64,000 nucleotides of DNA, taken from contig CP126207.1 of the NCBI GenBank assembly GCA_030272155.1, positions 2,170,001-2,234,000 of the forward strand. Direction: 5' to 3'. This stretch comes from Tetradesmus obliquus. Taxonomy: Eukaryota; Chlorophyta; Chlorophyceae; Sphaeropleales; Scenedesmaceae. Shown in pieces: positions 1 through 64,000 of the stretch. The position numbers were made by a program, and so were the translations under genes. Within the stretch, counting starts at the first letter, position 1. Every line of letters begins with the position of its first letter. The notes below the pieces were generated by a model. It made no database searches. It saw nothing but the letters and a program-made list of their open reading frames with translations, and was not told the DNA's origin.

Positions 1-1111
1 TATTAGCAAGAAGATACAGCTGCAGGTAGCTGGCAGCAGCAAGGGGCTGTGGCTGAACCGGCACAAGTGGGATGCCATGCTGCTGAAGCCACACAGCTTG
101 CTGATTGAGGTTCAAGGGGAGCAACACATAGATACAGAGGATGGCAGGCGCAACAACCGGGGTGACACGCTGGCAATCAGGCAAGCCAAGGATGAGGCAC
201 TGGCAACAGCAGCACTGGCCTTTGGGTTCAGTGTGCTGTGGCTTCACGCGGGTGCTGCTGATGACCCGTGCGGCCGCGCCGTGCGCTGGGCAGCAGCTCT
301 GCAGCAGGCGGTGCAGCACGTTACTGCTGGCAGGCCCCCCAAGCTGTTCATGGCATGAACTCACCCGGTAAGCACAGCCCTCCCTGTCCCATGGCATGCC
401 AGTTGTGCCTGTGAAGAACTTGATCCACACAGGCCCCAGCTGGTAGTTGACGCCAATGATGTACTTCAGCTTGATCGTCTTGCGGTTGCGCGTGAGCCGT
501 GGCATGCTCCAGGCAAAGTCCTCTGCATCGCTGCTATACCAGCCCCTGGTGCAGCATTGGCTGAGGCACATCACCTTTTCATCCACATACACCACCCAAG
601 GCTTCTGCTCCTCAAACACCTGCAGCTTCTCACCACACGATGTCACCCTGTCCCGCTTGTGCTGCGCGTCCAGGTAGGGCCGGTTGCGCACCTTGCCATA
701 CTGGAAGTGCGGGTCAATCTGCCTCATGTGCCTGGTCAGGGTCTCGCCGGAGACGCCAGCGGCTGTGATGATGTCACGCACCACGGGGTTGGTTGTCATG
801 AGCGCGTGTACCGACTCGTACGGCCGCGGCCTGCCTGCTGCATACCAGTTGAGGCATTCAGCATAGCATGTGTGCGTCTGAGCATCAGTCAGTTTTGGCG
901 GACGGCCGCTGCCTGACTCAGGGACGACAATGTTGCCGTCAACATCCATGCGCGGGCCCCAAATCCGCATGTATTGCAGTGGATTAGAGGGCACAGGCAG
1001 GCCTGCGTCCTCTAGCATGGTGCGCATGGCCGCTGTGGCTGCATTGACATTGCCCCTGTTGGCCCTGTATGCAAGGCCAGCGGCAGCCTCCAGGCCGACT
1101 GTCAAGGTCAT
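1..1111 (-). CDS. Tc1/mariner-like DDE transposase, 5' part (exon 1 and part of intron)
   Basis: This is the copy cut by the left window edge. Exon 1 (1111-365, 249 codons) is complete, and the intron runs from 364 off the edge; exon 2 lies outside. It reads exactly as the full copy at 2866-4778, where the annotation is given. Confidence 0.85.
   Translation of the reverse strand, partial: MTLTVGLEAAAGLAYRANRGNVNAATAAMRTMLEDAGLPVPSNPLQYMRIWGPRMDVDGNIVVPESGSGRPPKLTDAQTHTCYAECLNWYAAGRPRPYESVHALMTTNPVVRDIITAAGVSGETLTRHMRQIDPHFQYGKVRNRPYLDAQHKRDRVTSCGEKLQVFEEQKPWVVYVDEKVMCLSQCCTRGWYSSDAEDFAWSMPRLTRNRKTIKLKYIIGVNYQLGPVWIKFFTGTTGMPWDREGCAYRVSSCHEQLGGPASSNVLHRLLQSCCPAHGAAARVISSTRVKPQHTEPKGQCCCCQCLILGLPDCQRVTPVVAPAILCIYVLLPLNLNQQAVWLQQHGIPLVPVQPQPLAAASYLQLYLLAN
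2..358 (+). CDS. Zinc-ribbon PD-(D/E)XK-like nuclease, 3' part
   Basis: The left window edge cuts this copy. What remains starts just after the zinc ribbon and holds the nuclease core (the Asp of WDAML, then Glu-Val-Gln) and the C-terminal GRPPK motif. See the full copy at 3441-4025. Confidence 0.7.
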   Translation: MSKKIQLQVAGSSKGLWLNRHKWDAMLLKPHSLLIEVQGEQHIDTEDGRRNNRGDTLAIRQAKDEALATAALAFGFSVLWLHAGAADDPCGRAVRWAAALQQAVQHVTAGRPPKLFMA

Positions 1112-1299
1112 GTTCTGCAGTTACAGTACAAACCCTAGTCAGTGGTGAACCTTGGACATGAGCAGTAGTGACGCCGGCGGTGCTTGGTTGAGGGTGCGGC
1201 TTGGCTGTGCAGACGGCATTAGCATGCTATGTCATTGTGTAGCACTGTATTGTGAATGCAGTATTGTCTGTTGAGTAATCATGAATATTTAATTGAAGT
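1112..1299 (-). promoter_or_regulatory. Transposase 5' leader and probable promoter region
   Basis: These 188 bp separate the transposase ATG from the nested CACTA-like element. On the minus strand an in-frame TAA lies four codons before the ATG, so the coding frame does not simply extend upstream. A TAACTGCAG sequence just before AACATG could be a splice acceptor, so a non-coding upstream exon is possible. The distal end (about 1276-1299) is the most AT-rich stretch of the unit and contains TTAAATATT on the minus strand, a possible TATA-like element about 170 bp from the ATG. No gene is seen. The same block recurs in every unit. Confidence 0.3.
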
Positions 1300-2014
1300 C
1301 ACTGGGTCTCATAAAGATTCTCGCCTCGTACATGCAGGTACATAGTCAAGATCCGTATGCATCTATTGGTGTGCTCAGATTGTGCGCAGCCTGCGTGCAT
1401 GTCCAGAAAACCGAGTTTACGTATGTCCCTGGGCGCCCTAAGAAACTGCGGGGATTTGCGTGTTTTGGCCCTGCTGTGCTGCTTCGAGTGAAACATAAAA
1501 AGTATGCTTGCATCTGACAGCAGCAGCAGGGCTGACCATGCACTGTGGGCTTGTGTGTGCTTCTGTGATGGCATTACATTGCTGGTGTGCACTCGTGATG
1601 TTCGCCCTGCCTGGCTTTGCTACTTGCAAATAACGCGTTTTGTGCATCTCGATAATTTGGGTGTGACACAGTGATGCAGCGCGCTGCAGCAGCAGCCCAG
1701 CTGGCCCACCTGCTGCCTGCAACCAGCTCCTGGCCCCTTGCTGTGCTGATGTGTGCTGTTGGCAGCCTTGCCCCAAGTACCGTTTTCGTTGCTGTTCTGT
1801 GCGGAAGTTACATGTGCTGAAAAGCAGTACTTCTGGGGGGTCGACAGCAGCAGCAGCACGCAGCACAGCAGGAGTGCATGCATTCAGCCTCTTCAGCCCT
1901 GCATTGTGTGCCTGTGGTAACCGTCCTTACACGTACGAGTTTGCGATTGATACTGTTGCAACTCAGATACTTGGCAGGCAAAAGGCCCTGTGAGAATGAA
2001 TATGAGACCCAGTG
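1300..2014. mobile_element. Non-autonomous CACTA/EnSpm-like element, 715 bp, nested in the unit
   Basis: The two ends are inverted repeats of 23 bp (1300-1322 and 1992-2014) that match at 20 positions. The outer 14 bases, CACTGGGTCTCATA, are perfect; three mismatches follow (AAG against TTC) and then six more matches (ATTCTC). The element is flanked by AGT on both sides (1297-1299 and 2015-2017). CACTA or CACTG termini with a 2-3 bp target duplication are the known signature of the EnSpm/CACTA superfamily. Short subterminal repeats also fit: GTACAT twice near the left end, and CTCGTACATG on the left against CTCGTACGTG read inward from the right. There is no ATG-started frame of convincing length inside; the longer open stretches start at GTG and are rich in Cys, Gln and Ala from CAG runs. 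It is therefore a MITE-like or deletion derivative that would need a transposase from elsewhere. It lies 188 bp upstream of the Tc1-like transposase ATG. Confidence 0.72.
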
Positions 2015-2865
2015 AGTATCGAGCCCCTGCATGGCATGGGTTTAGGGCTGTTGACGTGTGTTGCGAACCAGCAGCTCAGCCGCTGGTAATATTTGCAGTG
2101 ATACAGCATCGAAGTTCGCAGTTTCTGACTACTATCACCGGATGTAAGCATCGCTGCACGCATAGCTTTGCCGTTGCCAAGTTTGACTCGGCATGATCTT
2201 ACCACCTTGCTTGCTGTAGCGCGACAGGAATCCCTGATCACAACCGCGGAAATATACTATATGGCTTCAAATGTCGGATAGGAGCACGGCAGGAGCAGGA
2301 GGTCGGGCGAGGACGAGCAGGCATCACGCAATCGTGCAGCAGGTGAGGAGCAACAACCTGGCCAGACATCGATGTATTGCAACACGCATCCGCAGTTCAG
2401 AAGTGATATTTCAGTAGAACACACAGCGTGCTACCTAGCATGAGCATTGCAGCTGTGCAGCATGCTGGCCAGAGCAGCAGCTGCGCCCTCCTGGCAGAAC
2501 TGGTCTGCTGCATTTCAGCAGCAGCCAGGCTCTACACGATTTACTTATCAGCACCAGAACCTCCGCCAGTAACATACCATCTCTACTGTGCCATTGCCTC
2601 CTGCAGGCACATGTCAGGCATGGAGCATTGCTGCCAGGCACTCGGCAGCAGCAGCAGCGCGAGTGCCGCCAGCAGCTGTGGGTGCCAACACACCATGCCC
2701 ATCAACAACCAAGACAATCACGTTGCAGCAGGTATGAAATGCATCCAGCATATGCAGTGCTGTCACTACACCACATCAGCTGTTGCAACAGCTTGCAGCA
2801 ACCAAGTTGAACAGCAGCAGGCAACCCATCTGCATGAGTTGCGCAAGCAGTGCATGCACCAACCT
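2015..2865. other. Unassigned 851-bp spacer between the nested element and transposase stop
   Basis: No gene or RNA is recognised here. The visible content is one AGT target duplication (2015-2017), an AT-rich patch at about 2249-2262, purine-rich GAGCAGGAGG-like runs at about 2281-2325, CAG/GCA triplet runs (for example 2643-2657), and a possible hairpin at 2501-2527 (CTGCTG against CAGCAG around a CATTT loop). On the transposase strand this is the 3' side of the gene. No TGTAA, the usual green-algal poly(A) signal, occurs on the minus strand within it. One outer terminal inverted repeat of the Tc1-like element would be expected either here or in 1112-1299, but none is convincing. The block recurs in every unit. 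Confidence 0.5.
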
Positions 2866-4778
2866 CTACCTCAGGCCTGGTGGGGCATACAGCCCACCAC
2901 TGTTAATGATTGCCTGGTAGGTTGCTGGGAGGCTATCAATATCAGCCTGGACAGAAGCAGCTGGGTAGGCAAAGAACAATTCCACCAACTTGGCTATGCA
3001 CTCCTTGTCATTGGGCTTGTTGTTCCAGCGCGCATAACGCCAGGCTGTCATTGCCTGGGTCAGGTATGCATGCACATGCTCCACTACCTTGTGCATGTCA
3101 GGACTCAGGGCTGGCAAACTCAAAAGCCTGCCTGCAGGCCAGATGCCTAGCGACGCAAGCTCAGCCTTGGTGTGGGCTGTGCTGTTGTCCTGTGACAGCA
3201 GCCAGGGCGCGTGGCGCTGCAAACCCAGGCGTTCTGAGATGGTGTCCAGGTTGAGGTTGAGGTCCCAGATGCAATCCTCATACTCATCAGCTGTCATGCC
3301 TGTTGCCTCCTCATTTGTGGTGGTCTGCAGGTACCAGCAGCAGTGCAGGCAGCAGCACAGCAGCAGCGGCACGCGGCGGCAGGCCCAGGGGGAAGTTTAG
3401 CAAGGAGGCTGAACAGCTGTATAAGCCAGAATTAAACTACATGCTGCTGAAGGACCAAGCAGCATACAGCACCCTCAAGCTTGTGTTCAAGTGCAAGTGC
3501 TGCAACAGGAAGCACACAAGGCTGCTGGCACTGCAAACAGCATCCCGTGGCCAGCAGCCATTCGCATGCCACGTGTGCACGCGCAGGGGCAGCAAGCATG
3601 AGAGGTTGCTGTATCAATTGCTGGACCAGTCTGCAGCTGTTGACTGCTATGCTGTTGAGGCAGTTGCTATTAGCAAGAAGATACAGCTGCAGGTAGCTGG
3701 CAGCAGCAAGGGGCTGTGGCTGAACCGGCACAAGTGGGATGCCATGCTGCTGAAGCCACACAGCTTGCTGATTGAGGTTCAAGGGGAGCAACACATAGAT
3801 ACAGAGGATGGCAGGCGCAACAACCGGGGTGACACGCTGGCAATCAGGCAAGCCAAGGATGAGGCACTGGCAACAGCAGCACTGGCCTTTGGGTTCAGTG
3901 TGCTGTGGCTTCACGCGGGTGCTGCTGATGACCCGTGCGGCCGCGCCGTGCGCTGGGCAGCAGCTCTGCAGCAGGCGGTGCAGCACGTTACTGCTGGCAG
4001 GCCCCCCAAGCTGTTCATGGCATGAACTCACCCGGTAAGCACAGCCCTCCCTGTCCCATGGCATGCCAGTTGTGCCTGTGAAGAACTTGATCCACACAGG
4101 CCCCAGCTGGTAGTTGACGCCAATGATGTACTTCAGCTTGATCGTCTTGCGGTTGCGCGTGAGCCGTGGCATGCTCCAGGCAAAGTCCTCTGCATCGCTG
4201 CTATACCAGCCCCTGGTGCAGCATTGGCTGAGGCACATCACCTTTTCATCCACATACACCACCCAAGGCTTCTGCTCCTCAAACACCTGCAGCTTCTCAC
4301 CACACGATGTCACCCTGTCCCGCTTGTGCTGCGCGTCCAGGTAGGGCCGGTTGCGCACCTTGCCATACTGGAAGTGCGGGTCAATCTGCCTCATGTGCCT
4401 GGTCAGGGTCTCGCCGGAGACGCCAGCGGCTGTGATGATGTCACGCACCACGGGGTTGGTTGTCATGAGCGCGTGTACCGACTCGTACGGCCGCGGCCTG
4501 CCTGCTGCATACCAGTTGAGGCATTCAGCATAGCATGTGTGCGTCTGAGCATCAGTCAGTTTTGGCGGACGGCCGCTGCCTGACTCAGGGACGACAATGT
4601 TGCCGTCAACATCCATGCGCGGGCCCCAAATCCGCATGTATTGCAGTGGATTAGAGGGCACAGGCAGGCCTGCGTCCTCTAGCATGGTGCGCATGGCCGC
4701 TGTGGCTGCATTGACATTGCCCCTGTTGGCCCTGTATGCAAGGCCAGCGGCAGCCTCCAGGCCGACTGTCAAGGTCAT
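2866..4778 (-). CDS. IS630/Tc1/mariner-like DDE transposase, two exons, 401 residues
   Basis: Predicted cut-and-paste transposase acting on the ends of its own element in the nucleus. Exon 1 is 4778-4032 (residues 1-249) and exon 2 is 3324-2866 (residues 250-401, TAG stop). The N-terminal half looks like the paired helix-turn-helix DNA-binding region of this superfamily: a first helical segment at about 15-55, a GRPPK hinge (69-73, the family's GRPR-like AT-hook position) and a second HTH at about 105-135. The catalytic core follows: Asp177 in VVYVDEK, a KFFTGTTG strand near 231-238, Asp295 in SQDNSTAH and Glu331 in SPDMHKVVEH. Thirty-five residues lie between the second Asp and the Glu, so the triad is DD35E. 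Exon 2 contains no ATG near its start, which supports splicing. The ATG is preceded by an in-frame TAA four codons upstream. Length is slightly above the usual 340-360 residues. All catalytic residues are present and the frame is intact. The superfamily is clear; the subfamily is not. Confidence 0.85.
3325..4031 (-). other. Spliceosomal intron of the transposase gene (707 bp, phase 0)
   Basis: On the minus strand the donor is CGG|GTGAGT at 4032/4031 and the acceptor is TACCTGCAG|ACC at 3325/3324, preceded by a CTG-rich, pyrimidine-leaning tract. Joining them leaves a phase-0 junction between Arg249 and Thr250 and brings the second Asp and the Glu in frame with the first Asp. Read-through instead gives an open frame to 3432 (448 residues) whose last 199 residues have no transposase motif. 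The intron is almost filled by the oppositely oriented nuclease frame. Exact borders are inferred from consensus and family alignment, not from a transcript. Confidence 0.75.
3441..4025 (+). CDS. Zinc-ribbon PD-(D/E)XK-like endonuclease nested antisense in the transposase intron
   Basis: Predicted DNA endonuclease, 194 residues from the first ATG. The frame is open from 3261 but has no ATG before 3441; an upstream exon or non-ATG start could add about 46 residues that include GRPRGK, an AT-hook-like motif. Numbering here counts from 3303. A four-cysteine zinc ribbon comes first (C64-x2-C67, C89-x2-C92). A helix follows starting at KHERLLYQLL (Glu100), then a Vsr/DUF559-like nuclease core: Asp146 in KWDAML, Glu158-Val-Gln160 in LLIEVQGEQH, an RGDTLAIRQAKDEAL helix and the strand FGFSVLWLH. 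The third motif position is Gln instead of the usual Lys. The C-terminus has GRPPK. Fold assignment rests on this order of motifs, not on a search. The gene occupies the transposase intron in reverse orientation, so it could be a homing-type invader of the transposase gene or a partner nuclease of the transposon. No TGTAA poly(A) signal lies close downstream. Confidence 0.7.
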   Translation: MLLKDQAAYSTLKLVFKCKCCNRKHTRLLALQTASRGQQPFACHVCTRRGSKHERLLYQLLDQSAAVDCYAVEAVAISKKIQLQVAGSSKGLWLNRHKWDAMLLKPHSLLIEVQGEQHIDTEDGRRNNRGDTLAIRQAKDEALATAALAFGFSVLWLHAGAADDPCGRAVRWAAALQQAVQHVTAGRPPKLFMA

Positions 4779-4966
4779 GTTCTGCAGTTACAGTACAAAC
4801 CCTAGTCAGTGGTGAACCTTGGACATGAGCAGTAGTGACGCCGGCGGTGCTTGGTTGAGGGTGCGGCTTGGCTGTGCAGACGGCATTAGCATGCTATGTC
4901 ATTGTGTAGCACTGTATTGTGAATGCAGTATTGTCTGTTGAGTAATCATGAATATTTAATTGAAGT

Positions 4967-5681
4967 CACTGGGTCTCATAAAGATTCTCGCCTCGTACAT
5001 GCAGGTACATAGTCAAGATCCGTATGCATCTATTGGTGTGCTCAGATTGTGCGCAGCCTGCGTGCATGTCCAGAAAACCGAGTTTACGTATGTCCCTGGG
5101 CGCCCTAAGAAACTGCGGGGATTTGCGTGTTTTGGCCCTGCTGTGCTGCTTCGAGTGAAACATAAAAAGTATGCTTGCATCTGACAGCAGCAGCAGGGCT
5201 GACCATGCACTGTGGGCTTGTGTGTGCTTCTGTGATGGCATTACATTGCTGGTGTGCACTCGTGATGTTCGCCCTGCCTGGCTTTGCTACTTGCAAATAA
5301 CGCGTTTTGTGCATCTCGATAATTTGGGTGTGACACAGTGATGCAGCGCGCTGCAGCAGCAGCCCAGCTGGCCCACCTGCTGCCTGCAACCAGCTCCTGG
5401 CCCCTTGCTGTGCTGATGTGTGCTGTTGGCAGCCTTGCCCCAAGTACCGTTTTCGTTGCTGTTCTGTGCGGAAGTTACATGTGCTGAAAAGCAGTACTTC
5501 TGGGGGGTCGACAGCAGCAGCAGCACGCAGCACAGCAGGAGTGCATGCATTCAGCCTCTTCAGCCCTGCATTGTGTGCCTGTGGTAACCGTCCTTACACG
5601 TACGAGTTTGCGATTGATACTGTTGCAACTCAGATACTTGGCAGGCAAAAGGCCCTGTGAGAATGAATATGAGACCCAGTG
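4967..5681. mobile_element. CACTA-like nested element, unit copy 2
   Basis: Same termini and AGT flanks as the element at 1300-2014. Confidence 0.72.
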
Positions 5682-6532
5682 AGTATCGAGCCCCTGCATG
5701 GCATGGGTTTAGGGCTGTTGACGTGTGTTGCGAACCAGCAGCTCAGCCGCTGGTAATATTTGCAGTGATACAGCATCGAAGTTCGCAGTTTCTGACTACT
5801 ATCACCGGATGTAAGCATCGCTGCACGCATAGCTTTGCCGTTGCCAAGTTTGACTCGGCATGATCTTACCACCTTGCTTGCTGTAGCGCGACAGGAATCC
5901 CTGATCACAACCGCGGAAATATACTATATGGCTTCAAATGTCGGATAGGAGCACGGCAGGAGCAGGAGGTCGGGCGAGGACGAGCAGGCATCACGCAATC
6001 GTGCAGCAGGTGAGGAGCAACAACCTGGCCAGACATCGATGTATTGCAACACGCATCCGCAGTTCAGAAGTGATATTTCAGTAGAACACACAGCGTGCTA
6101 CCTAGCATGAGCATTGCAGCTGTGCAGCATGCTGGCCAGAGCAGCAGCTGCGCCCTCCTGGCAGAACTGGTCTGCTGCATTTCAGCAGCAGCCAGGCTCT
6201 ACACGATTTACTTATCAGCACCAGAACCTCCGCCAGTAACATACCATCTCTACTGTGCCATTGCCTCCTGCAGGCACATGTCAGGCATGGAGCATTGCTG
6301 CCAGGCACTCGGCAGCAGCAGCAGCGCGAGTGCCGCCAGCAGCTGTGGGTGCCAACACACCATGCCCATCAACAACCAAGACAATCACGTTGCAGCAGGT
6401 ATGAAATGCATCCAGCATATGCAGTGCTGTCACTACACCACATCAGCTGTTGCAACAGCTTGCAGCAACCAAGTTGAACAGCAGCAGGCAACCCATCTGC
6501 ATGAGTTGCGCAAGCAGTGCATGCACCAACCT

Positions 6533-8445
6533 CTACCTCAGGCCTGGTGGGGCATACAGCCCACCACTGTTAATGATTGCCTGGTAGGTTGCTGGGAGGC
6601 TATCAATATCAGCCTGGACAGAAGCAGCTGGGTAGGCAAAGAACAATTCCACCAACTTGGCTATGCACTCCTTGTCATTGGGCTTGTTGTTCCAGCGCGC
6701 ATAACGCCAGGCTGTCATTGCCTGGGTCAGGTATGCATGCACATGCTCCACTACCTTGTGCATGTCAGGACTCAGGGCTGGCAAACTCAAAAGCCTGCCT
6801 GCAGGCCAGATGCCTAGCGACGCAAGCTCAGCCTTGGTGTGGGCTGTGCTGTTGTCCTGTGACAGCAGCCAGGGCGCGTGGCGCTGCAAACCCAGGCGTT
6901 CTGAGATGGTGTCCAGGTTGAGGTTGAGGTCCCAGATGCAATCCTCATACTCATCAGCTGTCATGCCTGTTGCCTCCTCATTTGTGGTGGTCTGCAGGTA
7001 CCAGCAGCAGTGCAGGCAGCAGCACAGCAGCAGCGGCACGCGGCGGCAGGCCCAGGGGGAAGTTTAGCAAGGAGGCTGAACAGCTGTATAAGCCAGAATT
7101 AAACTACATGCTGCTGAAGGACCAAGCAGCATACAGCACCCTCAAGCTTGTGTTCAAGTGCAAGTGCTGCAACAGGAAGCACACAAGGCTGCTGGCACTG
7201 CAAACAGCATCCCGTGGCCAGCAGCCATTCGCATGCCACGTGTGCACGCGCAGGGGCAGCAAGCATGAGAGGTTGCTGTATCAATTGCTGGACCAGTCTG
7301 CAGCTGTTGACTGCTATGCTGTTGAGGCAGTTGCTATTAGCAAGAAGATACAGCTGCAGGTAGCTGGCAGCAGCAAGGGGCTGTGGCTGAACCGGCACAA
7401 GTGGGATGCCATGCTGCTGAAGCCACACAGCTTGCTGATTGAGGTTCAAGGGGAGCAACACATAGATACAGAGGATGGCAGGCGCAACAACCGGGGTGAC
7501 ACGCTGGCAATCAGGCAAGCCAAGGATGAGGCACTGGCAACAGCAGCACTGGCCTTTGGGTTCAGTGTGCTGTGGCTTCACGCGGGTGCTGCTGATGACC
7601 CGTGCGGCCGCGCCGTGCGCTGGGCAGCAGCTCTGCAGCAGGCGGTGCAGCACGTTACTGCTGGCAGGCCCCCCAAGCTGTTCATGGCATGAACTCACCC
7701 GGTAAGCACAGCCCTCCCTGTCCCATGGCATGCCAGTTGTGCCTGTGAAGAACTTGATCCACACAGGCCCCAGCTGGTAGTTGACGCCAATGATGTACTT
7801 CAGCTTGATCGTCTTGCGGTTGCGCGTGAGCCGTGGCATGCTCCAGGCAAAGTCCTCTGCATCGCTGCTATACCAGCCCCTGGTGCAGCATTGGCTGAGG
7901 CACATCACCTTTTCATCCACATACACCACCCAAGGCTTCTGCTCCTCAAACACCTGCAGCTTCTCACCACACGATGTCACCCTGTCCCGCTTGTGCTGCG
8001 CGTCCAGGTAGGGCCGGTTGCGCACCTTGCCATACTGGAAGTGCGGGTCAATCTGCCTCATGTGCCTGGTCAGGGTCTCGCCGGAGACGCCAGCGGCTGT
8101 GATGATGTCACGCACCACGGGGTTGGTTGTCATGAGCGCGTGTACCGACTCGTACGGCCGCGGCCTGCCTGCTGCATACCAGTTGAGGCATTCAGCATAG
8201 CATGTGTGCGTCTGAGCATCAGTCAGTTTTGGCGGACGGCCGCTGCCTGACTCAGGGACGACAATGTTGCCGTCAACATCCATGCGCGGGCCCCAAATCC
8301 GCATGTATTGCAGTGGATTAGAGGGCACAGGCAGGCCTGCGTCCTCTAGCATGGTGCGCATGGCCGCTGTGGCTGCATTGACATTGCCCCTGTTGGCCCT
8401 GTATGCAAGGCCAGCGGCAGCCTCCAGGCCGACTGTCAAGGTCAT
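6533..8445 (-). CDS. Tc1/mariner-like DDE transposase, array copy
   Basis: Exons 8445-7699 and 6991-6533. Same translation as the copy ending at 4778; intact. Confidence 0.85.
7108..7692 (+). CDS. Zinc-ribbon PD-(D/E)XK-like nuclease, array copy
   Basis: Lies antisense in the intron 6992-7698. Same translation as the copy at 3441; intact. Confidence 0.7.
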   Translation: MLLKDQAAYSTLKLVFKCKCCNRKHTRLLALQTASRGQQPFACHVCTRRGSKHERLLYQLLDQSAAVDCYAVEAVAISKKIQLQVAGSSKGLWLNRHKWDAMLLKPHSLLIEVQGEQHIDTEDGRRNNRGDTLAIRQAKDEALATAALAFGFSVLWLHAGAADDPCGRAVRWAAALQQAVQHVTAGRPPKLFMA

Positions 8446-8633
8446 GTTCTGCAGTTACAGTACAAACCCTAGTCAGTGGTGAACCTTGGACATGAGCAGT
8501 AGTGACGCCGGCGGTGCTTGGTTGAGGGTGCGGCTTGGCTGTGCAGACGGCATTAGCATGCTATGTCATTGTGTAGCACTGTATTGTGAATGCAGTATTG
8601 TCTGTTGAGTAATCATGAATATTTAATTGAAGT

Positions 8634-9348
8634 CACTGGGTCTCATAAAGATTCTCGCCTCGTACATGCAGGTACATAGTCAAGATCCGTATGCATCTAT
8701 TGGTGTGCTCAGATTGTGCGCAGCCTGCGTGCATGTCCAGAAAACCGAGTTTACGTATGTCCCTGGGCGCCCTAAGAAACTGCGGGGATTTGCGTGTTTT
8801 GGCCCTGCTGTGCTGCTTCGAGTGAAACATAAAAAGTATGCTTGCATCTGACAGCAGCAGCAGGGCTGACCATGCACTGTGGGCTTGTGTGTGCTTCTGT
8901 GATGGCATTACATTGCTGGTGTGCACTCGTGATGTTCGCCCTGCCTGGCTTTGCTACTTGCAAATAACGCGTTTTGTGCATCTCGATAATTTGGGTGTGA
9001 CACAGTGATGCAGCGCGCTGCAGCAGCAGCCCAGCTGGCCCACCTGCTGCCTGCAACCAGCTCCTGGCCCCTTGCTGTGCTGATGTGTGCTGTTGGCAGC
9101 CTTGCCCCAAGTACCGTTTTCGTTGCTGTTCTGTGCGGAAGTTACATGTGCTGAAAAGCAGTACTTCTGGGGGGTCGACAGCAGCAGCAGCACGCAGCAC
9201 AGCAGGAGTGCATGCATTCAGCCTCTTCAGCCCTGCATTGTGTGCCTGTGGTAACCGTCCTTACACGTACGAGTTTGCGATTGATACTGTTGCAACTCAG
9301 ATACTTGGCAGGCAAAAGGCCCTGTGAGAATGAATATGAGACCCAGTG
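8634..9348. mobile_element. CACTA-like nested element, unit copy 3
   Basis: Same termini and AGT flanks as the element at 1300-2014. Confidence 0.72.
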
Positions 9349-10199
9349 AGTATCGAGCCCCTGCATGGCATGGGTTTAGGGCTGTTGACGTGTGTTGCGA
9401 ACCAGCAGCTCAGCCGCTGGTAATATTTGCAGTGATACAGCATCGAAGTTCGCAGTTTCTGACTACTATCACCGGATGTAAGCATCGCTGCACGCATAGC
9501 TTTGCCGTTGCCAAGTTTGACTCGGCATGATCTTACCACCTTGCTTGCTGTAGCGCGACAGGAATCCCTGATCACAACCGCGGAAATATACTATATGGCT
9601 TCAAATGTCGGATAGGAGCACGGCAGGAGCAGGAGGTCGGGCGAGGACGAGCAGGCATCACGCAATCGTGCAGCAGGTGAGGAGCAACAACCTGGCCAGA
9701 CATCGATGTATTGCAACACGCATCCGCAGTTCAGAAGTGATATTTCAGTAGAACACACAGCGTGCTACCTAGCATGAGCATTGCAGCTGTGCAGCATGCT
9801 GGCCAGAGCAGCAGCTGCGCCCTCCTGGCAGAACTGGTCTGCTGCATTTCAGCAGCAGCCAGGCTCTACACGATTTACTTATCAGCACCAGAACCTCCGC
9901 CAGTAACATACCATCTCTACTGTGCCATTGCCTCCTGCAGGCACATGTCAGGCATGGAGCATTGCTGCCAGGCACTCGGCAGCAGCAGCAGCGCGAGTGC
10001 CGCCAGCAGCTGTGGGTGCCAACACACCATGCCCATCAACAACCAAGACAATCACGTTGCAGCAGGTATGAAATGCATCCAGCATATGCAGTGCTGTCAC
10101 TACACCACATCAGCTGTTGCAACAGCTTGCAGCAACCAAGTTGAACAGCAGCAGGCAACCCATCTGCATGAGTTGCGCAAGCAGTGCATGCACCAACCT

Positions 10200-12112
10200 C
10201 TACCTCAGGCCTGGTGGGGCATACAGCCCACCACTGTTAATGATTGCCTGGTAGGTTGCTGGGAGGCTATCAATATCAGCCTGGACAGAAGCAGCTGGGT
10301 AGGCAAAGAACAATTCCACCAACTTGGCTATGCACTCCTTGTCATTGGGCTTGTTGTTCCAGCGCGCATAACGCCAGGCTGTCATTGCCTGGGTCAGGTA
10401 TGCATGCACATGCTCCACTACCTTGTGCATGTCAGGACTCAGGGCTGGCAAACTCAAAAGCCTGCCTGCAGGCCAGATGCCTAGCGACGCAAGCTCAGCC
10501 TTGGTGTGGGCTGTGCTGTTGTCCTGTGACAGCAGCCAGGGCGCGTGGCGCTGCAAACCCAGGCGTTCTGAGATGGTGTCCAGGTTGAGGTTGAGGTCCC
10601 AGATGCAATCCTCATACTCATCAGCTGTCATGCCTGTTGCCTCCTCATTTGTGGTGGTCTGCAGGTACCAGCAGCAGTGCAGGCAGCAGCACAGCAGCAG
10701 CGGCACGCGGCGGCAGGCCCAGGGGGAAGTTTAGCAAGGAGGCTGAACAGCTGTATAAGCCAGAATTAAACTACATGCTGCTGAAGGACCAAGCAGCATA
10801 CAGCACCCTCAAGCTTGTGTTCAAGTGCAAGTGCTGCAACAGGAAGCACACAAGGCTGCTGGCACTGCAAACAGCATCCCGTGGCCAGCAGCCATTCGCA
10901 TGCCACGTGTGCACGCGCAGGGGCAGCAAGCATGAGAGGTTGCTGTATCAATTGCTGGACCAGTCTGCAGCTGTTGACTGCTATGCTGTTGAGGCAGTTG
11001 CTATTAGCAAGAAGATACAGCTGCAGGTAGCTGGCAGCAGCAAGGGGCTGTGGCTGAACCGGCACAAGTGGGATGCCATGCTGCTGAAGCCACACAGCTT
11101 GCTGATTGAGGTTCAAGGGGAGCAACACATAGATACAGAGGATGGCAGGCGCAACAACCGGGGTGACACGCTGGCAATCAGGCAAGCCAAGGATGAGGCA
11201 CTGGCAACAGCAGCACTGGCCTTTGGGTTCAGTGTGCTGTGGCTTCACGCGGGTGCTGCTGATGACCCGTGCGGCCGCGCCGTGCGCTGGGCAGCAGCTC
11301 TGCAGCAGGCGGTGCAGCACGTTACTGCTGGCAGGCCCCCCAAGCTGTTCATGGCATGAACTCACCCGGTAAGCACAGCCCTCCCTGTCCCATGGCATGC
11401 CAGTTGTGCCTGTGAAGAACTTGATCCACACAGGCCCCAGCTGGTAGTTGACGCCAATGATGTACTTCAGCTTGATCGTCTTGCGGTTGCGCGTGAGCCG
11501 TGGCATGCTCCAGGCAAAGTCCTCTGCATCGCTGCTATACCAGCCCCTGGTGCAGCATTGGCTGAGGCACATCACCTTTTCATCCACATACACCACCCAA
11601 GGCTTCTGCTCCTCAAACACCTGCAGCTTCTCACCACACGATGTCACCCTGTCCCGCTTGTGCTGCGCGTCCAGGTAGGGCCGGTTGCGCACCTTGCCAT
11701 ACTGGAAGTGCGGGTCAATCTGCCTCATGTGCCTGGTCAGGGTCTCGCCGGAGACGCCAGCGGCTGTGATGATGTCACGCACCACGGGGTTGGTTGTCAT
11801 GAGCGCGTGTACCGACTCGTACGGCCGCGGCCTGCCTGCTGCATACCAGTTGAGGCATTCAGCATAGCATGTGTGCGTCTGAGCATCAGTCAGTTTTGGC
11901 GGACGGCCGCTGCCTGACTCAGGGACGACAATGTTGCCGTCAACATCCATGCGCGGGCCCCAAATCCGCATGTATTGCAGTGGATTAGAGGGCACAGGCA
12001 GGCCTGCGTCCTCTAGCATGGTGCGCATGGCCGCTGTGGCTGCATTGACATTGCCCCTGTTGGCCCTGTATGCAAGGCCAGCGGCAGCCTCCAGGCCGAC
12101 TGTCAAGGTCAT
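10200..12112 (-). CDS. Tc1/mariner-like DDE transposase, array copy
   Basis: Exons 12112-11366 and 10658-10200. Same translation as the first full copy; intact. Confidence 0.85.
10775..11359 (+). CDS. Zinc-ribbon PD-(D/E)XK-like nuclease, array copy
   Basis: Lies antisense in the intron 10659-11365. Same translation as the first full copy; intact. Confidence 0.7.
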   Translation: MLLKDQAAYSTLKLVFKCKCCNRKHTRLLALQTASRGQQPFACHVCTRRGSKHERLLYQLLDQSAAVDCYAVEAVAISKKIQLQVAGSSKGLWLNRHKWDAMLLKPHSLLIEVQGEQHIDTEDGRRNNRGDTLAIRQAKDEALATAALAFGFSVLWLHAGAADDPCGRAVRWAAALQQAVQHVTAGRPPKLFMA

Positions 12113-12300
12113 GTTCTGCAGTTACAGTACAAACCCTAGTCAGTGGTGAACCTTGGACATGAGCAGTAGTGACGCCGGCGGTGCTTGGTTGAGGGTGCGG
12201 CTTGGCTGTGCAGACGGCATTAGCATGCTATGTCATTGTGTAGCACTGTATTGTGAATGCAGTATTGTCTGTTGAGTAATCATGAATATTTAATTGAAGT

Positions 12301-13015
12301 CACTGGGTCTCATAAAGATTCTCGCCTCGTACATGCAGGTACATAGTCAAGATCCGTATGCATCTATTGGTGTGCTCAGATTGTGCGCAGCCTGCGTGCA
12401 TGTCCAGAAAACCGAGTTTACGTATGTCCCTGGGCGCCCTAAGAAACTGCGGGGATTTGCGTGTTTTGGCCCTGCTGTGCTGCTTCGAGTGAAACATAAA
12501 AAGTATGCTTGCATCTGACAGCAGCAGCAGGGCTGACCATGCACTGTGGGCTTGTGTGTGCTTCTGTGATGGCATTACATTGCTGGTGTGCACTCGTGAT
12601 GTTCGCCCTGCCTGGCTTTGCTACTTGCAAATAACGCGTTTTGTGCATCTCGATAATTTGGGTGTGACACAGTGATGCAGCGCGCTGCAGCAGCAGCCCA
12701 GCTGGCCCACCTGCTGCCTGCAACCAGCTCCTGGCCCCTTGCTGTGCTGATGTGTGCTGTTGGCAGCCTTGCCCCAAGTACCGTTTTCGTTGCTGTTCTG
12801 TGCGGAAGTTACATGTGCTGAAAAGCAGTACTTCTGGGGGGTCGACAGCAGCAGCAGCACGCAGCACAGCAGGAGTGCATGCATTCAGCCTCTTCAGCCC
12901 TGCATTGTGTGCCTGTGGTAACCGTCCTTACACGTACGAGTTTGCGATTGATACTGTTGCAACTCAGATACTTGGCAGGCAAAAGGCCCTGTGAGAATGA
13001 ATATGAGACCCAGTG
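12301..13015. mobile_element. CACTA-like nested element, unit copy 4
   Basis: Same termini and AGT flanks as the element at 1300-2014. Confidence 0.72.
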
Positions 13016-13866
13016 AGTATCGAGCCCCTGCATGGCATGGGTTTAGGGCTGTTGACGTGTGTTGCGAACCAGCAGCTCAGCCGCTGGTAATATTTGCAGT
13101 GATACAGCATCGAAGTTCGCAGTTTCTGACTACTATCACCGGATGTAAGCATCGCTGCACGCATAGCTTTGCCGTTGCCAAGTTTGACTCGGCATGATCT
13201 TACCACCTTGCTTGCTGTAGCGCGACAGGAATCCCTGATCACAACCGCGGAAATATACTATATGGCTTCAAATGTCGGATAGGAGCACGGCAGGAGCAGG
13301 AGGTCGGGCGAGGACGAGCAGGCATCACGCAATCGTGCAGCAGGTGAGGAGCAACAACCTGGCCAGACATCGATGTATTGCAACACGCATCCGCAGTTCA
13401 GAAGTGATATTTCAGTAGAACACACAGCGTGCTACCTAGCATGAGCATTGCAGCTGTGCAGCATGCTGGCCAGAGCAGCAGCTGCGCCCTCCTGGCAGAA
13501 CTGGTCTGCTGCATTTCAGCAGCAGCCAGGCTCTACACGATTTACTTATCAGCACCAGAACCTCCGCCAGTAACATACCATCTCTACTGTGCCATTGCCT
13601 CCTGCAGGCACATGTCAGGCATGGAGCATTGCTGCCAGGCACTCGGCAGCAGCAGCAGCGCGAGTGCCGCCAGCAGCTGTGGGTGCCAACACACCATGCC
13701 CATCAACAACCAAGACAATCACGTTGCAGCAGGTATGAAATGCATCCAGCATATGCAGTGCTGTCACTACACCACATCAGCTGTTGCAACAGCTTGCAGC
13801 AACCAAGTTGAACAGCAGCAGGCAACCCATCTGCATGAGTTGCGCAAGCAGTGCATGCACCAACCT

Positions 13867-15779
13867 CTACCTCAGGCCTGGTGGGGCATACAGCCCACCA
13901 CTGTTAATGATTGCCTGGTAGGTTGCTGGGAGGCTATCAATATCAGCCTGGACAGAAGCAGCTGGGTAGGCAAAGAACAATTCCACCAACTTGGCTATGC
14001 ACTCCTTGTCATTGGGCTTGTTGTTCCAGCGCGCATAACGCCAGGCTGTCATTGCCTGGGTCAGGTATGCATGCACATGCTCCACTACCTTGTGCATGTC
14101 AGGACTCAGGGCTGGCAAACTCAAAAGCCTGCCTGCAGGCCAGATGCCTAGCGACGCAAGCTCAGCCTTGGTGTGGGCTGTGCTGTTGTCCTGTGACAGC
14201 AGCCAGGGCGCGTGGCGCTGCAAACCCAGGCGTTCTGAGATGGTGTCCAGGTTGAGGTTGAGGTCCCAGATGCAATCCTCATACTCATCAGCTGTCATGC
14301 CTGTTGCCTCCTCATTTGTGGTGGTCTGCAGGTACCAGCAGCAGTGCAGGCAGCAGCACAGCAGCAGCGGCACGCGGCGGCAGGCCCAGGGGGAAGTTTA
14401 GCAAGGAGGCTGAACAGCTGTATAAGCCAGAATTAAACTACATGCTGCTGAAGGACCAAGCAGCATACAGCACCCTCAAGCTTGTGTTCAAGTGCAAGTG
14501 CTGCAACAGGAAGCACACAAGGCTGCTGGCACTGCAAACAGCATCCCGTGGCCAGCAGCCATTCGCATGCCACGTGTGCACGCGCAGGGGCAGCAAGCAT
14601 GAGAGGTTGCTGTATCAATTGCTGGACCAGTCTGCAGCTGTTGACTGCTATGCTGTTGAGGCAGTTGCTATTAGCAAGAAGATACAGCTGCAGGTAGCTG
14701 GCAGCAGCAAGGGGCTGTGGCTGAACCGGCACAAGTGGGATGCCATGCTGCTGAAGCCACACAGCTTGCTGATTGAGGTTCAAGGGGAGCAACACATAGA
14801 TACAGAGGATGGCAGGCGCAACAACCGGGGTGACACGCTGGCAATCAGGCAAGCCAAGGATGAGGCACTGGCAACAGCAGCACTGGCCTTTGGGTTCAGT
14901 GTGCTGTGGCTTCACGCGGGTGCTGCTGATGACCCGTGCGGCCGCGCCGTGCGCTGGGCAGCAGCTCTGCAGCAGGCGGTGCAGCACGTTACTGCTGGCA
15001 GGCCCCCCAAGCTGTTCATGGCATGAACTCACCCGGTAAGCACAGCCCTCCCTGTCCCATGGCATGCCAGTTGTGCCTGTGAAGAACTTGATCCACACAG
15101 GCCCCAGCTGGTAGTTGACGCCAATGATGTACTTCAGCTTGATCGTCTTGCGGTTGCGCGTGAGCCGTGGCATGCTCCAGGCAAAGTCCTCTGCATCGCT
15201 GCTATACCAGCCCCTGGTGCAGCATTGGCTGAGGCACATCACCTTTTCATCCACATACACCACCCAAGGCTTCTGCTCCTCAAACACCTGCAGCTTCTCA
15301 CCACACGATGTCACCCTGTCCCGCTTGTGCTGCGCGTCCAGGTAGGGCCGGTTGCGCACCTTGCCATACTGGAAGTGCGGGTCAATCTGCCTCATGTGCC
15401 TGGTCAGGGTCTCGCCGGAGACGCCAGCGGCTGTGATGATGTCACGCACCACGGGGTTGGTTGTCATGAGCGCGTGTACCGACTCGTACGGCCGCGGCCT
15501 GCCTGCTGCATACCAGTTGAGGCATTCAGCATAGCATGTGTGCGTCTGAGCATCAGTCAGTTTTGGCGGACGGCCGCTGCCTGACTCAGGGACGACAATG
15601 TTGCCGTCAACATCCATGCGCGGGCCCCAAATCCGCATGTATTGCAGTGGATTAGAGGGCACAGGCAGGCCTGCGTCCTCTAGCATGGTGCGCATGGCCG
15701 CTGTGGCTGCATTGACATTGCCCCTGTTGGCCCTGTATGCAAGGCCAGCGGCAGCCTCCAGGCCGACTGTCAAGGTCAT
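13867..15779 (-). CDS. Tc1/mariner-like DDE transposase, array copy
   Basis: Exons 15779-15033 and 14325-13867. Same translation as the first full copy; intact. Confidence 0.85.
14442..15026 (+). CDS. Zinc-ribbon PD-(D/E)XK-like nuclease, array copy
   Basis: Lies antisense in the intron 14326-15032. Same translation as the first full copy; intact. Confidence 0.7.
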   Translation: MLLKDQAAYSTLKLVFKCKCCNRKHTRLLALQTASRGQQPFACHVCTRRGSKHERLLYQLLDQSAAVDCYAVEAVAISKKIQLQVAGSSKGLWLNRHKWDAMLLKPHSLLIEVQGEQHIDTEDGRRNNRGDTLAIRQAKDEALATAALAFGFSVLWLHAGAADDPCGRAVRWAAALQQAVQHVTAGRPPKLFMA

Positions 15780-15967
15780 GTTCTGCAGTTACAGTACAAA
15801 CCCTAGTCAGTGGTGAACCTTGGACATGAGCAGTAGTGACGCCGGCGGTGCTTGGTTGAGGGTGCGGCTTGGCTGTGCAGACGGCATTAGCATGCTATGT
15901 CATTGTGTAGCACTGTATTGTGAATGCAGTATTGTCTGTTGAGTAATCATGAATATTTAATTGAAGT

Positions 15968-16682
15968 CACTGGGTCTCATAAAGATTCTCGCCTCGTACA
16001 TGCAGGTACATAGTCAAGATCCGTATGCATCTATTGGTGTGCTCAGATTGTGCGCAGCCTGCGTGCATGTCCAGAAAACCGAGTTTACGTATGTCCCTGG
16101 GCGCCCTAAGAAACTGCGGGGATTTGCGTGTTTTGGCCCTGCTGTGCTGCTTCGAGTGAAACATAAAAAGTATGCTTGCATCTGACAGCAGCAGCAGGGC
16201 TGACCATGCACTGTGGGCTTGTGTGTGCTTCTGTGATGGCATTACATTGCTGGTGTGCACTCGTGATGTTCGCCCTGCCTGGCTTTGCTACTTGCAAATA
16301 ACGCGTTTTGTGCATCTCGATAATTTGGGTGTGACACAGTGATGCAGCGCGCTGCAGCAGCAGCCCAGCTGGCCCACCTGCTGCCTGCAACCAGCTCCTG
16401 GCCCCTTGCTGTGCTGATGTGTGCTGTTGGCAGCCTTGCCCCAAGTACCGTTTTCGTTGCTGTTCTGTGCGGAAGTTACATGTGCTGAAAAGCAGTACTT
16501 CTGGGGGGTCGACAGCAGCAGCAGCACGCAGCACAGCAGGAGTGCATGCATTCAGCCTCTTCAGCCCTGCATTGTGTGCCTGTGGTAACCGTCCTTACAC
16601 GTACGAGTTTGCGATTGATACTGTTGCAACTCAGATACTTGGCAGGCAAAAGGCCCTGTGAGAATGAATATGAGACCCAGTG
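15968..16682. mobile_element. CACTA-like nested element, unit copy 5
   Basis: Same termini and AGT flanks as the element at 1300-2014. Confidence 0.72.
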
Positions 16683-17533
16683 AGTATCGAGCCCCTGCAT
16701 GGCATGGGTTTAGGGCTGTTGACGTGTGTTGCGAACCAGCAGCTCAGCCGCTGGTAATATTTGCAGTGATACAGCATCGAAGTTCGCAGTTTCTGACTAC
16801 TATCACCGGATGTAAGCATCGCTGCACGCATAGCTTTGCCGTTGCCAAGTTTGACTCGGCATGATCTTACCACCTTGCTTGCTGTAGCGCGACAGGAATC
16901 CCTGATCACAACCGCGGAAATATACTATATGGCTTCAAATGTCGGATAGGAGCACGGCAGGAGCAGGAGGTCGGGCGAGGACGAGCAGGCATCACGCAAT
17001 CGTGCAGCAGGTGAGGAGCAACAACCTGGCCAGACATCGATGTATTGCAACACGCATCCGCAGTTCAGAAGTGATATTTCAGTAGAACACACAGCGTGCT
17101 ACCTAGCATGAGCATTGCAGCTGTGCAGCATGCTGGCCAGAGCAGCAGCTGCGCCCTCCTGGCAGAACTGGTCTGCTGCATTTCAGCAGCAGCCAGGCTC
17201 TACACGATTTACTTATCAGCACCAGAACCTCCGCCAGTAACATACCATCTCTACTGTGCCATTGCCTCCTGCAGGCACATGTCAGGCATGGAGCATTGCT
17301 GCCAGGCACTCGGCAGCAGCAGCAGCGCGAGTGCCGCCAGCAGCTGTGGGTGCCAACACACCATGCCCATCAACAACCAAGACAATCACGTTGCAGCAGG
17401 TATGAAATGCATCCAGCATATGCAGTGCTGTCACTACACCACATCAGCTGTTGCAACAGCTTGCAGCAACCAAGTTGAACAGCAGCAGGCAACCCATCTG
17501 CATGAGTTGCGCAAGCAGTGCATGCACCAACCT

Positions 17534-19446
17534 CTACCTCAGGCCTGGTGGGGCATACAGCCCACCACTGTTAATGATTGCCTGGTAGGTTGCTGGGAGG
17601 CTATCAATATCAGCCTGGACAGAAGCAGCTGGGTAGGCAAAGAACAATTCCACCAACTTGGCTATGCACTCCTTGTCATTGGGCTTGTTGTTCCAGCGCG
17701 CATAACGCCAGGCTGTCATTGCCTGGGTCAGGTATGCATGCACATGCTCCACTACCTTGTGCATGTCAGGACTCAGGGCTGGCAAACTCAAAAGCCTGCC
17801 TGCAGGCCAGATGCCTAGCGACGCAAGCTCAGCCTTGGTGTGGGCTGTGCTGTTGTCCTGTGACAGCAGCCAGGGCGCGTGGCGCTGCAAACCCAGGCGT
17901 TCTGAGATGGTGTCCAGGTTGAGGTTGAGGTCCCAGATGCAATCCTCATACTCATCAGCTGTCATGCCTGTTGCCTCCTCATTTGTGGTGGTCTGCAGGT
18001 ACCAGCAGCAGTGCAGGCAGCAGCACAGCAGCAGCGGCACGCGGCGGCAGGCCCAGGGGGAAGTTTAGCAAGGAGGCTGAACAGCTGTATAAGCCAGAAT
18101 TAAACTACATGCTGCTGAAGGACCAAGCAGCATACAGCACCCTCAAGCTTGTGTTCAAGTGCAAGTGCTGCAACAGGAAGCACACAAGGCTGCTGGCACT
18201 GCAAACAGCATCCCGTGGCCAGCAGCCATTCGCATGCCACGTGTGCACGCGCAGGGGCAGCAAGCATGAGAGGTTGCTGTATCAATTGCTGGACCAGTCT
18301 GCAGCTGTTGACTGCTATGCTGTTGAGGCAGTTGCTATTAGCAAGAAGATACAGCTGCAGGTAGCTGGCAGCAGCAAGGGGCTGTGGCTGAACCGGCACA
18401 AGTGGGATGCCATGCTGCTGAAGCCACACAGCTTGCTGATTGAGGTTCAAGGGGAGCAACACATAGATACAGAGGATGGCAGGCGCAACAACCGGGGTGA
18501 CACGCTGGCAATCAGGCAAGCCAAGGATGAGGCACTGGCAACAGCAGCACTGGCCTTTGGGTTCAGTGTGCTGTGGCTTCACGCGGGTGCTGCTGATGAC
18601 CCGTGCGGCCGCGCCGTGCGCTGGGCAGCAGCTCTGCAGCAGGCGGTGCAGCACGTTACTGCTGGCAGGCCCCCCAAGCTGTTCATGGCATGAACTCACC
18701 CGGTAAGCACAGCCCTCCCTGTCCCATGGCATGCCAGTTGTGCCTGTGAAGAACTTGATCCACACAGGCCCCAGCTGGTAGTTGACGCCAATGATGTACT
18801 TCAGCTTGATCGTCTTGCGGTTGCGCGTGAGCCGTGGCATGCTCCAGGCAAAGTCCTCTGCATCGCTGCTATACCAGCCCCTGGTGCAGCATTGGCTGAG
18901 GCACATCACCTTTTCATCCACATACACCACCCAAGGCTTCTGCTCCTCAAACACCTGCAGCTTCTCACCACACGATGTCACCCTGTCCCGCTTGTGCTGC
19001 GCGTCCAGGTAGGGCCGGTTGCGCACCTTGCCATACTGGAAGTGCGGGTCAATCTGCCTCATGTGCCTGGTCAGGGTCTCGCCGGAGACGCCAGCGGCTG
19101 TGATGATGTCACGCACCACGGGGTTGGTTGTCATGAGCGCGTGTACCGACTCGTACGGCCGCGGCCTGCCTGCTGCATACCAGTTGAGGCATTCAGCATA
19201 GCATGTGTGCGTCTGAGCATCAGTCAGTTTTGGCGGACGGCCGCTGCCTGACTCAGGGACGACAATGTTGCCGTCAACATCCATGCGCGGGCCCCAAATC
19301 CGCATGTATTGCAGTGGATTAGAGGGCACAGGCAGGCCTGCGTCCTCTAGCATGGTGCGCATGGCCGCTGTGGCTGCATTGACATTGCCCCTGTTGGCCC
19401 TGTATGCAAGGCCAGCGGCAGCCTCCAGGCCGACTGTCAAGGTCAT
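17534..19446 (-). CDS. Tc1/mariner-like DDE transposase, array copy
   Basis: Exons 19446-18700 and 17992-17534. Same translation as the first full copy; intact. Confidence 0.85.
18109..18693 (+). CDS. Zinc-ribbon PD-(D/E)XK-like nuclease, array copy
   Basis: Lies antisense in the intron 17993-18699. Same translation as the first full copy; intact. Confidence 0.7.
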   Translation: MLLKDQAAYSTLKLVFKCKCCNRKHTRLLALQTASRGQQPFACHVCTRRGSKHERLLYQLLDQSAAVDCYAVEAVAISKKIQLQVAGSSKGLWLNRHKWDAMLLKPHSLLIEVQGEQHIDTEDGRRNNRGDTLAIRQAKDEALATAALAFGFSVLWLHAGAADDPCGRAVRWAAALQQAVQHVTAGRPPKLFMA

Positions 19447-19634
19447 GTTCTGCAGTTACAGTACAAACCCTAGTCAGTGGTGAACCTTGGACATGAGCAG
19501 TAGTGACGCCGGCGGTGCTTGGTTGAGGGTGCGGCTTGGCTGTGCAGACGGCATTAGCATGCTATGTCATTGTGTAGCACTGTATTGTGAATGCAGTATT
19601 GTCTGTTGAGTAATCATGAATATTTAATTGAAGT

Positions 19635-20349
19635 CACTGGGTCTCATAAAGATTCTCGCCTCGTACATGCAGGTACATAGTCAAGATCCGTATGCATCTA
19701 TTGGTGTGCTCAGATTGTGCGCAGCCTGCGTGCATGTCCAGAAAACCGAGTTTACGTATGTCCCTGGGCGCCCTAAGAAACTGCGGGGATTTGCGTGTTT
19801 TGGCCCTGCTGTGCTGCTTCGAGTGAAACATAAAAAGTATGCTTGCATCTGACAGCAGCAGCAGGGCTGACCATGCACTGTGGGCTTGTGTGTGCTTCTG
19901 TGATGGCATTACATTGCTGGTGTGCACTCGTGATGTTCGCCCTGCCTGGCTTTGCTACTTGCAAATAACGCGTTTTGTGCATCTCGATAATTTGGGTGTG
20001 ACACAGTGATGCAGCGCGCTGCAGCAGCAGCCCAGCTGGCCCACCTGCTGCCTGCAACCAGCTCCTGGCCCCTTGCTGTGCTGATGTGTGCTGTTGGCAG
20101 CCTTGCCCCAAGTACCGTTTTCGTTGCTGTTCTGTGCGGAAGTTACATGTGCTGAAAAGCAGTACTTCTGGGGGGTCGACAGCAGCAGCAGCACGCAGCA
20201 CAGCAGGAGTGCATGCATTCAGCCTCTTCAGCCCTGCATTGTGTGCCTGTGGTAACCGTCCTTACACGTACGAGTTTGCGATTGATACTGTTGCAACTCA
20301 GATACTTGGCAGGCAAAAGGCCCTGTGAGAATGAATATGAGACCCAGTG
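19635..20349. mobile_element. CACTA-like nested element, unit copy 6
   Basis: Same termini and AGT flanks as the element at 1300-2014. Confidence 0.72.
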
Positions 20350-21200
20350 AGTATCGAGCCCCTGCATGGCATGGGTTTAGGGCTGTTGACGTGTGTTGCG
20401 AACCAGCAGCTCAGCCGCTGGTAATATTTGCAGTGATACAGCATCGAAGTTCGCAGTTTCTGACTACTATCACCGGATGTAAGCATCGCTGCACGCATAG
20501 CTTTGCCGTTGCCAAGTTTGACTCGGCATGATCTTACCACCTTGCTTGCTGTAGCGCGACAGGAATCCCTGATCACAACCGCGGAAATATACTATATGGC
20601 TTCAAATGTCGGATAGGAGCACGGCAGGAGCAGGAGGTCGGGCGAGGACGAGCAGGCATCACGCAATCGTGCAGCAGGTGAGGAGCAACAACCTGGCCAG
20701 ACATCGATGTATTGCAACACGCATCCGCAGTTCAGAAGTGATATTTCAGTAGAACACACAGCGTGCTACCTAGCATGAGCATTGCAGCTGTGCAGCATGC
20801 TGGCCAGAGCAGCAGCTGCGCCCTCCTGGCAGAACTGGTCTGCTGCATTTCAGCAGCAGCCAGGCTCTACACGATTTACTTATCAGCACCAGAACCTCCG
20901 CCAGTAACATACCATCTCTACTGTGCCATTGCCTCCTGCAGGCACATGTCAGGCATGGAGCATTGCTGCCAGGCACTCGGCAGCAGCAGCAGCGCGAGTG
21001 CCGCCAGCAGCTGTGGGTGCCAACACACCATGCCCATCAACAACCAAGACAATCACGTTGCAGCAGGTATGAAATGCATCCAGCATATGCAGTGCTGTCA
21101 CTACACCACATCAGCTGTTGCAACAGCTTGCAGCAACCAAGTTGAACAGCAGCAGGCAACCCATCTGCATGAGTTGCGCAAGCAGTGCATGCACCAACCT

Positions 21201-23113
21201 CTACCTCAGGCCTGGTGGGGCATACAGCCCACCACTGTTAATGATTGCCTGGTAGGTTGCTGGGAGGCTATCAATATCAGCCTGGACAGAAGCAGCTGGG
21301 TAGGCAAAGAACAATTCCACCAACTTGGCTATGCACTCCTTGTCATTGGGCTTGTTGTTCCAGCGCGCATAACGCCAGGCTGTCATTGCCTGGGTCAGGT
21401 ATGCATGCACATGCTCCACTACCTTGTGCATGTCAGGACTCAGGGCTGGCAAACTCAAAAGCCTGCCTGCAGGCCAGATGCCTAGCGACGCAAGCTCAGC
21501 CTTGGTGTGGGCTGTGCTGTTGTCCTGTGACAGCAGCCAGGGCGCGTGGCGCTGCAAACCCAGGCGTTCTGAGATGGTGTCCAGGTTGAGGTTGAGGTCC
21601 CAGATGCAATCCTCATACTCATCAGCTGTCATGCCTGTTGCCTCCTCATTTGTGGTGGTCTGCAGGTACCAGCAGCAGTGCAGGCAGCAGCACAGCAGCA
21701 GCGGCACGCGGCGGCAGGCCCAGGGGGAAGTTTAGCAAGGAGGCTGAACAGCTGTATAAGCCAGAATTAAACTACATGCTGCTGAAGGACCAAGCAGCAT
21801 ACAGCACCCTCAAGCTTGTGTTCAAGTGCAAGTGCTGCAACAGGAAGCACACAAGGCTGCTGGCACTGCAAACAGCATCCCGTGGCCAGCAGCCATTCGC
21901 ATGCCACGTGTGCACGCGCAGGGGCAGCAAGCATGAGAGGTTGCTGTATCAATTGCTGGACCAGTCTGCAGCTGTTGACTGCTATGCTGTTGAGGCAGTT
22001 GCTATTAGCAAGAAGATACAGCTGCAGGTAGCTGGCAGCAGCAAGGGGCTGTGGCTGAACCGGCACAAGTGGGATGCCATGCTGCTGAAGCCACACAGCT
22101 TGCTGATTGAGGTTCAAGGGGAGCAACACATAGATACAGAGGATGGCAGGCGCAACAACCGGGGTGACACGCTGGCAATCAGGCAAGCCAAGGATGAGGC
22201 ACTGGCAACAGCAGCACTGGCCTTTGGGTTCAGTGTGCTGTGGCTTCACGCGGGTGCTGCTGATGACCCGTGCGGCCGCGCCGTGCGCTGGGCAGCAGCT
22301 CTGCAGCAGGCGGTGCAGCACGTTACTGCTGGCAGGCCCCCCAAGCTGTTCATGGCATGAACTCACCCGGTAAGCACAGCCCTCCCTGTCCCATGGCATG
22401 CCAGTTGTGCCTGTGAAGAACTTGATCCACACAGGCCCCAGCTGGTAGTTGACGCCAATGATGTACTTCAGCTTGATCGTCTTGCGGTTGCGCGTGAGCC
22501 GTGGCATGCTCCAGGCAAAGTCCTCTGCATCGCTGCTATACCAGCCCCTGGTGCAGCATTGGCTGAGGCACATCACCTTTTCATCCACATACACCACCCA
22601 AGGCTTCTGCTCCTCAAACACCTGCAGCTTCTCACCACACGATGTCACCCTGTCCCGCTTGTGCTGCGCGTCCAGGTAGGGCCGGTTGCGCACCTTGCCA
22701 TACTGGAAGTGCGGGTCAATCTGCCTCATGTGCCTGGTCAGGGTCTCGCCGGAGACGCCAGCGGCTGTGATGATGTCACGCACCACGGGGTTGGTTGTCA
22801 TGAGCGCGTGTACCGACTCGTACGGCCGCGGCCTGCCTGCTGCATACCAGTTGAGGCATTCAGCATAGCATGTGTGCGTCTGAGCATCAGTCAGTTTTGG
22901 CGGACGGCCGCTGCCTGACTCAGGGACGACAATGTTGCCGTCAACATCCATGCGCGGGCCCCAAATCCGCATGTATTGCAGTGGATTAGAGGGCACAGGC
23001 AGGCCTGCGTCCTCTAGCATGGTGCGCATGGCCGCTGTGGCTGCATTGACATTGCCCCTGTTGGCCCTGTATGCAAGGCCAGCGGCAGCCTCCAGGCCGA
23101 CTGTCAAGGTCAT
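21201..23113 (-). CDS. Tc1/mariner-like DDE transposase, array copy
   Basis: Exons 23113-22367 and 21659-21201. Same translation as the first full copy; intact. Confidence 0.85.
21776..22360 (+). CDS. Zinc-ribbon PD-(D/E)XK-like nuclease, array copy
   Basis: Lies antisense in the intron 21660-22366. Same translation as the first full copy; intact. Confidence 0.7.
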   Translation: MLLKDQAAYSTLKLVFKCKCCNRKHTRLLALQTASRGQQPFACHVCTRRGSKHERLLYQLLDQSAAVDCYAVEAVAISKKIQLQVAGSSKGLWLNRHKWDAMLLKPHSLLIEVQGEQHIDTEDGRRNNRGDTLAIRQAKDEALATAALAFGFSVLWLHAGAADDPCGRAVRWAAALQQAVQHVTAGRPPKLFMA

Positions 23114-23301
23114 GTTCTGCAGTTACAGTACAAACCCTAGTCAGTGGTGAACCTTGGACATGAGCAGTAGTGACGCCGGCGGTGCTTGGTTGAGGGTGCG
23201 GCTTGGCTGTGCAGACGGCATTAGCATGCTATGTCATTGTGTAGCACTGTATTGTGAATGCAGTATTGTCTGTTGAGTAATCATGAATATTTAATTGAAG
23301 T

Positions 23302-24016
23302 CACTGGGTCTCATAAAGATTCTCGCCTCGTACATGCAGGTACATAGTCAAGATCCGTATGCATCTATTGGTGTGCTCAGATTGTGCGCAGCCTGCGTGC
23401 ATGTCCAGAAAACCGAGTTTACGTATGTCCCTGGGCGCCCTAAGAAACTGCGGGGATTTGCGTGTTTTGGCCCTGCTGTGCTGCTTCGAGTGAAACATAA
23501 AAAGTATGCTTGCATCTGACAGCAGCAGCAGGGCTGACCATGCACTGTGGGCTTGTGTGTGCTTCTGTGATGGCATTACATTGCTGGTGTGCACTCGTGA
23601 TGTTCGCCCTGCCTGGCTTTGCTACTTGCAAATAACGCGTTTTGTGCATCTCGATAATTTGGGTGTGACACAGTGATGCAGCGCGCTGCAGCAGCAGCCC
23701 AGCTGGCCCACCTGCTGCCTGCAACCAGCTCCTGGCCCCTTGCTGTGCTGATGTGTGCTGTTGGCAGCCTTGCCCCAAGTACCGTTTTCGTTGCTGTTCT
23801 GTGCGGAAGTTACATGTGCTGAAAAGCAGTACTTCTGGGGGGTCGACAGCAGCAGCAGCACGCAGCACAGCAGGAGTGCATGCATTCAGCCTCTTCAGCC
23901 CTGCATTGTGTGCCTGTGGTAACCGTCCTTACACGTACGAGTTTGCGATTGATACTGTTGCAACTCAGATACTTGGCAGGCAAAAGGCCCTGTGAGAATG
24001 AATATGAGACCCAGTG
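23302..24016. mobile_element. CACTA-like nested element, unit copy 7
   Basis: Same termini and AGT flanks as the element at 1300-2014. Confidence 0.72.
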
Positions 24017-24867
24017 AGTATCGAGCCCCTGCATGGCATGGGTTTAGGGCTGTTGACGTGTGTTGCGAACCAGCAGCTCAGCCGCTGGTAATATTTGCAG
24101 TGATACAGCATCGAAGTTCGCAGTTTCTGACTACTATCACCGGATGTAAGCATCGCTGCACGCATAGCTTTGCCGTTGCCAAGTTTGACTCGGCATGATC
24201 TTACCACCTTGCTTGCTGTAGCGCGACAGGAATCCCTGATCACAACCGCGGAAATATACTATATGGCTTCAAATGTCGGATAGGAGCACGGCAGGAGCAG
24301 GAGGTCGGGCGAGGACGAGCAGGCATCACGCAATCGTGCAGCAGGTGAGGAGCAACAACCTGGCCAGACATCGATGTATTGCAACACGCATCCGCAGTTC
24401 AGAAGTGATATTTCAGTAGAACACACAGCGTGCTACCTAGCATGAGCATTGCAGCTGTGCAGCATGCTGGCCAGAGCAGCAGCTGCGCCCTCCTGGCAGA
24501 ACTGGTCTGCTGCATTTCAGCAGCAGCCAGGCTCTACACGATTTACTTATCAGCACCAGAACCTCCGCCAGTAACATACCATCTCTACTGTGCCATTGCC
24601 TCCTGCAGGCACATGTCAGGCATGGAGCATTGCTGCCAGGCACTCGGCAGCAGCAGCAGCGCGAGTGCCGCCAGCAGCTGTGGGTGCCAACACACCATGC
24701 CCATCAACAACCAAGACAATCACGTTGCAGCAGGTATGAAATGCATCCAGCATATGCAGTGCTGTCACTACACCACATCAGCTGTTGCAACAGCTTGCAG
24801 CAACCAAGTTGAACAGCAGCAGGCAACCCATCTGCATGAGTTGCGCAAGCAGTGCATGCACCAACCT

Positions 24868-26780
24868 CTACCTCAGGCCTGGTGGGGCATACAGCCCACC
24901 ACTGTTAATGATTGCCTGGTAGGTTGCTGGGAGGCTATCAATATCAGCCTGGACAGAAGCAGCTGGGTAGGCAAAGAACAATTCCACCAACTTGGCTATG
25001 CACTCCTTGTCATTGGGCTTGTTGTTCCAGCGCGCATAACGCCAGGCTGTCATTGCCTGGGTCAGGTATGCATGCACATGCTCCACTACCTTGTGCATGT
25101 CAGGACTCAGGGCTGGCAAACTCAAAAGCCTGCCTGCAGGCCAGATGCCTAGCGACGCAAGCTCAGCCTTGGTGTGGGCTGTGCTGTTGTCCTGTGACAG
25201 CAGCCAGGGCGCGTGGCGCTGCAAACCCAGGCGTTCTGAGATGGTGTCCAGGTTGAGGTTGAGGTCCCAGATGCAATCCTCATACTCATCAGCTGTCATG
25301 CCTGTTGCCTCCTCATTTGTGGTGGTCTGCAGGTACCAGCAGCAGTGCAGGCAGCAGCACAGCAGCAGCGGCACGCGGCGGCAGGCCCAGGGGGAAGTTT
25401 AGCAAGGAGGCTGAACAGCTGTATAAGCCAGAATTAAACTACATGCTGCTGAAGGACCAAGCAGCATACAGCACCCTCAAGCTTGTGTTCAAGTGCAAGT
25501 GCTGCAACAGGAAGCACACAAGGCTGCTGGCACTGCAAACAGCATCCCGTGGCCAGCAGCCATTCGCATGCCACGTGTGCACGCGCAGGGGCAGCAAGCA
25601 TGAGAGGTTGCTGTATCAATTGCTGGACCAGTCTGCAGCTGTTGACTGCTATGCTGTTGAGGCAGTTGCTATTAGCAAGAAGATACAGCTGCAGGTAGCT
25701 GGCAGCAGCAAGGGGCTGTGGCTGAACCGGCACAAGTGGGATGCCATGCTGCTGAAGCCACACAGCTTGCTGATTGAGGTTCAAGGGGAGCAACACATAG
25801 ATACAGAGGATGGCAGGCGCAACAACCGGGGTGACACGCTGGCAATCAGGCAAGCCAAGGATGAGGCACTGGCAACAGCAGCACTGGCCTTTGGGTTCAG
25901 TGTGCTGTGGCTTCACGCGGGTGCTGCTGATGACCCGTGCGGCCGCGCCGTGCGCTGGGCAGCAGCTCTGCAGCAGGCGGTGCAGCACGTTACTGCTGGC
26001 AGGCCCCCCAAGCTGTTCATGGCATGAACTCACCCGGTAAGCACAGCCCTCCCTGTCCCATGGCATGCCAGTTGTGCCTGTGAAGAACTTGATCCACACA
26101 GGCCCCAGCTGGTAGTTGACGCCAATGATGTACTTCAGCTTGATCGTCTTGCGGTTGCGCGTGAGCCGTGGCATGCTCCAGGCAAAGTCCTCTGCATCGC
26201 TGCTATACCAGCCCCTGGTGCAGCATTGGCTGAGGCACATCACCTTTTCATCCACATACACCACCCAAGGCTTCTGCTCCTCAAACACCTGCAGCTTCTC
26301 ACCACACGATGTCACCCTGTCCCGCTTGTGCTGCGCGTCCAGGTAGGGCCGGTTGCGCACCTTGCCATACTGGAAGTGCGGGTCAATCTGCCTCATGTGC
26401 CTGGTCAGGGTCTCGCCGGAGACGCCAGCGGCTGTGATGATGTCACGCACCACGGGGTTGGTTGTCATGAGCGCGTGTACCGACTCGTACGGCCGCGGCC
26501 TGCCTGCTGCATACCAGTTGAGGCATTCAGCATAGCATGTGTGCGTCTGAGCATCAGTCAGTTTTGGCGGACGGCCGCTGCCTGACTCAGGGACGACAAT
26601 GTTGCCGTCAACATCCATGCGCGGGCCCCAAATCCGCATGTATTGCAGTGGATTAGAGGGCACAGGCAGGCCTGCGTCCTCTAGCATGGTGCGCATGGCC
26701 GCTGTGGCTGCATTGACATTGCCCCTGTTGGCCCTGTATGCAAGGCCAGCGGCAGCCTCCAGGCCGACTGTCAAGGTCAT
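24868..26780 (-). CDS. Tc1/mariner-like DDE transposase, array copy
   Basis: Exons 26780-26034 and 25326-24868. Same translation as the first full copy; intact. Confidence 0.85.
25443..26027 (+). CDS. Zinc-ribbon PD-(D/E)XK-like nuclease, array copy
   Basis: Lies antisense in the intron 25327-26033. Same translation as the first full copy; intact. Confidence 0.7.
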   Translation: MLLKDQAAYSTLKLVFKCKCCNRKHTRLLALQTASRGQQPFACHVCTRRGSKHERLLYQLLDQSAAVDCYAVEAVAISKKIQLQVAGSSKGLWLNRHKWDAMLLKPHSLLIEVQGEQHIDTEDGRRNNRGDTLAIRQAKDEALATAALAFGFSVLWLHAGAADDPCGRAVRWAAALQQAVQHVTAGRPPKLFMA

Positions 26781-26968
26781 GTTCTGCAGTTACAGTACAA
26801 ACCCTAGTCAGTGGTGAACCTTGGACATGAGCAGTAGTGACGCCGGCGGTGCTTGGTTGAGGGTGCGGCTTGGCTGTGCAGACGGCATTAGCATGCTATG
26901 TCATTGTGTAGCACTGTATTGTGAATGCAGTATTGTCTGTTGAGTAATCATGAATATTTAATTGAAGT

Positions 26969-27683
26969 CACTGGGTCTCATAAAGATTCTCGCCTCGTAC
27001 ATGCAGGTACATAGTCAAGATCCGTATGCATCTATTGGTGTGCTCAGATTGTGCGCAGCCTGCGTGCATGTCCAGAAAACCGAGTTTACGTATGTCCCTG
27101 GGCGCCCTAAGAAACTGCGGGGATTTGCGTGTTTTGGCCCTGCTGTGCTGCTTCGAGTGAAACATAAAAAGTATGCTTGCATCTGACAGCAGCAGCAGGG
27201 CTGACCATGCACTGTGGGCTTGTGTGTGCTTCTGTGATGGCATTACATTGCTGGTGTGCACTCGTGATGTTCGCCCTGCCTGGCTTTGCTACTTGCAAAT
27301 AACGCGTTTTGTGCATCTCGATAATTTGGGTGTGACACAGTGATGCAGCGCGCTGCAGCAGCAGCCCAGCTGGCCCACCTGCTGCCTGCAACCAGCTCCT
27401 GGCCCCTTGCTGTGCTGATGTGTGCTGTTGGCAGCCTTGCCCCAAGTACCGTTTTCGTTGCTGTTCTGTGCGGAAGTTACATGTGCTGAAAAGCAGTACT
27501 TCTGGGGGGTCGACAGCAGCAGCAGCACGCAGCACAGCAGGAGTGCATGCATTCAGCCTCTTCAGCCCTGCATTGTGTGCCTGTGGTAACCGTCCTTACA
27601 CGTACGAGTTTGCGATTGATACTGTTGCAACTCAGATACTTGGCAGGCAAAAGGCCCTGTGAGAATGAATATGAGACCCAGTG
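26969..27683. mobile_element. CACTA-like nested element, unit copy 8
   Basis: Same termini and AGT flanks as the element at 1300-2014. Confidence 0.72.
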
Positions 27684-28534
27684 AGTATCGAGCCCCTGCA
27701 TGGCATGGGTTTAGGGCTGTTGACGTGTGTTGCGAACCAGCAGCTCAGCCGCTGGTAATATTTGCAGTGATACAGCATCGAAGTTCGCAGTTTCTGACTA
27801 CTATCACCGGATGTAAGCATCGCTGCACGCATAGCTTTGCCGTTGCCAAGTTTGACTCGGCATGATCTTACCACCTTGCTTGCTGTAGCGCGACAGGAAT
27901 CCCTGATCACAACCGCGGAAATATACTATATGGCTTCAAATGTCGGATAGGAGCACGGCAGGAGCAGGAGGTCGGGCGAGGACGAGCAGGCATCACGCAA
28001 TCGTGCAGCAGGTGAGGAGCAACAACCTGGCCAGACATCGATGTATTGCAACACGCATCCGCAGTTCAGAAGTGATATTTCAGTAGAACACACAGCGTGC
28101 TACCTAGCATGAGCATTGCAGCTGTGCAGCATGCTGGCCAGAGCAGCAGCTGCGCCCTCCTGGCAGAACTGGTCTGCTGCATTTCAGCAGCAGCCAGGCT
28201 CTACACGATTTACTTATCAGCACCAGAACCTCCGCCAGTAACATACCATCTCTACTGTGCCATTGCCTCCTGCAGGCACATGTCAGGCATGGAGCATTGC
28301 TGCCAGGCACTCGGCAGCAGCAGCAGCGCGAGTGCCGCCAGCAGCTGTGGGTGCCAACACACCATGCCCATCAACAACCAAGACAATCACGTTGCAGCAG
28401 GTATGAAATGCATCCAGCATATGCAGTGCTGTCACTACACCACATCAGCTGTTGCAACAGCTTGCAGCAACCAAGTTGAACAGCAGCAGGCAACCCATCT
28501 GCATGAGTTGCGCAAGCAGTGCATGCACCAACCT

Positions 28535-30447
28535 CTACCTCAGGCCTGGTGGGGCATACAGCCCACCACTGTTAATGATTGCCTGGTAGGTTGCTGGGAG
28601 GCTATCAATATCAGCCTGGACAGAAGCAGCTGGGTAGGCAAAGAACAATTCCACCAACTTGGCTATGCACTCCTTGTCATTGGGCTTGTTGTTCCAGCGC
28701 GCATAACGCCAGGCTGTCATTGCCTGGGTCAGGTATGCATGCACATGCTCCACTACCTTGTGCATGTCAGGACTCAGGGCTGGCAAACTCAAAAGCCTGC
28801 CTGCAGGCCAGATGCCTAGCGACGCAAGCTCAGCCTTGGTGTGGGCTGTGCTGTTGTCCTGTGACAGCAGCCAGGGCGCGTGGCGCTGCAAACCCAGGCG
28901 TTCTGAGATGGTGTCCAGGTTGAGGTTGAGGTCCCAGATGCAATCCTCATACTCATCAGCTGTCATGCCTGTTGCCTCCTCATTTGTGGTGGTCTGCAGG
29001 TACCAGCAGCAGTGCAGGCAGCAGCACAGCAGCAGCGGCACGCGGCGGCAGGCCCAGGGGGAAGTTTAGCAAGGAGGCTGAACAGCTGTATAAGCCAGAA
29101 TTAAACTACATGCTGCTGAAGGACCAAGCAGCATACAGCACCCTCAAGCTTGTGTTCAAGTGCAAGTGCTGCAACAGGAAGCACACAAGGCTGCTGGCAC
29201 TGCAAACAGCATCCCGTGGCCAGCAGCCATTCGCATGCCACGTGTGCACGCGCAGGGGCAGCAAGCATGAGAGGTTGCTGTATCAATTGCTGGACCAGTC
29301 TGCAGCTGTTGACTGCTATGCTGTTGAGGCAGTTGCTATTAGCAAGAAGATACAGCTGCAGGTAGCTGGCAGCAGCAAGGGGCTGTGGCTGAACCGGCAC
29401 AAGTGGGATGCCATGCTGCTGAAGCCACACAGCTTGCTGATTGAGGTTCAAGGGGAGCAACACATAGATACAGAGGATGGCAGGCGCAACAACCGGGGTG
29501 ACACGCTGGCAATCAGGCAAGCCAAGGATGAGGCACTGGCAACAGCAGCACTGGCCTTTGGGTTCAGTGTGCTGTGGCTTCACGCGGGTGCTGCTGATGA
29601 CCCGTGCGGCCGCGCCGTGCGCTGGGCAGCAGCTCTGCAGCAGGCGGTGCAGCACGTTACTGCTGGCAGGCCCCCCAAGCTGTTCATGGCATGAACTCAC
29701 CCGGTAAGCACAGCCCTCCCTGTCCCATGGCATGCCAGTTGTGCCTGTGAAGAACTTGATCCACACAGGCCCCAGCTGGTAGTTGACGCCAATGATGTAC
29801 TTCAGCTTGATCGTCTTGCGGTTGCGCGTGAGCCGTGGCATGCTCCAGGCAAAGTCCTCTGCATCGCTGCTATACCAGCCCCTGGTGCAGCATTGGCTGA
29901 GGCACATCACCTTTTCATCCACATACACCACCCAAGGCTTCTGCTCCTCAAACACCTGCAGCTTCTCACCACACGATGTCACCCTGTCCCGCTTGTGCTG
30001 CGCGTCCAGGTAGGGCCGGTTGCGCACCTTGCCATACTGGAAGTGCGGGTCAATCTGCCTCATGTGCCTGGTCAGGGTCTCGCCGGAGACGCCAGCGGCT
30101 GTGATGATGTCACGCACCACGGGGTTGGTTGTCATGAGCGCGTGTACCGACTCGTACGGCCGCGGCCTGCCTGCTGCATACCAGTTGAGGCATTCAGCAT
30201 AGCATGTGTGCGTCTGAGCATCAGTCAGTTTTGGCGGACGGCCGCTGCCTGACTCAGGGACGACAATGTTGCCGTCAACATCCATGCGCGGGCCCCAAAT
30301 CCGCATGTATTGCAGTGGATTAGAGGGCACAGGCAGGCCTGCGTCCTCTAGCATGGTGCGCATGGCCGCTGTGGCTGCATTGACATTGCCCCTGTTGGCC
30401 CTGTATGCAAGGCCAGCGGCAGCCTCCAGGCCGACTGTCAAGGTCAT
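28535..30447 (-). CDS. Tc1/mariner-like DDE transposase, array copy
   Basis: Exons 30447-29701 and 28993-28535. Same translation as the first full copy; intact. Confidence 0.85.
29110..29694 (+). CDS. Zinc-ribbon PD-(D/E)XK-like nuclease, array copy
   Basis: Lies antisense in the intron 28994-29700. Same translation as the first full copy; intact. Confidence 0.7.
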   Translation: MLLKDQAAYSTLKLVFKCKCCNRKHTRLLALQTASRGQQPFACHVCTRRGSKHERLLYQLLDQSAAVDCYAVEAVAISKKIQLQVAGSSKGLWLNRHKWDAMLLKPHSLLIEVQGEQHIDTEDGRRNNRGDTLAIRQAKDEALATAALAFGFSVLWLHAGAADDPCGRAVRWAAALQQAVQHVTAGRPPKLFMA

Positions 30448-30635
30448 GTTCTGCAGTTACAGTACAAACCCTAGTCAGTGGTGAACCTTGGACATGAGCA
30501 GTAGTGACGCCGGCGGTGCTTGGTTGAGGGTGCGGCTTGGCTGTGCAGACGGCATTAGCATGCTATGTCATTGTGTAGCACTGTATTGTGAATGCAGTAT
30601 TGTCTGTTGAGTAATCATGAATATTTAATTGAAGT

Positions 30636-31350
30636 CACTGGGTCTCATAAAGATTCTCGCCTCGTACATGCAGGTACATAGTCAAGATCCGTATGCATCT
30701 ATTGGTGTGCTCAGATTGTGCGCAGCCTGCGTGCATGTCCAGAAAACCGAGTTTACGTATGTCCCTGGGCGCCCTAAGAAACTGCGGGGATTTGCGTGTT
30801 TTGGCCCTGCTGTGCTGCTTCGAGTGAAACATAAAAAGTATGCTTGCATCTGACAGCAGCAGCAGGGCTGACCATGCACTGTGGGCTTGTGTGTGCTTCT
30901 GTGATGGCATTACATTGCTGGTGTGCACTCGTGATGTTCGCCCTGCCTGGCTTTGCTACTTGCAAATAACGCGTTTTGTGCATCTCGATAATTTGGGTGT
31001 GACACAGTGATGCAGCGCGCTGCAGCAGCAGCCCAGCTGGCCCACCTGCTGCCTGCAACCAGCTCCTGGCCCCTTGCTGTGCTGATGTGTGCTGTTGGCA
31101 GCCTTGCCCCAAGTACCGTTTTCGTTGCTGTTCTGTGCGGAAGTTACATGTGCTGAAAAGCAGTACTTCTGGGGGGTCGACAGCAGCAGCAGCACGCAGC
31201 ACAGCAGGAGTGCATGCATTCAGCCTCTTCAGCCCTGCATTGTGTGCCTGTGGTAACCGTCCTTACACGTACGAGTTTGCGATTGATACTGTTGCAACTC
31301 AGATACTTGGCAGGCAAAAGGCCCTGTGAGAATGAATATGAGACCCAGTG
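30636..31350. mobile_element. CACTA-like nested element, unit copy 9
   Basis: Same termini and AGT flanks as the element at 1300-2014. Confidence 0.72.
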
Positions 31351-32201
31351 AGTATCGAGCCCCTGCATGGCATGGGTTTAGGGCTGTTGACGTGTGTTGC
31401 GAACCAGCAGCTCAGCCGCTGGTAATATTTGCAGTGATACAGCATCGAAGTTCGCAGTTTCTGACTACTATCACCGGATGTAAGCATCGCTGCACGCATA
31501 GCTTTGCCGTTGCCAAGTTTGACTCGGCATGATCTTACCACCTTGCTTGCTGTAGCGCGACAGGAATCCCTGATCACAACCGCGGAAATATACTATATGG
31601 CTTCAAATGTCGGATAGGAGCACGGCAGGAGCAGGAGGTCGGGCGAGGACGAGCAGGCATCACGCAATCGTGCAGCAGGTGAGGAGCAACAACCTGGCCA
31701 GACATCGATGTATTGCAACACGCATCCGCAGTTCAGAAGTGATATTTCAGTAGAACACACAGCGTGCTACCTAGCATGAGCATTGCAGCTGTGCAGCATG
31801 CTGGCCAGAGCAGCAGCTGCGCCCTCCTGGCAGAACTGGTCTGCTGCATTTCAGCAGCAGCCAGGCTCTACACGATTTACTTATCAGCACCAGAACCTCC
31901 GCCAGTAACATACCATCTCTACTGTGCCATTGCCTCCTGCAGGCACATGTCAGGCATGGAGCATTGCTGCCAGGCACTCGGCAGCAGCAGCAGCGCGAGT
32001 GCCGCCAGCAGCTGTGGGTGCCAACACACCATGCCCATCAACAACCAAGACAATCACGTTGCAGCAGGTATGAAATGCATCCAGCATATGCAGTGCTGTC
32101 ACTACACCACATCAGCTGTTGCAACAGCTTGCAGCAACCAAGTTGAACAGCAGCAGGCAACCCATCTGCATGAGTTGCGCAAGCAGTGCATGCACCAACC
32201 T

Positions 32202-34114
32202 CTACCTCAGGCCTGGTGGGGCATACAGCCCACCACTGTTAATGATTGCCTGGTAGGTTGCTGGGAGGCTATCAATATCAGCCTGGACAGAAGCAGCTGG
32301 GTAGGCAAAGAACAATTCCACCAACTTGGCTATGCACTCCTTGTCATTGGGCTTGTTGTTCCAGCGCGCATAACGCCAGGCTGTCATTGCCTGGGTCAGG
32401 TATGCATGCACATGCTCCACTACCTTGTGCATGTCAGGACTCAGGGCTGGCAAACTCAAAAGCCTGCCTGCAGGCCAGATGCCTAGCGACGCAAGCTCAG
32501 CCTTGGTGTGGGCTGTGCTGTTGTCCTGTGACAGCAGCCAGGGCGCGTGGCGCTGCAAACCCAGGCGTTCTGAGATGGTGTCCAGGTTGAGGTTGAGGTC
32601 CCAGATGCAATCCTCATACTCATCAGCTGTCATGCCTGTTGCCTCCTCATTTGTGGTGGTCTGCAGGTACCAGCAGCAGTGCAGGCAGCAGCACAGCAGC
32701 AGCGGCACGCGGCGGCAGGCCCAGGGGGAAGTTTAGCAAGGAGGCTGAACAGCTGTATAAGCCAGAATTAAACTACATGCTGCTGAAGGACCAAGCAGCA
32801 TACAGCACCCTCAAGCTTGTGTTCAAGTGCAAGTGCTGCAACAGGAAGCACACAAGGCTGCTGGCACTGCAAACAGCATCCCGTGGCCAGCAGCCATTCG
32901 CATGCCACGTGTGCACGCGCAGGGGCAGCAAGCATGAGAGGTTGCTGTATCAATTGCTGGACCAGTCTGCAGCTGTTGACTGCTATGCTGTTGAGGCAGT
33001 TGCTATTAGCAAGAAGATACAGCTGCAGGTAGCTGGCAGCAGCAAGGGGCTGTGGCTGAACCGGCACAAGTGGGATGCCATGCTGCTGAAGCCACACAGC
33101 TTGCTGATTGAGGTTCAAGGGGAGCAACACATAGATACAGAGGATGGCAGGCGCAACAACCGGGGTGACACGCTGGCAATCAGGCAAGCCAAGGATGAGG
33201 CACTGGCAACAGCAGCACTGGCCTTTGGGTTCAGTGTGCTGTGGCTTCACGCGGGTGCTGCTGATGACCCGTGCGGCCGCGCCGTGCGCTGGGCAGCAGC
33301 TCTGCAGCAGGCGGTGCAGCACGTTACTGCTGGCAGGCCCCCCAAGCTGTTCATGGCATGAACTCACCCGGTAAGCACAGCCCTCCCTGTCCCATGGCAT
33401 GCCAGTTGTGCCTGTGAAGAACTTGATCCACACAGGCCCCAGCTGGTAGTTGACGCCAATGATGTACTTCAGCTTGATCGTCTTGCGGTTGCGCGTGAGC
33501 CGTGGCATGCTCCAGGCAAAGTCCTCTGCATCGCTGCTATACCAGCCCCTGGTGCAGCATTGGCTGAGGCACATCACCTTTTCATCCACATACACCACCC
33601 AAGGCTTCTGCTCCTCAAACACCTGCAGCTTCTCACCACACGATGTCACCCTGTCCCGCTTGTGCTGCGCGTCCAGGTAGGGCCGGTTGCGCACCTTGCC
33701 ATACTGGAAGTGCGGGTCAATCTGCCTCATGTGCCTGGTCAGGGTCTCGCCGGAGACGCCAGCGGCTGTGATGATGTCACGCACCACGGGGTTGGTTGTC
33801 ATGAGCGCGTGTACCGACTCGTACGGCCGCGGCCTGCCTGCTGCATACCAGTTGAGGCATTCAGCATAGCATGTGTGCGTCTGAGCATCAGTCAGTTTTG
33901 GCGGACGGCCGCTGCCTGACTCAGGGACGACAATGTTGCCGTCAACATCCATGCGCGGGCCCCAAATCCGCATGTATTGCAGTGGATTAGAGGGCACAGG
34001 CAGGCCTGCGTCCTCTAGCATGGTGCGCATGGCCGCTGTGGCTGCATTGACATTGCCCCTGTTGGCCCTGTATGCAAGGCCAGCGGCAGCCTCCAGGCCG
34101 ACTGTCAAGGTCAT
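32202..34114 (-). CDS. Tc1/mariner-like DDE transposase, array copy
   Basis: Exons 34114-33368 and 32660-32202. Same translation as the first full copy; intact. Confidence 0.85.
32777..33361 (+). CDS. Zinc-ribbon PD-(D/E)XK-like nuclease, array copy
   Basis: Lies antisense in the intron 32661-33367. Same translation as the first full copy; intact. Confidence 0.7.
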   Translation: MLLKDQAAYSTLKLVFKCKCCNRKHTRLLALQTASRGQQPFACHVCTRRGSKHERLLYQLLDQSAAVDCYAVEAVAISKKIQLQVAGSSKGLWLNRHKWDAMLLKPHSLLIEVQGEQHIDTEDGRRNNRGDTLAIRQAKDEALATAALAFGFSVLWLHAGAADDPCGRAVRWAAALQQAVQHVTAGRPPKLFMA

Positions 34115-34302
34115 GTTCTGCAGTTACAGTACAAACCCTAGTCAGTGGTGAACCTTGGACATGAGCAGTAGTGACGCCGGCGGTGCTTGGTTGAGGGTGC
34201 GGCTTGGCTGTGCAGACGGCATTAGCATGCTATGTCATTGTGTAGCACTGTATTGTGAATGCAGTATTGTCTGTTGAGTAATCATGAATATTTAATTGAA
34301 GT

Positions 34303-35017
34303 CACTGGGTCTCATAAAGATTCTCGCCTCGTACATGCAGGTACATAGTCAAGATCCGTATGCATCTATTGGTGTGCTCAGATTGTGCGCAGCCTGCGTG
34401 CATGTCCAGAAAACCGAGTTTACGTATGTCCCTGGGCGCCCTAAGAAACTGCGGGGATTTGCGTGTTTTGGCCCTGCTGTGCTGCTTCGAGTGAAACATA
34501 AAAAGTATGCTTGCATCTGACAGCAGCAGCAGGGCTGACCATGCACTGTGGGCTTGTGTGTGCTTCTGTGATGGCATTACATTGCTGGTGTGCACTCGTG
34601 ATGTTCGCCCTGCCTGGCTTTGCTACTTGCAAATAACGCGTTTTGTGCATCTCGATAATTTGGGTGTGACACAGTGATGCAGCGCGCTGCAGCAGCAGCC
34701 CAGCTGGCCCACCTGCTGCCTGCAACCAGCTCCTGGCCCCTTGCTGTGCTGATGTGTGCTGTTGGCAGCCTTGCCCCAAGTACCGTTTTCGTTGCTGTTC
34801 TGTGCGGAAGTTACATGTGCTGAAAAGCAGTACTTCTGGGGGGTCGACAGCAGCAGCAGCACGCAGCACAGCAGGAGTGCATGCATTCAGCCTCTTCAGC
34901 CCTGCATTGTGTGCCTGTGGTAACCGTCCTTACACGTACGAGTTTGCGATTGATACTGTTGCAACTCAGATACTTGGCAGGCAAAAGGCCCTGTGAGAAT
35001 GAATATGAGACCCAGTG
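34303..35017. mobile_element. CACTA-like nested element, unit copy 10
   Basis: Same termini and AGT flanks as the element at 1300-2014. Confidence 0.72.
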
Positions 35018-35868
35018 AGTATCGAGCCCCTGCATGGCATGGGTTTAGGGCTGTTGACGTGTGTTGCGAACCAGCAGCTCAGCCGCTGGTAATATTTGCA
35101 GTGATACAGCATCGAAGTTCGCAGTTTCTGACTACTATCACCGGATGTAAGCATCGCTGCACGCATAGCTTTGCCGTTGCCAAGTTTGACTCGGCATGAT
35201 CTTACCACCTTGCTTGCTGTAGCGCGACAGGAATCCCTGATCACAACCGCGGAAATATACTATATGGCTTCAAATGTCGGATAGGAGCACGGCAGGAGCA
35301 GGAGGTCGGGCGAGGACGAGCAGGCATCACGCAATCGTGCAGCAGGTGAGGAGCAACAACCTGGCCAGACATCGATGTATTGCAACACGCATCCGCAGTT
35401 CAGAAGTGATATTTCAGTAGAACACACAGCGTGCTACCTAGCATGAGCATTGCAGCTGTGCAGCATGCTGGCCAGAGCAGCAGCTGCGCCCTCCTGGCAG
35501 AACTGGTCTGCTGCATTTCAGCAGCAGCCAGGCTCTACACGATTTACTTATCAGCACCAGAACCTCCGCCAGTAACATACCATCTCTACTGTGCCATTGC
35601 CTCCTGCAGGCACATGTCAGGCATGGAGCATTGCTGCCAGGCACTCGGCAGCAGCAGCAGCGCGAGTGCCGCCAGCAGCTGTGGGTGCCAACACACCATG
35701 CCCATCAACAACCAAGACAATCACGTTGCAGCAGGTATGAAATGCATCCAGCATATGCAGTGCTGTCACTACACCACATCAGCTGTTGCAACAGCTTGCA
35801 GCAACCAAGTTGAACAGCAGCAGGCAACCCATCTGCATGAGTTGCGCAAGCAGTGCATGCACCAACCT

Positions 35869-37781
35869 CTACCTCAGGCCTGGTGGGGCATACAGCCCAC
35901 CACTGTTAATGATTGCCTGGTAGGTTGCTGGGAGGCTATCAATATCAGCCTGGACAGAAGCAGCTGGGTAGGCAAAGAACAATTCCACCAACTTGGCTAT
36001 GCACTCCTTGTCATTGGGCTTGTTGTTCCAGCGCGCATAACGCCAGGCTGTCATTGCCTGGGTCAGGTATGCATGCACATGCTCCACTACCTTGTGCATG
36101 TCAGGACTCAGGGCTGGCAAACTCAAAAGCCTGCCTGCAGGCCAGATGCCTAGCGACGCAAGCTCAGCCTTGGTGTGGGCTGTGCTGTTGTCCTGTGACA
36201 GCAGCCAGGGCGCGTGGCGCTGCAAACCCAGGCGTTCTGAGATGGTGTCCAGGTTGAGGTTGAGGTCCCAGATGCAATCCTCATACTCATCAGCTGTCAT
36301 GCCTGTTGCCTCCTCATTTGTGGTGGTCTGCAGGTACCAGCAGCAGTGCAGGCAGCAGCACAGCAGCAGCGGCACGCGGCGGCAGGCCCAGGGGGAAGTT
36401 TAGCAAGGAGGCTGAACAGCTGTATAAGCCAGAATTAAACTACATGCTGCTGAAGGACCAAGCAGCATACAGCACCCTCAAGCTTGTGTTCAAGTGCAAG
36501 TGCTGCAACAGGAAGCACACAAGGCTGCTGGCACTGCAAACAGCATCCCGTGGCCAGCAGCCATTCGCATGCCACGTGTGCACGCGCAGGGGCAGCAAGC
36601 ATGAGAGGTTGCTGTATCAATTGCTGGACCAGTCTGCAGCTGTTGACTGCTATGCTGTTGAGGCAGTTGCTATTAGCAAGAAGATACAGCTGCAGGTAGC
36701 TGGCAGCAGCAAGGGGCTGTGGCTGAACCGGCACAAGTGGGATGCCATGCTGCTGAAGCCACACAGCTTGCTGATTGAGGTTCAAGGGGAGCAACACATA
36801 GATACAGAGGATGGCAGGCGCAACAACCGGGGTGACACGCTGGCAATCAGGCAAGCCAAGGATGAGGCACTGGCAACAGCAGCACTGGCCTTTGGGTTCA
36901 GTGTGCTGTGGCTTCACGCGGGTGCTGCTGATGACCCGTGCGGCCGCGCCGTGCGCTGGGCAGCAGCTCTGCAGCAGGCGGTGCAGCACGTTACTGCTGG
37001 CAGGCCCCCCAAGCTGTTCATGGCATGAACTCACCCGGTAAGCACAGCCCTCCCTGTCCCATGGCATGCCAGTTGTGCCTGTGAAGAACTTGATCCACAC
37101 AGGCCCCAGCTGGTAGTTGACGCCAATGATGTACTTCAGCTTGATCGTCTTGCGGTTGCGCGTGAGCCGTGGCATGCTCCAGGCAAAGTCCTCTGCATCG
37201 CTGCTATACCAGCCCCTGGTGCAGCATTGGCTGAGGCACATCACCTTTTCATCCACATACACCACCCAAGGCTTCTGCTCCTCAAACACCTGCAGCTTCT
37301 CACCACACGATGTCACCCTGTCCCGCTTGTGCTGCGCGTCCAGGTAGGGCCGGTTGCGCACCTTGCCATACTGGAAGTGCGGGTCAATCTGCCTCATGTG
37401 CCTGGTCAGGGTCTCGCCGGAGACGCCAGCGGCTGTGATGATGTCACGCACCACGGGGTTGGTTGTCATGAGCGCGTGTACCGACTCGTACGGCCGCGGC
37501 CTGCCTGCTGCATACCAGTTGAGGCATTCAGCATAGCATGTGTGCGTCTGAGCATCAGTCAGTTTTGGCGGACGGCCGCTGCCTGACTCAGGGACGACAA
37601 TGTTGCCGTCAACATCCATGCGCGGGCCCCAAATCCGCATGTATTGCAGTGGATTAGAGGGCACAGGCAGGCCTGCGTCCTCTAGCATGGTGCGCATGGC
37701 CGCTGTGGCTGCATTGACATTGCCCCTGTTGGCCCTGTATGCAAGGCCAGCGGCAGCCTCCAGGCCGACTGTCAAGGTCAT
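35869..37781 (-). CDS. Tc1/mariner-like DDE transposase, array copy
   Basis: Exons 37781-37035 and 36327-35869. Same translation as the first full copy; intact. Confidence 0.85.
36444..37028 (+). CDS. Zinc-ribbon PD-(D/E)XK-like nuclease, array copy
   Basis: Lies antisense in the intron 36328-37034. Same translation as the first full copy; intact. Confidence 0.7.
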   Translation: MLLKDQAAYSTLKLVFKCKCCNRKHTRLLALQTASRGQQPFACHVCTRRGSKHERLLYQLLDQSAAVDCYAVEAVAISKKIQLQVAGSSKGLWLNRHKWDAMLLKPHSLLIEVQGEQHIDTEDGRRNNRGDTLAIRQAKDEALATAALAFGFSVLWLHAGAADDPCGRAVRWAAALQQAVQHVTAGRPPKLFMA

Positions 37782-37969
37782 GTTCTGCAGTTACAGTACA
37801 AACCCTAGTCAGTGGTGAACCTTGGACATGAGCAGTAGTGACGCCGGCGGTGCTTGGTTGAGGGTGCGGCTTGGCTGTGCAGACGGCATTAGCATGCTAT
37901 GTCATTGTGTAGCACTGTATTGTGAATGCAGTATTGTCTGTTGAGTAATCATGAATATTTAATTGAAGT

Positions 37970-38684
37970 CACTGGGTCTCATAAAGATTCTCGCCTCGTA
38001 CATGCAGGTACATAGTCAAGATCCGTATGCATCTATTGGTGTGCTCAGATTGTGCGCAGCCTGCGTGCATGTCCAGAAAACCGAGTTTACGTATGTCCCT
38101 GGGCGCCCTAAGAAACTGCGGGGATTTGCGTGTTTTGGCCCTGCTGTGCTGCTTCGAGTGAAACATAAAAAGTATGCTTGCATCTGACAGCAGCAGCAGG
38201 GCTGACCATGCACTGTGGGCTTGTGTGTGCTTCTGTGATGGCATTACATTGCTGGTGTGCACTCGTGATGTTCGCCCTGCCTGGCTTTGCTACTTGCAAA
38301 TAACGCGTTTTGTGCATCTCGATAATTTGGGTGTGACACAGTGATGCAGCGCGCTGCAGCAGCAGCCCAGCTGGCCCACCTGCTGCCTGCAACCAGCTCC
38401 TGGCCCCTTGCTGTGCTGATGTGTGCTGTTGGCAGCCTTGCCCCAAGTACCGTTTTCGTTGCTGTTCTGTGCGGAAGTTACATGTGCTGAAAAGCAGTAC
38501 TTCTGGGGGGTCGACAGCAGCAGCAGCACGCAGCACAGCAGGAGTGCATGCATTCAGCCTCTTCAGCCCTGCATTGTGTGCCTGTGGTAACCGTCCTTAC
38601 ACGTACGAGTTTGCGATTGATACTGTTGCAACTCAGATACTTGGCAGGCAAAAGGCCCTGTGAGAATGAATATGAGACCCAGTG
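37970..38684. mobile_element. CACTA-like nested element, unit copy 11
   Basis: Same termini and AGT flanks as the element at 1300-2014. Confidence 0.72.
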
Positions 38685-39535
38685 AGTATCGAGCCCCTGC
38701 ATGGCATGGGTTTAGGGCTGTTGACGTGTGTTGCGAACCAGCAGCTCAGCCGCTGGTAATATTTGCAGTGATACAGCATCGAAGTTCGCAGTTTCTGACT
38801 ACTATCACCGGATGTAAGCATCGCTGCACGCATAGCTTTGCCGTTGCCAAGTTTGACTCGGCATGATCTTACCACCTTGCTTGCTGTAGCGCGACAGGAA
38901 TCCCTGATCACAACCGCGGAAATATACTATATGGCTTCAAATGTCGGATAGGAGCACGGCAGGAGCAGGAGGTCGGGCGAGGACGAGCAGGCATCACGCA
39001 ATCGTGCAGCAGGTGAGGAGCAACAACCTGGCCAGACATCGATGTATTGCAACACGCATCCGCAGTTCAGAAGTGATATTTCAGTAGAACACACAGCGTG
39101 CTACCTAGCATGAGCATTGCAGCTGTGCAGCATGCTGGCCAGAGCAGCAGCTGCGCCCTCCTGGCAGAACTGGTCTGCTGCATTTCAGCAGCAGCCAGGC
39201 TCTACACGATTTACTTATCAGCACCAGAACCTCCGCCAGTAACATACCATCTCTACTGTGCCATTGCCTCCTGCAGGCACATGTCAGGCATGGAGCATTG
39301 CTGCCAGGCACTCGGCAGCAGCAGCAGCGCGAGTGCCGCCAGCAGCTGTGGGTGCCAACACACCATGCCCATCAACAACCAAGACAATCACGTTGCAGCA
39401 GGTATGAAATGCATCCAGCATATGCAGTGCTGTCACTACACCACATCAGCTGTTGCAACAGCTTGCAGCAACCAAGTTGAACAGCAGCAGGCAACCCATC
39501 TGCATGAGTTGCGCAAGCAGTGCATGCACCAACCT

Positions 39536-41448
39536 CTACCTCAGGCCTGGTGGGGCATACAGCCCACCACTGTTAATGATTGCCTGGTAGGTTGCTGGGA
39601 GGCTATCAATATCAGCCTGGACAGAAGCAGCTGGGTAGGCAAAGAACAATTCCACCAACTTGGCTATGCACTCCTTGTCATTGGGCTTGTTGTTCCAGCG
39701 CGCATAACGCCAGGCTGTCATTGCCTGGGTCAGGTATGCATGCACATGCTCCACTACCTTGTGCATGTCAGGACTCAGGGCTGGCAAACTCAAAAGCCTG
39801 CCTGCAGGCCAGATGCCTAGCGACGCAAGCTCAGCCTTGGTGTGGGCTGTGCTGTTGTCCTGTGACAGCAGCCAGGGCGCGTGGCGCTGCAAACCCAGGC
39901 GTTCTGAGATGGTGTCCAGGTTGAGGTTGAGGTCCCAGATGCAATCCTCATACTCATCAGCTGTCATGCCTGTTGCCTCCTCATTTGTGGTGGTCTGCAG
40001 GTACCAGCAGCAGTGCAGGCAGCAGCACAGCAGCAGCGGCACGCGGCGGCAGGCCCAGGGGGAAGTTTAGCAAGGAGGCTGAACAGCTGTATAAGCCAGA
40101 ATTAAACTACATGCTGCTGAAGGACCAAGCAGCATACAGCACCCTCAAGCTTGTGTTCAAGTGCAAGTGCTGCAACAGGAAGCACACAAGGCTGCTGGCA
40201 CTGCAAACAGCATCCCGTGGCCAGCAGCCATTCGCATGCCACGTGTGCACGCGCAGGGGCAGCAAGCATGAGAGGTTGCTGTATCAATTGCTGGACCAGT
40301 CTGCAGCTGTTGACTGCTATGCTGTTGAGGCAGTTGCTATTAGCAAGAAGATACAGCTGCAGGTAGCTGGCAGCAGCAAGGGGCTGTGGCTGAACCGGCA
40401 CAAGTGGGATGCCATGCTGCTGAAGCCACACAGCTTGCTGATTGAGGTTCAAGGGGAGCAACACATAGATACAGAGGATGGCAGGCGCAACAACCGGGGT
40501 GACACGCTGGCAATCAGGCAAGCCAAGGATGAGGCACTGGCAACAGCAGCACTGGCCTTTGGGTTCAGTGTGCTGTGGCTTCACGCGGGTGCTGCTGATG
40601 ACCCGTGCGGCCGCGCCGTGCGCTGGGCAGCAGCTCTGCAGCAGGCGGTGCAGCACGTTACTGCTGGCAGGCCCCCCAAGCTGTTCATGGCATGAACTCA
40701 CCCGGTAAGCACAGCCCTCCCTGTCCCATGGCATGCCAGTTGTGCCTGTGAAGAACTTGATCCACACAGGCCCCAGCTGGTAGTTGACGCCAATGATGTA
40801 CTTCAGCTTGATCGTCTTGCGGTTGCGCGTGAGCCGTGGCATGCTCCAGGCAAAGTCCTCTGCATCGCTGCTATACCAGCCCCTGGTGCAGCATTGGCTG
40901 AGGCACATCACCTTTTCATCCACATACACCACCCAAGGCTTCTGCTCCTCAAACACCTGCAGCTTCTCACCACACGATGTCACCCTGTCCCGCTTGTGCT
41001 GCGCGTCCAGGTAGGGCCGGTTGCGCACCTTGCCATACTGGAAGTGCGGGTCAATCTGCCTCATGTGCCTGGTCAGGGTCTCGCCGGAGACGCCAGCGGC
41101 TGTGATGATGTCACGCACCACGGGGTTGGTTGTCATGAGCGCGTGTACCGACTCGTACGGCCGCGGCCTGCCTGCTGCATACCAGTTGAGGCATTCAGCA
41201 TAGCATGTGTGCGTCTGAGCATCAGTCAGTTTTGGCGGACGGCCGCTGCCTGACTCAGGGACGACAATGTTGCCGTCAACATCCATGCGCGGGCCCCAAA
41301 TCCGCATGTATTGCAGTGGATTAGAGGGCACAGGCAGGCCTGCGTCCTCTAGCATGGTGCGCATGGCCGCTGTGGCTGCATTGACATTGCCCCTGTTGGC
41401 CCTGTATGCAAGGCCAGCGGCAGCCTCCAGGCCGACTGTCAAGGTCAT
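39536..41448 (-). CDS. Tc1/mariner-like DDE transposase, array copy
   Basis: Exons 41448-40702 and 39994-39536. Same translation as the first full copy; intact. Confidence 0.85.
40111..40695 (+). CDS. Zinc-ribbon PD-(D/E)XK-like nuclease, array copy
   Basis: Lies antisense in the intron 39995-40701. Same translation as the first full copy; intact. Confidence 0.7.
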   Translation: MLLKDQAAYSTLKLVFKCKCCNRKHTRLLALQTASRGQQPFACHVCTRRGSKHERLLYQLLDQSAAVDCYAVEAVAISKKIQLQVAGSSKGLWLNRHKWDAMLLKPHSLLIEVQGEQHIDTEDGRRNNRGDTLAIRQAKDEALATAALAFGFSVLWLHAGAADDPCGRAVRWAAALQQAVQHVTAGRPPKLFMA

Positions 41449-41636
41449 GTTCTGCAGTTACAGTACAAACCCTAGTCAGTGGTGAACCTTGGACATGAGC
41501 AGTAGTGACGCCGGCGGTGCTTGGTTGAGGGTGCGGCTTGGCTGTGCAGACGGCATTAGCATGCTATGTCATTGTGTAGCACTGTATTGTGAATGCAGTA
41601 TTGTCTGTTGAGTAATCATGAATATTTAATTGAAGT

Positions 41637-42351
41637 CACTGGGTCTCATAAAGATTCTCGCCTCGTACATGCAGGTACATAGTCAAGATCCGTATGCATC
41701 TATTGGTGTGCTCAGATTGTGCGCAGCCTGCGTGCATGTCCAGAAAACCGAGTTTACGTATGTCCCTGGGCGCCCTAAGAAACTGCGGGGATTTGCGTGT
41801 TTTGGCCCTGCTGTGCTGCTTCGAGTGAAACATAAAAAGTATGCTTGCATCTGACAGCAGCAGCAGGGCTGACCATGCACTGTGGGCTTGTGTGTGCTTC
41901 TGTGATGGCATTACATTGCTGGTGTGCACTCGTGATGTTCGCCCTGCCTGGCTTTGCTACTTGCAAATAACGCGTTTTGTGCATCTCGATAATTTGGGTG
42001 TGACACAGTGATGCAGCGCGCTGCAGCAGCAGCCCAGCTGGCCCACCTGCTGCCTGCAACCAGCTCCTGGCCCCTTGCTGTGCTGATGTGTGCTGTTGGC
42101 AGCCTTGCCCCAAGTACCGTTTTCGTTGCTGTTCTGTGCGGAAGTTACATGTGCTGAAAAGCAGTACTTCTGGGGGGTCGACAGCAGCAGCAGCACGCAG
42201 CACAGCAGGAGTGCATGCATTCAGCCTCTTCAGCCCTGCATTGTGTGCCTGTGGTAACCGTCCTTACACGTACGAGTTTGCGATTGATACTGTTGCAACT
42301 CAGATACTTGGCAGGCAAAAGGCCCTGTGAGAATGAATATGAGACCCAGTG
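41637..42351. mobile_element. CACTA-like nested element, unit copy 12
   Basis: Same termini and AGT flanks as the element at 1300-2014. Confidence 0.72.
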
Positions 42352-43202
42352 AGTATCGAGCCCCTGCATGGCATGGGTTTAGGGCTGTTGACGTGTGTTG
42401 CGAACCAGCAGCTCAGCCGCTGGTAATATTTGCAGTGATACAGCATCGAAGTTCGCAGTTTCTGACTACTATCACCGGATGTAAGCATCGCTGCACGCAT
42501 AGCTTTGCCGTTGCCAAGTTTGACTCGGCATGATCTTACCACCTTGCTTGCTGTAGCGCGACAGGAATCCCTGATCACAACCGCGGAAATATACTATATG
42601 GCTTCAAATGTCGGATAGGAGCACGGCAGGAGCAGGAGGTCGGGCGAGGACGAGCAGGCATCACGCAATCGTGCAGCAGGTGAGGAGCAACAACCTGGCC
42701 AGACATCGATGTATTGCAACACGCATCCGCAGTTCAGAAGTGATATTTCAGTAGAACACACAGCGTGCTACCTAGCATGAGCATTGCAGCTGTGCAGCAT
42801 GCTGGCCAGAGCAGCAGCTGCGCCCTCCTGGCAGAACTGGTCTGCTGCATTTCAGCAGCAGCCAGGCTCTACACGATTTACTTATCAGCACCAGAACCTC
42901 CGCCAGTAACATACCATCTCTACTGTGCCATTGCCTCCTGCAGGCACATGTCAGGCATGGAGCATTGCTGCCAGGCACTCGGCAGCAGCAGCAGCGCGAG
43001 TGCCGCCAGCAGCTGTGGGTGCCAACACACCATGCCCATCAACAACCAAGACAATCACGTTGCAGCAGGTATGAAATGCATCCAGCATATGCAGTGCTGT
43101 CACTACACCACATCAGCTGTTGCAACAGCTTGCAGCAACCAAGTTGAACAGCAGCAGGCAACCCATCTGCATGAGTTGCGCAAGCAGTGCATGCACCAAC
43201 CT

Positions 43203-45115
43203 CTACCTCAGGCCTGGTGGGGCATACAGCCCACCACTGTTAATGATTGCCTGGTAGGTTGCTGGGAGGCTATCAATATCAGCCTGGACAGAAGCAGCTG
43301 GGTAGGCAAAGAACAATTCCACCAACTTGGCTATGCACTCCTTGTCATTGGGCTTGTTGTTCCAGCGCGCATAACGCCAGGCTGTCATTGCCTGGGTCAG
43401 GTATGCATGCACATGCTCCACTACCTTGTGCATGTCAGGACTCAGGGCTGGCAAACTCAAAAGCCTGCCTGCAGGCCAGATGCCTAGCGACGCAAGCTCA
43501 GCCTTGGTGTGGGCTGTGCTGTTGTCCTGTGACAGCAGCCAGGGCGCGTGGCGCTGCAAACCCAGGCGTTCTGAGATGGTGTCCAGGTTGAGGTTGAGGT
43601 CCCAGATGCAATCCTCATACTCATCAGCTGTCATGCCTGTTGCCTCCTCATTTGTGGTGGTCTGCAGGTACCAGCAGCAGTGCAGGCAGCAGCACAGCAG
43701 CAGCGGCACGCGGCGGCAGGCCCAGGGGGAAGTTTAGCAAGGAGGCTGAACAGCTGTATAAGCCAGAATTAAACTACATGCTGCTGAAGGACCAAGCAGC
43801 ATACAGCACCCTCAAGCTTGTGTTCAAGTGCAAGTGCTGCAACAGGAAGCACACAAGGCTGCTGGCACTGCAAACAGCATCCCGTGGCCAGCAGCCATTC
43901 GCATGCCACGTGTGCACGCGCAGGGGCAGCAAGCATGAGAGGTTGCTGTATCAATTGCTGGACCAGTCTGCAGCTGTTGACTGCTATGCTGTTGAGGCAG
44001 TTGCTATTAGCAAGAAGATACAGCTGCAGGTAGCTGGCAGCAGCAAGGGGCTGTGGCTGAACCGGCACAAGTGGGATGCCATGCTGCTGAAGCCACACAG
44101 CTTGCTGATTGAGGTTCAAGGGGAGCAACACATAGATACAGAGGATGGCAGGCGCAACAACCGGGGTGACACGCTGGCAATCAGGCAAGCCAAGGATGAG
44201 GCACTGGCAACAGCAGCACTGGCCTTTGGGTTCAGTGTGCTGTGGCTTCACGCGGGTGCTGCTGATGACCCGTGCGGCCGCGCCGTGCGCTGGGCAGCAG
44301 CTCTGCAGCAGGCGGTGCAGCACGTTACTGCTGGCAGGCCCCCCAAGCTGTTCATGGCATGAACTCACCCGGTAAGCACAGCCCTCCCTGTCCCATGGCA
44401 TGCCAGTTGTGCCTGTGAAGAACTTGATCCACACAGGCCCCAGCTGGTAGTTGACGCCAATGATGTACTTCAGCTTGATCGTCTTGCGGTTGCGCGTGAG
44501 CCGTGGCATGCTCCAGGCAAAGTCCTCTGCATCGCTGCTATACCAGCCCCTGGTGCAGCATTGGCTGAGGCACATCACCTTTTCATCCACATACACCACC
44601 CAAGGCTTCTGCTCCTCAAACACCTGCAGCTTCTCACCACACGATGTCACCCTGTCCCGCTTGTGCTGCGCGTCCAGGTAGGGCCGGTTGCGCACCTTGC
44701 CATACTGGAAGTGCGGGTCAATCTGCCTCATGTGCCTGGTCAGGGTCTCGCCGGAGACGCCAGCGGCTGTGATGATGTCACGCACCACGGGGTTGGTTGT
44801 CATGAGCGCGTGTACCGACTCGTACGGCCGCGGCCTGCCTGCTGCATACCAGTTGAGGCATTCAGCATAGCATGTGTGCGTCTGAGCATCAGTCAGTTTT
44901 GGCGGACGGCCGCTGCCTGACTCAGGGACGACAATGTTGCCGTCAACATCCATGCGCGGGCCCCAAATCCGCATGTATTGCAGTGGATTAGAGGGCACAG
45001 GCAGGCCTGCGTCCTCTAGCATGGTGCGCATGGCCGCTGTGGCTGCATTGACATTGCCCCTGTTGGCCCTGTATGCAAGGCCAGCGGCAGCCTCCAGGCC
45101 GACTGTCAAGGTCAT
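43203..45115 (-). CDS. Tc1/mariner-like DDE transposase, array copy
   Basis: Exons 45115-44369 and 43661-43203. Same translation as the first full copy; intact. Confidence 0.85.
43778..44362 (+). CDS. Zinc-ribbon PD-(D/E)XK-like nuclease, array copy
   Basis: Lies antisense in the intron 43662-44368. Same translation as the first full copy; intact. Confidence 0.7.
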   Translation: MLLKDQAAYSTLKLVFKCKCCNRKHTRLLALQTASRGQQPFACHVCTRRGSKHERLLYQLLDQSAAVDCYAVEAVAISKKIQLQVAGSSKGLWLNRHKWDAMLLKPHSLLIEVQGEQHIDTEDGRRNNRGDTLAIRQAKDEALATAALAFGFSVLWLHAGAADDPCGRAVRWAAALQQAVQHVTAGRPPKLFMA

Positions 45116-45303
45116 GTTCTGCAGTTACAGTACAAACCCTAGTCAGTGGTGAACCTTGGACATGAGCAGTAGTGACGCCGGCGGTGCTTGGTTGAGGGTG
45201 CGGCTTGGCTGTGCAGACGGCATTAGCATGCTATGTCATTGTGTAGCACTGTATTGTGAATGCAGTATTGTCTGTTGAGTAATCATGAATATTTAATTGA
45301 AGT

Positions 45304-46018
45304 CACTGGGTCTCATAAAGATTCTCGCCTCGTACATGCAGGTACATAGTCAAGATCCGTATGCATCTATTGGTGTGCTCAGATTGTGCGCAGCCTGCGT
45401 GCATGTCCAGAAAACCGAGTTTACGTATGTCCCTGGGCGCCCTAAGAAACTGCGGGGATTTGCGTGTTTTGGCCCTGCTGTGCTGCTTCGAGTGAAACAT
45501 AAAAAGTATGCTTGCATCTGACAGCAGCAGCAGGGCTGACCATGCACTGTGGGCTTGTGTGTGCTTCTGTGATGGCATTACATTGCTGGTGTGCACTCGT
45601 GATGTTCGCCCTGCCTGGCTTTGCTACTTGCAAATAACGCGTTTTGTGCATCTCGATAATTTGGGTGTGACACAGTGATGCAGCGCGCTGCAGCAGCAGC
45701 CCAGCTGGCCCACCTGCTGCCTGCAACCAGCTCCTGGCCCCTTGCTGTGCTGATGTGTGCTGTTGGCAGCCTTGCCCCAAGTACCGTTTTCGTTGCTGTT
45801 CTGTGCGGAAGTTACATGTGCTGAAAAGCAGTACTTCTGGGGGGTCGACAGCAGCAGCAGCACGCAGCACAGCAGGAGTGCATGCATTCAGCCTCTTCAG
45901 CCCTGCATTGTGTGCCTGTGGTAACCGTCCTTACACGTACGAGTTTGCGATTGATACTGTTGCAACTCAGATACTTGGCAGGCAAAAGGCCCTGTGAGAA
46001 TGAATATGAGACCCAGTG
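45304..46018. mobile_element. CACTA-like nested element, unit copy 13
   Basis: Same termini and AGT flanks as the element at 1300-2014. Confidence 0.72.
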
Positions 46019-46869
46019 AGTATCGAGCCCCTGCATGGCATGGGTTTAGGGCTGTTGACGTGTGTTGCGAACCAGCAGCTCAGCCGCTGGTAATATTTGC
46101 AGTGATACAGCATCGAAGTTCGCAGTTTCTGACTACTATCACCGGATGTAAGCATCGCTGCACGCATAGCTTTGCCGTTGCCAAGTTTGACTCGGCATGA
46201 TCTTACCACCTTGCTTGCTGTAGCGCGACAGGAATCCCTGATCACAACCGCGGAAATATACTATATGGCTTCAAATGTCGGATAGGAGCACGGCAGGAGC
46301 AGGAGGTCGGGCGAGGACGAGCAGGCATCACGCAATCGTGCAGCAGGTGAGGAGCAACAACCTGGCCAGACATCGATGTATTGCAACACGCATCCGCAGT
46401 TCAGAAGTGATATTTCAGTAGAACACACAGCGTGCTACCTAGCATGAGCATTGCAGCTGTGCAGCATGCTGGCCAGAGCAGCAGCTGCGCCCTCCTGGCA
46501 GAACTGGTCTGCTGCATTTCAGCAGCAGCCAGGCTCTACACGATTTACTTATCAGCACCAGAACCTCCGCCAGTAACATACCATCTCTACTGTGCCATTG
46601 CCTCCTGCAGGCACATGTCAGGCATGGAGCATTGCTGCCAGGCACTCGGCAGCAGCAGCAGCGCGAGTGCCGCCAGCAGCTGTGGGTGCCAACACACCAT
46701 GCCCATCAACAACCAAGACAATCACGTTGCAGCAGGTATGAAATGCATCCAGCATATGCAGTGCTGTCACTACACCACATCAGCTGTTGCAACAGCTTGC
46801 AGCAACCAAGTTGAACAGCAGCAGGCAACCCATCTGCATGAGTTGCGCAAGCAGTGCATGCACCAACCT

Positions 46870-48782
46870 CTACCTCAGGCCTGGTGGGGCATACAGCCCA
46901 CCACTGTTAATGATTGCCTGGTAGGTTGCTGGGAGGCTATCAATATCAGCCTGGACAGAAGCAGCTGGGTAGGCAAAGAACAATTCCACCAACTTGGCTA
47001 TGCACTCCTTGTCATTGGGCTTGTTGTTCCAGCGCGCATAACGCCAGGCTGTCATTGCCTGGGTCAGGTATGCATGCACATGCTCCACTACCTTGTGCAT
47101 GTCAGGACTCAGGGCTGGCAAACTCAAAAGCCTGCCTGCAGGCCAGATGCCTAGCGACGCAAGCTCAGCCTTGGTGTGGGCTGTGCTGTTGTCCTGTGAC
47201 AGCAGCCAGGGCGCGTGGCGCTGCAAACCCAGGCGTTCTGAGATGGTGTCCAGGTTGAGGTTGAGGTCCCAGATGCAATCCTCATACTCATCAGCTGTCA
47301 TGCCTGTTGCCTCCTCATTTGTGGTGGTCTGCAGGTACCAGCAGCAGTGCAGGCAGCAGCACAGCAGCAGCGGCACGCGGCGGCAGGCCCAGGGGGAAGT
47401 TTAGCAAGGAGGCTGAACAGCTGTATAAGCCAGAATTAAACTACATGCTGCTGAAGGACCAAGCAGCATACAGCACCCTCAAGCTTGTGTTCAAGTGCAA
47501 GTGCTGCAACAGGAAGCACACAAGGCTGCTGGCACTGCAAACAGCATCCCGTGGCCAGCAGCCATTCGCATGCCACGTGTGCACGCGCAGGGGCAGCAAG
47601 CATGAGAGGTTGCTGTATCAATTGCTGGACCAGTCTGCAGCTGTTGACTGCTATGCTGTTGAGGCAGTTGCTATTAGCAAGAAGATACAGCTGCAGGTAG
47701 CTGGCAGCAGCAAGGGGCTGTGGCTGAACCGGCACAAGTGGGATGCCATGCTGCTGAAGCCACACAGCTTGCTGATTGAGGTTCAAGGGGAGCAACACAT
47801 AGATACAGAGGATGGCAGGCGCAACAACCGGGGTGACACGCTGGCAATCAGGCAAGCCAAGGATGAGGCACTGGCAACAGCAGCACTGGCCTTTGGGTTC
47901 AGTGTGCTGTGGCTTCACGCGGGTGCTGCTGATGACCCGTGCGGCCGCGCCGTGCGCTGGGCAGCAGCTCTGCAGCAGGCGGTGCAGCACGTTACTGCTG
48001 GCAGGCCCCCCAAGCTGTTCATGGCATGAACTCACCCGGTAAGCACAGCCCTCCCTGTCCCATGGCATGCCAGTTGTGCCTGTGAAGAACTTGATCCACA
48101 CAGGCCCCAGCTGGTAGTTGACGCCAATGATGTACTTCAGCTTGATCGTCTTGCGGTTGCGCGTGAGCCGTGGCATGCTCCAGGCAAAGTCCTCTGCATC
48201 GCTGCTATACCAGCCCCTGGTGCAGCATTGGCTGAGGCACATCACCTTTTCATCCACATACACCACCCAAGGCTTCTGCTCCTCAAACACCTGCAGCTTC
48301 TCACCACACGATGTCACCCTGTCCCGCTTGTGCTGCGCGTCCAGGTAGGGCCGGTTGCGCACCTTGCCATACTGGAAGTGCGGGTCAATCTGCCTCATGT
48401 GCCTGGTCAGGGTCTCGCCGGAGACGCCAGCGGCTGTGATGATGTCACGCACCACGGGGTTGGTTGTCATGAGCGCGTGTACCGACTCGTACGGCCGCGG
48501 CCTGCCTGCTGCATACCAGTTGAGGCATTCAGCATAGCATGTGTGCGTCTGAGCATCAGTCAGTTTTGGCGGACGGCCGCTGCCTGACTCAGGGACGACA
48601 ATGTTGCCGTCAACATCCATGCGCGGGCCCCAAATCCGCATGTATTGCAGTGGATTAGAGGGCACAGGCAGGCCTGCGTCCTCTAGCATGGTGCGCATGG
48701 CCGCTGTGGCTGCATTGACATTGCCCCTGTTGGCCCTGTATGCAAGGCCAGCGGCAGCCTCCAGGCCGACTGTCAAGGTCAT
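46870..48782 (-). CDS. Tc1/mariner-like DDE transposase, array copy
   Basis: Exons 48782-48036 and 47328-46870. Same translation as the first full copy; intact. Confidence 0.85.
47445..48029 (+). CDS. Zinc-ribbon PD-(D/E)XK-like nuclease, array copy
   Basis: Lies antisense in the intron 47329-48035. Same translation as the first full copy; intact. Confidence 0.7.
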   Translation: MLLKDQAAYSTLKLVFKCKCCNRKHTRLLALQTASRGQQPFACHVCTRRGSKHERLLYQLLDQSAAVDCYAVEAVAISKKIQLQVAGSSKGLWLNRHKWDAMLLKPHSLLIEVQGEQHIDTEDGRRNNRGDTLAIRQAKDEALATAALAFGFSVLWLHAGAADDPCGRAVRWAAALQQAVQHVTAGRPPKLFMA

Positions 48783-48970
48783 GTTCTGCAGTTACAGTAC
48801 AAACCCTAGTCAGTGGTGAACCTTGGACATGAGCAGTAGTGACGCCGGCGGTGCTTGGTTGAGGGTGCGGCTTGGCTGTGCAGACGGCATTAGCATGCTA
48901 TGTCATTGTGTAGCACTGTATTGTGAATGCAGTATTGTCTGTTGAGTAATCATGAATATTTAATTGAAGT

Positions 48971-49685
48971 CACTGGGTCTCATAAAGATTCTCGCCTCGT
49001 ACATGCAGGTACATAGTCAAGATCCGTATGCATCTATTGGTGTGCTCAGATTGTGCGCAGCCTGCGTGCATGTCCAGAAAACCGAGTTTACGTATGTCCC
49101 TGGGCGCCCTAAGAAACTGCGGGGATTTGCGTGTTTTGGCCCTGCTGTGCTGCTTCGAGTGAAACATAAAAAGTATGCTTGCATCTGACAGCAGCAGCAG
49201 GGCTGACCATGCACTGTGGGCTTGTGTGTGCTTCTGTGATGGCATTACATTGCTGGTGTGCACTCGTGATGTTCGCCCTGCCTGGCTTTGCTACTTGCAA
49301 ATAACGCGTTTTGTGCATCTCGATAATTTGGGTGTGACACAGTGATGCAGCGCGCTGCAGCAGCAGCCCAGCTGGCCCACCTGCTGCCTGCAACCAGCTC
49401 CTGGCCCCTTGCTGTGCTGATGTGTGCTGTTGGCAGCCTTGCCCCAAGTACCGTTTTCGTTGCTGTTCTGTGCGGAAGTTACATGTGCTGAAAAGCAGTA
49501 CTTCTGGGGGGTCGACAGCAGCAGCAGCACGCAGCACAGCAGGAGTGCATGCATTCAGCCTCTTCAGCCCTGCATTGTGTGCCTGTGGTAACCGTCCTTA
49601 CACGTACGAGTTTGCGATTGATACTGTTGCAACTCAGATACTTGGCAGGCAAAAGGCCCTGTGAGAATGAATATGAGACCCAGTG
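48971..49685. mobile_element. CACTA-like nested element, unit copy 14
   Basis: Same termini and AGT flanks as the element at 1300-2014. Confidence 0.72.
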
Positions 49686-50536
49686 AGTATCGAGCCCCTG
49701 CATGGCATGGGTTTAGGGCTGTTGACGTGTGTTGCGAACCAGCAGCTCAGCCGCTGGTAATATTTGCAGTGATACAGCATCGAAGTTCGCAGTTTCTGAC
49801 TACTATCACCGGATGTAAGCATCGCTGCACGCATAGCTTTGCCGTTGCCAAGTTTGACTCGGCATGATCTTACCACCTTGCTTGCTGTAGCGCGACAGGA
49901 ATCCCTGATCACAACCGCGGAAATATACTATATGGCTTCAAATGTCGGATAGGAGCACGGCAGGAGCAGGAGGTCGGGCGAGGACGAGCAGGCATCACGC
50001 AATCGTGCAGCAGGTGAGGAGCAACAACCTGGCCAGACATCGATGTATTGCAACACGCATCCGCAGTTCAGAAGTGATATTTCAGTAGAACACACAGCGT
50101 GCTACCTAGCATGAGCATTGCAGCTGTGCAGCATGCTGGCCAGAGCAGCAGCTGCGCCCTCCTGGCAGAACTGGTCTGCTGCATTTCAGCAGCAGCCAGG
50201 CTCTACACGATTTACTTATCAGCACCAGAACCTCCGCCAGTAACATACCATCTCTACTGTGCCATTGCCTCCTGCAGGCACATGTCAGGCATGGAGCATT
50301 GCTGCCAGGCACTCGGCAGCAGCAGCAGCGCGAGTGCCGCCAGCAGCTGTGGGTGCCAACACACCATGCCCATCAACAACCAAGACAATCACGTTGCAGC
50401 AGGTATGAAATGCATCCAGCATATGCAGTGCTGTCACTACACCACATCAGCTGTTGCAACAGCTTGCAGCAACCAAGTTGAACAGCAGCAGGCAACCCAT
50501 CTGCATGAGTTGCGCAAGCAGTGCATGCACCAACCT

Positions 50537-52449
50537 CTACCTCAGGCCTGGTGGGGCATACAGCCCACCACTGTTAATGATTGCCTGGTAGGTTGCTGGG
50601 AGGCTATCAATATCAGCCTGGACAGAAGCAGCTGGGTAGGCAAAGAACAATTCCACCAACTTGGCTATGCACTCCTTGTCATTGGGCTTGTTGTTCCAGC
50701 GCGCATAACGCCAGGCTGTCATTGCCTGGGTCAGGTATGCATGCACATGCTCCACTACCTTGTGCATGTCAGGACTCAGGGCTGGCAAACTCAAAAGCCT
50801 GCCTGCAGGCCAGATGCCTAGCGACGCAAGCTCAGCCTTGGTGTGGGCTGTGCTGTTGTCCTGTGACAGCAGCCAGGGCGCGTGGCGCTGCAAACCCAGG
50901 CGTTCTGAGATGGTGTCCAGGTTGAGGTTGAGGTCCCAGATGCAATCCTCATACTCATCAGCTGTCATGCCTGTTGCCTCCTCATTTGTGGTGGTCTGCA
51001 GGTACCAGCAGCAGTGCAGGCAGCAGCACAGCAGCAGCGGCACGCGGCGGCAGGCCCAGGGGGAAGTTTAGCAAGGAGGCTGAACAGCTGTATAAGCCAG
51101 AATTAAACTACATGCTGCTGAAGGACCAAGCAGCATACAGCACCCTCAAGCTTGTGTTCAAGTGCAAGTGCTGCAACAGGAAGCACACAAGGCTGCTGGC
51201 ACTGCAAACAGCATCCCGTGGCCAGCAGCCATTCGCATGCCACGTGTGCACGCGCAGGGGCAGCAAGCATGAGAGGTTGCTGTATCAATTGCTGGACCAG
51301 TCTGCAGCTGTTGACTGCTATGCTGTTGAGGCAGTTGCTATTAGCAAGAAGATACAGCTGCAGGTAGCTGGCAGCAGCAAGGGGCTGTGGCTGAACCGGC
51401 ACAAGTGGGATGCCATGCTGCTGAAGCCACACAGCTTGCTGATTGAGGTTCAAGGGGAGCAACACATAGATACAGAGGATGGCAGGCGCAACAACCGGGG
51501 TGACACGCTGGCAATCAGGCAAGCCAAGGATGAGGCACTGGCAACAGCAGCACTGGCCTTTGGGTTCAGTGTGCTGTGGCTTCACGCGGGTGCTGCTGAT
51601 GACCCGTGCGGCCGCGCCGTGCGCTGGGCAGCAGCTCTGCAGCAGGCGGTGCAGCACGTTACTGCTGGCAGGCCCCCCAAGCTGTTCATGGCATGAACTC
51701 ACCCGGTAAGCACAGCCCTCCCTGTCCCATGGCATGCCAGTTGTGCCTGTGAAGAACTTGATCCACACAGGCCCCAGCTGGTAGTTGACGCCAATGATGT
51801 ACTTCAGCTTGATCGTCTTGCGGTTGCGCGTGAGCCGTGGCATGCTCCAGGCAAAGTCCTCTGCATCGCTGCTATACCAGCCCCTGGTGCAGCATTGGCT
51901 GAGGCACATCACCTTTTCATCCACATACACCACCCAAGGCTTCTGCTCCTCAAACACCTGCAGCTTCTCACCACACGATGTCACCCTGTCCCGCTTGTGC
52001 TGCGCGTCCAGGTAGGGCCGGTTGCGCACCTTGCCATACTGGAAGTGCGGGTCAATCTGCCTCATGTGCCTGGTCAGGGTCTCGCCGGAGACGCCAGCGG
52101 CTGTGATGATGTCACGCACCACGGGGTTGGTTGTCATGAGCGCGTGTACCGACTCGTACGGCCGCGGCCTGCCTGCTGCATACCAGTTGAGGCATTCAGC
52201 ATAGCATGTGTGCGTCTGAGCATCAGTCAGTTTTGGCGGACGGCCGCTGCCTGACTCAGGGACGACAATGTTGCCGTCAACATCCATGCGCGGGCCCCAA
52301 ATCCGCATGTATTGCAGTGGATTAGAGGGCACAGGCAGGCCTGCGTCCTCTAGCATGGTGCGCATGGCCGCTGTGGCTGCATTGACATTGCCCCTGTTGG
52401 CCCTGTATGCAAGGCCAGCGGCAGCCTCCAGGCCGACTGTCAAGGTCAT
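50537..52449 (-). CDS. Tc1/mariner-like DDE transposase, array copy
   Basis: Exons 52449-51703 and 50995-50537. Same translation as the first full copy; intact. Confidence 0.85.
51112..51696 (+). CDS. Zinc-ribbon PD-(D/E)XK-like nuclease, array copy
   Basis: Lies antisense in the intron 50996-51702. Same translation as the first full copy; intact. Confidence 0.7.
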   Translation: MLLKDQAAYSTLKLVFKCKCCNRKHTRLLALQTASRGQQPFACHVCTRRGSKHERLLYQLLDQSAAVDCYAVEAVAISKKIQLQVAGSSKGLWLNRHKWDAMLLKPHSLLIEVQGEQHIDTEDGRRNNRGDTLAIRQAKDEALATAALAFGFSVLWLHAGAADDPCGRAVRWAAALQQAVQHVTAGRPPKLFMA

Positions 52450-52637
52450 GTTCTGCAGTTACAGTACAAACCCTAGTCAGTGGTGAACCTTGGACATGAG
52501 CAGTAGTGACGCCGGCGGTGCTTGGTTGAGGGTGCGGCTTGGCTGTGCAGACGGCATTAGCATGCTATGTCATTGTGTAGCACTGTATTGTGAATGCAGT
52601 ATTGTCTGTTGAGTAATCATGAATATTTAATTGAAGT

Positions 52638-53352
52638 CACTGGGTCTCATAAAGATTCTCGCCTCGTACATGCAGGTACATAGTCAAGATCCGTATGCAT
52701 CTATTGGTGTGCTCAGATTGTGCGCAGCCTGCGTGCATGTCCAGAAAACCGAGTTTACGTATGTCCCTGGGCGCCCTAAGAAACTGCGGGGATTTGCGTG
52801 TTTTGGCCCTGCTGTGCTGCTTCGAGTGAAACATAAAAAGTATGCTTGCATCTGACAGCAGCAGCAGGGCTGACCATGCACTGTGGGCTTGTGTGTGCTT
52901 CTGTGATGGCATTACATTGCTGGTGTGCACTCGTGATGTTCGCCCTGCCTGGCTTTGCTACTTGCAAATAACGCGTTTTGTGCATCTCGATAATTTGGGT
53001 GTGACACAGTGATGCAGCGCGCTGCAGCAGCAGCCCAGCTGGCCCACCTGCTGCCTGCAACCAGCTCCTGGCCCCTTGCTGTGCTGATGTGTGCTGTTGG
53101 CAGCCTTGCCCCAAGTACCGTTTTCGTTGCTGTTCTGTGCGGAAGTTACATGTGCTGAAAAGCAGTACTTCTGGGGGGTCGACAGCAGCAGCAGCACGCA
53201 GCACAGCAGGAGTGCATGCATTCAGCCTCTTCAGCCCTGCATTGTGTGCCTGTGGTAACCGTCCTTACACGTACGAGTTTGCGATTGATACTGTTGCAAC
53301 TCAGATACTTGGCAGGCAAAAGGCCCTGTGAGAATGAATATGAGACCCAGTG
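52638..53352. mobile_element. CACTA-like nested element, unit copy 15
   Basis: Same termini and AGT flanks as the element at 1300-2014. Confidence 0.72.
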
Positions 53353-54203
53353 AGTATCGAGCCCCTGCATGGCATGGGTTTAGGGCTGTTGACGTGTGTT
53401 GCGAACCAGCAGCTCAGCCGCTGGTAATATTTGCAGTGATACAGCATCGAAGTTCGCAGTTTCTGACTACTATCACCGGATGTAAGCATCGCTGCACGCA
53501 TAGCTTTGCCGTTGCCAAGTTTGACTCGGCATGATCTTACCACCTTGCTTGCTGTAGCGCGACAGGAATCCCTGATCACAACCGCGGAAATATACTATAT
53601 GGCTTCAAATGTCGGATAGGAGCACGGCAGGAGCAGGAGGTCGGGCGAGGACGAGCAGGCATCACGCAATCGTGCAGCAGGTGAGGAGCAACAACCTGGC
53701 CAGACATCGATGTATTGCAACACGCATCCGCAGTTCAGAAGTGATATTTCAGTAGAACACACAGCGTGCTACCTAGCATGAGCATTGCAGCTGTGCAGCA
53801 TGCTGGCCAGAGCAGCAGCTGCGCCCTCCTGGCAGAACTGGTCTGCTGCATTTCAGCAGCAGCCAGGCTCTACACGATTTACTTATCAGCACCAGAACCT
53901 CCGCCAGTAACATACCATCTCTACTGTGCCATTGCCTCCTGCAGGCACATGTCAGGCATGGAGCATTGCTGCCAGGCACTCGGCAGCAGCAGCAGCGCGA
54001 GTGCCGCCAGCAGCTGTGGGTGCCAACACACCATGCCCATCAACAACCAAGACAATCACGTTGCAGCAGGTATGAAATGCATCCAGCATATGCAGTGCTG
54101 TCACTACACCACATCAGCTGTTGCAACAGCTTGCAGCAACCAAGTTGAACAGCAGCAGGCAACCCATCTGCATGAGTTGCGCAAGCAGTGCATGCACCAA
54201 CCT

Positions 54204-56116
54204 CTACCTCAGGCCTGGTGGGGCATACAGCCCACCACTGTTAATGATTGCCTGGTAGGTTGCTGGGAGGCTATCAATATCAGCCTGGACAGAAGCAGCT
54301 GGGTAGGCAAAGAACAATTCCACCAACTTGGCTATGCACTCCTTGTCATTGGGCTTGTTGTTCCAGCGCGCATAACGCCAGGCTGTCATTGCCTGGGTCA
54401 GGTATGCATGCACATGCTCCACTACCTTGTGCATGTCAGGACTCAGGGCTGGCAAACTCAAAAGCCTGCCTGCAGGCCAGATGCCTAGCGACGCAAGCTC
54501 AGCCTTGGTGTGGGCTGTGCTGTTGTCCTGTGACAGCAGCCAGGGCGCGTGGCGCTGCAAACCCAGGCGTTCTGAGATGGTGTCCAGGTTGAGGTTGAGG
54601 TCCCAGATGCAATCCTCATACTCATCAGCTGTCATGCCTGTTGCCTCCTCATTTGTGGTGGTCTGCAGGTACCAGCAGCAGTGCAGGCAGCAGCACAGCA
54701 GCAGCGGCACGCGGCGGCAGGCCCAGGGGGAAGTTTAGCAAGGAGGCTGAACAGCTGTATAAGCCAGAATTAAACTACATGCTGCTGAAGGACCAAGCAG
54801 CATACAGCACCCTCAAGCTTGTGTTCAAGTGCAAGTGCTGCAACAGGAAGCACACAAGGCTGCTGGCACTGCAAACAGCATCCCGTGGCCAGCAGCCATT
54901 CGCATGCCACGTGTGCACGCGCAGGGGCAGCAAGCATGAGAGGTTGCTGTATCAATTGCTGGACCAGTCTGCAGCTGTTGACTGCTATGCTGTTGAGGCA
55001 GTTGCTATTAGCAAGAAGATACAGCTGCAGGTAGCTGGCAGCAGCAAGGGGCTGTGGCTGAACCGGCACAAGTGGGATGCCATGCTGCTGAAGCCACACA
55101 GCTTGCTGATTGAGGTTCAAGGGGAGCAACACATAGATACAGAGGATGGCAGGCGCAACAACCGGGGTGACACGCTGGCAATCAGGCAAGCCAAGGATGA
55201 GGCACTGGCAACAGCAGCACTGGCCTTTGGGTTCAGTGTGCTGTGGCTTCACGCGGGTGCTGCTGATGACCCGTGCGGCCGCGCCGTGCGCTGGGCAGCA
55301 GCTCTGCAGCAGGCGGTGCAGCACGTTACTGCTGGCAGGCCCCCCAAGCTGTTCATGGCATGAACTCACCCGGTAAGCACAGCCCTCCCTGTCCCATGGC
55401 ATGCCAGTTGTGCCTGTGAAGAACTTGATCCACACAGGCCCCAGCTGGTAGTTGACGCCAATGATGTACTTCAGCTTGATCGTCTTGCGGTTGCGCGTGA
55501 GCCGTGGCATGCTCCAGGCAAAGTCCTCTGCATCGCTGCTATACCAGCCCCTGGTGCAGCATTGGCTGAGGCACATCACCTTTTCATCCACATACACCAC
55601 CCAAGGCTTCTGCTCCTCAAACACCTGCAGCTTCTCACCACACGATGTCACCCTGTCCCGCTTGTGCTGCGCGTCCAGGTAGGGCCGGTTGCGCACCTTG
55701 CCATACTGGAAGTGCGGGTCAATCTGCCTCATGTGCCTGGTCAGGGTCTCGCCGGAGACGCCAGCGGCTGTGATGATGTCACGCACCACGGGGTTGGTTG
55801 TCATGAGCGCGTGTACCGACTCGTACGGCCGCGGCCTGCCTGCTGCATACCAGTTGAGGCATTCAGCATAGCATGTGTGCGTCTGAGCATCAGTCAGTTT
55901 TGGCGGACGGCCGCTGCCTGACTCAGGGACGACAATGTTGCCGTCAACATCCATGCGCGGGCCCCAAATCCGCATGTATTGCAGTGGATTAGAGGGCACA
56001 GGCAGGCCTGCGTCCTCTAGCATGGTGCGCATGGCCGCTGTGGCTGCATTGACATTGCCCCTGTTGGCCCTGTATGCAAGGCCAGCGGCAGCCTCCAGGC
56101 CGACTGTCAAGGTCAT
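54204..56116 (-). CDS. Tc1/mariner-like DDE transposase, array copy
   Basis: Exons 56116-55370 and 54662-54204. Same translation as the first full copy; intact. Confidence 0.85.
54779..55363 (+). CDS. Zinc-ribbon PD-(D/E)XK-like nuclease, array copy
   Basis: Lies antisense in the intron 54663-55369. Same translation as the first full copy; intact. Confidence 0.7.
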   Translation: MLLKDQAAYSTLKLVFKCKCCNRKHTRLLALQTASRGQQPFACHVCTRRGSKHERLLYQLLDQSAAVDCYAVEAVAISKKIQLQVAGSSKGLWLNRHKWDAMLLKPHSLLIEVQGEQHIDTEDGRRNNRGDTLAIRQAKDEALATAALAFGFSVLWLHAGAADDPCGRAVRWAAALQQAVQHVTAGRPPKLFMA

Positions 56117-56304
56117 GTTCTGCAGTTACAGTACAAACCCTAGTCAGTGGTGAACCTTGGACATGAGCAGTAGTGACGCCGGCGGTGCTTGGTTGAGGGT
56201 GCGGCTTGGCTGTGCAGACGGCATTAGCATGCTATGTCATTGTGTAGCACTGTATTGTGAATGCAGTATTGTCTGTTGAGTAATCATGAATATTTAATTG
56301 AAGT

Positions 56305-57019
56305 CACTGGGTCTCATAAAGATTCTCGCCTCGTACATGCAGGTACATAGTCAAGATCCGTATGCATCTATTGGTGTGCTCAGATTGTGCGCAGCCTGCG
56401 TGCATGTCCAGAAAACCGAGTTTACGTATGTCCCTGGGCGCCCTAAGAAACTGCGGGGATTTGCGTGTTTTGGCCCTGCTGTGCTGCTTCGAGTGAAACA
56501 TAAAAAGTATGCTTGCATCTGACAGCAGCAGCAGGGCTGACCATGCACTGTGGGCTTGTGTGTGCTTCTGTGATGGCATTACATTGCTGGTGTGCACTCG
56601 TGATGTTCGCCCTGCCTGGCTTTGCTACTTGCAAATAACGCGTTTTGTGCATCTCGATAATTTGGGTGTGACACAGTGATGCAGCGCGCTGCAGCAGCAG
56701 CCCAGCTGGCCCACCTGCTGCCTGCAACCAGCTCCTGGCCCCTTGCTGTGCTGATGTGTGCTGTTGGCAGCCTTGCCCCAAGTACCGTTTTCGTTGCTGT
56801 TCTGTGCGGAAGTTACATGTGCTGAAAAGCAGTACTTCTGGGGGGTCGACAGCAGCAGCAGCACGCAGCACAGCAGGAGTGCATGCATTCAGCCTCTTCA
56901 GCCCTGCATTGTGTGCCTGTGGTAACCGTCCTTACACGTACGAGTTTGCGATTGATACTGTTGCAACTCAGATACTTGGCAGGCAAAAGGCCCTGTGAGA
57001 ATGAATATGAGACCCAGTG
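56305..57019. mobile_element. CACTA-like nested element, unit copy 16
   Basis: Same termini and AGT flanks as the element at 1300-2014. Confidence 0.72.
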
Positions 57020-57870
57020 AGTATCGAGCCCCTGCATGGCATGGGTTTAGGGCTGTTGACGTGTGTTGCGAACCAGCAGCTCAGCCGCTGGTAATATTTG
57101 CAGTGATACAGCATCGAAGTTCGCAGTTTCTGACTACTATCACCGGATGTAAGCATCGCTGCACGCATAGCTTTGCCGTTGCCAAGTTTGACTCGGCATG
57201 ATCTTACCACCTTGCTTGCTGTAGCGCGACAGGAATCCCTGATCACAACCGCGGAAATATACTATATGGCTTCAAATGTCGGATAGGAGCACGGCAGGAG
57301 CAGGAGGTCGGGCGAGGACGAGCAGGCATCACGCAATCGTGCAGCAGGTGAGGAGCAACAACCTGGCCAGACATCGATGTATTGCAACACGCATCCGCAG
57401 TTCAGAAGTGATATTTCAGTAGAACACACAGCGTGCTACCTAGCATGAGCATTGCAGCTGTGCAGCATGCTGGCCAGAGCAGCAGCTGCGCCCTCCTGGC
57501 AGAACTGGTCTGCTGCATTTCAGCAGCAGCCAGGCTCTACACGATTTACTTATCAGCACCAGAACCTCCGCCAGTAACATACCATCTCTACTGTGCCATT
57601 GCCTCCTGCAGGCACATGTCAGGCATGGAGCATTGCTGCCAGGCACTCGGCAGCAGCAGCAGCGCGAGTGCCGCCAGCAGCTGTGGGTGCCAACACACCA
57701 TGCCCATCAACAACCAAGACAATCACGTTGCAGCAGGTATGAAATGCATCCAGCATATGCAGTGCTGTCACTACACCACATCAGCTGTTGCAACAGCTTG
57801 CAGCAACCAAGTTGAACAGCAGCAGGCAACCCATCTGCATGAGTTGCGCAAGCAGTGCATGCACCAACCT

Positions 57871-59783
57871 CTACCTCAGGCCTGGTGGGGCATACAGCCC
57901 ACCACTGTTAATGATTGCCTGGTAGGTTGCTGGGAGGCTATCAATATCAGCCTGGACAGAAGCAGCTGGGTAGGCAAAGAACAATTCCACCAACTTGGCT
58001 ATGCACTCCTTGTCATTGGGCTTGTTGTTCCAGCGCGCATAACGCCAGGCTGTCATTGCCTGGGTCAGGTATGCATGCACATGCTCCACTACCTTGTGCA
58101 TGTCAGGACTCAGGGCTGGCAAACTCAAAAGCCTGCCTGCAGGCCAGATGCCTAGCGACGCAAGCTCAGCCTTGGTGTGGGCTGTGCTGTTGTCCTGTGA
58201 CAGCAGCCAGGGCGCGTGGCGCTGCAAACCCAGGCGTTCTGAGATGGTGTCCAGGTTGAGGTTGAGGTCCCAGATGCAATCCTCATACTCATCAGCTGTC
58301 ATGCCTGTTGCCTCCTCATTTGTGGTGGTCTGCAGGTACCAGCAGCAGTGCAGGCAGCAGCACAGCAGCAGCGGCACGCGGCGGCAGGCCCAGGGGGAAG
58401 TTTAGCAAGGAGGCTGAACAGCTGTATAAGCCAGAATTAAACTACATGCTGCTGAAGGACCAAGCAGCATACAGCACCCTCAAGCTTGTGTTCAAGTGCA
58501 AGTGCTGCAACAGGAAGCACACAAGGCTGCTGGCACTGCAAACAGCATCCCGTGGCCAGCAGCCATTCGCATGCCACGTGTGCACGCGCAGGGGCAGCAA
58601 GCATGAGAGGTTGCTGTATCAATTGCTGGACCAGTCTGCAGCTGTTGACTGCTATGCTGTTGAGGCAGTTGCTATTAGCAAGAAGATACAGCTGCAGGTA
58701 GCTGGCAGCAGCAAGGGGCTGTGGCTGAACCGGCACAAGTGGGATGCCATGCTGCTGAAGCCACACAGCTTGCTGATTGAGGTTCAAGGGGAGCAACACA
58801 TAGATACAGAGGATGGCAGGCGCAACAACCGGGGTGACACGCTGGCAATCAGGCAAGCCAAGGATGAGGCACTGGCAACAGCAGCACTGGCCTTTGGGTT
58901 CAGTGTGCTGTGGCTTCACGCGGGTGCTGCTGATGACCCGTGCGGCCGCGCCGTGCGCTGGGCAGCAGCTCTGCAGCAGGCGGTGCAGCACGTTACTGCT
59001 GGCAGGCCCCCCAAGCTGTTCATGGCATGAACTCACCCGGTAAGCACAGCCCTCCCTGTCCCATGGCATGCCAGTTGTGCCTGTGAAGAACTTGATCCAC
59101 ACAGGCCCCAGCTGGTAGTTGACGCCAATGATGTACTTCAGCTTGATCGTCTTGCGGTTGCGCGTGAGCCGTGGCATGCTCCAGGCAAAGTCCTCTGCAT
59201 CGCTGCTATACCAGCCCCTGGTGCAGCATTGGCTGAGGCACATCACCTTTTCATCCACATACACCACCCAAGGCTTCTGCTCCTCAAACACCTGCAGCTT
59301 CTCACCACACGATGTCACCCTGTCCCGCTTGTGCTGCGCGTCCAGGTAGGGCCGGTTGCGCACCTTGCCATACTGGAAGTGCGGGTCAATCTGCCTCATG
59401 TGCCTGGTCAGGGTCTCGCCGGAGACGCCAGCGGCTGTGATGATGTCACGCACCACGGGGTTGGTTGTCATGAGCGCGTGTACCGACTCGTACGGCCGCG
59501 GCCTGCCTGCTGCATACCAGTTGAGGCATTCAGCATAGCATGTGTGCGTCTGAGCATCAGTCAGTTTTGGCGGACGGCCGCTGCCTGACTCAGGGACGAC
59601 AATGTTGCCGTCAACATCCATGCGCGGGCCCCAAATCCGCATGTATTGCAGTGGATTAGAGGGCACAGGCAGGCCTGCGTCCTCTAGCATGGTGCGCATG
59701 GCCGCTGTGGCTGCATTGACATTGCCCCTGTTGGCCCTGTATGCAAGGCCAGCGGCAGCCTCCAGGCCGACTGTCAAGGTCAT
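57871..59783 (-). CDS. Tc1/mariner-like DDE transposase, array copy
   Basis: Exons 59783-59037 and 58329-57871. Same translation as the first full copy; intact. Confidence 0.85.
58446..59030 (+). CDS. Zinc-ribbon PD-(D/E)XK-like nuclease, array copy
   Basis: Lies antisense in the intron 58330-59036. Same translation as the first full copy; intact. Confidence 0.7.
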   Translation: MLLKDQAAYSTLKLVFKCKCCNRKHTRLLALQTASRGQQPFACHVCTRRGSKHERLLYQLLDQSAAVDCYAVEAVAISKKIQLQVAGSSKGLWLNRHKWDAMLLKPHSLLIEVQGEQHIDTEDGRRNNRGDTLAIRQAKDEALATAALAFGFSVLWLHAGAADDPCGRAVRWAAALQQAVQHVTAGRPPKLFMA

Positions 59784-59971
59784 GTTCTGCAGTTACAGTA
59801 CAAACCCTAGTCAGTGGTGAACCTTGGACATGAGCAGTAGTGACGCCGGCGGTGCTTGGTTGAGGGTGCGGCTTGGCTGTGCAGACGGCATTAGCATGCT
59901 ATGTCATTGTGTAGCACTGTATTGTGAATGCAGTATTGTCTGTTGAGTAATCATGAATATTTAATTGAAGT

Positions 59972-60686
59972 CACTGGGTCTCATAAAGATTCTCGCCTCG
60001 TACATGCAGGTACATAGTCAAGATCCGTATGCATCTATTGGTGTGCTCAGATTGTGCGCAGCCTGCGTGCATGTCCAGAAAACCGAGTTTACGTATGTCC
60101 CTGGGCGCCCTAAGAAACTGCGGGGATTTGCGTGTTTTGGCCCTGCTGTGCTGCTTCGAGTGAAACATAAAAAGTATGCTTGCATCTGACAGCAGCAGCA
60201 GGGCTGACCATGCACTGTGGGCTTGTGTGTGCTTCTGTGATGGCATTACATTGCTGGTGTGCACTCGTGATGTTCGCCCTGCCTGGCTTTGCTACTTGCA
60301 AATAACGCGTTTTGTGCATCTCGATAATTTGGGTGTGACACAGTGATGCAGCGCGCTGCAGCAGCAGCCCAGCTGGCCCACCTGCTGCCTGCAACCAGCT
60401 CCTGGCCCCTTGCTGTGCTGATGTGTGCTGTTGGCAGCCTTGCCCCAAGTACCGTTTTCGTTGCTGTTCTGTGCGGAAGTTACATGTGCTGAAAAGCAGT
60501 ACTTCTGGGGGGTCGACAGCAGCAGCAGCACGCAGCACAGCAGGAGTGCATGCATTCAGCCTCTTCAGCCCTGCATTGTGTGCCTGTGGTAACCGTCCTT
60601 ACACGTACGAGTTTGCGATTGATACTGTTGCAACTCAGATACTTGGCAGGCAAAAGGCCCTGTGAGAATGAATATGAGACCCAGTG
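59972..60686. mobile_element. CACTA-like nested element, unit copy 17
   Basis: Same termini and AGT flanks as the element at 1300-2014. Confidence 0.72.
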
Positions 60687-61537
60687 AGTATCGAGCCCCT
60701 GCATGGCATGGGTTTAGGGCTGTTGACGTGTGTTGCGAACCAGCAGCTCAGCCGCTGGTAATATTTGCAGTGATACAGCATCGAAGTTCGCAGTTTCTGA
60801 CTACTATCACCGGATGTAAGCATCGCTGCACGCATAGCTTTGCCGTTGCCAAGTTTGACTCGGCATGATCTTACCACCTTGCTTGCTGTAGCGCGACAGG
60901 AATCCCTGATCACAACCGCGGAAATATACTATATGGCTTCAAATGTCGGATAGGAGCACGGCAGGAGCAGGAGGTCGGGCGAGGACGAGCAGGCATCACG
61001 CAATCGTGCAGCAGGTGAGGAGCAACAACCTGGCCAGACATCGATGTATTGCAACACGCATCCGCAGTTCAGAAGTGATATTTCAGTAGAACACACAGCG
61101 TGCTACCTAGCATGAGCATTGCAGCTGTGCAGCATGCTGGCCAGAGCAGCAGCTGCGCCCTCCTGGCAGAACTGGTCTGCTGCATTTCAGCAGCAGCCAG
61201 GCTCTACACGATTTACTTATCAGCACCAGAACCTCCGCCAGTAACATACCATCTCTACTGTGCCATTGCCTCCTGCAGGCACATGTCAGGCATGGAGCAT
61301 TGCTGCCAGGCACTCGGCAGCAGCAGCAGCGCGAGTGCCGCCAGCAGCTGTGGGTGCCAACACACCATGCCCATCAACAACCAAGACAATCACGTTGCAG
61401 CAGGTATGAAATGCATCCAGCATATGCAGTGCTGTCACTACACCACATCAGCTGTTGCAACAGCTTGCAGCAACCAAGTTGAACAGCAGCAGGCAACCCA
61501 TCTGCATGAGTTGCGCAAGCAGTGCATGCACCAACCT

Positions 61538-63450
61538 CTACCTCAGGCCTGGTGGGGCATACAGCCCACCACTGTTAATGATTGCCTGGTAGGTTGCTGG
61601 GAGGCTATCAATATCAGCCTGGACAGAAGCAGCTGGGTAGGCAAAGAACAATTCCACCAACTTGGCTATGCACTCCTTGTCATTGGGCTTGTTGTTCCAG
61701 CGCGCATAACGCCAGGCTGTCATTGCCTGGGTCAGGTATGCATGCACATGCTCCACTACCTTGTGCATGTCAGGACTCAGGGCTGGCAAACTCAAAAGCC
61801 TGCCTGCAGGCCAGATGCCTAGCGACGCAAGCTCAGCCTTGGTGTGGGCTGTGCTGTTGTCCTGTGACAGCAGCCAGGGCGCGTGGCGCTGCAAACCCAG
61901 GCGTTCTGAGATGGTGTCCAGGTTGAGGTTGAGGTCCCAGATGCAATCCTCATACTCATCAGCTGTCATGCCTGTTGCCTCCTCATTTGTGGTGGTCTGC
62001 AGGTACCAGCAGCAGTGCAGGCAGCAGCACAGCAGCAGCGGCACGCGGCGGCAGGCCCAGGGGGAAGTTTAGCAAGGAGGCTGAACAGCTGTATAAGCCA
62101 GAATTAAACTACATGCTGCTGAAGGACCAAGCAGCATACAGCACCCTCAAGCTTGTGTTCAAGTGCAAGTGCTGCAACAGGAAGCACACAAGGCTGCTGG
62201 CACTGCAAACAGCATCCCGTGGCCAGCAGCCATTCGCATGCCACGTGTGCACGCGCAGGGGCAGCAAGCATGAGAGGTTGCTGTATCAATTGCTGGACCA
62301 GTCTGCAGCTGTTGACTGCTATGCTGTTGAGGCAGTTGCTATTAGCAAGAAGATACAGCTGCAGGTAGCTGGCAGCAGCAAGGGGCTGTGGCTGAACCGG
62401 CACAAGTGGGATGCCATGCTGCTGAAGCCACACAGCTTGCTGATTGAGGTTCAAGGGGAGCAACACATAGATACAGAGGATGGCAGGCGCAACAACCGGG
62501 GTGACACGCTGGCAATCAGGCAAGCCAAGGATGAGGCACTGGCAACAGCAGCACTGGCCTTTGGGTTCAGTGTGCTGTGGCTTCACGCGGGTGCTGCTGA
62601 TGACCCGTGCGGCCGCGCCGTGCGCTGGGCAGCAGCTCTGCAGCAGGCGGTGCAGCACGTTACTGCTGGCAGGCCCCCCAAGCTGTTCATGGCATGAACT
62701 CACCCGGTAAGCACAGCCCTCCCTGTCCCATGGCATGCCAGTTGTGCCTGTGAAGAACTTGATCCACACAGGCCCCAGCTGGTAGTTGACGCCAATGATG
62801 TACTTCAGCTTGATCGTCTTGCGGTTGCGCGTGAGCCGTGGCATGCTCCAGGCAAAGTCCTCTGCATCGCTGCTATACCAGCCCCTGGTGCAGCATTGGC
62901 TGAGGCACATCACCTTTTCATCCACATACACCACCCAAGGCTTCTGCTCCTCAAACACCTGCAGCTTCTCACCACACGATGTCACCCTGTCCCGCTTGTG
63001 CTGCGCGTCCAGGTAGGGCCGGTTGCGCACCTTGCCATACTGGAAGTGCGGGTCAATCTGCCTCATGTGCCTGGTCAGGGTCTCGCCGGAGACGCCAGCG
63101 GCTGTGATGATGTCACGCACCACGGGGTTGGTTGTCATGAGCGCGTGTACCGACTCGTACGGCCGCGGCCTGCCTGCTGCATACCAGTTGAGGCATTCAG
63201 CATAGCATGTGTGCGTCTGAGCATCAGTCAGTTTTGGCGGACGGCCGCTGCCTGACTCAGGGACGACAATGTTGCCGTCAACATCCATGCGCGGGCCCCA
63301 AATCCGCATGTATTGCAGTGGATTAGAGGGCACAGGCAGGCCTGCGTCCTCTAGCATGGTGCGCATGGCCGCTGTGGCTGCATTGACATTGCCCCTGTTG
63401 GCCCTGTATGCAAGGCCAGCGGCAGCCTCCAGGCCGACTGTCAAGGTCAT
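61538..63450 (-). CDS. Tc1/mariner-like DDE transposase, last full array copy
   Basis: Exons 63450-62704 and 61996-61538. Same translation as the first full copy; intact. Confidence 0.85.
62113..62697 (+). CDS. Zinc-ribbon PD-(D/E)XK-like nuclease, last array copy
   Basis: Lies antisense in the intron 61997-62703. Same translation as the first full copy; intact. Confidence 0.7.
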   Translation: MLLKDQAAYSTLKLVFKCKCCNRKHTRLLALQTASRGQQPFACHVCTRRGSKHERLLYQLLDQSAAVDCYAVEAVAISKKIQLQVAGSSKGLWLNRHKWDAMLLKPHSLLIEVQGEQHIDTEDGRRNNRGDTLAIRQAKDEALATAALAFGFSVLWLHAGAADDPCGRAVRWAAALQQAVQHVTAGRPPKLFMA

Positions 63451-63638
63451 GTTCTGCAGTTACAGTACAAACCCTAGTCAGTGGTGAACCTTGGACATGA
63501 GCAGTAGTGACGCCGGCGGTGCTTGGTTGAGGGTGCGGCTTGGCTGTGCAGACGGCATTAGCATGCTATGTCATTGTGTAGCACTGTATTGTGAATGCAG
63601 TATTGTCTGTTGAGTAATCATGAATATTTAATTGAAGT

Positions 63639-64000
63639 CACTGGGTCTCATAAAGATTCTCGCCTCGTACATGCAGGTACATAGTCAAGATCCGTATGCA
63701 TCTATTGGTGTGCTCAGATTGTGCGCAGCCTGCGTGCATGTCCAGAAAACCGAGTTTACGTATGTCCCTGGGCGCCCTAAGAAACTGCGGGGATTTGCGT
63801 GTTTTGGCCCTGCTGTGCTGCTTCGAGTGAAACATAAAAAGTATGCTTGCATCTGACAGCAGCAGCAGGGCTGACCATGCACTGTGGGCTTGTGTGTGCT
63901 TCTGTGATGGCATTACATTGCTGGTGTGCACTCGTGATGTTCGCCCTGCCTGGCTTTGCTACTTGCAAATAACGCGTTTTGTGCATCTCGATAATTTGGG
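63639..64000. mobile_element. CACTA-like nested element, left part, cut by window edge
   Basis: The left terminus begins with the same CACTGGG end, next to AGT at 63636-63638. The right terminus would lie about 350 bp beyond the window. The array therefore continues past this edge. Confidence 0.7.

Follow-up and report, generated by a model that had tools for sequence, protein, structure and literature searches.

A putative PD-(D/E)XK nuclease gene lies antisense in a predicted spliceosomal-type intron of a tandemly arrayed transposase gene of Tetradesmus obliquus: a possible homing intron

What is a frame for a homing-type nuclease doing inside the intron of a transposase gene? The question is raised by a locus of Tetradesmus obliquus that we analyzed within a stretch of 64,000 nucleotides (hereafter, the window), where the initial annotation had described a nuclease gene nested in reverse in a transposase intron and had read it as a parasite of a transposon. 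The whole window is a tandem array, with 17.45 copies of a 3667-bp unit, so that the intron with its nuclease frame recurs every 3667 bp from 3325-4031 on, in 17 full copies, with a partial one at 1-364. All 17 full units within the window carry the intron. The array may be genuine and recent, an extrachromosomal circle or an unrolled assembly, three readings that look alike in sequence alone. No tRNA genes were found in the window, and the six further frames of the unit gave nothing better than E 0.1 in Pfam. The DNA of the unit had no match in plasmids and phages, nor did the DNA of the end repeat in viral contigs. The features are collected in Table 1.

Table 1. Features of the first complete unit and of the array (positions are those of the window)
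Feature	Position	Strand	Basis or remark
Tandem array, 3667-bp unit, 17.45 copies	1-64000		0 mismatches at period 3667
715-bp block, imperfect inverted ends CACTGGGTCTCATA..ATTCTC / GAGAAT..TATGAGACCCAGTG	1300-2014		flanked by AGT on both sides
Inverted-repeat arm A, 24 nt	1992-2015		imperfect repeat, 88% complementary to 4966-4989
Inverted-repeat arm B	4966-4989		pairs with 1992-2015
Candidate nuclease 5' exon, ATG...CAG/GTATGA	2695-2731	+	phase-compatible with acceptor CTGCAG/GT at 3331
Transposase exon 2, Thr250-Arg401 and stop, with Asp295 (SQDNST) and Glu331 (KVVEHV)	2866-3324	-	frames
Predicted spliceosomal-type intron, 707 nt, GTGAGT...CTGCAG, phase 0	3325-4031	-	splicing extends IS630 match over junction
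Upstream part of nuclease frame, ATG-less; would need a 5' exon or non-ATG start	3331-3440	+	weak
Putative antisense nuclease frame from first ATG, 194 codons and stop; zinc ribbon and PD-(D/E)XK/Vsr-like core	3441-4025	+	homology, model, codon preference
Transposase exon 1, Met1-Arg249, with first catalytic Asp177 (VYVDEK)	4032-4778	-	recurs in every 3667-bp unit

The best evidence for an intron is the IS630 match that is regained across the predicted exon junction. When spliced, the putative transposase has 401 amino acids and matches the IS630 profile (NF033545) with an E value of 8.8e-6 over residues 64-347, a stretch that spans the junction; exon 1 alone matches with E 0.0073, and exon 2 alone does not match this profile. 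The gain from 0.0073 to 8.8e-6 across Arg249/Thr250 upholds the 707-bp transposase intron of the initial annotation. At 25.4 bits the match of the spliced protein lies far below the curated cut-off of 100 bits, and an assignment to the IS630/Tc1-mariner-type DDE transposases is supported at the level of a sub-threshold profile match. The spliced protein had no match in Pfam, PHROGs or PDB sequences, and no locus came out of a search of one viral record for the IS630 family. Since 707 nt equals 2 modulo 3 and the two exons lie in different frames, removal of the intron is needed. Its borders are of the GT-AG class, with donor GTGAGT and acceptor CTGCAG, and on the minus strand of 2869-4778 the motif GTRAGT occurs at position 4031 only. 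From these features we infer splicing in vivo.

Two other accounts of the interruption were set aside: a group I or group II intron, for which Rfam gave 0 matches at gathering score over the whole window, and unspliced read-through, since the 451-codon minus-strand frame that runs through most of the intron matched nothing in NCBIfam or PHROGs. The exon 1 frame (3432-4787, minus strand) continues without a stop across much the greater part of the intron, where it lies codon for codon opposite the nuclease frame. Within the putative transposase, D177, D295 and E331 make up a candidate D35E triad, their catalytic roles having been read by eye. The intron does fall between D177 and D295, as had been noted, but its placement in the most conserved part of the gene is not borne out, because the junction after residue 249 lies 72 residues past D177 and 46 ahead of D295.

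The plus-strand frame within the intron is open from position 3261 to a stop at 4023-4025, with its first ATG at 3441. The part from 3331 to 4025 takes up 695 of the 707 nt of the intron (585 of the 707 when counted from the first ATG); intron and nuclease thus almost coincide. By itself the open length is weak evidence, since it was equalled by 15 of 1,000 dinucleotide shuffles of the intron, and we therefore relied on homology and codon bias, both of which oppose a chance open frame. With a codon preference trained on the transposase, the nuclease frame scored 0.303 bits/codon and the other five intron frames 0.081 at most, while the training exons themselves scored 0.413 and 0.432; the codon preference of the nuclease frame resembles that of the transposase. 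The earlier description of an intron largely filled by an antisense frame holds; the frame also has the zinc ribbon and the PHROG matches given below.

Both the zinc ribbon and the core are encoded downstream of the ATG at 3441. In the translation of 3333-4022, the hhalign alignment with viral relatives (see below) starts at residue 20, which precedes the first Met by 17 residues, and an HMM of the relatives gave 26.0 bits with the upstream part and 23.4 bits without it, a gain of only 2.6 bits. A candidate 5' exon would end at 2731, with alternative ATGs at 2440, 2611 and 2620. Four one-intron chains were found for the nuclease gene; because at least one such chain also arises in 51 of 300 shuffles of the region, we offer the candidate exon as an idea only. 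No two-intron chain was found in the window, and 9 of 300 shuffles have one. The CTGCAG at 3325-3330, acceptor of the transposase intron, is a palindrome and would, in a compatible phase, fit the nuclease on the opposite strand as an acceptor too. If a 5' exon ending at 2731 were joined at 3331, CTGCAG would act as acceptor on both strands, and the two genes may thus be interlocked via one shared palindrome. With a 5' exon outside the intron, which is weakly hinted at, the intron alone would lack a whole gene.

To what family does the frame belong? Against PHROGs it matched phrog_4538 (E 5.3e-7, the best stretch being the zinc ribbon and the next helix), phrog_9929 (zinc finger, 1e-3), phrog_9084 (homing endonuclease, 0.009) and phrog_559 (0.015), with no match to phrog_7140. 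Nothing in Pfam was significant (best UPF0167, E 0.12), and NCBIfam gave no match. The profile searches thus back the nuclease of the initial annotation through PHROG homing-endonuclease matches and not through Pfam or NCBIfam. Matches among PDB sequences were C2H2 zinc-finger chains (best E 0.0022), which we took to reflect cysteine spacing.

A search of IMG/VR viral contigs with the nuclease protein returned one distant phage match, L001; GTDB contigs, plasmids and phages gave no match. Relatives were further collected by scanning IMG/VR for DNA encoding IEVQGEQH, which yielded 55 stretches and, with L001, 56 frames, 18 of which were aligned with the frame from the window. D136, IEVQGEQH (147-154) and D176 are invariant in all 19 aligned sequences; IEVQGEQH is so because the relatives were chosen by it, while D136 and D176 lie outside the selection. 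The relatives share an RDxxK motif, of which the window protein keeps D176 but has Leu in the K179 column (at least 90% Lys); we did not count this lysine, which may or may not be catalytic, as defining. Against 11 relatives, hhalign gave a probability of 96.6 and E 5e-10. Part of this, as of the model evidence below, comes from selection, because the relatives were chosen by IEVQGEQH. What is independent of that choice is the PHROG matches and the score of the motif-free residues 1-140, which reached 14.7 bits against the HMM of the relatives. Among the 145 reported of 200 whole-protein shuffles the highest score was 4.0 bits, and with shuffling confined to residues 1-91 of the 254-residue frame, the full score of 26.0 was reached in 1 of 200. 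With single-sequence phmmer, the nuclease found only L001 and L011, on one contig, among the 56 motif-selected frames.

Like the phage nucleases of phrog_4538, 9084, 559 and 7140, the window protein has a zinc ribbon, an S..E helix, D, IEVQGEQH and D in the same order. It differs from them in sequence (16-27% identity), in the missing RDxxK lysine and in 15 extra alignment columns after the S..E helix. Four zinc-ribbon relatives were themselves compared with these families: phrog_559, 9084 and 4538 were matched by all four, and phrog_7140 (intron encoded nuclease) by three. Phrog_559, labeled "HNH endonuclease," was the best match of these four frames (L008, L019, L021 and L028), whose core is PD-(D/E)XK in look; some members of the family may thus be mislabeled. 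On viral contig L001, the IEVQGEQH nuclease (4863-5219) precedes a frame (5672-6163) that, judged by eye, resembles GIY-YIG.

The PD-(D/E)XK core has the order alpha-beta-beta-beta-alpha-beta, with D before, and ExK or ExQ on, the central strands. An AlphaFold2 model of the nuclease, of moderate quality (pLDDT 69.4, pTM 0.59), has a helix at 88-97, strands at 118-121, 137-140 and 145-150, a helix at 169-185 and a strand at 189-194, and it places D136 just before strand 137-140 and E148-V-Q150 within strand 145-150. This predicted order fits PD-(D/E)XK. Together with phrog_4538 (E 5.3e-7) and phrog_9084 (0.009), it sustains the Vsr/DUF559-like PD-(D/E)XK core proposed for the frame. At E<=0.001, Foldseek matched it to 44 viral models, whose query TM-scores lay at only 0.29-0.50. 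The 21 that are named comprise nine restriction enzymes, three DUF2726 proteins, five uncharacterized proteins and four homing or group I intron endonucleases (a Pithovirus protein, two phage homing endonucleases and a VSR homing endonuclease of an Enterococcus phage). No PDB chain was found at E<=0.001, the best being an XPB-Bax1 endonuclease complex at 0.067. Structure prediction thus agreed with the earlier proposal in element order and in the viral models, and fell short of it in TM-score and in the PDB. Neither of the two findings that were to refute the initial annotation, a model without structural matches to the PD-(D/E)XK fold and relatives that all have an ordinary nuclease-free intron, was obtained. 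The structural matches are also not fully independent of the sequence matches, because the model was built on phage relatives. Together, sequence and model support the notion that the frame encodes a nuclease with a zinc ribbon and a PD-(D/E)XK/Vsr-like core, akin to nucleases of phages and giant viruses.

An imperfect inverted repeat of 23-24 nt bounds a 715-bp block of the unit. It is the best separated pair in the non-coding spacer, equalled by 1 of 100 shuffles at a mismatch score of -1 and by 0 of 100 at -2; over the whole unit it is unexceptional, with a score of 15 against a mean of 14.8 and a best of 20 in 60 shuffles. The block is a candidate direct-repeat block as in KolobokP, and no solo block was seen within the window. 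Alternatively, the repeat may mark the ends of a 2976-bp element, 2003-4978, flanked by TA; TA/TGAGACCCAGTGA...TCACTGGGTCTCA/TA is possible at 2001-4980, with the repeat running on beyond the TA.

ISL2EU elements carry a YqaJ nuclease. For KolobokE, passages of the source describe a PD-(D/E)XK lambda-exonuclease-like nuclease encoded downstream (PMC9587614). The unit described here is like both in joining a transposase and a PD-(D/E)XK nuclease in what would be one eukaryotic DNA transposon; unlike KolobokE, with its exonuclease-type partner downstream, it appears to hold a homing-type nuclease in an intron. KolobokP combines a DDE transposase with a homing-type nuclease of the His-Me class. 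Its direct repeats, ~450 or 660 bp long, have inverted ends of their own (11-18 bp); solo repeats are flanked by target duplications of 3-5 bp, and there are tandem (LTDR-INT)n multimers, whose formation its authors propose to be induced by the nuclease (PMC9587614). Our unit shares with it a DDE transposase and a homing-type nuclease, a direct-repeat block with inverted ends of its own, for which support is moderate, and tandem multimers. It differs in that these make up a single array of 17.45 identical units across the window, that the transposase match is to IS630, and that the nuclease is PD-(D/E)XK-like, not His-Me, and lies in the intron, not downstream.

Mirusviruses are described as carrying spliceosomal homing introns ("shintrons"), with 334 endonuclease genes counted within introns, including 16 VSR-like and 15 PD-(D/E)XK genes (PMC12768974). 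As in these, the endonuclease gene here would sit in a spliceosomal-type intron with canonical splice sites and no group I or II signature in Rfam; unlike in these, the host gene is the transposase of a DNA transposon. The nuclease is antisense to its host gene here, and the passages of PMC12768974 do not give the strand of the nested genes. The element thus resembles shintrons in gene architecture and KolobokP in element architecture, as far as the analogy goes. The arrangement had been put forward as new. A nuclease in a spliceosomal intron (PMC12768974) and one in a DNA transposon (PMC9587614) have each been described, so that novelty would be confined to the two together: among the papers listed from the open-access literature searched, which lacks most subscription papers, none reports a transposase gene whose spliceosomal intron carries a homing nuclease.

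How, then, did the nuclease come to lie there? The intron anatomy, the frames, the homology, the predicted fold order and the array are observed; from them we infer expression of the nuclease, cleavage, its target site and homing. Our leading reading, tentative and held at a little short of even, is a transposon-borne spliceosomal homing intron, with a PD-(D/E)XK nuclease antisense in the intron of an IS630/Tc1-mariner-type transposase. In related elements whose transposase gene lacks the intron, the nuclease would cut that gene at the Arg249/Thr250 site; intron and nuclease would then be copied into the break during repair, and splicing would spare the transposase. For this reading speak the near coincidence of intron and nuclease frame, the PHROG and structural matches, the invariant D136 and D176, the IS630 match regained on splicing, the transposase-like codon preference and the mirusvirus precedent. 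Against it count the presence of the intron in all 17 full units, the Leu in place of the conserved lysine, the sub-threshold IS630 match, the weak hint of a 5' exon outside the intron, the moderate quality of the model and the lack of PDB matches at E<=0.001. Searches for transposase relatives gave none in IMG/VR (exons 1 and 2), GTDB contigs (exon 1) or PLSDB (spliced protein), none of which includes eukaryotes. The searches, all in non-eukaryotic collections, also turned up no empty site and no second family, nor any close relative, be it intron-bearing or intron-less; the scans would miss distant relatives because they need near-exact eight-residue stretches or tblastn similarity. The tandem array opens a rival, in that the nuclease may serve the element rather than parasitize it. 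In a KolobokP-like composite, which we hold possible if rather unlikely, the nuclease would be an accessory gene, the 715-bp block a long terminal direct repeat and the 2952-bp remainder internal; cuts in the repeat or in abutted ends would lead to multimerization by unequal exchange, and the intron site would be compact nesting, a scheme we rate no higher. The perfect (715 + 2952)n array and the inverted ends of the block with AGT on both sides speak for it, as does the precedent of KolobokP with its transposase, homing-type nuclease, direct repeats, target duplications and multimers, as passages of the source give them (PMC9587614). Against it stand the IS630 match of the transposase, the PD-(D/E)XK-like rather than His-Me nuclease, its position in an intron rather than downstream, the lack of a solo block in the window, and an inverted repeat that is moderately significant in the spacer but unexceptional over the whole unit.

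We accordingly favour the homing intron over an accessory nuclease of the KolobokP type, although the two are not mutually exclusive. Both could hold if a homing intron had invaded the IS630/mariner-type transposase of a eukaryote and the resulting two-gene element were KolobokP-like, its nuclease homing into sisters and driving array amplification, a combination that we consider unlikely. Slightly less probable still is that an ordinary host or virus nuclease gene was caught in the transposase intron and has no role in mobility. Nested antisense genes in introns occur in eukaryotes, and the relatives of the nuclease in phages and giant viruses include many without a named role; yet the intron has little sequence outside the nuclease frame, and homing or group I intron endonucleases are what the PHROG matches and 4 of the 21 named structural matches point to. 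It is very improbable, finally, that 1300-2014 is an unrelated short transposon with CACTG ends and a 3-bp AGT duplication, or that the true element is 2003-4978 flanked by TA, the array being a plain satellite or a circle that the assembly has unrolled. The inverted repeat is compatible with either choice of boundaries, and zero mismatches over 17 copies are also expected of an unrolled or amplified circle, but this account leaves the nuclease in the intron unexplained and changes only how the unit is delimited.

Among the papers listed from the open-access literature searched, spliceosomal homing introns are described in viruses only. If the homing intron holds true, nuclease-driven mobility of spliceosomal introns would reach cellular genomes and give a concrete route of intron gain, here through a transposon's parasite that splicing spares. 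Homing-type nucleases would then seem to have been taken up by DNA transposons on more than one occasion, in KolobokP and in the element described here, possibly as engines of tandem amplification.
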